Positions 1 to 41,073 of a stretch of DNA of 41,073 bases are shown in pieces; the stretch's first letter is position 1, and each line of letters starts with the position of its first letter. Position numbers and translations under genes: made by a program. The stretch comes from Pirellulales bacterium (GTDB lineage: Bacteria > Planctomycetota > Planctomycetia > Pirellulales > Pirellulaceae), in contig JAKUOW010000016.1 in the NCBI GenBank assembly GCA_022451045.1, forward strand, positions 1 through 41,073, given 5' to 3'. Below the pieces are notes generated by a model. It saw only the letters and a program-made list of their open reading frames with translations, made no database searches and was not told the origin of the DNA.

Positions 1-264
1 AACTGGCAACTGTTTTAGTTTGATTACCGCTGTTAGGTATGAGCAAGTATTCGTTCTATTAAAGAAGCAAAAACAGCTACTTTTGGTAGCCTTGCACCAT
101 AGGTTGACAGCGATTTTGCGGGTTATGCAGGGATAAACCCTGGCGAGAAAACTGTAAATCCAACTAGACGTCAGTCAAAACAGATTTCACGCAAACAAAG
201 GTAGGTTACATGCTGGCCATGACGGGTTTTTTTCTAAAGTTTTAAAGAAAAATTACCGGCGTGA

Positions 265-1599
265 TCAAACTACCTTCAATAACTGACCGACTAGGTATGC
301 AGCGAGCTTCCCGCTTACACCTCGATTGTCGCGAAGAAAGAGGCGGCCATTGGAAAGGGCTGGAATAGCCCGAGTTGAATTAGTGGAAATCTGTACTTCG
401 CTTAATTGCTTAAATTCTTTGGAATTGGCGTGGGCCAACAAGAGTGTCCCATCGGATGTCAGCATTATCATTTTGTCACCAGCGAGAATGGTGTGGGCGA
501 CACCGGTAGATTGCTGCCAGGCGACTTCTCCGGTTTTTGCATCAACGCATCTCATCACGCCATTAGCAAAATCTTCCCGTCCATGAGTGCCGTATAAAAA
601 CCCATCCTTATATACGCATGTCGAATACTGGCTGGACATAGATTCGTCGTTACCCCAGCGTTCAACCATTTTGCCTGCTGATGTTAATGCAAGTAATTTG
701 GCACCCACCCCGTAGCTCGATGAGATGAAAAGTTGTGATTCAAATACGAGTGGCGCAGCTGCATTAACAGTCGGGCCTGTCTTGCCAAATGGAATGGTAA
801 ACACAACTTGGCCATCCGCCGGATCCAATGCAACACAGTTTAGGCGAGTGATAAACACCACAATTGTCTTTTGGCCGTACTTCATTAGCGTTGGTGATGA
901 GTAGCTTGCTTTCTCTTCCGTTTTAGCCCAGACAGTTTTACCCGTCTTAAGATCCAGAGCAACGATTCCAGCCTTTCGGCCACCAACATTCACCAGCACG
1001 CGACCGTCAATTTCGATCGGGCTGCTACCAGCACCGAAATAACCATCTGCGGCCTCATAATCGGTGCTAAGGTTGCGTATCCACCGTTGCTTTCCATCAG
1101 CAAGTGAGACACACGTCATGTCACCAGCTGCGCCAAAAGAGACAACGGCGTTGTCAGCGATCAGTGGTGTGGCGCGTGGGCCAAGATCTGCATTAACGCC
1201 GCCGCGGTAATAGGCCTTTGTCTTGTGAGTCCAGATCACTTTGCCATTGGTAACATCGAAGCAACTTAGGACTTCCTGATCCTCAAGTCGGTGAAATTGA
1301 ATTACCTTATCGCCCTTTATAATTGGGCCGGCATAGCCGCTACCGATCTTTGCACTCAAGATCTCTTTTGGACCGTCCTCAGGCCACTTGGCAAGAAGCT
1401 CTTCGTCTTGGGCTGTTCCACTACGCGTTGGCCCGAGAATCTGAGGCCAGTCACCTGCTGATAAAATAGTCGGCGTGAGAAGCAGTGAGAAGATGATCCA
1501 CTTATGTCGAGGCATGATTGTATCCACTTGAGTTGCAAAACGCATTTTCGATTCTCTCGCATTATACCGTTTCCGGCATTCAATTCCGTCGTTACCCAC
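265..1599 (-). CDS. Exported PQQ-binding-like beta-propeller repeat protein (BamB-like); true start probably an internal Met (MRFATQ.. or MPRHK..)
   Basis: 444-aa ORF with signal-peptide-like segment (WIIFSLLLTPTILSAG), DWPQILGPTRSG start and repeated blade motifs (VALDLKTGKTVWAK, CVDAKTGEVAWQQ). Confidence 0.85.
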   Translation of the reverse strand: MGNDGIECRKRYNARESKMRFATQVDTIMPRHKWIIFSLLLTPTILSAGDWPQILGPTRSGTAQDEELLAKWPEDGPKEILSAKIGSGYAGPIIKGDKVIQFHRLEDQEVLSCFDVTNGKVIWTHKTKAYYRGGVNADLGPRATPLIADNAVVSFGAAGDMTCVSLADGKQRWIRNLSTDYEAADGYFGAGSSPIEIDGRVLVNVGGRKAGIVALDLKTGKTVWAKTEEKASYSSPTLMKYGQKTIVVFITRLNCVALDPADGQVVFTIPFGKTGPTVNAAAPLVFESQLFISSSYGVGAKLLALTSAGKMVERWGNDESMSSQYSTCVYKDGFLYGTHGREDFANGVMRCVDAKTGEVAWQQSTGVAHTILAGDKMIMLTSDGTLLLAHANSKEFKQLSEVQISTNSTRAIPALSNGRLFLRDNRGVSGKLAAYLVGQLLKVV

Positions 1600-2052
1600 G
1601 GGCTCCTTGGAATATGTTGCGGTTGGTTTGCGCCGACTATGGACACGTAACCGCGGGGTTTGCCGTAGCCGAACCTGCCGGGTCTATAAATGTCGGTTCC
1701 CTGTAGGGGAGGCTAGATCTCTATGATCGCGGACCTACGGTCCACGGGATACTCTTTTGGATCCATCGTTCGTGGCTCTACGTCGCTGCGCTCCTGCGGA
1801 TCGTGCTAATAATAACGGCGGCCCGTTGGGCCTGCAATAATTGTGATCTGTTTCAGCTTCCGTATCGCCAGCGGGTTTCTTGCCGACGAGAAAACTCTCG
1901 TTATCTGCTAGCACGTTAGCAAAAAACATTGGCACAAATTCTTACCTATCGTTTATACTTCTCACTCATCGCTATTGAGTTGTGAGGATGATCAGCTCCG
2001 GTGATGAACGGACGGAAAACTAGAGGCACTAGAACGCGAAGGGAGGGACCCC

Positions 2053-2310
2053 ATGACGCGCATTCCACTTAGTACTGCCGATGAAAATCGACGCAGTCTA
2101 AAAGAACGGCTGGAGATGAGTACCGCCGAGATCGGACTTGCAGTCCGAACCACCAATTGTCTTGAGGAAAAGGGCATCTTTTCAGTCAACGACTTGCTGC
2201 ATAGCACGCCGGATGAACTGTTAAAGATTGCTAACTTCGGTGAAAAGACACTCGAAGAAGTTTACCTCGCATTGGAAGGAATCGGCTTTCTTCGCCATGC
2301 GGCAGCATAG
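2053..2310 (+). CDS. Free-standing RNA polymerase alpha C-terminal-domain-like protein (helix-hairpin-helix)
   Basis: 85-aa ORF with alpha-CTD-like sequence: STAEIGLAVRTTNCLEEKGIFSVNDLLHSTPDELLKIANFGEKTLEEVYLALEGIGF. Confidence 0.8.
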   Translation: MTRIPLSTADENRRSLKERLEMSTAEIGLAVRTTNCLEEKGIFSVNDLLHSTPDELLKIANFGEKTLEEVYLALEGIGFLRHAAA

Positions 2311-2371
2311 GTGAGATTTCTTTAGACCAGCACTTGTTGTTTGGGATACAACAACCATTTCCGTATCCAAT

Positions 2372-2408
2372 ACCCGGTGAGTCACAGTGGGACTTACCGG
2401 GTTTTTTT
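2372..2408 (+). terminator. Rho-independent terminator downstream of the alpha-CTD-like gene
   Basis: acccggtgagtc-acagtgg-gacttaccgggt stem (one G-T wobble) followed by a T-run (ttttttt). Confidence 0.75.
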
Positions 2409-2495
2409 GTCAGTGCCTGACACTGTTAGGGGTAGCAGGCGGATGGCAGATGTTAGATGTTATGAGTTAGAGATTCGACAATTAACAAGCGATAA

Positions 2496-4832
2496 ATGAC
2501 CGACCGACTTTTGCAATCATTGACTGACGCGCAACGGGAAGCTGTTGAGACAGTAGACGGCCCGTTGCTGATTCTCGCCGGGCCCGGTTCGGGTAAAACT
2601 CGAGTGGTAACGCACCGAGTTGCTCACATGCTGAATAGCGGTATTGCCGGGCGAAACATTCTCGCGCTGACGTTTACCAACAAAGCAGCCGACGAGATGA
2701 AGAACCGTGTGGAACAACTTGCACCAGGAAGCCATGTATGGATGGGAACATTCCACAGCTTTTGTGCCCGATTACTTCGGATGCATGGCCATTTGGTCGG
2801 CTTAGCTGAAAACTTCACGATATTTGACACACAAGACTCCAAGCGAGCACTTAAGAGTGTATTGGCACAGGAAGAGATTTATCTTACTCACACCTCCCCC
2901 GAGGCGATTGTAGATGAGATCAGTTGGGCGAAGAGCGCGCTATTAAACCCTGAGGAGTATGAACCACGTCGAAGTAGTCGGTTTACGCCCGTCGGTGAGA
3001 TTACAAAGCGTGTATACAAGCTCTATCAGGACTACCTGATCAAGAACAACGCTGCTGACTTTGACGATCTACTGCTGCATATTGCTACCTTACTACGTGA
3101 TAATCACGAGCTTCGTGAAACGCTCGATGAGCGTTATCGATACATCATGGTTGATGAGTATCAGGATACAAATGTCGCTCAGTATATGATTGTCCGCGCG
3201 TTGTCGATCAATAATCCAAACCTGTCGGTTACTGGTGATCCGGATCAGTCCATTTACAGTTGGCGTGGTGCGACGATTTCCAACATCCTTGAATTCGAAA
3301 AGGATTATCCAAACACCAAGGTCGTTAAGCTCGAGCAAAACTACCGATCAACAAAACGAATCTTGAGAGTTGCAGATGCTCTGATTGCCAATAACACCAA
3401 GCGAAAACACAAGTATCTTTTCACGGAGAATCCAGAAGGTGATCAAGTACGATTAGTGCAGTTTTCTGACGGCCGTAGTGAAGCGGATGCTATCGTCGAG
3501 CAGATTCAGTCACTGGTCGGGCAAGGGAAAGCCAGCTACAAGGACTTTTCAGTTTTTTATCGTACGAACGTCCTTTCGCGTCCTGTTGAAAGTGCCCTTC
3601 GCTCACACCAGATCCCGTACCAAATCGTGCGAGGTCTGGAGTTCTTTCAACGTAAGGAAGTAAAAGACATTGTCGCTTACTTGCAGTTGCTAAATAATCC
3701 AAACAACAATGTGGCACTCGAGCGCGTTATAAACACGCCGACGCGAGGGATCGGCAAGAAGTCAATTGAGCATCTGGTTGGTCATGCGCATCGATATGAC
3801 TTGACCATGTTGGAGGCATGCCGCGAGTGCGGGCTCATCGAGTCACTGAGCAAAAGGGCGGCGGCGAGTGTTTCCAAATTCGTTACGATTCTCGACATAC
3901 TTGCCACGCAAATCCACGAGCCGCTCGGCCACCTGGTGAAAGAGGTCGTCGATAACACCGGCTATCTGGAATATGTCCAGCTTCAGGACGAAAAGGCTGA
4001 TGAAGATCGTGAAGCCAATGTTCATGAATTGATTAGCGCAGCAGAAGAATTTCAACGAGAATTCCCGGACGACGGATTGGATGAATTCCTGGAGACGGTT
4101 TCACTTACATCGGATACCGATGATATCGATGCGGATCCGGACCGTGTAACTTTGATGACGTTACATGCTGCTAAAGGTCTTGAGTATCCACGCGTATTCA
4201 TAATTGGCGTCGAGCAGGGGTTATTACCCCACGAACGCAGTCGGGACGACGATCGCGCCTATGAAGAAGAGCGGCGTCTTTTGTTTGTCGGTATCACACG
4301 TGCGGAAGAGTCATTGCAATTGAGTTATACGGCTCGCCGGATGACCCGTGGTACTTTTCGTCCGGCGATTGCCAGCCCATTCCTACTGGAATTGCCCCGT
4401 GAAGAAATGGACGTACACATGCCTACGCCGGCGAGTGCCTGGGATGCTAGTGGATTCGAGCCGAACGAGTTCTTTCATGATGATGTGCCTGATGATGAAG
4501 CATGGTTACAGGATTCGGTAGATGCTGAATTTGAAGAAGTCGATGTAAAAGCAAAGCCAGCGGTCCCGGATGTTGCAGAGCAACTTGCAAGCATGGTTCG
4601 ACCTGCGGCTTCGATGGCAACTGGATCTACGAAACAGGAGAAGCTAGCCCAGATTCCACAGTTATCCGAAGGCATTGTCGTCTTGCATGCGGAGTACGGC
4701 ACAGGTGTGATAAAACAAATGTCCGGGAAGGATGAGAAGTTGACGATTTCGGTCGAATTCGGAGTCGATGAAAAATTCTCCAAGAGGTTTAGATGGGTTT
4801 TTGCACCTCTGATGATTGTTCGATCTGAATAA
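2496..4832 (+). CDS. pcrA: ATP-dependent DNA helicase UvrD/PcrA (superfamily 1)
   Basis: 778 aa; LTDAQREAV, AGPGSGKTRV Walker A, VDEYQDTN, GDPDQSIYSWRGA, LMTLHAAKGLEYPRVF, VGITRAEE; C-terminal Tudor-like segment. Confidence 0.95.
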   Translation: MTDRLLQSLTDAQREAVETVDGPLLILAGPGSGKTRVVTHRVAHMLNSGIAGRNILALTFTNKAADEMKNRVEQLAPGSHVWMGTFHSFCARLLRMHGHLVGLAENFTIFDTQDSKRALKSVLAQEEIYLTHTSPEAIVDEISWAKSALLNPEEYEPRRSSRFTPVGEITKRVYKLYQDYLIKNNAADFDDLLLHIATLLRDNHELRETLDERYRYIMVDEYQDTNVAQYMIVRALSINNPNLSVTGDPDQSIYSWRGATISNILEFEKDYPNTKVVKLEQNYRSTKRILRVADALIANNTKRKHKYLFTENPEGDQVRLVQFSDGRSEADAIVEQIQSLVGQGKASYKDFSVFYRTNVLSRPVESALRSHQIPYQIVRGLEFFQRKEVKDIVAYLQLLNNPNNNVALERVINTPTRGIGKKSIEHLVGHAHRYDLTMLEACRECGLIESLSKRAAASVSKFVTILDILATQIHEPLGHLVKEVVDNTGYLEYVQLQDEKADEDREANVHELISAAEEFQREFPDDGLDEFLETVSLTSDTDDIDADPDRVTLMTLHAAKGLEYPRVFIIGVEQGLLPHERSRDDDRAYEEERRLLFVGITRAEESLQLSYTARRMTRGTFRPAIASPFLLELPREEMDVHMPTPASAWDASGFEPNEFFHDDVPDDEAWLQDSVDAEFEEVDVKAKPAVPDVAEQLASMVRPAASMATGSTKQEKLAQIPQLSEGIVVLHAEYGTGVIKQMSGKDEKLTISVEFGVDEKFSKRFRWVFAPLMIVRSE

Positions 4833-4840
4833 GGCAAAAA

Positions 4841-6298
4841 ATGTCTACCGAGAATTACATCAAGATTGCCCAGCTAAAAAGTGTTGAAGCTTTTCAGCAG
4901 CGAAGCAAAGAAATTGGAGCCGAGATACCAATTGATAAGGCTGTATTGACTGCAGCTGAGGCTTCACCCATGGCACAGTCAATATTTGTTGGTGGATTTG
5001 AAGTTGGGAATCGCTGGTGTATTCATCCCATGGAAGGTTGGGATGCAAACACAGACGGATCACCGACAGAACGAACCATCCGTCGTTGGCACAATTTTGG
5101 CATTTCTGGCGCCAAGTTTATTTGGGGAGGAGAAGCAGCTGCGGTCCAAGCCGACGGAAGAGCCAATCCGCATCAAACACTAGCAACACCGGAAAATGAA
5201 GCCGGGTTGAAGCTGTTACTGGATACGCTGTTAGCAGCGCACCGAGCCAATTGCGGAGAATCTGACGACTTGCTAGTTGGGTTGCAACTAACACATTCGG
5301 GTAGGTTTTGCAGGCCTAACAGTAAAACGCTCGAACCGCGCATCGCGTACCATCATCCGTTGTTGGATCCCAAGTTTGGAATTGATCCGTCGGACGACTC
5401 GATAGTCTGGACAGATAATGATCTAGAAATCCTGATTTCAAACTATGTGGCGTCGGCCAAGACAGCCGAACGATGCGGCTATCAATTTGTAGACATAAAA
5501 TGTTGCCACGGATATTTACTTCACGAATTCCTCAGTGCTCGAACTCGTGCCGGACAATTTGGCGGTGATTATGACGGTCGTACTCGCTTACTTAGGACAA
5601 TCATTCAGCGAGTTCAGGAATCCTGCCCGAACCTAATGGTTGTTGTACGACTTAGCTTATTTGATACTCCGCCCTTTGTTACAAGTCGCGATGTAGGCAA
5701 ACCGATGGATTACTCGTCATTGTTGCCGTATGACCATGGGTTTGGGGTTGATTCGGACCATCCCATGCAGATGGATCTCGATGAGCCATTACGACTGATT
5801 GGTGATCTTGAATCGCTGGGTGTGGCATCGATCAATCTCTCCTGTGCCAGCCCGTATTACAATCCGCACATAATGCGACCAGCGATATTTCCACCAAGTG
5901 ATGGTTATCTGCCTCCTGAGGATCCCATCACCGGTGTGGCAAGGCAGCTTGAAGCCGTGCGCAAGGTAAAACAGGTCTTTCCATCACTGCCATTGGTTGG
6001 AACGGGTTACTCATACCTACAGGATTATCTGCCGCATGTAGCTCAGGCAGCAGTGAGGGAGAATTGGGTCGACATCGTTGGGTTAGGCAGAATGGTTCTT
6101 TCTTATCCAACGTTGCCTGCAGATACGTTAAAAACTGGTATCATGCAGCGAAAGAAAGTCTGTCGTACCTTTAGTGACTGTACGACAGCACCGCGAAACG
6201 GACTCGTATCCGGATGCTACCCGCTTGATGCTTTTTATAAGCAAACATCTGAATTTGAACAGCTCAAAGCAATCAAGCAGGGCTTGAAGGAGAGCTAA
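4841..6298 (+). CDS. NADH:flavin oxidoreductase / old yellow enzyme family protein
   Basis: 485 aa TIM-barrel flavoenzyme features: MEGWDANTDGSPTERTIRRW, GLQLTHSGRF, DIKCCHGYLLHEFLSARTRAGQFGGDYDGRTRLL, DIVGLGRMVLSYP. Confidence 0.88.
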   Translation: MSTENYIKIAQLKSVEAFQQRSKEIGAEIPIDKAVLTAAEASPMAQSIFVGGFEVGNRWCIHPMEGWDANTDGSPTERTIRRWHNFGISGAKFIWGGEAAAVQADGRANPHQTLATPENEAGLKLLLDTLLAAHRANCGESDDLLVGLQLTHSGRFCRPNSKTLEPRIAYHHPLLDPKFGIDPSDDSIVWTDNDLEILISNYVASAKTAERCGYQFVDIKCCHGYLLHEFLSARTRAGQFGGDYDGRTRLLRTIIQRVQESCPNLMVVVRLSLFDTPPFVTSRDVGKPMDYSSLLPYDHGFGVDSDHPMQMDLDEPLRLIGDLESLGVASINLSCASPYYNPHIMRPAIFPPSDGYLPPEDPITGVARQLEAVRKVKQVFPSLPLVGTGYSYLQDYLPHVAQAAVRENWVDIVGLGRMVLSYPTLPADTLKTGIMQRKKVCRTFSDCTTAPRNGLVSGCYPLDAFYKQTSEFEQLKAIKQGLKES

Positions 6299-6333
6299 TA
6301 TCAACTGTGTAAACGCGTTGATATGGCTGACAC

Positions 6334-9300
6334 GTGGATTCCAATATTGCGGAACTGATGCAGAATCAGCTTGACTCCCATACTGGGATTCTCGCTGCCG
6401 ATCAAGACTTCGTTGAGTTTGTTCAAGACCTTACACCAGGTCAACCGGCCACCATCGATGGAGTCTATGGTTCCTCCTGCGCGCTGGCGATCGGTTCAGC
6501 ATTAACTCTTATTCATACACAGGCCGCTGAGTCTACTGTCGCCTTAGTTGTTGTCCCGCGTCCACAGGATGTGGATAAGATGTGTGACGACCTGCGAGTC
6601 TTTTTAGATTGCTCCCCACTGCCGTACCCACTTGTTTCGTCATCCGGAACAGGAGTTCAACACAGCGATGACGAAGTGCACGGACAACGCGTCCACCTGC
6701 TTAAAAGGGTAGCTAACCGCAGTGGTGCACTTGAAATCGTGGTAGCATCTATCGCATCATTGTTACAGCCTGTACCATCCATCGACCAGTTAAACGCTCA
6801 GCACGTACATTGGCGGGCAGGCTCCCGGATTGATTTGGAATCCACGATTGCATGGCTACTGGCTAATGGATTTCATAACACCAGTGCTGTGCAGTTACCG
6901 GGTGAATTTTCACATCGCGGCGGAATACTTGACATCTACTCTCCTGAATGGGAATCACCGGTTCGCATCGAGTTATGGGATGATGAAATTGAGTCAATTC
7001 GGCAATTCGACTTAGTCAGCCAGCGTAGCCTGAGCAACTTGTCGGAAATCTCGATGTCGTCGATGCGGTCATATCGAAAAGGTGATGCTTACTTAACTGA
7101 TTACTTCGAGACCGACGACTGCACGCTGCTTGTTGAAATGGGCGCCATCGATTTGCAAGGTCGGGAATATCTAAAGAGATCCGCGGAATTTGAAAAATGC
7201 CATGGTCTGCGCGACGTGATAAAACGATTAACCGCACAACGGTGTCTCCTTTTAAATGCACTCGGCCCCGGTGACCTAGGACGCGTATACCGATTCAAGA
7301 CGGAATCGGTCGATCGATTCCATGGCAGCATGGAACAGGTTCGCTCTGAAATTGCAGCCCTCCCGGAAACACACGAAGTAGCGATTGCTTGTACGACTGC
7401 TGCGGAAGCAGAACGCTTGTTCGAAGTATTGCGAGAAGATTCCGTCGTGGATCGTAACCGTCTGACCTTTGTTCTCGGGTACTTGAGCAGTGGTTTTCAC
7501 TGGGTTGATCAGCAATCTGTCGTTCTATCACTAGGGGAAGTATTCAGACGATCGGAAATCCGCCGAAAGAAGTCGATCAAGCACAAGGGTAAAGCACTTG
7601 ATAGTTTCACGGATCTATCCAGTGGTGACTTAGTCGTTCACTTGGCACACGGGATCGGTAGGTATCGAGGTCTTGAGCTACTGGATAAGGATGGCCACGT
7701 TGAAGAACATCTGGTTGTCGAGTTTCACGGGGGGACGAAAGTCTTTGTTCCTGCGACAAGAATCGATCTGGTACAGAAATACATCGGCGGCAAAAAGTCA
7801 CGTCCTCCCTTAGCTCGCATTGGCGGAAAGACCTGGGTCAAACAAAAGCGGGCAGCCGAATTAGCTGTTAAAGATATGGCCGCTGAGATGCTCGAATTGC
7901 AGGCAGCGAGACTTGCTCGGCCCGGGATCTCCTTTAAACGGGATTCTCATTGGCAAATGGAATTCGATGCTTCTTTTCCATATGAAGAGACGCCGGATCA
8001 ACTCACCGCAATCGATGCGATTAAGCAGGATATGGAGACTCCCAGGCCGATGGATCGGCTCCTGTGCGGTGATGTTGGTTTTGGCAAAACTGAAGTCGCA
8101 ATGCGAGCCGCCTTTAAGGCAATTGACAGCGGCTACCAGGTAGCTGTCATGGTGCCGACAACCGTGCTCGCGGAACAGCATTACATCTCGTTCGTTCAGC
8201 GCATGGCGCAGTTTCCAATTGACGTTGGTCGACTAAGCCGGTTTGCATCTACAGCAGAGCAGAAAGAAGTTCTAGCCGGCCTCGAAAGTGGTGGTGTGGA
8301 TATCGTGGTTGGTACGCATCGCGTAGCTTCTAAGGACGTTAAGTTCAGTAATCTGGGCCTGGTGATAATCGACGAGGAGCAGCGTTTTGGCGTAGAGGTG
8401 AAAGAGCGATTGAAGTCGCTGCAATCCAATGTGGAATTGCTGACTTTGTCGGCCACACCGATACCCCGTACGCTGCATATGTCACTCGTTGGAGTGCGGG
8501 ATATTTCAAATCTTGAAACACCACCGGAAGATCGACTTGCAGTGGAAACCCGAGTGGTTCGGTTTCAAGAAGAATTGATCCGTGAGGCGATCTATCGGGA
8601 ATTAAATCGTGGAGGTCAGATTTACTTCATACACAATCGTGTACATGACATCGATCAGATTGCTGCCAAAATCCAGCAGATTGCACCGGAAGCACGGATC
8701 AGGATCGGGCACGGTCAGATGCACGAATCAGATCTCGAACAGGTGATGCTCGATTTTGTGCAGCACCGGTGTGACATCCTGTTGGCGACTACGATTGTGG
8801 AAAACGGACTGGATATTCCCAATGCCAATACGATTTTTGTGAACGAAGCGAATCGTTATGGATTGGCAGACTTGCACCAACTGCGGGGTAGAGTCGGTCG
8901 TTACAAGCACCGCGCATATTGTTATATGTTGATTGATCCCAACCTTCATATAACCCCGGATGCAGCGAGAAGGCTACATGCCATCGAGGAATACAGCCAG
9001 ATGGGTGCCGGTTTTGCAATTGCTATGCGGGATTTGGAGATCCGAGGTGCAGGTAACTTGCTTGGTTCTCAACAAAGTGGGCACATCGCGGCAGTCGGCT
9101 ATGAGTTTTACTGCCACTTGCTGGAAAATGCTGTTAGGCATCTGAAGAAACAACCACCTAAACTTGCGATTGATGTCGAGATTGAGTTGCCTGGTGAAGC
9201 ATTCCTGCCGGATGATTATATTCCCGACATCCGAGCAAAAATTGACTGCTACAGAAGGCTCACAAGGCTTGAGACGTTTGAGGACATTGAAGTCATGCGT

Positions 9301-9591
9301 CAAGAGCTAACGGATCGATTTGGAAAGCTACCGATGCCAGTGCTGCGATTACTTGAACTAGCGGCTCTGAAGCTCGAAGCAACCATTTGGCAGCTTTCTG
9401 TGATTCAGCTGGAAGGTGGTTTTCTCTCACTTAAGTACACAAACCCAAGTCGAATTGAGCAACTGGCTCGCCAGACGAATGGTGCACTGCGTATCGCCGA
9501 TCATGAATCAGCCTATGTCACCGTGGAAGAAGGTATGGATGATCCGGATCGTGTGCTACCGTGGGTGAAATCAGTGTTGCAGCTGTCTTAG
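6334..9591 (+). CDS. mfd: Transcription-repair coupling factor Mfd (GTG start)
   Basis: 1085 aa; UvrB-like N-terminus (GEFSHRGGILDIYSPEWESPVRIELWDDEIESIRQFD), CarD-like RNAP-interaction domain (GDLVVHLAHGIGRYRGL), helicase motifs (DRLLCGDVGFGKTEVAMRAAF, DEEQRFGVEVKERLK), TRCF C-terminal domain. Confidence 0.97.
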   Translation: MDSNIAELMQNQLDSHTGILAADQDFVEFVQDLTPGQPATIDGVYGSSCALAIGSALTLIHTQAAESTVALVVVPRPQDVDKMCDDLRVFLDCSPLPYPLVSSSGTGVQHSDDEVHGQRVHLLKRVANRSGALEIVVASIASLLQPVPSIDQLNAQHVHWRAGSRIDLESTIAWLLANGFHNTSAVQLPGEFSHRGGILDIYSPEWESPVRIELWDDEIESIRQFDLVSQRSLSNLSEISMSSMRSYRKGDAYLTDYFETDDCTLLVEMGAIDLQGREYLKRSAEFEKCHGLRDVIKRLTAQRCLLLNALGPGDLGRVYRFKTESVDRFHGSMEQVRSEIAALPETHEVAIACTTAAEAERLFEVLREDSVVDRNRLTFVLGYLSSGFHWVDQQSVVLSLGEVFRRSEIRRKKSIKHKGKALDSFTDLSSGDLVVHLAHGIGRYRGLELLDKDGHVEEHLVVEFHGGTKVFVPATRIDLVQKYIGGKKSRPPLARIGGKTWVKQKRAAELAVKDMAAEMLELQAARLARPGISFKRDSHWQMEFDASFPYEETPDQLTAIDAIKQDMETPRPMDRLLCGDVGFGKTEVAMRAAFKAIDSGYQVAVMVPTTVLAEQHYISFVQRMAQFPIDVGRLSRFASTAEQKEVLAGLESGGVDIVVGTHRVASKDVKFSNLGLVIIDEEQRFGVEVKERLKSLQSNVELLTLSATPIPRTLHMSLVGVRDISNLETPPEDRLAVETRVVRFQEELIREAIYRELNRGGQIYFIHNRVHDIDQIAAKIQQIAPEARIRIGHGQMHESDLEQVMLDFVQHRCDILLATTIVENGLDIPNANTIFVNEANRYGLADLHQLRGRVGRYKHRAYCYMLIDPNLHITPDAARRLHAIEEYSQMGAGFAIAMRDLEIRGAGNLLGSQQSGHIAAVGYEFYCHLLENAVRHLKKQPPKLAIDVEIELPGEAFLPDDYIPDIRAKIDCYRRLTRLETFEDIEVMRQELTDRFGKLPMPVLRLLELAALKLEATIWQLSVIQLEGGFLSLKYTNPSRIEQLARQTNGALRIADHESAYVTVEEGMDDPDRVLPWVKSVLQLS

Positions 9592-9694
9592 TCTCTTTCT
9601 ACAATCCCCATCCAATTAAGAATTGCGAAAAGCGTGCGCGCTCTAATTGCGAGCATGAGATTAAATCCTTCGTTACTGGCTACACAGACTTAAA

Positions 9695-11074
9695 ATGAAC
9701 CGTCGCGTGCACCGTGGTGCAGTATTCCTATGTTTTGTTGCTCTCCTTGTTGGATTAGTTGTTTCCGAGTCGTGGGGACAAGCACCAGAACCTGAAAATC
9801 CACTGCCGGAGATAAAAGTTCCGACTGCTAACAGTTCTACCGTTAGTGAACTCAAGCCATTTTCTCGTAACTCCGACCGTAATATTGCTGCTGGTAACAA
9901 TGGCGACGCACGTGCTAATCCACAGAGTCCCACAAGTGATGTGCAACAGGTGTCGGCGGATACGCGTACCGGTGATTCTGCTTTGCCGCAGATTTCAGGA
10001 CGTATCTACGAACCAGCGCGAATTATGGCCGTCGTAGCGGATCAATATATTCTGGCTGGTGACCTATTGCCGCAAGCAGACATTATGATCTGGTCGATGA
10101 TGCAAACCATGAAGCCGGATGAACTAGAGGATCTCAAGCAAAATCGAGAACGATATCGTCAGATGGCGATCAGATCGATGATCGGTCAGACAGTCCAGAG
10201 CAAGATGCTATTTGTTTCATTTCTGCGCACACTCGATGTTGAGCAGAGAGCACACACAGCGGACATTATTAATGATAAAGGCCGTGAAGCCTTTGAAGAG
10301 GTATTGTTGAAAATTTATCAGACAATACAGACTGCTAGCCGGCGTGAGTTTACTCGCCTGCAACAAAGTGAGCCGCAAATGACATCACTCGCCCAGTTGA
10401 TGGTCAAGTTTAATGCTCCGACCATGGCGGAACTGGATAAGGTGCTACATCGTTTTAACACGAACATCGACAAACAAATCGTTTACTTTTCCGAGTTGAG
10501 CTTTGGCAAACAGAATTTGTTTCAAACGGTAGATCTTGAACGCGAAATAAGTCATCTGGAGTTGCTTGATTATTATTACGAGCACCTTGAAGATTACGAT
10601 TACGAAGCAAAGGCGCGATGGCAGCAGATGACCGTGCGGTTTAGTCAGTTTGAAAACAAGCAACAGGCGTACAGTGCGATCGCCAATATGGGCAACAAGG
10701 TTCTCCTCGGCGCAGACTTCGCTGCGGTTGCCAAGGAACAGTCGCAGGAATCAAAGGCCATTAATGGCGGGATTCATGATTGGACAGAAAAAGGCAATCT
10801 TGCATCGACGCAGATCGACGAAGCTCTTTTTAGTTTGCCCGTGAATCAAATGAGCCCCATCATCGAAGACACTCGTGGATTTCACATTATCCGAGTTCTG
10901 GATCGAACATCGGCAGGTCGGTATACATTTGTCGAAAAACAGGACGAGATCAAAGCAGATCTAAAGAACCAGATTCGAACGGACGCTATTGCTAAGTTTA
11001 TGGAGAAGCTCGAAAAAGAGATTCCACATTCTTCTATTCTTGATCAGCCGCGCGTCGCCAACCAGTCTCCCTGA
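9695..11074 (+). CDS. Exported parvulin-type (PpiC/SurA-like) peptidyl-prolyl isomerase
   Basis: 459 aa with signal sequence; C-terminal GGIHDWTEKGNLASTQIDEALFSLPVNQMSPIIEDTRGFHIIRVLDR rotamase signature. Confidence 0.85.
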   Translation: MNRRVHRGAVFLCFVALLVGLVVSESWGQAPEPENPLPEIKVPTANSSTVSELKPFSRNSDRNIAAGNNGDARANPQSPTSDVQQVSADTRTGDSALPQISGRIYEPARIMAVVADQYILAGDLLPQADIMIWSMMQTMKPDELEDLKQNRERYRQMAIRSMIGQTVQSKMLFVSFLRTLDVEQRAHTADIINDKGREAFEEVLLKIYQTIQTASRREFTRLQQSEPQMTSLAQLMVKFNAPTMAELDKVLHRFNTNIDKQIVYFSELSFGKQNLFQTVDLEREISHLELLDYYYEHLEDYDYEAKARWQQMTVRFSQFENKQQAYSAIANMGNKVLLGADFAAVAKEQSQESKAINGGIHDWTEKGNLASTQIDEALFSLPVNQMSPIIEDTRGFHIIRVLDRTSAGRYTFVEKQDEIKADLKNQIRTDAIAKFMEKLEKEIPHSSILDQPRVANQSP

Positions 11075-11408
11075 GCTGGCGGCTCTCAAACGCGGTCTAC
11101 TACTCGGACGCTATTTTCAGTGATATATTAGTGGGAATCGGTCACAAAACGGTATGAAACTGCCGACATGTGAATGACAAATAATTGTCACCGATTGCGG
11201 AATACGTGACTCCTCTTCGGATGTAAAGTGCGTGTTCAGCTGCTGATTTACCCACTGCCTGCAGAAAGCGGTATTCAGCACAACGACGAATGGATCTCGT
11301 CGTTCAAGGTAATGCGTGGAAAGAGAACACGTGATTAATAAATACAGTTATCAGGGAAAGTCCCGAATATGTATTTGTTAGATGGAGTAACTTAGATACT
11401 GCTGGGGA

Positions 11409-12710
11409 ATGCATATTCATATGTCGGAAAACGCCAGATTAATCAACGGTGAACAGGAAATTGAATTTCCATTGATCATCGGGAGTGAGCAGGAAGTTGG
11501 CTTGGATATTAGCAAGCTTCGAGCCCAGACGGGTATGATCACGCTCGACGAAGGGTTTGTAAATACTGGCTCAACACGCAGTGCCATTACATTTCTAAAT
11601 GGTGAGCAAGGGATTCTTCGTTATTGCGGATATGCCATTGAAGATATCGCGGATAAGTGCGACTTCATCGAATCGGCATACTTGTTGTTGAACGGCGAAT
11701 TGCCGAATTCAGAGCAACTTAGCGAATTCCGCAGTGCCATCATTAGTGAGATGGACATTCCAGAAGGTCTCATCAATATTATTACCAGTTTTCCTAAGGA
11801 CGCCCATCCAATGGCCGTCCTGTCGGCTGCTGTCAACGCACTGTCGACGTACTATCAGGATCAGGTAGACCCACTTGATTGCGGGCAGGTTAAATCATCA
11901 ATTCGACGGCTGATTGCAACGTTGCCTACGATCGCGGCGTATAGTCATCGTCATGCGACCGGGCAGAAGTTAATCACTCCATGCCCGGAACTCGGCTATG
12001 TAGAGAACTTCCTGCGAATGATGTTGGCAGATGAGGATGGTAACTATGAAGCCGATCCGGACTTTGTTGATGCATTGAACTTGCTGCTGATTGTGCATGC
12101 AGATCACGAACAGAACTGCAGCACTTCCACCGTTCGCATGGTAGGCTCAGCAAATACAAACGTATATGCATCTATAGCAGCTGGCATTTGTGCACTTTGG
12201 GGACCACTTCACGGTGGTGCCAACGAGGCATGTGTAAATATGCTCAAACAGATCGCTGCAGATGATGGCGATGTAGAAAAATATGTCGATATGGCTAAGG
12301 ACAAGGCAAGTTCCTTCCGCTTGATGGGATTTGGCCATCGCGTATATAAAAACTACGATCCGCGAGCCCGAATCTTTAAGAAAGCATGTGATGAGCTGCT
12401 TGAAAAACTAGATACCGATGATCCTCTATTCCTGATTGCTCAGAAGCTGGAAAGAGTGGCATTGGAAGACGAGTACTTTGTTGCTCGCAAGCTCTACCCA
12501 AATGTGGATTTCTATTCCGGCGTTATCTACCGCGCTATTGGGATTCCGGTGGAGATGTTTACGGTCTTGTTTGCCATGGGACGACTTCCAGGCTGGATTG
12601 CTCATTGGCAAGAAATGCACGCTTCACCGAGTAAACGGATTTGCCGACCGCGACAGGTATATACCGGTCCGAATGGACGAGAATTACCGGAAATTAGCGA
12701 ACGATCCTGA
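11409..12710 (+). CDS. gltA: Citrate synthase
   Basis: 433 aa; LRYCGYAIEDIADKCDFIESAYLLLNGELP, ADHEQNCSTSTVRMVGSANTNVYASIAAGICALWGPLHGGANEA, MGFGHRVYKNYDPRA. Confidence 0.96.
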   Translation: MHIHMSENARLINGEQEIEFPLIIGSEQEVGLDISKLRAQTGMITLDEGFVNTGSTRSAITFLNGEQGILRYCGYAIEDIADKCDFIESAYLLLNGELPNSEQLSEFRSAIISEMDIPEGLINIITSFPKDAHPMAVLSAAVNALSTYYQDQVDPLDCGQVKSSIRRLIATLPTIAAYSHRHATGQKLITPCPELGYVENFLRMMLADEDGNYEADPDFVDALNLLLIVHADHEQNCSTSTVRMVGSANTNVYASIAAGICALWGPLHGGANEACVNMLKQIAADDGDVEKYVDMAKDKASSFRLMGFGHRVYKNYDPRARIFKKACDELLEKLDTDDPLFLIAQKLERVALEDEYFVARKLYPNVDFYSGVIYRAIGIPVEMFTVLFAMGRLPGWIAHWQEMHASPSKRICRPRQVYTGPNGRELPEISERS

Positions 12711-12862
12711 TTCTAACGTCACGCTTGTATCCTGATGCAGCCGACGAAATCTAACTTCTAACCGCTACAACCGGAAGCAGCGGATTAATCTATATCAACG
12801 GTCTAAAACAGGCTGTTCTGCTGCGCCTATCCTTTATACGCCGATACAAGAGAGGAATAACT

Positions 12863-13915
12863 GTGCGATTGGTTTGCGCATATTCCGATTTTGGATTGGA
12901 ACAAGAAATGGCTCGAGCAGAATCACATCCGTATTCGTTGCATATTCAGCACGCAGGATACGTCGTGCTCTCAATTGCATTCCTATTGGTCCTGCTTTCT
13001 CAGCTCATGGCACAGGAACCGAAGACAGAACGGGATCCTGTGATCAGCGCAGTTGCGATTCAGCCAGGTGGCGATCTAATGGTTACCGCCGGTGATGATC
13101 ACGTTGTAAGAATCTGGAATTTGGCAACCGGTGAACAGACGCATCAATTGGAAGGACACACAGATTGGATTCGCACCGTCGTATTCTCACAGGATGGTGA
13201 ATTCGTGTACTCCGCTGGAAACGATGGCCAGATACGGAAATGGAACGTAGCTCAGGCTGATTCCATGGGGGTTGTGTTTTCGACTAACCATGCGATCGCC
13301 CGATTGGCCATCAGCCCAAATTCAACTTACCTGGCGGCCGTAGGTTTTAGTAATGAGGTCGCACTAGTGGATTTGCGTAGTCCAGATCATGTCACCCGCT
13401 TTGTAGCCACGTGCAATGATCTGCACGCCACCGGGTTTTCATCTGACGAGCAGTTGTTGGCAGCAGCAGGCCGCGACGGCTTTGTCACAGTTTGGAATGT
13501 CCAAAGCAAAGAGATTGTTGCGAAACAGAAATGCCATACGCGGCGTGTACGCGATCTATGCTTCATTGGTGATTCAAATACGCTCGTGTCAGCAAGCGAA
13601 GATCGAACTTTGTTCGTCTGGGATCTCGGTGCAGAGTCAAAGTCGCGTACTCTCATGCTTGGTGCGATGAAGGCGATGGCGGTTGAAGTCTGCGGAACCA
13701 ATCTGGTTGCCGTGGCCGGCACCGATAATACCATTCGTCTATGGAACATTGCCGAAGAGAGAGAGATTGACCGATTGCACGGTCATACCGGAAGCGTAAC
13801 ATCTCTGGATCATCATGAAGATCGCTTGGTCAGTGGTAGCTACGATACGAGCGTACGGTTGTGGCGTCTGGATCCTGATCAGGCACCCATACGGTCGGCC
13901 AAATTGGAAGAGTAA
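12863..13915 (+). CDS. WD40-repeat protein with N-terminal membrane/signal segment (GTG start)
   Basis: Repeated WD40 blades: MVTAGDDHVVRIWNLATGEQTHQLEGHTDWIRTVVFS, FVYSAGNDGQIRKWNV, LVSGSYDTSVRLWRL. Confidence 0.88.
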   Translation: MRLVCAYSDFGLEQEMARAESHPYSLHIQHAGYVVLSIAFLLVLLSQLMAQEPKTERDPVISAVAIQPGGDLMVTAGDDHVVRIWNLATGEQTHQLEGHTDWIRTVVFSQDGEFVYSAGNDGQIRKWNVAQADSMGVVFSTNHAIARLAISPNSTYLAAVGFSNEVALVDLRSPDHVTRFVATCNDLHATGFSSDEQLLAAAGRDGFVTVWNVQSKEIVAKQKCHTRRVRDLCFIGDSNTLVSASEDRTLFVWDLGAESKSRTLMLGAMKAMAVEVCGTNLVAVAGTDNTIRLWNIAEEREIDRLHGHTGSVTSLDHHEDRLVSGSYDTSVRLWRLDPDQAPIRSAKLEE

Positions 13916-13916
13916 A

Positions 13917-16900
13917 GTGGATCAAAGCAGAAAACCAATTAGACGGTTGCTCGAAACTGTATCGGCAGTTGTAAGAGATGCTGCGCATCGAGGATCCCGG
14001 CAGAAGCGAAAAATCGGCGTGTTTGAGGAAATGGAACAGCGCACCATGCTCGCAGCTGATCTATTGTCCTTAGGTGCTGTCTACATAGAACAGGATTTGG
14101 GGTCAGATGCTCTTGGAGATACGATTGAATTCTCCTTCTCAGGTGGTGCGGAACAGACTGAACTCAGGCAGATCATTCTTTCAACCGACCGTATCATTCC
14201 AGGGTTGTCTTCAGGAGATGTGGTTTTTGACGTAGCACCAGGTGGGCTCGGGGCGGACGGGTCGTCCGCTTTTGCAGTGTTACAAAAGCCGGCTAACGCG
14301 ACAGTCTCTTCACACGTGCTTGATGGCTCGACCCAAATGACGGTTGACTTATCCGGATTCTATGCCGGCGATAAGCTCGTGGTAAGTCTTGATGTAGATG
14401 AAGTAGAGTTTTTCAGTCCCTACGAATCCGACCCTGAGAGCATCAACTCGGGCCTCGACCCAATTACATCTGGAGTTGAGTTTCAGGGTGTTTCGCTGTC
14501 GGCGAGTTTCACTGCACCAGGGTTTTACGATCAATCGGTTTCTGCTCAGTTCTGGAATAAGTATGACGCAGAGCTGTCCAGCAGCGGCCTGCAACTCACC
14601 CCTGATTATGCCAGTGGGCTGCGGGATAGAACGGCTGGCGCATTTGCCACGGGGCAGCAGTCTCCGCTACCGGTGGTAATCGGTGGAAGTGTTGTGCTGG
14701 ATCGAGATGCAAACGGTCGTCAGGATGTGACAGATGGACGCCTCTCAAACGTTATGCTCGAGTTGTTTCGAAGTAGTTTCGATGAATACGTTGATACCGG
14801 ATTGAGAGCTGTGACGGATGCGCATGGTAATTTTGAATTTCCCGCATCCGACTTGTTGACGCCAGGTGTTTATCAACTTCGGCAAGTTCAACCACATGGG
14901 TACGTCAGCGTTGCTGCAGCCATTGGTAGCGTTGATGGTTCAACCAGTGGTCTGGCAGTTAGTTCCAATGTGATTTCGGAAATTGATTTAACAGCACCAT
15001 CGGCCAGTGGTCGTGATTTCCTGTTCTTTGAAACACAATCTGTATCCGTGTCAGGACGCGTGCTTGCTGAGGACCATTCTTCAGGCGTGCCGGAACTTAT
15101 GGGTATTTCAGGGGCTGAAGTTGATGTGCTGAGAAATGGCGAGGTTATTGCTAGCACCACGACGAATAGTATCGGTGATTATTCAGTAGATGGTGTGCTG
15201 CCGGGTGAATTCGAAATCATCCAACGAACGCCTGGTGGTCTCTTTGATGGCCCTGAGATAGTTGGCACAGTAAATGGAAGACCTTCGGGATTCATCATCG
15301 ATAATGATCACTTTTCGGGATTACAACTGTCCGCTGGTCAGAGCGCTCGAGATTTTAATTTTATTGAATTGATGCCAGCGTCGTTAAGTGGCCTCGTTTA
15401 TCAGGACGGTGATGCCATCATCGTCGATCAAGACGTGTTTCTGGATGATGTTGTATGTCGCGACGGCCAATTCACCGATGATGATACCGCGATTGCCGGT
15501 GTTACCTTGATGCTTTGGAATGAAGCAGGTCAATTGGTAACGGCAACAGAGTCAGGTCATGACGGGTCCTTCACGTTTGTGAATCTAAAACCTGGTGACT
15601 ATTCGATTACTGAATTACAGCCGGATGGTTGGCTGGATGGTCGTGAAAGAGTTGGTACGGCAGGCGGTACGATCGACCATATACAATTCAAAATTGCCAT
15701 GACCGAGTCGGAGGTGCGGGGCATAGTTGATAGCGACCGGATAGATGGAATTTCTTTGAATTCAAACGTGGACGCAACTGGGTACCACTTCAGTGAATTA
15801 CTTGTAATTGACCAGGAAACAAAGGAACCGATTCGCTGGGTCGGCCCGCCGGAATTTGATAATAACTTGCCGACAACCGTATATGAAGCGACCGTGCCGG
15901 TTGTGGAACGATTGGAATTCTCTCCTCCATTAGCACAATCAACTTTGCAGAATCATCAGCGTGATACACGCCCAGTAGCCATTCCCCAAAATGGTAGCGG
16001 AAATCAAATTGCTGCCTATACATGGCACTTGAGCATCGTGGACGGCGGTTTTCCACGTGGTGTGGCCAACGTTGGAAATATTATGCCTATTGCTGTTAAC
16101 ACTAATACGGTTTGGGATGAATATGACCTAACGGTCGGAGAATGGACGATCGGCGATGCCAAGGGCGCAATTGATCTAGGTATCGAAGCAGGAATTCCAG
16201 TCACGGGCGACTTCAATGGTGATGGTATTTCTGAAGTCGCGGTTTACCGCAATGGCCATTGGTTTGTGGATTTAAACGGTAACGGTCGCTGGGACGAAGA
16301 GGATCTGTGGGCTGAGTTAGGTGCAGAAGGTGACTTACCGGTTGTAGGTGATTGGGACGGCGATGGTAAGGATGATATAGGAGTTTATGGACTTCAGTGG
16401 CAGAGTGACTTACTTGCCAATGCTGAGGAACCTGGTTTACCGGATCCACAGAATCTCTATCGAGGTGTGCTTAAAAATGTTCCACCGCGAGTCGGTTACT
16501 CCAGTGGTACACGCGCACTGCAACAGTCACGTGGTGGTGAGGTGCGTGAAGATGTTGTTGACCATGTATTACGTTATGGACATGGTACTGATGCACCGGT
16601 CGTCGGTGATTGGAACGGCGACGGAATCTCAACCGTGGGTGTGTTTAGAAATGGTGTCTGGAAGCTTGACACCGATGGCGACGGTCGTATTTCGGAGGCA
16701 GACGAGCTGGTTGAATTTGGTGCGCCCGGAGATGTTCCCGTAACCGGCGATTTTGATGGTGACGGGATCGACGATATTGGTGTCTATCGTCAGGGTACAT
16801 GGATTCTTGATAGCGATGGCGACAGGCACGAAACAGCCGTAGACGAAGTATTCCATCAAGGTGGCGCAAACGACATTCCGGTTACCGGAGACTTCGACGG

Positions 16901-16949
16901 TGATGGAATAGACGAGATTGCGACGTATCGAGTGAAAAAATCGGCCTAG
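13917..16949 (+). CDS. Large surface/secreted protein with planctomycete MEQRTMLAAD motif, SdrD_B-like domains and C-terminal FG-GAP/VCBS-like repeats
   Basis: The ORF track starts at 13815, but GTG at 13917, one base after the WD40 stop, is the likely start (VDQSRKPIRRLLETVSAVV..). Contains EEMEQRTMLAAD, SdrD-type domains, and repeats PVTGDFNGDGISEVAVYRNGHWFVDLNGNGRWDE / PVVGDWNGDGISTVGVFRNGVWKLDTDGDGRI / PVTGDFDGDGIDDIGVYRQGTWILDSDGDR. Confidence 0.85.
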   Translation: MDQSRKPIRRLLETVSAVVRDAAHRGSRQKRKIGVFEEMEQRTMLAADLLSLGAVYIEQDLGSDALGDTIEFSFSGGAEQTELRQIILSTDRIIPGLSSGDVVFDVAPGGLGADGSSAFAVLQKPANATVSSHVLDGSTQMTVDLSGFYAGDKLVVSLDVDEVEFFSPYESDPESINSGLDPITSGVEFQGVSLSASFTAPGFYDQSVSAQFWNKYDAELSSSGLQLTPDYASGLRDRTAGAFATGQQSPLPVVIGGSVVLDRDANGRQDVTDGRLSNVMLELFRSSFDEYVDTGLRAVTDAHGNFEFPASDLLTPGVYQLRQVQPHGYVSVAAAIGSVDGSTSGLAVSSNVISEIDLTAPSASGRDFLFFETQSVSVSGRVLAEDHSSGVPELMGISGAEVDVLRNGEVIASTTTNSIGDYSVDGVLPGEFEIIQRTPGGLFDGPEIVGTVNGRPSGFIIDNDHFSGLQLSAGQSARDFNFIELMPASLSGLVYQDGDAIIVDQDVFLDDVVCRDGQFTDDDTAIAGVTLMLWNEAGQLVTATESGHDGSFTFVNLKPGDYSITELQPDGWLDGRERVGTAGGTIDHIQFKIAMTESEVRGIVDSDRIDGISLNSNVDATGYHFSELLVIDQETKEPIRWVGPPEFDNNLPTTVYEATVPVVERLEFSPPLAQSTLQNHQRDTRPVAIPQNGSGNQIAAYTWHLSIVDGGFPRGVANVGNIMPIAVNTNTVWDEYDLTVGEWTIGDAKGAIDLGIEAGIPVTGDFNGDGISEVAVYRNGHWFVDLNGNGRWDEEDLWAELGAEGDLPVVGDWDGDGKDDIGVYGLQWQSDLLANAEEPGLPDPQNLYRGVLKNVPPRVGYSSGTRALQQSRGGEVREDVVDHVLRYGHGTDAPVVGDWNGDGISTVGVFRNGVWKLDTDGDGRISEADELVEFGAPGDVPVTGDFDGDGIDDIGVYRQGTWILDSDGDRHETAVDEVFHQGGANDIPVTGDFDGDGIDEIATYRVKKSA

Positions 16950-16973
16950 TCGCGATAGCATCCTGATGTCGTT

Positions 16974-17144
16974 CTATGACGCCTTGAGCTTTTCGATATC
17001 AGATTGTGTTTTCTGGATTTCCTCTTCCAGCCTTGCAACTAATTCTGGTTCGTCATTTTGTTGACGTGCGCCTGAAATTTGTGCCTGGAGTTTCTGAAGT
17101 CGCTTACGTGCGACTTCTAATCGCTTCTTTGCTTTCTTATCCAT
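16974..17144 (-). CDS. Small coiled-coil hypothetical protein
   Basis: MDKKAKKRLEVARKRLQKLQAQISGARQQNDEPELVARLEEEIQKTQSDIEKLKAS; start overlaps the end of the upstream minus-strand gene. Confidence 0.65.
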   Translation of the reverse strand: MDKKAKKRLEVARKRLQKLQAQISGARQQNDEPELVARLEEEIQKTQSDIEKLKAS

Positions 17145-17652
17145 GATGCTCCTCTTGAGTATCCAAGAATGTCTCAACGGTTGATTGATCGGTTAGTTCT
17201 TCAGTTGACTTCTTTTTCACATCTGCCGATTTCATCGTACCTGCAAGCACGATGAGGATAACTGCGCAAAGCACTCCAAAATTGAGTAACTTTTTTTCAT
17301 TCTGACGCATCTTTTCGGCACTTTCACTTCTACCGGTTAATGTCGACATGATCCAGAAGATCGCGAGTGCCAAGAGGATCTTGATACCGATTAACGGATG
17401 ATAGTACGACGGTAAATCGAATGCCCGGCTTTTCTGTACTATGCTGTAAAAACCGGTCACGATGAGAAAAAACGCACAGATCATCACCATCTTAGACAAG
17501 TTTTTTCGAAGTGATGCCTTAAACGTCTCCACGTCGTTTGAATCTTCGTCCTGATTGCCGGATGGCATCAGCCAAAGCGTAAACAACGCACCGACCAAAA
17601 CGGTTGCAGGTAGGATATGTAGCCATCGTGATACAAGAGCGGTGATTTCCAT
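17137..17652 (-). CDS. Integral membrane protein (about four TM segments, CopD-like topology), function unknown
   Basis: 171 aa: ALVSRWLHILPATVLVGALFTLWLMPSG, MVMICAFFLIVTGFYSIV, LIGIKILLALAIFWIMSTLTG, FGVLCAVILIVLAGTM. Confidence 0.7.
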   Translation of the reverse strand: MEITALVSRWLHILPATVLVGALFTLWLMPSGNQDEDSNDVETFKASLRKNLSKMVMICAFFLIVTGFYSIVQKSRAFDLPSYYHPLIGIKILLALAIFWIMSTLTGRSESAEKMRQNEKKLLNFGVLCAVILIVLAGTMKSADVKKKSTEELTDQSTVETFLDTQEEHHG

Positions 17653-17743
17653 AACTGTTTTCGTTTGGAGATTTAAGGTTTGTTGTCAGCTTCCAAGATA
17701 TCCTAAATCCGGCGAAGTTGTACGTCCAATGCTGTTTGAGTTC

Positions 17744-19015
17744 TCAATTCCCACCGTTCACAGATTCTACGTAGGATATGGCCTCTGAGGTTGTTGTAAT
17801 CTCGCCTAACAACTGCGCATCTCTGACGGCCTTAAGCAATCTGCCAATTTCTTTGCCTGTTGCCAGTTGGTGTTGCAGGATTATATTTCCGTCTAACAAT
17901 GGCGGAGGGTTAAGTTTTTCTATGGGCTGGTCAAGCATATCCTGACAAAATCGGATGTGGTTATGTTGGTCTTCACCTTCGGCAACAGCAATGGCTGTAT
18001 TCATCAGACAGTCGCTACGAGGGTCAATAAGAATCTCCTGTATTTCCGGCCAGAATTCCGTTGATGCTGTTAGGACTTTTGGTAGAGAAGCAATGACCCA
18101 GTTGATGGTCTTGATCGAGTCATTACTGAGTTTCATGTCGCGCTGATGTGACTCAAGTTCCTTCCTGTTTGCGGACGTCCACTCTCGTTCACCGATCGTA
18201 GTCCAGATTAGTGCCAGACTTGTTTCCAGAGGTGATTTGTTGAGCCTGTGTAACGAATCGAGTAGTCTCGTCCACGACTCAGGTTCTGATTCTATTCTGG
18301 CAGTGGTAATACCCGGAATGATATGTTGCAAAAGGCCGCCTTGTTGTAACAACCTTAACCCACGTTTGCGATTAGCATTATTCAGGATTAAAGATAGCTC
18401 CAGAAGTATTCTTTCGCTGCTAACAGCGCTAATCTTGTTAGCATTGGCCTGAACTGCTGCATAGGTATCAGCTTCAATTTCAAAGTCAAAGGTCGAAGCA
18501 AATCGGATAGCTCGCAGCATCCGCAGTCGATCTTCTTCAATTCTGGTATGAGGATCACCAATTGCTCGGATCAGCTTTGCCTTGATATCAGCTTCGCCAT
18601 TTACGAAGTCGATGTACTGTTGGTTGATAGGATCAAAGAACATTCCGTTGATCGTGAAGTCTCGACGGAGAGCATCTTCTTTGGCATCGGTGAAGCGGAC
18701 ACTGTCCGGGCGTCGCCCGTCACTATACGAAGCATCTGCGCGGAATGTTGCTACCTCGATATTTCCGGTAGTTTTCGATCCGATTACAGTGATGACGCCA
18801 AAGGCCTCTCCGATCGCAATTGTGCGATTGTGACCAAAGACCGTACGAACCTGATCCGGTGTGGCATTGGTGGCTACATCATAGTCCTTGGGTGACTCTT
18901 GACGCTTCTGATCACGTACACAACCCCCCGCCCATAGAGCTTGATAACCTGCTGATGTGAGATCACTGACAACGGTTTCAGCAAACTCTCGCATTTTTTG
19001 GGAATCAATCATCAA
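17744..19015 (-). CDS. cca: CCA-adding enzyme / poly(A) polymerase family tRNA nucleotidyltransferase
   Basis: 423 aa; ALWAGGCVRDQKRQESPKDYDVATNATPDQV, EVATFRADASYSDGRRPDSVRFTDAKEDALRRDFTINGMFFDP, RIEEDRLRMLRAIRFAS. Confidence 0.92.
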   Translation of the reverse strand: MMIDSQKMREFAETVVSDLTSAGYQALWAGGCVRDQKRQESPKDYDVATNATPDQVRTVFGHNRTIAIGEAFGVITVIGSKTTGNIEVATFRADASYSDGRRPDSVRFTDAKEDALRRDFTINGMFFDPINQQYIDFVNGEADIKAKLIRAIGDPHTRIEEDRLRMLRAIRFASTFDFEIEADTYAAVQANANKISAVSSERILLELSLILNNANRKRGLRLLQQGGLLQHIIPGITTARIESEPESWTRLLDSLHRLNKSPLETSLALIWTTIGEREWTSANRKELESHQRDMKLSNDSIKTINWVIASLPKVLTASTEFWPEIQEILIDPRSDCLMNTAIAVAEGEDQHNHIRFCQDMLDQPIEKLNPPPLLDGNIILQHQLATGKEIGRLLKAVRDAQLLGEITTTSEAISYVESVNGGN

Positions 19016-19160
19016 TCAGAGAGGTGAAATAATAGATGTTAAAACTAATGAATATTTGCAAAAGGGGTATCGACCCTTAGACAAAAATCTGGCACGCTAT
19101 TGGGCTTAGAATACTTGAAAACAAATCCCAATCTAAGCTCAAAAGGAGCGAATAGACAGT

Positions 19161-19490
19161 ATGGATATTGAAATCGAAGTGGATGCAGTTAAGCAATTGA
19201 TTGATGACGATGCGGATTTCGTGCTTCTAGATTGTCGAGAACAGGAAGAATGGGATTTAGTACATATCGATGGCGCTTTATTGATCCCGATGAGCGAAAT
19301 TCAACAACGCGTTGGAGAGTTAACTAAGCATAAAGATGTACACATAGTTGTGCAGTGCCACCACGGTGGCCGTAGTTTACAAGTGGCACATTGGCTAAGA
19401 AACCAGGGATTTGATCAATCTCAAAGCATGCGTGGTGGAATTGATGTGTGGTCACAGGAAATTGATAGTTCTTTACCTCGATATCAATGA
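19161..19490 (+). CDS. Single-domain rhodanese-like protein
   Basis: 109 aa; FVLLDCREQEEWDLVHIDGALLIPMSEI and active-site loop VVQCHHGGRSLQVAHWLRNQGF. Confidence 0.9.
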   Translation: MDIEIEVDAVKQLIDDDADFVLLDCREQEEWDLVHIDGALLIPMSEIQQRVGELTKHKDVHIVVQCHHGGRSLQVAHWLRNQGFDQSQSMRGGIDVWSQEIDSSLPRYQ

Positions 19491-19632
19491 ATCAACATGA
19501 ATTAGTCGAAACAATTCAACGTGCCAGTTGTTACATAAAAATTATCTACCACGAAAAACCATTCACATCAGTAGCCACTGGTACAGTCGATCCCATCTTA
19601 CATAGATTCTCTCCCAATTGATTTGACATCGT

Positions 19633-19815
19633 ATGACCGGACAACAGAAATATATAGTTAGCTTTAGAGTCGGCAAGATCACGTTCGGTCAGTACATCCA
19701 GGCAGACAGCATGCAGGATGCGAAAAAAATTGCCGTTAGCACTTGGGGTGACCGATTCTACGATGATGAACGTAACAGTCACACGATAACTGTGAGTAAA
19801 GTGGCAGGCGGTTAG
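19633..19815 (+). CDS. Small hypothetical protein
   Basis: 60-aa ORF MTGQQKYIVSFRVGKITFGQYIQADSMQDAKKIAVSTWGDRFYDDERNSHTITVSKVAGG with globular composition; no clear RBS. Confidence 0.4.
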   Translation: MTGQQKYIVSFRVGKITFGQYIQADSMQDAKKIAVSTWGDRFYDDERNSHTITVSKVAGG

Positions 19816-19859
19816 TAATCGCGATGTCTCATGAATTGAGTGGCTTGTCGCTTCAAAGG

Positions 19860-20171
19860 TTAGTTTTTCTCGAATACGGCAGATGGTACTTCGACCACGC
19901 CGAGCTTAATCGTCTCGTTGGGTACGATATTCACCTTTAAGCAACCGCCTGTCCATTCAATGGCGACCCCATTTATCTTGACGCTCGAAATATAGCCAGC
20001 GGACGCCTGCCAGAAATGTATCTGATGCTTACCTGTAGGCACGTGACGCCAGCGAAGGTTAGAGCCAATGAGATTGCCAAAGTCCCGAGACTTGGTACAT
20101 GCACATGTCGATGGTCTTGTGTGCCATGGTAGTTGTACGTGCAATCGAGTGATGATTGCTTCGCTTGCCAT
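19860..20171 (-). pseudogene. Remnant of the C-terminal part of an exported planctomycete protein (carboxypeptidase-regulatory-like/cupredoxin-type tail)
   Basis: The C-terminal half (NLIGSNLRWRHVPTGKHQIHFWQASAGYISSVKINGVAIEWTGGCLKVNIVPNETIKLGVVEVPSAVFEKN) looks like a real domain. The N-terminal ~35 residues look non-coding, and no signal peptide or complete gene precedes it. Confidence 0.4.
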
Positions 20172-20201
20172 TCCTGACTGCCATCTCAGAGCATCAAGTG
20201 C

Positions 20202-21197
20202 TTAACCGCCCGGTCGATATTCCGGATCGAGTATTCCAGCCAAATGCATTTCTCTGAATTTCATGATCGAGTACCGAACACCTTCTGACATTTCTGTTAG
20301 AGGCATTTTTGGAAATGAGGCAACGCTTTCCCCATCGTCAAGGTCGTTTGCAAATGGCATGGATTGAGCATCATCCGCGATGGAAATGTCAGGTTCGGAG
20401 ATACCAAGCTCACCTGCAGCAGTTTTAGCAAGCTCGATATACTCGCTCGTATGAATCGTCCGGCCTCGTAAATTGAAAACCCCATAGCCCGCGAATGGAG
20501 AGATTCCAGCCTCAGCGAATCCGGCGCCAACATCTCCAACAAAATGGAAGTGTTCACGACCTTGGTAAGGCATTTGAAACGGCTGTTCCGCAGCGACGCA
20601 CTTCAATAGAGTCGTCGGTGCAGATGTCATCCCCAAGTCGCGTCCCGGGCCATAACAAGTCGACAAACGGATGCTTACTGTTGGAATTTTAGTCTCGGCA
20701 TGAAACGCTTGCGCCATGCCTTCATTGGCCACCTTCCAGTAACCGTAGAGATTGCGTGGGGCGTATGGTACATCAGTTTCAATGGAATCGCCTGGATACA
20801 TCTCACGGTGTCCGTAAACTGCCGATGAACTTGCAAGAACAAGTCGTTGTAGGGAATCACCCAGTTCCTTTGCTGCTAACACAATGTTACGCGTACCTGT
20901 GACGTTTACCTCCATGCCCAATAACGGATTTGCCAGGCAATCTGGAGTTTGAAATGCCGCCAGATGGATGATGGTGTCGGGGTTGGTTGACGTGATTGCG
21001 TTTGAGACCTGATCGCGGTTTGTAATATCACCCTCGATGAAGTTGATTCGGTCATGGTATTCAGAGTCGATTCGGCTTAAGTCTCTATTGCGACTCATTC
21101 CGACGACGTGTTCTATACCGTGATCTATTAGGTATTGAACGGTGGCAGCTCCGATACAACCTGTTGGTCCAGTAATAAATGCCGTCTTTATGCTCAT
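20202..21197 (-). CDS. NAD-dependent epimerase/dehydratase (extended SDR)
   Basis: 331 aa; TAFITGPTGCIGAATVQYLIDHG, TIIHLAAFQTPD, LVLASSSAVYGH, YGYWKVANE (YxxxK). Confidence 0.9.
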   Translation of the reverse strand: MSIKTAFITGPTGCIGAATVQYLIDHGIEHVVGMSRNRDLSRIDSEYHDRINFIEGDITNRDQVSNAITSTNPDTIIHLAAFQTPDCLANPLLGMEVNVTGTRNIVLAAKELGDSLQRLVLASSSAVYGHREMYPGDSIETDVPYAPRNLYGYWKVANEGMAQAFHAETKIPTVSIRLSTCYGPGRDLGMTSAPTTLLKCVAAEQPFQMPYQGREHFHFVGDVGAGFAEAGISPFAGYGVFNLRGRTIHTSEYIELAKTAAGELGISEPDISIADDAQSMPFANDLDDGESVASFPKMPLTEMSEGVRYSIMKFREMHLAGILDPEYRPGG

Positions 21198-21522
21198 CTG
21201 TAGCGTTCTCTAAAAGTTTTAGTCATCTGGAAGTAGACGCCATTCTACCGGATAGATTGCGCGTGTGGACTTTCCGGATTCTCAGTGGTTCCGGCGGAGA
21301 TTTGCTTCTGACGACCGCGTTAATCGATTGCGTGAGGTACCCCCAGGGTATTGGGTGTAAATTGAAAAACTGGATGTTTTCGTCATTACTTCTGCACGTC
21401 TTTTGGTGTTTAATCGAATTAGATCCATAATATCGATACAAATACATGTATGGATGCATTTCTGTCCGATAAGCCTACTGATGCACCGGATACAATTTTT
21501 AGAGGAATCGTAGAGAAGTTAG

Positions 21523-22479
21523 ATGTGCACCCTGAGTTTTTGGAAACTGTTAGCCCTCTTTGTTGTTCTTATAACCGGTTGTGGCGATTCAGACGGTGTA
21601 AATTGGCCAGACCAAAATGATCTCTATCCTGTTATTGAAAACCCAATCACCACGGAAATTGTGGATGTTTCTAACTCTATTTTTGACGACGAATTAGTAT
21701 TAGGCGTTGTTATTGATGGAAAGTCGCGTGCTTATCCAATTAACATGCTGACCGGGCCAACACGAGAGATCATAAATGACGAGTTGAGTGATGTTGCAAT
21801 CGCTGCGACGTGGTGACACCTCTGTCATAACGGTATCGTGTATATCCGTGAAATTGATGGAAAGCAGCTGACATTTGCTGTTTCACCTCTCTTGTATAAC
21901 GAGAGTTTAGTAATGGTAGATTCCGAGACGAATACCTTTTGGAGTCACTTGCTGGGTAAAGCCATGCGCGGCCCATTGGAGGGTCAGGAACTAAAGATGA
22001 TCAATTCGGTTGTTTGTGATTGGAAGTCATGGAAAGCAGACCATCCTGACACAACGGTGTTGGATATGGTTCCGACAATCGCATCACTTAAGGATGACTA
22101 TTATGCTGATGCATCAGAATACATTATTGGCATGACAGCTGACGGAAAATCTCGAGCATGGCAATTAGACCATCTGAAAAAATCAACAATCATCAACGAT
22201 GAATTCAATGGTTCGGTAGTCATCTGCCATGATCAGAACGGTTTAGGTACGCAAGTGTTTAGTTCGATGATTGATGGTAAATCACTAACCTTTATTATCA
22301 AAAAAGATCAGATGCGAGATCTGGAGACCGACAGTACATGGAACATGCGAACCGGTAAAGCTATTGACGGTGCACTAACAGGCCGTTTGCTAAAACCACG
22401 GGATTCAAAGATCTCATTAAAGAAAGCCTGGGATGTTTTCTATCCAGAAAGTAGTTATTGGTTTCCTGTAGAAGACTGA
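21523..22479 (+). CDS. DUF3179-domain lipoprotein with in-frame TGA at 21814-21816 read as candidate selenocysteine (appears as two ORFs 21523-21816 and 21838-22479)
   Basis: Same frame on both sides of the TGA (tgg TGA cac ctc tgt). Upstream: lipobox LITGC and VVIDGKSRAYPINMLTGPTREIINDELSDVAIAATW. Downstream: HLCHNGIVYIREIDGKQLTFAVSPLLYNESLVMVDSETNTFWSHLLGKAMRGPLEG. Together these form one continuous DUF3179 domain, with TGA at the first Cys of the family's CxxC. Confidence 0.7.
21830..21849 (+). promoter_or_regulatory. Candidate bacterial SECIS-like stem-loop downstream of the in-frame TGA
   Basis: ACGGTAT (21830-21836) pairs with ATA (21842-21844) and CCGT (21846-21849), with a single bulged T at 21845. 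The apical loop is CGTGT with G at loop position 2, 22 nt after the TGA. Confidence 0.45.
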
Positions 22480-22484
22480 GTAAC

Positions 22485-23648
22485 TCACTGATTTTTCTTA
22501 TCTGAAAGTCCTCGATGCAACGCACTATCCCCAAATCGGTTCTTGATTTGATCTGCTACTGAGTCAATTGACCTATTTCTTTTCTGCTCCTCTCGATCAA
22601 ACATCAATTGCTGAGACTGGCCGGTATCATCCAGATTGGAAACACCCATTCCAAGTAGTCGAAGGCAGGTTGGTCTGTCAGGAAGTTTACTGAGTAGTAA
22701 TTCTTTAGCGAATTCCCAGATGATGTCCGTCTGATCAGTCGGTTCCGATGCGGTCGCGCTGCGGGTTACCGTTTGGAAGTCATCGTAGCGAGCCTTGATG
22801 TTAATGGTTCTTGCTTTGAGACCAGCCCTTCTCAAACGACGACCAACTTGCTCGGTTTGATCTAAGAGTTTTGCGGTGAGCACATCAAGGTCAGTAACAT
22901 CACTCGCAAAGGTCGTTTCATGCGAAATCGACTTTGCTTCTCTATCTGGGATTACATCGCGGTTGTCAATTCCCTTAGCTAATCTCCAGATTTGAGCACC
23001 AGATTTCCCAAATCTATCGATGAGCAGTTGCTCGGGTAATTCTCTCAATTGCCGGATAGTACGGACCCGCAGTTTTTCAAACACAGCTAGAGTCGCTTTA
23101 CCGATCCCCCAAACTCGCTTGATCGGAAGCGGATCGAGAAACTCCTGAACTGCGTTTTCTTCAACAACACAAAATCCATCAGGCTTATCGACATCGCTTG
23201 CCAGCTTAGCGAGAAACTTATTTGGTGCTATTCCTACAGATGCAACTAAACCTACTTGCTCTTGTATATTTTGCTTAATGGATTTGCCAATCCCAGACGC
23301 CGATCCAAATAGACGGATGCTTCCACTTACATCGATAAAAGCCTCGTCTAAGGCCAGTGGTTCTACTAACGGTGAATAGTTGTGAAATACTTCTCGAATA
23401 GTTTTTGAAATCTCTCTGTAGTAACCAATGCGAGGTCTCAAAACGATGGCATGTGGACAGAGTTTAAGTGCGGTTTTGGTTGGCATGGCACTATGGACTC
23501 CGTATTCGCGCACGGCATAATTTGCAGCGGCGACCACTCCCCGCCTGTCGGCTGAGCCACCGACGATAACAGGTTTTCCCTTTAACGACGGTTCATCACG
23601 TTCTTCGATTGATGCGTAGAAGGCATCCATATCAACGTGCAGGATCAC
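22485..23648 (-). CDS. dinB: Y-family DNA polymerase IV
   Basis: 387 aa; MILHVDMDAFYASIEERDEPSLKGKPVIVGG, YSPLVEPLALDEAFIDVSGS, GLVASVGIAPNKFLAKLASDVDKPDG. Confidence 0.95.
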   Translation of the reverse strand: MILHVDMDAFYASIEERDEPSLKGKPVIVGGSADRRGVVAAANYAVREYGVHSAMPTKTALKLCPHAIVLRPRIGYYREISKTIREVFHNYSPLVEPLALDEAFIDVSGSIRLFGSASGIGKSIKQNIQEQVGLVASVGIAPNKFLAKLASDVDKPDGFCVVEENAVQEFLDPLPIKRVWGIGKATLAVFEKLRVRTIRQLRELPEQLLIDRFGKSGAQIWRLAKGIDNRDVIPDREAKSISHETTFASDVTDLDVLTAKLLDQTEQVGRRLRRAGLKARTINIKARYDDFQTVTRSATASEPTDQTDIIWEFAKELLLSKLPDRPTCLRLLGMGVSNLDDTGQSQQLMFDREEQKRNRSIDSVADQIKNRFGDSALHRGLSDKKNQ

Positions 23649-23689
23649 AATTGGTCTCCTGACTCACTCAGTCGTTCTGACTGTATCAA

Positions 23690-23720
23690 AAAAGGACCAC
23701 TCAAATTGAGTGGTCCTTTT
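23690..23720. terminator. Bidirectional-type hairpin terminator between dinB and the NIPSNAP gene
   Basis: AAAAGGACCACTC-AAATT-GAGTGGTCCTTTT: perfect stem with an A-run on one side and a T-run on the other. Confidence 0.85.
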
Positions 23721-23757
23721 GTTAATCGAAGATTCGATTTACTCACTGGATTCCCAA

Positions 23758-24504
23758 CTACTTGATTTGTGAATAGTCTGTTGACTTCATATAGATTGAA
23801 ATAGGAGGTTTCGCCAAGCGGCCGACACCGGATGCGGCAGCGGCCTTTTTCCATTCGGGATCGGCAATAAATGCCTGCCAGGATGCTTTGGCAGCATCGC
23901 GGCTTTTGTGGTGAATGATGTAGTACAAGTGATCCTTTGAAATCGGTTCATCGGTTGGGTGCCAATAAGCCAGATTTCTCATGCCGTGTTTTTCAAACAA
24001 CTTTATGGTGTGATCACGGAATCGTGCGTCAAGTTTGCCAAGCTTTCCTTCGGCGGCCTGGTAAATACGCAATTCAAAAACGCCATCATCACCTTTGTTT
24101 TTCCATCCCTTTTTAGGGGAGTAATCAGTCGATTCAAGGAAAGTGGCTTCTGGTGCCTTGGATAGCAGGGGCCCGTCTACGCGAGATTTCTTAAATACGT
24201 CTTGCCATTCCGGATCTGCTACAAAGTCCGCCCATGACTTCTTTGCGGCATCGCGACTCTTATGACTAATGACATAAATCAACGTGTTTGGGATGTCTTC
24301 GGGTACCCAGTAACCAATGTTCTTCATGCCATGCTTTTCAAAGATCCGCATTGTATGATCGCGGAAGCGTGCATTGAGATTCTCTAGTTTTCCTTCGTGC
24401 GTTGTATAGACGCGAAGTTCAAGTACATCGGCTGTAGCGTCGTCTGACATGGTGAACCCTGTTAGAAGAAAAGTAGCAAGTAACGTTCTTATGGTGAGTT
24501 GCAT
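23758..24504 (-). CDS. Exported tandem NIPSNAP-domain protein
   Basis: Likely start MQLTIRTLLATFLLTGFTMSDDATA. Two homologous halves: VLELRVYTTHEGKLENLNARFRDHTMRIFEKHGMKNIGYW and VFELRIYQAAEGKLGKLDARFRDHTIKLFEKHGMRNLAYW. Confidence 0.9.
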   Translation of the reverse strand: MQLTIRTLLATFLLTGFTMSDDATADVLELRVYTTHEGKLENLNARFRDHTMRIFEKHGMKNIGYWVPEDIPNTLIYVISHKSRDAAKKSWADFVADPEWQDVFKKSRVDGPLLSKAPEATFLESTDYSPKKGWKNKGDDGVFELRIYQAAEGKLGKLDARFRDHTIKLFEKHGMRNLAYWHPTDEPISKDHLYYIIHHKSRDAAKASWQAFIADPEWKKAAAASGVGRLAKPPISIYMKSTDYSQIK

Positions 24505-24699
24505 TGAGTGCTCTCCGAGCTGCAAATAAATAGAATGATTGATCCTGATCTGAATTATAAACGGAATCCGTATCCTCGTGGTCTCCGTAACAACAAGTGG
24601 TTGAAGGGAATTGGTAAAGCTGTTAGCCTCGGTAGAGTTGATTTCATCACGCTGTTGAGAGACGTGAATCAAACCAGCGATCCTTATCCGGAACTCTCA

Positions 24700-26295
24700 A
24701 TGTTTGACTCTATGTGCCGTAGATTTATCGCAATTGCGATTTGCCTGTTTGCCGCTACCACGTCACTAGCAGCGGCAGAAAAACGACCCAACATAGTATT
24801 TTTTCTACTAGATGACCTCGGTTGGACAGATTTGGGTTGCTATGGCAGCGAGTTTTATGAAACTCCAAATATTGATCAATTGGCCAAAGAGAGCGTACGG
24901 TTTACGCAAGCATATGCAACTTGCCATGTCTGTTCTCCGACGCGTGCAAGCATTATGACGGGCAAATACCCTGCCAGACTGCACTTAACAGACTGGCTGA
25001 GTGGCCGACGTAACTATCCGTTTCAACAGTTGCTAAATGCGGAAATCCATCAACAACTTCCGCTGGAAGAAATAACTATTGCCGAAGCGTTAAAGTCACA
25101 CGGCTATTGTACAGCTCATATCGGTAAATGGCATTTAGGCGAAGAGCCCCACGGTCCGACGGCCCAGGGGTTCGATATCCAGATTCCGAAGTGGAACAAA
25201 GGTTGGCCCAAGGTGGGGTACTACGCACCGTTTCAGTTAGACGGCCTGAAGGACGGACCTGGTGATTACCTGACCGATCGTTTAACCGACGAAGCGCTGA
25301 ACTTCATCGAGTCGAATCAAGAGCAACCATTTTTCCTGTACATGTCTCATTACGCCGTTCACGATCCCATTCACGGCAGGCCTGATCTGGTGGAAAAATA
25401 TGAACAAAAGCTTGCAAGACTGAAGCCAAAGGCCGGCCCCCCTTTTATTCTGGAATCCAATCCGGATGATTTGCTCTCGTTATCACGACAGGAATTGAAT
25501 GAACTCGGATCAACACCCGAATTCGCAGGATTTAAGATACTTCCAAGACGCACGGTAAAGATCAAGCAGCATCAGGACAACGTCCACTTTGCAGCGATGG
25601 TTGAATCCGTTGATGAGAGCTTGAAGCGCATACGTCAGAAATTGGAGGCATTGGGTATAGATGACAACACGATAATCATCTTGTTTTCTGATAACGGTGG
25701 CATGTCGGCAGGTAATTTTGGTAATCCCAACCGTGTTGTAAGCCCAGCAGCACTCGACAAGGCATTTGCCACATCGAACCTGCCCCTACGCGGTGCAAAA
25801 GGCTTTCTATATGAAGGCGGTATTCGAGAGCCAATGATCGTGCATTGGCCAGGTCGTGGGAAGTCCGGCAGCGTATGCCGTGTGCCTGTGGTCAGCACGG
25901 ATTTTTATCCGACGATTCTCGAAATGGTCGGAGTCGATGTGATGCCAGACCAGCATAAGGATGGTGTCAGCCTTACTGGTTTAATTCAAGGTGACAAACA
26001 CCTATCACGCGATGCGATCTATTGGCACTTTCCGCATTACAGTAATCATGGGATGCAAAGCCCGGGCGGCGCAATTCGAGTCGGAGATTACAAGCTGCTA
26101 GATTATTTTGAAAACGGTAGCGTTCAGTTGTTCAACTTGAAAAAGGACATTGCCGAACAAAAGGACTTGTCGGAGAAACATCCACAACTTGCTTCGCATT
26201 TGAAAGCAAAACTCGATGCATGGAGAGTGGAAGTGAACGCCAACATGATGAAACCAAATCCACAATACGATCCAAACGCACCAATCAAGCGGTAA
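24700..26295 (+). CDS. Exported sulfatase (arylsulfatase family, Cys-type FGly site)
   Basis: Start MFDSMCRRFIAIAICLFAATTSLAAA; RPNIVFFLLDDLGWTDLGCYGSEFYETPNID, CSPTRASIMTGKYPARL, HIGKWHLG. Confidence 0.95.
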   Translation: MFDSMCRRFIAIAICLFAATTSLAAAEKRPNIVFFLLDDLGWTDLGCYGSEFYETPNIDQLAKESVRFTQAYATCHVCSPTRASIMTGKYPARLHLTDWLSGRRNYPFQQLLNAEIHQQLPLEEITIAEALKSHGYCTAHIGKWHLGEEPHGPTAQGFDIQIPKWNKGWPKVGYYAPFQLDGLKDGPGDYLTDRLTDEALNFIESNQEQPFFLYMSHYAVHDPIHGRPDLVEKYEQKLARLKPKAGPPFILESNPDDLLSLSRQELNELGSTPEFAGFKILPRRTVKIKQHQDNVHFAAMVESVDESLKRIRQKLEALGIDDNTIIILFSDNGGMSAGNFGNPNRVVSPAALDKAFATSNLPLRGAKGFLYEGGIREPMIVHWPGRGKSGSVCRVPVVSTDFYPTILEMVGVDVMPDQHKDGVSLTGLIQGDKHLSRDAIYWHFPHYSNHGMQSPGGAIRVGDYKLLDYFENGSVQLFNLKKDIAEQKDLSEKHPQLASHLKAKLDAWRVEVNANMMKPNPQYDPNAPIKR

Positions 26296-26348
26296 GCCAA
26301 TTTGGTGATAGCCCACAACGATAAGCTGCAATCGCAAGAAAGTAGATC

Positions 26349-27695
26349 ATGATGAAAACAGCAAACCTTCTGATTCTTTTAGCCACATTCCTCGTGGTCA
26401 ACGTTTCCGCTAAGGCAATCGAGCCGGACAAGGGGCTGGAATACCCTGAGTATTCACCGAGTGGTGATGATTTGGTTATTTCCCGAAGTGCCTACCATGA
26501 AAAACTCAAGGGCTTTTGGCTGGCTGAGTGTATCGCCAATTGGACTGGCTTACGAACGGAAGGTGTGAAGAAGACGGGACCGTTTTATACAGATGAAGAC
26601 TGGGGAACCAAACGCGGTAGACGCAAAGGCAGAAACGGTGAACCACAGATGATTGAATTCGTGCTTGTGCCGGAAGGTGAAGTTTGGGGCGCCGATGATG
26701 ACACAGATATCGAATATATCTACCAGAGTATTCTGGATACGAATGACACGAGTGTGGTTTCCGGTGAACATATTCGAGATGGATGGTTAAAGCACATTAA
26801 GCACAAAGAGCAGAACTTCTTGTGGGTATCTAACGAGAAAGCGCTGCATTTGATGATTGATGGCTTAGTACCGCCGCAGACGAGTATGCCGGAAAATAAT
26901 GAACACTTTGATCAAATTGATGCGCAGCTGACCACGGAAATTTTTGGACTATTCGCGCCAACTCGTGCAGACATTGCGCTGAAAATGTCACATATGCCGA
27001 TTCGTACGACGGCCTACCGCGATGCAGAATGGATCGCAGAATTCTACGTTATCATGCACGCCTTAGCATCAAGTGTCGATCCGGATATGAGTACACACGA
27101 GCAGGTGATGTGGCTGGCGGAAGAAGCCCGTGGACGGCTCCCAAACGAATCGTTTCCGGCAAAAATGTATGACTTTGTAAAACGAGAGTATGAAAAAAAT
27201 CCAGACAAAGACAATTGGGAAGCGACACGCGATTATTTGAATTGGCGTCACACCGGTCAGACGATCGATGGGTATAACTACCGCAGTTGGTTCGATGCCG
27301 GTATTAACTATGGCGCCAGTTTAATCAGCTTGTTTTATGGCCAAGGAGATCTAAAACGGACGATTAAAATTGGTTCACTATGTGGATGGGATTCAGATAA
27401 CCCAACAGCTACGTGGGGTGGTTTACTCGGTTTCTTAATCGGTGAGAAAGGTGTGGATGAGGCATTTCCGGACGTGAAGCTATCAAAGCTATATCGCATC
27501 GGCCGCACCCGAGTGAATTTTCCGGATCGTACACCTGACCAGCCCGGCGCTCCTTCATTCGAGTTGATGGCAACACGCGGGATTCACGTAATTGACAGAG
27601 TGGTCATCGAAGAAATGGGTGGCGGCGTGGACTTGGAAAAAGACGTCTGGTATATCCCGCGATCAACGGTCGGTGTTGTGCGTGCCAAGTACTAG
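26349..27695 (+). CDS. Exported ADP-ribosylglycohydrolase-family protein
   Basis: 448 aa; signal MKTANLLILLATFLVVNVSAKA; KLKGFWLAECIANWTGLRTEG, DDDTDIEYIYQSIL, GSLCGWDSDNPTATWGGLLGFLIG. Confidence 0.8.
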   Translation: MMKTANLLILLATFLVVNVSAKAIEPDKGLEYPEYSPSGDDLVISRSAYHEKLKGFWLAECIANWTGLRTEGVKKTGPFYTDEDWGTKRGRRKGRNGEPQMIEFVLVPEGEVWGADDDTDIEYIYQSILDTNDTSVVSGEHIRDGWLKHIKHKEQNFLWVSNEKALHLMIDGLVPPQTSMPENNEHFDQIDAQLTTEIFGLFAPTRADIALKMSHMPIRTTAYRDAEWIAEFYVIMHALASSVDPDMSTHEQVMWLAEEARGRLPNESFPAKMYDFVKREYEKNPDKDNWEATRDYLNWRHTGQTIDGYNYRSWFDAGINYGASLISLFYGQGDLKRTIKIGSLCGWDSDNPTATWGGLLGFLIGEKGVDEAFPDVKLSKLYRIGRTRVNFPDRTPDQPGAPSFELMATRGIHVIDRVVIEEMGGGVDLEKDVWYIPRSTVGVVRAKY

Positions 27696-27852
27696 TCAAG
27701 AAATAGTGGTATACGATTTGCGGATTGCCCAAGCCCAGAGAAGGTCAGTCAAAGCAATGGCTCCAATCACATATACGGGTTGCAATAAGTAATAATATTA
27801 CTATTACAAAGTCAGTTGTAAGTTATGAATTGTCCACAACAGTGAGTGTCAC

Positions 27853-29445
27853 ATGATGCGACGGATATCCCTTCTAGTTTTGGCTCTTACGTTTTCGTTT
27901 ACCTTCGGTGCATTAAGTCATGCTCAAGACAGCACGCAAGGATTGATTGAAGCAACTCGCAAGTTGCGAACCAAGTATCTGAACGACCGTTATCGACCTA
28001 CGTGGCACTTTCTGGGGTCAGAAGGTGTTTGTTTCCCATTTGATCCTCAAGGTTGCATTTACTGGAAAGGGAAATACCACGTTTTTTATGCTATTCAGGA
28101 CAAAGGAAAAGGAGCCTGGGGTCACGCGTCGAGTATCGACCTTGTTCATTGGGTGCATCATCCGATTCCACTAACGGTTAACGCGGGCGATCCGGAAGAG
28201 CATGTTTTTGCAGGCGGGTCGCTCATCAGTCTCGATGGTAAGCCAACGATGATTTACCACGGAGTCAATTCGGGGACGTGTATTGCACAGAGTCTAGACG
28301 ATGACCTCATTCGATGGCAAAAATCCTCTAGAAATCCGGTCATTCAGTTACCGAAGGCGGGAGAACCTAATTATGGAAAATACCATGTGTGGGATACCTG
28401 TGGGTGGGTTAAGGACGGTGTGTATTACTCCATCAGTGGAGATCATCCTAATCATGCACCTCCCACAGACGGAGATATTGCCTACCTATTCCGATCAAAA
28501 GACCTGGTGAATTGGGAGTATATGCATCCGTTTTACAAATCGAAACGTGAATGGACACCAGATGACGAAGATTGTTCCTGCCCAGACTTTTTCAAGTTAG
28601 GTGATAAGCATGTGTTGATGTTTATCAGTCATACGCAAGGGACTCAATACTATATTGGCCGATATGAAGACGATCGGTTTTTTCCGGAAAGTCACGGCAA
28701 GATGAACTGGGCGGGTGGCCCTGTATTTGCCAACGATAGCCTAGTTGATGATAAAGGGCGTCGCATCATGTGGGCTTGGGCATGTGAATCGTGGGAACGC
28801 GATACTCAACTTTCAGCTGGTTGGTCGGGTGTTATGACAATGCCTCGCGTCCTTTCCATGTCAAAAGAAGGCACGATGCTGATTAATCCTGCAGAGGAGC
28901 TGCAGCAATTGCGCATGAATCCAGTAGTTAAGGATAAGTTTCCACTCCCAGCAGGGGATGCCATTTCAGTCAACGAGGTTGAAGGTGATTCACTGGAACT
29001 GGAAGTTAATGTGGATATGGCTACTGCCAGTCAGTTCTCAATTTTGGTGCGGTGTTCTCCGGACGGATCTGAACAAACGGTGATTACATATGACAACAAC
29101 GCCGGTGTTATCCGAATAGACACTACTAAATCTAGTCTGCGAGATGACATATTTCAGCCATTTCCTTATCCGCAAGCGGCCTATTTTCCAAAGCAAGTGC
29201 GGCAGTCAAAGGATGTTCGAATCCAAGAGGCTCCATTTGAACTGAATCCCGCAGAAGTCTTAACGCTACGTGTGTTTCTGGATCGCTCGATTCTTGAAGT
29301 GTTCGCCAATGGTCGTCAGTGTGTGACTCAGCGGATTTATCCATCACGCAAGGATAGTAACCGGATTAAGGTGATGAGTGCCGGAGGTGATGTGACGATC
29401 CAGTCTATTCGCGCCTGGGACATGGCACGAGCAAATGCTTTTTAG
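27853..29445 (+). CDS. Exported glycoside hydrolase family 32-like protein
   Basis: 530 aa; FPFDPQGCIYWKGKYHVFYAIQ, WGHASSIDLVHWVHHP, WDTCGWVKDGVYYSISG, CPDFFKLGDKHVLMF, C-terminal beta-sandwich LRVFLDRSILEVFANGRQCVTQRIYPS typical of GH32. Confidence 0.85.
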   Translation: MMRRISLLVLALTFSFTFGALSHAQDSTQGLIEATRKLRTKYLNDRYRPTWHFLGSEGVCFPFDPQGCIYWKGKYHVFYAIQDKGKGAWGHASSIDLVHWVHHPIPLTVNAGDPEEHVFAGGSLISLDGKPTMIYHGVNSGTCIAQSLDDDLIRWQKSSRNPVIQLPKAGEPNYGKYHVWDTCGWVKDGVYYSISGDHPNHAPPTDGDIAYLFRSKDLVNWEYMHPFYKSKREWTPDDEDCSCPDFFKLGDKHVLMFISHTQGTQYYIGRYEDDRFFPESHGKMNWAGGPVFANDSLVDDKGRRIMWAWACESWERDTQLSAGWSGVMTMPRVLSMSKEGTMLINPAEELQQLRMNPVVKDKFPLPAGDAISVNEVEGDSLELEVNVDMATASQFSILVRCSPDGSEQTVITYDNNAGVIRIDTTKSSLRDDIFQPFPYPQAAYFPKQVRQSKDVRIQEAPFELNPAEVLTLRVFLDRSILEVFANGRQCVTQRIYPSRKDSNRIKVMSAGGDVTIQSIRAWDMARANAF

Positions 29446-29492
29446 ACAGCGCATGGCACGATAAAGATCACAGTGCCAGACTCGAGATTAAA

Positions 29493-30443
29493 TCAGATTT
29501 GGGACATTTGTAGTGTTTCTTCGTAGGTCTTTATACCGGCGATTGCACCAACTTGGGTAACACAGCATGCGCCAGTTGCAGAGGCCAGTCCCGCAGCAGC
29601 GTTAAGATCAAGGCCGTTGCATAACCCGGTAATGAGCCCCGCATAGAAGCTATCTCCCGCACCCGTTGTGTCGACTACCCTTCCAGGTGGCGTGACTGGT
29701 GCTACATCGAGCCAATGATTCGCATCAGCACTCAATAAAGCTCCTTTATCCCCAAGCTTGATCCCAAGTAGGGCATTGGGTGCGAAGTTACGGTAGGCGG
29801 AAATCATTTCTTTCGGGTCTGTATATCCGGTTTGAGAGAGTCCTTCTGAATAACTGGGAATGTAGAAATCCAAATAGGGCAGGCAGCGATCCAGTGGCTG
29901 AAGGTTTCCACCGCCACCGGCCGTATCGAGTGCCGTTTTGCATCCGGTTTCCTGAACCTGCTTTAGCACTTCCGGCAGGTCATCCTCCATGTTGGGCATG
30001 AGATGGTAGTATCCGAACAATGCGTATTGAGTTCGTTCAAACAAATCGAGGTGATCCAGTGCCGTGTTCTTGTCGAAACAACGTGATGCACCCGAATGAT
30101 AGATGAACGAATGCTCGGCATCATCACCGACTATCACAGCAGTTGCACTGGTAGCTTCTTGTGGATGAACCAGAACATAACTGGTGTCGAGCCCACCATT
30201 TTCAAACGCTGCCTTTACCAAGTCTGCCCACGGGTCATCGCCAACGTAACCGAACGCTCCGACTCGCAGTCCCAGCCGGGCCATGACCAAACCGCTGTTG
30301 GAGACGATTCCACCCACGCCTGGGCAGATCGGATCGATGCGAACCGTTTCCATTTGTTCCAGTGGCAGACGACGATCCACGGTGCGCATTGGTAGATCGA
30401 CGCATATTTCGCCACAAACCATGCAATCGAATCGATCACTCAT
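29493..30443 (-). CDS. PfkB-family carbohydrate kinase
   Basis: 316 aa; GGIVSNSGLVMARLGLRVGAFGYVGDDPWADLV, VVDTTGAGDSFYAGLITGL (PfkB signature 2). Confidence 0.92.
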   Translation of the reverse strand: MSDRFDCMVCGEICVDLPMRTVDRRLPLEQMETVRIDPICPGVGGIVSNSGLVMARLGLRVGAFGYVGDDPWADLVKAAFENGGLDTSYVLVHPQEATSATAVIVGDDAEHSFIYHSGASRCFDKNTALDHLDLFERTQYALFGYYHLMPNMEDDLPEVLKQVQETGCKTALDTAGGGGNLQPLDRCLPYLDFYIPSYSEGLSQTGYTDPKEMISAYRNFAPNALLGIKLGDKGALLSADANHWLDVAPVTPPGRVVDTTGAGDSFYAGLITGLCNGLDLNAAAGLASATGACCVTQVGAIAGIKTYEETLQMSQI

Positions 30444-30515
30444 TTCGAAACTACCAAAAGCTGATAATATGTTGGAAACGTATGTTGTAAACCTTCATGA
30501 GGAATAAATCGACCG

Positions 30516-31523
30516 ATGGAAAAGTCACTGGACACGAAAATTAAACGAATTCGCGAAGACTCGTCTGTTAAGGACTTTATTCTGGCCGACGCCAAAGACG
30601 GCGATATGGGATTTGGAATCTCTTGTCCCGGACCAAATAAAGGTGATACGAAAGAGCGATTTCCGTTTGATACGCTGGAAAGCTATCGGCAATCCATGCG
30701 GGAAATCACGGAGCAGGGTCTGGTTGACATCATGCTTATGAGTGCCAGTGTCAGTGAGCAACTCACCATTAACGAGCGTATTTTTGAGAATTCTACCGTC
30801 ACGCCTGCTGTACGAGCCAATGACACTACAGATATCTGGCTTGGATTGAGTGCAGACTATACATCTCAGCCATCACAGCCTTTCCGCTCCGCAACAATTG
30901 ATCATATTCAGAGTGGCAAGGTCGATTGTACAGATGAAGAACGTACGCTTGGGGCTGATTTAGGATTGTATTCGGTTACGTTTAATCACGATTCCACATT
31001 GGATAGGGAGTCGTTACAACATTATGGAGAGTTTCGGCTGGAAGCGGAGCGCAAGAACTTTCGCCATTTTCTTGAGGTCTTTGCTCCAAATGCACCCGTT
31101 CGAGAAATTGACGACGTGCCGAGATTTGTCAACGATCATATAGCGCGATGTTTAGGCGGAGTTACCAGTAGTGCCCGTCCTTTATTTCTCAAAATGCCGT
31201 ATTTCGGCCCGGCGGCAATGGAACAACTGGTCGAATATGACCCTAATTTGATTCCAGGCATCCTCGGTGGTTCCTCAGGGACCACACATGATGCATTTCG
31301 AATGTTGTGGGAAGCTAAAAAATACGGTGCTCGCGCAGCGTTATTTGGACGGAAGATCAACTTTGCTGAAAACCAGTTGATGTTCATACGTATGTTGAGA
31401 GCTCTCGCTGACGATGAAATTGAGCCGGAAGAAGCGGTTCGAGATTATCACGGTCAATTGCAATCAGCCGGCATCGCACCTCATAGAAGTTTGGATGACG
31501 ATTTACAACTGACACAGCTTTAG
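30516..31523 (+). CDS. Class I aldolase-like TIM-barrel protein, function unassigned
   Basis: 335 aa; ILADAKDGDMGFGISCPGP, LGADLGLYSVTF, RPLFLKMPYFGPAAMEQLVEYDPNLIPGILGGSSGTTHDAFRMLWEAKKYGARAALFGRKI. Confidence 0.6.
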   Translation: MEKSLDTKIKRIREDSSVKDFILADAKDGDMGFGISCPGPNKGDTKERFPFDTLESYRQSMREITEQGLVDIMLMSASVSEQLTINERIFENSTVTPAVRANDTTDIWLGLSADYTSQPSQPFRSATIDHIQSGKVDCTDEERTLGADLGLYSVTFNHDSTLDRESLQHYGEFRLEAERKNFRHFLEVFAPNAPVREIDDVPRFVNDHIARCLGGVTSSARPLFLKMPYFGPAAMEQLVEYDPNLIPGILGGSSGTTHDAFRMLWEAKKYGARAALFGRKINFAENQLMFIRMLRALADDEIEPEEAVRDYHGQLQSAGIAPHRSLDDDLQLTQL

Positions 31524-31585
31524 TGGATGGTTGGTTGTGATTTGCAATCATCCTAAAGTCTTGTGGATACCCAAGCCAAAGTAGA

Positions 31586-32836
31586 TTGAATCGCAAAGGA
31601 AATGATACCGTGCAGCGCAGCATTTTCTGGATAGTCTTTGCACTTCTAATCCATGGCGGGAGCATCTATGCTCAATCCGTGATTGAAGTGAACATTTCCG
31701 GTCGTGCTCAGCGTATTCATCAGGGGTCATTTGTTTTTGACGGTCATAACGATCTGCCATACACGCTGCGAAAACGAGCATCATCGTCGTTTTCCAATAT
31801 GGATATTGCCGGATCTCAACCTGATATCCATACAGATATTCCTCGTTTGCGAAAAGGCAATGTAGGTGCTCAGTACTGGTCGGTATATGTGCCCGCGTCC
31901 ACGGGATATCGTGGCGAGGCATTGAAGCAGACACTCGAGCAAATTGCAATTGTGCATGACATGATTCAGGTGTATCCGGACACGTTTGCATTAGCTCGCA
32001 ATTACGAGGACATTCTTAATGCCCGCAGGCAAGGCAAGATCGCATCACTTATTGGAGTGGAGGGTGGACACTCGATTGAAAACTCGATGGCGAATCTTCA
32101 TCGACTATTTGACCTGGGTGCCCGCTACATGACCCTTACCCATTCCGATACTTTGATGTGGGCAGATTCCGCAACAGACCAATCCAAACATGACGGCCTG
32201 AATGTATTCGGAGAAGCTGTCGTTAGAGAAATGAATGCGCTGGGGATGATTGTGGATTTGTCCCATGTATCGGAAGCAACCATGCACGATGCATTGGATG
32301 TCAGTGTAGCTCCGGTGATGTTCTCCCATTCTTCTGCTCGAACGGTAGCTGACCACGTTCGTAACGTGCCGGACGCTGTGCTGAAGCGGATGTCGGACAA
32401 TGGTGGAATCGTAATGGTGAATTTCTTTTCCGGGTTTGTTGATCCTAAAGCTGCGCAGATCATGTCCGACATGTTTAACGTGTCGCGTGAATTGCGAAAG
32501 AAGTATGAACTTGATGATGAGTACAACGCAGCGATGGCACGGTGGCGAGCAGCTAACCCGTATCCGCCTGGTACGATTCACGACGTCATCGATCACATCG
32601 ACCACATGGTAAAAATAGCCGGCATCAATCACGTTGGCATCGGATCGGATTATGATGGCGTCTCAAAACTGCCGTTGGGGCTTGAAGATGTTTCTACTTA
32701 CCCGCGTATCACGCAGTTGTTGTTGGAACGCGGCTATTCCAGGCGTGCCATAACCAAGATCCTCAGTGGCAACATGATGCGTGTTATTAAACATGTGGAA
32801 CAGGTAGCTAATCAATCTGAACAACAAAAAAACTAA
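31586..32836 (+). CDS. Exported membrane dipeptidase (peptidase family M19)
   Basis: 416 aa; FVFDGHNDLPYTLR, IGVEGGHSIENSMANLHRLFDLGARYMTLTHSDTLMWADSATD, VDLSHVSEATMHDAL, HVGIGSDYDGV. Confidence 0.95.
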   Translation: MNRKGNDTVQRSIFWIVFALLIHGGSIYAQSVIEVNISGRAQRIHQGSFVFDGHNDLPYTLRKRASSSFSNMDIAGSQPDIHTDIPRLRKGNVGAQYWSVYVPASTGYRGEALKQTLEQIAIVHDMIQVYPDTFALARNYEDILNARRQGKIASLIGVEGGHSIENSMANLHRLFDLGARYMTLTHSDTLMWADSATDQSKHDGLNVFGEAVVREMNALGMIVDLSHVSEATMHDALDVSVAPVMFSHSSARTVADHVRNVPDAVLKRMSDNGGIVMVNFFSGFVDPKAAQIMSDMFNVSRELRKKYELDDEYNAAMARWRAANPYPPGTIHDVIDHIDHMVKIAGINHVGIGSDYDGVSKLPLGLEDVSTYPRITQLLLERGYSRRAITKILSGNMMRVIKHVEQVANQSEQQKN

Positions 32837-32857
32837 CACTCCGGACAGGGAGTTACT

Positions 32858-33838
32858 GTGAAATTAATACAGTGTCTACTAGTATTCGCATTGTCGATTT
32901 GTACAACGGCTCATGGTGTGGCTAGCGAGAGTATTCCAGACTTTGCAATCGTAATTCATGGCGGCGCTGGTAGTGCATCAACAGATTCTGAGTTCATTTC
33001 TGCCAGAGAGCAGGCACTTTCTGCCGCATTGGACAAAGGTGTAGAGATCTTGAAACAAGGCGGCAGCAGTCTTGATGCCGTGGAACAAGTTATCCGTTTA
33101 CTAGAAGATTCGCCGCTTTTTAACGCGGGGCGTGGAGGTGTATTGACCGCCAAAGGTCATAATGAGCTCGACGCATCTATCATGGATGGGAAAACACGAT
33201 CTTGTGGTGCGGTTGGTGGTGTAACGACCGTTAAGAATCCCATTTCGTTGGCGCGTCTTGTTATGACTGAAACGAGACATGTACTTCTGGTGGATCACGG
33301 CGCCGATCAGTTTGCAAAAACGCTCAAGCATCCAAAAATAGAAATCGTGGATCCATCGTATTTCAAGATTCCAGCACAAGTGAAGCGTCTTGAACGTGTA
33401 CGGGAAAAAGAACGACTAAGTGATGCCGAAAAAATGGGAACAGTAGGTTGTGTTGCACTGGATGTTCATGGGAATATCTCCGCCGGTACATCGACTGGCG
33501 GCTTGGTTAATAAGAAGCACGGACGAATCGGAGATTCACCGATAGTTGGAGCCGGTACATATGCAGATAATAAAACATGTGGTGTATCATGTACGGGTGT
33601 GGGTGAGGACTTCATTCGAAATTCAGTTGCTTACGATGTTAGCGCACGTATCAACTATATGAAACAGAATATAGACAAGGCTGTTTCCGAAATTCTGAAT
33701 CGCAAGGACCATCCGGTGCGTGGTGGAATTGTTGGTATCGACCACCGTGGAAACATCACCATGCAATTTAATACTGCCGGAATGTCACGTGCTGCAGCTG
33801 ATTCCAGCGGTTTACGGTTGGTTAAGATTGGTAAGTAG
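32858..33838 (+). CDS. Exported isoaspartyl peptidase/L-asparaginase (T2 Ntn-hydrolase; GTG start)
   Basis: 326 aa; IVIHGGAGS, NAGRGGVLTAKGHNELDASIMDG, GTVGCVALDVHGNISAGTSTGGLVNKKHGRIGDSPIVGAGTYADN. Confidence 0.95.
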   Translation: MKLIQCLLVFALSICTTAHGVASESIPDFAIVIHGGAGSASTDSEFISAREQALSAALDKGVEILKQGGSSLDAVEQVIRLLEDSPLFNAGRGGVLTAKGHNELDASIMDGKTRSCGAVGGVTTVKNPISLARLVMTETRHVLLVDHGADQFAKTLKHPKIEIVDPSYFKIPAQVKRLERVREKERLSDAEKMGTVGCVALDVHGNISAGTSTGGLVNKKHGRIGDSPIVGAGTYADNKTCGVSCTGVGEDFIRNSVAYDVSARINYMKQNIDKAVSEILNRKDHPVRGGIVGIDHRGNITMQFNTAGMSRAAADSSGLRLVKIGK

Positions 33839-33871
33839 CTGCAGCTAGATTTCTAGATACTAAGTTGGAAT

Positions 33872-34723
33872 ATGAATAGATCATCATTTGTAATACCTGC
33901 CATTCTTCTGGGTTTTCTTTTTTTGACTGGATGCTCTCAAACGGAATCCACCAGTGGCGATCCTGCCAAAGTCGAGACCCAGGATGCTCAAGACGCCGGG
34001 GTTTCCGAGGCATCCACTGAAAAATCCCAAGTAAGCACATCGAAAAAAGCTCCATCCAAAGAAGAAATTGTGGAGGCGCATCTCGATGCGATGGGAGGTG
34101 CCGATGCGATCAAGAAGATTGAGTCGATTGTCAGGGTCAGTACCATGGAGTCACAAAGTTTGACAGGTACCGCAAGTGGAACAGTCACTGAAGTATTTGA
34201 CTTTGTTGCTGATCAAGCTCGTATCGATCTCGATTTTGGAGTATACAGTGAATCCAAAGGCTGGCGAAAACAACAGGGATGGAAAAAGACATCTGACGTG
34301 CCATTGAGAGCCCTTTCCGCCGAGGAACTAGCTTACGAGAGGATTGGAATGCCTATCAGTCTCGTTTACACGGTTTTTGATACATTTGGAATTGATGCAT
34401 TCCTTCCTCCTGTTAGAGCCAGGCTGAATGATCAGGATTGCATCAAGCTGAATTTCGTGGGTAGCGAGCTGGATGTGGTCATCAATGATCAGACGAAACT
34501 AATTCAAGCATTCCAGATCCCGGACTTTATGAGAATCACGTTTAGTGATTACCGTGAAATCGAAGGTGTGATGATGGCATACAAGACGAAGATTGAGATC
34601 AAGCCAGGTAACCAAACCCTCATCATTCAACTGGAATCCGTCGAGGTCAACTCAAAGCTAGACGCCGCCAGACTAGAAAAGCCAGGCAGTGAGGATTCAC
34701 CAAAAAACTCACCGGTAGATTAG
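33872..34723 (+). CDS. Lipoprotein of unknown function (LolA/LppX-like fold possible)
   Basis: 283 aa; lipobox FLFLTGCSQ; KEEIVEAHLDAMGGADAIKKIESIVRVSTMES..; MRITFSDYREIEGVMMAYKTKIEIK. Confidence 0.7.
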   Translation: MNRSSFVIPAILLGFLFLTGCSQTESTSGDPAKVETQDAQDAGVSEASTEKSQVSTSKKAPSKEEIVEAHLDAMGGADAIKKIESIVRVSTMESQSLTGTASGTVTEVFDFVADQARIDLDFGVYSESKGWRKQQGWKKTSDVPLRALSAEELAYERIGMPISLVYTVFDTFGIDAFLPPVRARLNDQDCIKLNFVGSELDVVINDQTKLIQAFQIPDFMRITFSDYREIEGVMMAYKTKIEIKPGNQTLIIQLESVEVNSKLDAARLEKPGSEDSPKNSPVD

Positions 34724-34754
34724 CTAGAGCACAAGTATCTATGTGCTATGCAAT

Positions 34755-35747
34755 CTAGTCGAAGATCTTCATCACCTCTTCATCAGATTGCTGAATGAAC
34801 AGGGTGAACCGCTTATAGAATTCCGCGAGTGACAGCCCCATGTGCTTTTTAAAAGCAGCTGACTTTCCGATTCGTGGAATGTCGAAATACCAATTCTTAA
34901 GTACAGCTACTTCATCCACATTTTGCTCGTGAATCAGGTACGCTGTCGCCCAGGCCCCCATCATGTAGTACACCTGCGGAAACTCACCACTGTCCCAATA
35001 CGATTCGTTATCGAGTTGCCAGTCCTTCGTTTGTTCTAAAAAATCATTTATTCCGGGTCGACCGATATTCCCACCGGATTTCCTTAGGTCATGCATATAT
35101 GCTTTGAAGTCGACAAGTCCCAGATTGTCCATGAATTTAGCTGAGCTGTAGGAGGCCATTCCTTCGGCCATCCAGGAGTTTATGTGCTTATCAGAACTTC
35201 GTTCTTGTTTTGTATCGCAGTGTGCCATTTGAAACACGTGGTGGTACTCGTGCAGTGCACCCCAGGTGTTTTCAATCGGATTGTTTTCACGTTCAGTGGC
35301 GTTGGTCGTTACGTCTTCATATAACACCGGCGGATCCTGCGTCCAAGTAAGGCCGCCTTCCGCCTTACCTTCCAAAACCGCCTTTATTTCCCGCGTTACA
35401 TTTGGCCTGCTCAAAAACTCCTTAATTTGCAGTTCAGCAGGTGTTCTTAAGTCGCGATTGACTCGGCTAATTGCACGTTGGCGGAAGATCTTGCGGACGC
35501 TTTCTTCACTGCCCGGGCCAAGCAGATAGACATAATAAGGCCCATAGTTTCCAAAGTAGTCAATCGCATACCGTAATCCTCGTTGATAGTTTTCAACCAG
35601 AGAACCATCTTTATTCAGTCCGTCGGTGACAAGAATCACAGGCGCGATTGTTGTGGTTCGTTTCTGTTTCTCTTTTGATTCTTCGGTATGTGCTGATTCA
35701 ATAAAACTGCATGTAAGACATAAACAGAGGATCAGTAAAAATCTCAT
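34755..35747 (-). CDS. Exported putative zinc-metalloprotease-like protein (HEYHH gluzincin-type motif)
   Basis: MRFLLILCLCLTCSFIESAHT signal; WGALHEYHHVFQMAH followed by WMAEGMASYSSAKFMDNLG (HExxH plus downstream Glu). Confidence 0.6.
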   Translation of the reverse strand: MRFLLILCLCLTCSFIESAHTEESKEKQKRTTTIAPVILVTDGLNKDGSLVENYQRGLRYAIDYFGNYGPYYVYLLGPGSEESVRKIFRQRAISRVNRDLRTPAELQIKEFLSRPNVTREIKAVLEGKAEGGLTWTQDPPVLYEDVTTNATERENNPIENTWGALHEYHHVFQMAHCDTKQERSSDKHINSWMAEGMASYSSAKFMDNLGLVDFKAYMHDLRKSGGNIGRPGINDFLEQTKDWQLDNESYWDSGEFPQVYYMMGAWATAYLIHEQNVDEVAVLKNWYFDIPRIGKSAAFKKHMGLSLAEFYKRFTLFIQQSDEEVMKIFD

Positions 35748-35942
35748 ATTCCGAATCTGGTAAAGTGAATCTAAATTAGGCATTGGCTTATTTTATATGT
35801 CTGTACTCAATGAGAGGATCACCTTCATCGAGAAGATGCCCCACGGTTTGATCGCCGAAATATTTAATTCCAGCTTCCGGAATTCCATGATAAATCATTT
35901 GCTAACCTTGGATTCTGTAAGTCTTGCTGCCTTAAATATTAC

Positions 35943-36578
35943 TTGAAAGAGGTCGACATGAAGTATTTGCAAACCACGCGCAGAAATCTGGATAACCGTA
36001 TCCTTCTGTATCTCTTATTTTGTGTGATTTCTACGGTAACAGCATGCAAAAAACAGGATGCGCAGCAGTTAAGCGCTCCAGCACATCCGTCTGAATCATC
36101 GCAGCATCAAGCAGATATGGAAACGAGCTCAAGTGAAGATGCGAAGGAAGTGGATGTGGTTGAAACCTATACTGGCATCTGCTTGATGGAATCAAGCGAC
36201 CCAGAGGATCCAAGCGAGATTGCGAAACAATTCATCATCTACAATCAATCAGATTTTGAGGGATTTATTAATTCTATTCCGGAAAGCCTACCATCAAGGA
36301 CCAATCCACCTCCAAAGAACGATGACAAGCTTCTTGCAAAACCAAAGTTAGACTTCGAAAAGAACATAGCGATTGTATTACTAAATCCAGACACAGTATC
36401 TTCAATACCAGAAGTACTCTCTATCAGTGAAGATGCCGAGACAAGGTGGATTGAAGTGGAATACCCTGCCAAGCCGATAGGTGAATCATTTCCTTATGGC
36501 ACGGGTACATACAGAATTGCCATTATTCCTTTTTCTGGCGAAAAGAAGAAAACTTATTTCGACATTGATGCTGATTGA
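35943..36578 (+). CDS. Lipoprotein of unknown function
   Basis: 211 aa; LLYLLFCVISTVTACKKQ lipobox; no recognised domain. Confidence 0.55.
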   Translation: MKEVDMKYLQTTRRNLDNRILLYLLFCVISTVTACKKQDAQQLSAPAHPSESSQHQADMETSSSEDAKEVDVVETYTGICLMESSDPEDPSEIAKQFIIYNQSDFEGFINSIPESLPSRTNPPPKNDDKLLAKPKLDFEKNIAIVLLNPDTVSSIPEVLSISEDAETRWIEVEYPAKPIGESFPYGTGTYRIAIIPFSGEKKKTYFDIDAD

Positions 36579-36690
36579 AATACGACTTTTAAGCTACGGC
36601 AGTGCAATGGCCATACGGTTTGCGTTTTCTTGAGTCGAACTATCTTCAACGGTTGATTCTTAACATTCTATAAAGGTCAGACCCTGGATT

Positions 36691-36750
36691 CTGGTGTGCG
36701 GAACTGGCAGATAGACCAGATTTAGGTTCTACGTGATATGAACTGGTCTT
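36691..36750 (+). pseudogene. Decayed tRNA-Leu-like fragment (UAG-type anticodon context)
   Basis: ctggtgtgcggaactggcagatagaccagatttaggttctacgtgatatg resembles the tRNA-Leu 5' acceptor/D-arm/anticodon arm (compare gcgggtgtggcggaactggcagacgcgatagattcaggttctgtgtcgtatg at 38382). No intact 3' half. Confidence 0.5.
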
Positions 36751-36762
36751 CGAAACGCTGAC

Positions 36763-38133
36763 TTAGAATTTCAGCGACATCTGCGTGTAGAAGAATCGGG
36801 CATCACCTGCATATGGTGCGCCGGCCGTCGTGTCGTAGTATCTGCCAGCGAAGAAATGCGAATACCCAAACTGGAACTTCAGTCGATCACTGAATGTATA
36901 GGTTGCCAGCAGGTCAATTTCATGTCCTAGGTCGCTACTGCCAGAAGTGTTTGCACCAAGTCCTGCAAAAGCAGTCATGTTCGTGTTGTATGGCACATCT
37001 GCGCTATTGGCGAGACTGAAATAGTGATAGTGGACTCGCATTTCAAGAGACTCTGTTGGTTGGTAATTCCAACGTACATTGAGGTCGTTCAGGTTGCGTC
37101 TTCCAAATAGATCCATATATCCAAGATGGCGGTGTGCGCGGGGGAAGTAATGATGGAAGCCATTTCCAGGAGTATCACTCCCTGAGGCCCATTCGTAGTA
37201 AACCCAGAGTTCGCCAGGTAGCTGCCCTTGTAAGTCTTTTCCTAGACCGACGACCGTGAATCCTGCAAGGTGATCAGTCTGGTCGGGATTTCTACCAAGC
37301 TGGACAGCGCCTTCGAATTCGTAAAGGAATTCATCACGTGCGCCTTTCCACTGGGTACCAAGGGTGTCATATCGAGCATCGACTCGATCCAGCTCTAAAG
37401 TCAACCAGTAATAATCACGGATGGTGCCTTCATCGACATGCCGATGTGCATTGATACCGTATAGGCGGGTGTCAGTATTCGTTTTGTTGTAATCATGAGT
37501 CCGCATCGATAACGTATGGAGATAATAAGCATCGTAGTCGAAGTGCTCACCGGCAAGTGTCGCCTGCAATCCATCAAAGGCTCGGCGGGTATTGGCCCAC
37601 TCACCCATGCCGGCAAAACGTGTTGACCCAATATCAAGCGAACGTCTTCCCAGCTTCACTTGCAGCTGATCAGTAATAGCGATGTCAGCGTAGCCTTGAT
37701 GCAGGTTTAAGCGATCAACTTCATTACCACGTGGTGTAAAGTTTTCGTGGTTGCTTTCGGCATCAAGAATCTCAACGTACACACCGACTCGTTCATTAAC
37801 GGTAGCATCCATCCACAGTCGTGTGCGGTACAAAAGGAAGTTATCGTCGGTGCCGGTTAGGCCTAGACCATTAGCTAATGTTGGTGAAGGCCGATGATTA
37901 CTCTCATTGTGGAAACGCATGCGGTATTCACCGCCGAAGTCAAAGTTGCGGATCGCTGCATCAGGCTCTTTTTGACGGATTGCGAGGGCGCTTTTGTCCA
38001 GCAATCTCAGTCGATCAGCTTCTTGATTTACAACGAAGTTCTGTTCGGTAGCGTTTTCCTGAGCCAGGCAGGGGAGTGACGCACATAGTGCCAGCATCCA
38101 GACGGTAAGTAATAACATTCGACAACAGCGCAT
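36763..38133 (-). CDS. Outer-membrane beta-barrel (alginate-export/porin-like) protein
   Basis: 456 aa; signal peptide; FDFGGEYRMRFHNESNHRPS, YRTRLWMDATVNERVGVYVEILDAES, LQVKLGRRSLDIGSTRFAG, C-terminal RFFYTQMSLKF ending in aromatic residue. Confidence 0.8.
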   Translation of the reverse strand: MRCCRMLLLTVWMLALCASLPCLAQENATEQNFVVNQEADRLRLLDKSALAIRQKEPDAAIRNFDFGGEYRMRFHNESNHRPSPTLANGLGLTGTDDNFLLYRTRLWMDATVNERVGVYVEILDAESNHENFTPRGNEVDRLNLHQGYADIAITDQLQVKLGRRSLDIGSTRFAGMGEWANTRRAFDGLQATLAGEHFDYDAYYLHTLSMRTHDYNKTNTDTRLYGINAHRHVDEGTIRDYYWLTLELDRVDARYDTLGTQWKGARDEFLYEFEGAVQLGRNPDQTDHLAGFTVVGLGKDLQGQLPGELWVYYEWASGSDTPGNGFHHYFPRAHRHLGYMDLFGRRNLNDLNVRWNYQPTESLEMRVHYHYFSLANSADVPYNTNMTAFAGLGANTSGSSDLGHEIDLLATYTFSDRLKFQFGYSHFFAGRYYDTTAGAPYAGDARFFYTQMSLKF

Positions 38134-38257
38134 ACACCAATTTCTCCTAAACTAGGTATCGGCTGCGAAAGTGTGAAAACTATATTTAGACGCGTGGCCT
38201 AAACAAAGAATCGGCTTAACGGTTCTTCTTGCGAAAATGATTCAAGTTCACGTGGGA

Positions 38258-38400
38258 TAGCCGATTGAGATCGGTATTTGTACCGATGATGTCAGGATGC
38301 TGTTGGTAAACACATTCTTGTGTTTCACCCATTCACAATGGTTCGTTTTTAGCCTATTTTTAATGCGTTAAGCCAACACAAGCGGGTGTGGCGGAACTGG
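38258..38400. repeat. Direct repeat copy A (143 bp) ending in tRNA-Leu 5' sequence
   Basis: Same as 40931-41073 except T/G at 38323/40996; tagccgattgagatcggtatttgtaccgatg ... gcgggtgtggcggaactgg. Confidence 0.97.
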
Positions 38401-38470
38401 CAGACGCGATAGATTCAGGTTCTGTGTCGTATGAATCTGACCTCTCAACACTCATGGAAAATACACCCAA
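38382..38470 (+). pseudogene. tRNA-Leu (CAG anticodon) with intact 5' half and degenerate 3' half
   Basis: GCGGGTG acceptor 5' strand, GGCGGAACTGGCAGACGCG D-arm, ATAGA-TTCAGGT-TCTGT anticodon arm (one G-T wobble). No GTTCRA T-loop, and the 3' end is CACCCaa rather than CACCCGC. Confidence 0.7.
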
Positions 38471-38845
38471 TCAAGCGGTTTATTAGTTGTTCTTTCTTGT
38501 TAGTCACTCGATCACGTGACTTGCCCATCTCATTCGTGATGCGATAGTAGCCAGACGTAGCCAAGGATTGTTGGGTAGGGTGGCATTTTATCTCGTAACT
38601 GGTAGGGAACCTACTTTGGCATGAGACGTGAGGTAGTTCAGGAGCAACGTCTTGGTTGTGTGTTGTCGCTTTTCGTTCGTTGTTGATAACGTGTTGGCTT
38701 GTTTCAGTTTGAAGGTCTTTTTAACTAAGAAAAAAGGCCGTTACTAAAACGACAGAAGCAAAGTACATTCGGCAAGGCAAGTTTGATTCTATAATGAGAC
38801 ACATCAATCCGTGGGCAAACTCATTTTTCACAAGAGTCTAAAGTA

Positions 38846-39595
38846 ATGCGTATCCTTCTAACTCTCTTGCTGCTATTCATCTCAACTGCTTGCTTTGCCG
38901 CCCCCATTAAAGTTGCCGTGTTTGATGGGGATGGAGTTGGCAAGAGTTGTGCAAACTTAATTAGTACGCTCACTGAACCTGAAAATGCTGATATCAAACT
39001 TACGCGTATCACGACGCAGGAAATTTTAGATGGCCAGTTATCAGAGATCGATGTTTTAATCCATTCCGGTGGAAGTGGTAGTAAGCAGGGAAATGATCTT
39101 GGCGAGGATGGCCGCAAGATGATCCGTCAGTATATCGAGCAGGGAGGCGGTTTTCTTGGAATCTGTGCCGGCGCTTACCTGGCAACCAATGACTATACCT
39201 GGTCACTAAACCTAATTGACGCCAAGGTTCTGGACCGAAAACACTGGGCTCGTGGCACTGGCACTGTACAACTGGAACTCTCACCTTCAGGAAAGAAGTT
39301 TTTTCAGTTTAAGAAATCGACTCTAGACATCTATTACGGGCAGGGACCGTTGCTCGTCCGAAGGGAATGGGATGACCCTAAGATTCCGAATTATGAAAGC
39401 CTCGCAATTTATTCTTCGGAAATTGCTAAGAACGGAGCTCCAAGTGGCATCATGAAAGGAACCTCTGCCGCTGTTCGTTGCAAGTACGGAAAAGGAAAAG
39501 TCTTTTGCTTTAGTGCTCATCCCGAACTTACGGACGGTCTGCATCACTTCATCCCCAGGGTTGTTAACTGGTTAGCCGACGATGAAACAAAATAA
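38846..39595 (+). CDS. Exported BPL_N / glutamine-amidotransferase-like domain protein
   Basis: 249 aa; signal MRILLTLLLLFISTACFA; VAVFDGDGVGKSCANLISTL, IEQGGGFLGICAGAYLATNDYTWSLNLIDAKVLDRKHWARGTG. Confidence 0.82.
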   Translation: MRILLTLLLLFISTACFAAPIKVAVFDGDGVGKSCANLISTLTEPENADIKLTRITTQEILDGQLSEIDVLIHSGGSGSKQGNDLGEDGRKMIRQYIEQGGGFLGICAGAYLATNDYTWSLNLIDAKVLDRKHWARGTGTVQLELSPSGKKFFQFKKSTLDIYYGQGPLLVRREWDDPKIPNYESLAIYSSEIAKNGAPSGIMKGTSAAVRCKYGKGKVFCFSAHPELTDGLHHFIPRVVNWLADDETK

Positions 39596-39728
39596 TTTGA
39601 AAGTGAATTTCCTCAATATGAAGTCTTATTATTTACTCTGTTTCTTCCTCACAACCTGCCAACCTAGCATTTCCTATATATTGTTCATCAACTAACCATC
39701 TCCCAAGGTAGTTTTTAGGCATCCCATT

Positions 39729-40850
39729 ATGCAACATATTTACGGTATCTCTACAATTAAAGAATTGCAAAGTTTTGATCCGATGGACTCTACGCAATTA
39801 CGTGTTGCTGGATATTTCAAGCCGGGGGATGGTGGCGGCGGTGATTTTTATTGGCAAGAAGATGCAACCGAGGATCCTGATAACGGGTTGGTTTTCCGGT
39901 CTCGTTCGCGCCAGCATGGCCGTTGGCGTCGTATCCTTTCTGGTGTCCAAGATATTCGTTTCTTTGGAGCTTTCTCTGCCTCAGGTGATGTAAGCAAACA
40001 GTTTCAATCGGCACTTAATGCATGTAAGCAGGGCGGAAGTCTTTACATCCCTAGCGGCCACTATACAATCAGTCGCCCGCTCGAAGTCTATCAAGGTACT
40101 TCGATAACCGGCGATGGGTTACTTTCAGAAATTCACTATTATGGAGAACGCGGAACGGCGTGCTGGAATGCTGCTCAACGTTCACCCTCGACGTCGATGT
40201 CATTCCGTCGGCTGAATACGTTAGTACACAATCAACATACGTATGCTTTCCGGCTTACAGGCATGAGCTATAGTCGATTCGATTCACTTTTCGTTCATTT
40301 AAGAGCCGTAAACACCTCGGCCTATTATGGACCTTCCAATGGCGAGTCACCTTATTACAACGTTTTTATTAATTGCCATGCGTCAGGACCGGGCAGCGAT
40401 TCCAATGGGTGCGTAGGCTTTGACTGGGGTGCTCATGACGACGGAGATTTGGCTCCAAACGCGAATCAGGTTTTTGGAGGGCATATTAATAGTGTCGATA
40501 TTGCCGTAAGGTGCCAGGGGACAGGGAATATTTTCCATGGCCAGGTTTTTGAAATGGTAAATGTAGGATACGAATTCGACTTGCCAGCAAAACGATATAC
40601 TGCCGTCCAACAGGGGATCTCCAATGATGTTTTTGGTTTATATAGCGAATATGCCAAGATCGTATTCCATCAAAAGCATCCAACTTGTTATTTCGTGGCG
40701 CAGACGAGCATGGTTACCGGGCATGACAAAATGCTGGAAGCAAAGAGCAAAGACAATTGCGTGCTGCTTAGCAGTCACTCCGGACAATTGCCAATGAACC
40801 GTAGTTTTTTCCAAAAGGCTGTCGAGTTTAACCCTCTGGAATTCGACTAA
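39729..40850 (+). CDS. Right-handed beta-helix protein, pectate-lyase-superfamily / phage tailspike-like
   Basis: 373 aa; GYFKPGDGGGGDFYWQEDA, IRFFGAFSASGDVSKQFQSALNACKQGGSLYIPSGHYTISRPLEVYQGTSITGDGLLSEIHYYG; no obvious signal peptide. Confidence 0.75.
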   Translation: MQHIYGISTIKELQSFDPMDSTQLRVAGYFKPGDGGGGDFYWQEDATEDPDNGLVFRSRSRQHGRWRRILSGVQDIRFFGAFSASGDVSKQFQSALNACKQGGSLYIPSGHYTISRPLEVYQGTSITGDGLLSEIHYYGERGTACWNAAQRSPSTSMSFRRLNTLVHNQHTYAFRLTGMSYSRFDSLFVHLRAVNTSAYYGPSNGESPYYNVFINCHASGPGSDSNGCVGFDWGAHDDGDLAPNANQVFGGHINSVDIAVRCQGTGNIFHGQVFEMVNVGYEFDLPAKRYTAVQQGISNDVFGLYSEYAKIVFHQKHPTCYFVAQTSMVTGHDKMLEAKSKDNCVLLSSHSGQLPMNRSFFQKAVEFNPLEFD

Positions 40851-40930
40851 TCACCGTCGACTCACAGTATTGTCAGGCGACGAGTGGAGACTTCATTCTT
40901 GCCACTTTTCTGTGCAGCCTACTTCACAAG

Positions 40931-41073
40931 TAGCCGATTGAGATCGGTATTTGTACCGATGATGTCAGGATGCTGTTGGTAAACACATTCTTGTGGTTCA
41001 CCCATTCACAATGGTTCGTTTTTAGCCTATTTTTAATGCGTTAAGCCAACACAAGCGGGTGTGGCGGAACTGG
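40931..41073. repeat. Direct repeat copy B (143 bp, truncated by window end inside a tRNA-Leu 5' end)
   Basis: 142/143 identity to 38258-38400 by eye; the window ends at gcgggtgtggcggaactgg. Confidence 0.97.
41055..41073 (+). tRNA. 5' end of a tRNA-Leu, cut by the window end
   Basis: gcgggtgtggcggaactgg matches the tRNA-Leu 5' end in copy A; the rest is outside the window, so functionality is unknown. Confidence 0.5.

Follow-up and report, generated by a model that had tools for sequence, protein, structure and literature searches.

An in-frame UGA at a universal cysteine position of a planctomycete DUF3179 lipoprotein gene probably encodes selenocysteine

The gene studied here lies in a window of 41,073 nucleotides, the whole stretch of DNA that was analysed, and most probably (about 0.93) encodes a single exported DUF3179 lipoprotein of 318 residues. 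According to this reading of the sequence, SelB and Sec-tRNA-Sec, directed by a hairpin 20 nt downstream, would place selenocysteine (Sec) at the internal UGA, codon 98. The open frame is continuous apart from this codon, the UGA falls on a column that is Sec or Cys throughout the family, the hairpin covaries, and tRNA-Sec, SelA and SelB are encoded in the genome; insertion of Sec in the cell is what these features imply. The gene is a well-supported addition to the known DUF3179 selenoproteins and adds detail on their spread, their SECIS elements and their key residues. The features of the locus are as follows.

21523..22479, + strand: DUF3179 selenoprotein gene (predicted), 318 aa with the internal UGA as Sec; continuous PF11376 match over the UGA
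21568..21582, + strand: lipobox LITGC, residues 16-20, at the end of the predicted signal peptide (from the translation); lipidated Cys20 predicted
21619..22068, + strand: first DUF3179 repeat, with the Sec site; its beta fold may be Rieske/NirD-like (Pfam, AF2 pLDDT 93.6, Foldseek)
21814..21816, + strand: in-frame UGA, putative Sec98; aligned column Sec (55) or Cys (29)
21823..21825, + strand: Cys101, second Cys of UxxC; kept in the main clade, not family-wide
21832-21836 / 21842-21846, + strand: arms of the SECIS-like hairpin within the coding sequence, loop CGUGU at 21837-21841; 20 nt after the UGA
22090..22452, + strand: second, degenerate DUF3179 repeat lacking the U/CxxC motif (second Pfam stretch, hhalign)
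22477..22479, + strand: terminal UGA, a genuine stop without hairpin (from the sequence)

Contig C68 of a marine planctomycete metagenome-assembled genome (G000; 4.59 Mb, 91.4% complete) makes up the window. Read directly, the open reading frames 21523-21816 and 21838-22479 form a single frame, interrupted solely by the TGA at 21814-21816. Translation starts at an ATG at 21523 and proceeds for 220 sense codons beyond the internal TGA to the TGA at 22477-22479; with the UGA decoded, residue 98 stands in the context AATW-U-HLCHNGIVY. The Pfam model DUF3179 (PF11376) spans the internal stop with an E-value of 4e-56 and 190.9 bits, against a gathering cut-off of 27, and the probability of the frame staying open over 213 codons by chance is about 1e-5 at the given base composition. 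The sequence-only reading, which had proposed one frame with intact sequence after the stop, is confirmed on both points. The lipobox was recognised by eye on the translation as the bacterial lipoprotein criterion, and the AF2 model contains a helix at residues 4-18 in this signal region.

The same UGA-bearing gene is present in the sister genome G001, the closest of the relatives compared, and a total of 65 complete joined homologues was collected, mostly with 40-60% identity to a reference member. The dN/dS comparison of the two sister genes involves too few substitutions and is weak, uninformative evidence. Across 148 related genomes, the internal stops in DUF3179 frames are nearly all TGA, with one weak TAG match, while the terminal stops of Sec DUF3179 genes are mixed (TAG 31, TGA 30, TAA 24). 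No relative of the protein was found in PDB sequence searches, and NCBIfam yielded no model for it or for its paralogue. The neighbourhood of 93 loci contains no conserved neighbour that points to a function; the antisense open reading frames recurring there are a shadow of the gene itself.

Selenocysteine has a precedent in this family. DUF3179 appears in the selenoprotein family lists of reviews from 2022 and 2026 with the motif UxxC/T (PMC9312934, PMC13188914), and both trace the DUF3179 selenoprotein to Zhang and Gladyshev 2007 and a symbiont of Olavius algarvensis. The proposal of a new selenoprotein family therefore does not stand. The protein described here belongs to the same Pfam family and would likewise carry Sec at the U of UxxC; in contrast to the listed members, it comes from a planctomycete and falls into an extensive PVC/Poribacteria clade that has a distinctive conserved motif, TW-U-HLCHNG, and a hairpin of its own. 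Neither selenoproteome review (PMC9312934, PMC13188914) names Planctomycetes or Verrucomicrobia. What seems to be new is the wide spread among PVC bacteria, the repeated switching between Cys and Sec, and a dispensable second Cys beside a universal Sec/Cys position. The internal duplication with a motif-less second half and a weak but consistent match to a Rieske/NirD-like fold also appear to be new.

In an alignment of 84 DUF3179 proteins, the UGA column is occupied by Sec in 55 and by Cys in 29, and by nothing else. Four further rows were set aside, of which two are gapped at this column, one is a weak match with Asp, and one has its UGA outside the motif. The expectation that the UGA would fall on an invariant Cys column is thus borne out. 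Cys-type proteins with the motif TYCPLCDS occur in the same planctomycete families and are homologous, with Cys at the Sec column. The main Sec clade shares the motif ATW-U-HLCHNGIVY, while other Sec groups show TYUIIC, VYUTLC, TWUPIC, SFUAVC, VWUPLA, SWUPAT and CSYUSSE. The second Cys is missing in the last three of these and also in five deep Cys members (TYCNLS, TYCNAT, TYCRVN, VYCDKS and VHCNEA). Because several Sec and Cys members lack it, residue 101 appears dispensable and residue 98 universal, which speaks against an obligatory CxxC dithiol. The earlier interpretation as a UxxC/CxxC redox motif is therefore too narrow. On the tree, at least seven changes between Cys and Sec are needed, four of which are forced by well-supported branches. 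A contrasting case is locus L070 (G016:C82), a Cys-type DUF3179 frame with a TGA at a column outside the active site, likely a true nonsense change or an error.

A TGA at the motif was found in 32 of the 148 related genomes, as anticipated for a UGA recurring at the same column. A selA gene scores over the cut-off in 29 of these 32, and a 30th contains a partial selA at the end of a contig; over all genomes, motif TGA and selA are associated with a Fisher p of 5e-6. In two UGA-bearing relatives, G065 and G063 (86% and 82% complete), selA was not detected. Furthermore, a strict DNA pattern for the UHxC form, W-U-H-x-C-x-N-G-(I/V)-V-Y, matched 83 contigs of species-representative genomes; the pattern required TGA and TAY and is therefore blind to the absence of other forms. 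The loci of this strict form belong to Planctomycetota (49), Verrucomicrobiota (27), Poribacteria (3) and one unnamed bacterium. Individual loci show unusual architectures: L083 contains two tandem Sec-DUF3179 copies within one frame, and at L097 (833-4990) an isochorismatase domain shares a frame with Sec-DUF3179.

A 5-bp stem, 20 nt past the UGA, is common to 82 core genes, with a loop that is mostly CGUGU; in the window it reads GGUAU-CGUGU-AUAUC. When divergent Sec groups are taken in (46 sequences in all), 99.1% of cells are paired, compared with 19-59% in controls slid along the alignment, and in four of the five pairs both partners have changed. Such two-sided changes affect 22 cells versus 3.9 in shuffles, and all measures exceed both the shuffled and the slid controls. 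To one stem pair, an Ile/Val codon contributes its first base and a Tyr codon its wobble base; this pair is A-T in 59 genes and G-C in 23, with zero exceptions. Each of its two positions changes nine times on the tree, and the five well-supported independent pairs of changes are all concordant, although a sign test with five pairs cannot reach 0.05. All five pairs are formed in 91% of Sec genes but in none of 19 Cys genes; the TYCPLCDS-type genes have no SECIS-like stem at the equivalent position. By folding energy alone, Sec and Cys genes are only weakly distinguished (p 0.035), whereas pairing at the fixed position and covariation separate them clearly. The bSECIS model describes a loop of 3-9 nt, a stem of 4-16 bp, a G among the first two nucleotides of the loop and a distance of 16-37 nt from the UGA (PMC13188914). 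With a 5-nt loop whose second nucleotide is G, a stem of 5 bp and a distance of 20 nt, the hairpin agrees with this model, so that the search for a SECIS element suggested earlier has yielded a candidate with covariation. A scan of the window with Rfam gathering thresholds gave no match.

The sequence-only reading had also proposed a search for selA, selB, selD and tRNA-Sec in the host, which recovered all but selD from the incomplete assembly. The tRNA-Sec is located on contig C283, with 64 bits in the Rfam model and a SeC assignment with anticodon TCA by ARAGORN. The adjoining selB and selA are on C40; guaA contains the end of both contigs, which are probably neighbours in the genome. The sister genome also contains selA. 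Searches with a selD model and a relative's SelD found no selD in either of these incomplete assemblies (91% and 89%), while many relatives possess the gene; that it turned up in neither may be due to a gap common to the two assemblies or to a genuine anomaly. In a relative that is 99% complete, SelD itself has an internal TGA (L057, G003:C23:35063-35989), yet no selA scores over the cut-off. The host encodes a second UGA-bearing DUF3179 paralogue (L012 1306-2082, G000:C335) with the UGA at the same column. Its motif, CSY-U-SSE, is of the CxxU type without a second Cys, and the gene directly follows an FG-GAP/ASPIC-UnbV gene.

Other explanations of the internal UGA fare poorly. That it is a random nonsense change or sequencing error in a dead or mis-assembled gene is exceedingly improbable; such cases occur, as in G016, but here the same UGA occupies the same codon in dozens of genera of three bacterial groups, and it is followed by an intact domain (median 222 codons downstream in related genes, none below 100) and a covarying hairpin. 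The breadth of conservation already refutes this reading. Reassignment of UGA, e.g., to Trp, or its general suppression in the lineage would account for the open frame and nothing more, and its probability is practically negligible. The code is not reassigned, because TGA is the ordinary stop of 9 of the 28 genes in the window, the DUF3179 gene included, and these stops refute the idea; moreover, the column in homologues is Cys and never Trp, and the host tRNA with the UCA anticodon has Sec-type folding. The locus might instead yield two products, a truncated lipoprotein of 97 aa and a separate C-terminal protein starting at GTG 21838, 21 nt after the UGA. A short form is indeed expected from termination at the UGA in Sec-starved cells, but the split would fall inside one beta domain predicted as a unit (pLDDT >90). 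The GTG, in turn, lies in the hairpin and encodes Val106, a residue that Cys homologues likewise keep at the protein level, and two separate products are very improbable.

AF2 predicts, with high confidence (pLDDT 91.4), a beta protein made of two repeats. The two repeats are homologous (hhalign 99.6%, 34% identity), and the sequence comparison indicates an internal duplication with loss of the motif from the second half. Foldseek searches against the PDB gave no significant match. For the first repeat, the matches that superpose with an rmsd of no more than about 4 across roughly 80 columns are nearly all to NirD or Rieske domains; the E-values of the best-superposed ones are 0.3-10. The uncharacterised protein A0A1V0SD44 of the giant virus Indivirus ILV1 matches the fold (model m705e58a764f0) with an E-value of 7e-8.

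These well-superposed matches, comprising Rieske ferredoxins, Rieske oxygenases and NirD, raise the question of whether Sec98/Cys98 might bind a metal or cluster within a Rieske-like domain instead of acting as a redox or nucleophilic selenol. The U/C-x-x-C would sit about where the second Rieske motif, C-x-x-H, would be guessed. However, the [2Fe-2S] ligand pattern CxH...CxxH is incomplete in the DUF3179 protein, with no CxH and with U/CxxC in place of CxxH. The second Cys is dispensable, and hhalign against a planctomycete Rieske profile gave a probability of 0.9%, i.e., no sequence similarity. A ligand role is thus considered unlikely, and the beta fold of the first repeat, possibly shared with NirD and Rieske ferredoxins, is a lead only, to a Rieske-like fold without a cluster. 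A tentative extension is that DUF3179 may be a duplicated Rieske/NirD-like domain in which the cluster was lost and a cluster-Cys position turned into a catalytic Cys/Sec, with the Sec version dominant in PVC bacteria.

As for the selenol reading, the chances are about even that the Sec98 selenol, located outside the cytoplasm among conserved residues, serves a redox or selenol-nucleophile enzyme as its reactive group. This mechanism is suggested because residue 98 is universal and in view of known Sec chemistry. The conserved residues Arg69, Tyr71, Glu82, Asn85 and Asp86 would surround Sec98, and Cys101 might serve as an optional resolving partner, while the second repeat would be a structural remnant that has lost its active site.

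Annotation pipelines that are blind to UGA will split or truncate these genes. For a family of unknown function, the alignment marks residue 98 as essential and residue 101 as not, which can guide biochemical tests. If the derivation from a Rieske/NirD-like domain were true, DUF3179 would represent a class of selenoenzymes built on a fold not expected for them. Sec is widespread in this DUF3179 clade of Planctomycetota and Verrucomicrobiota.
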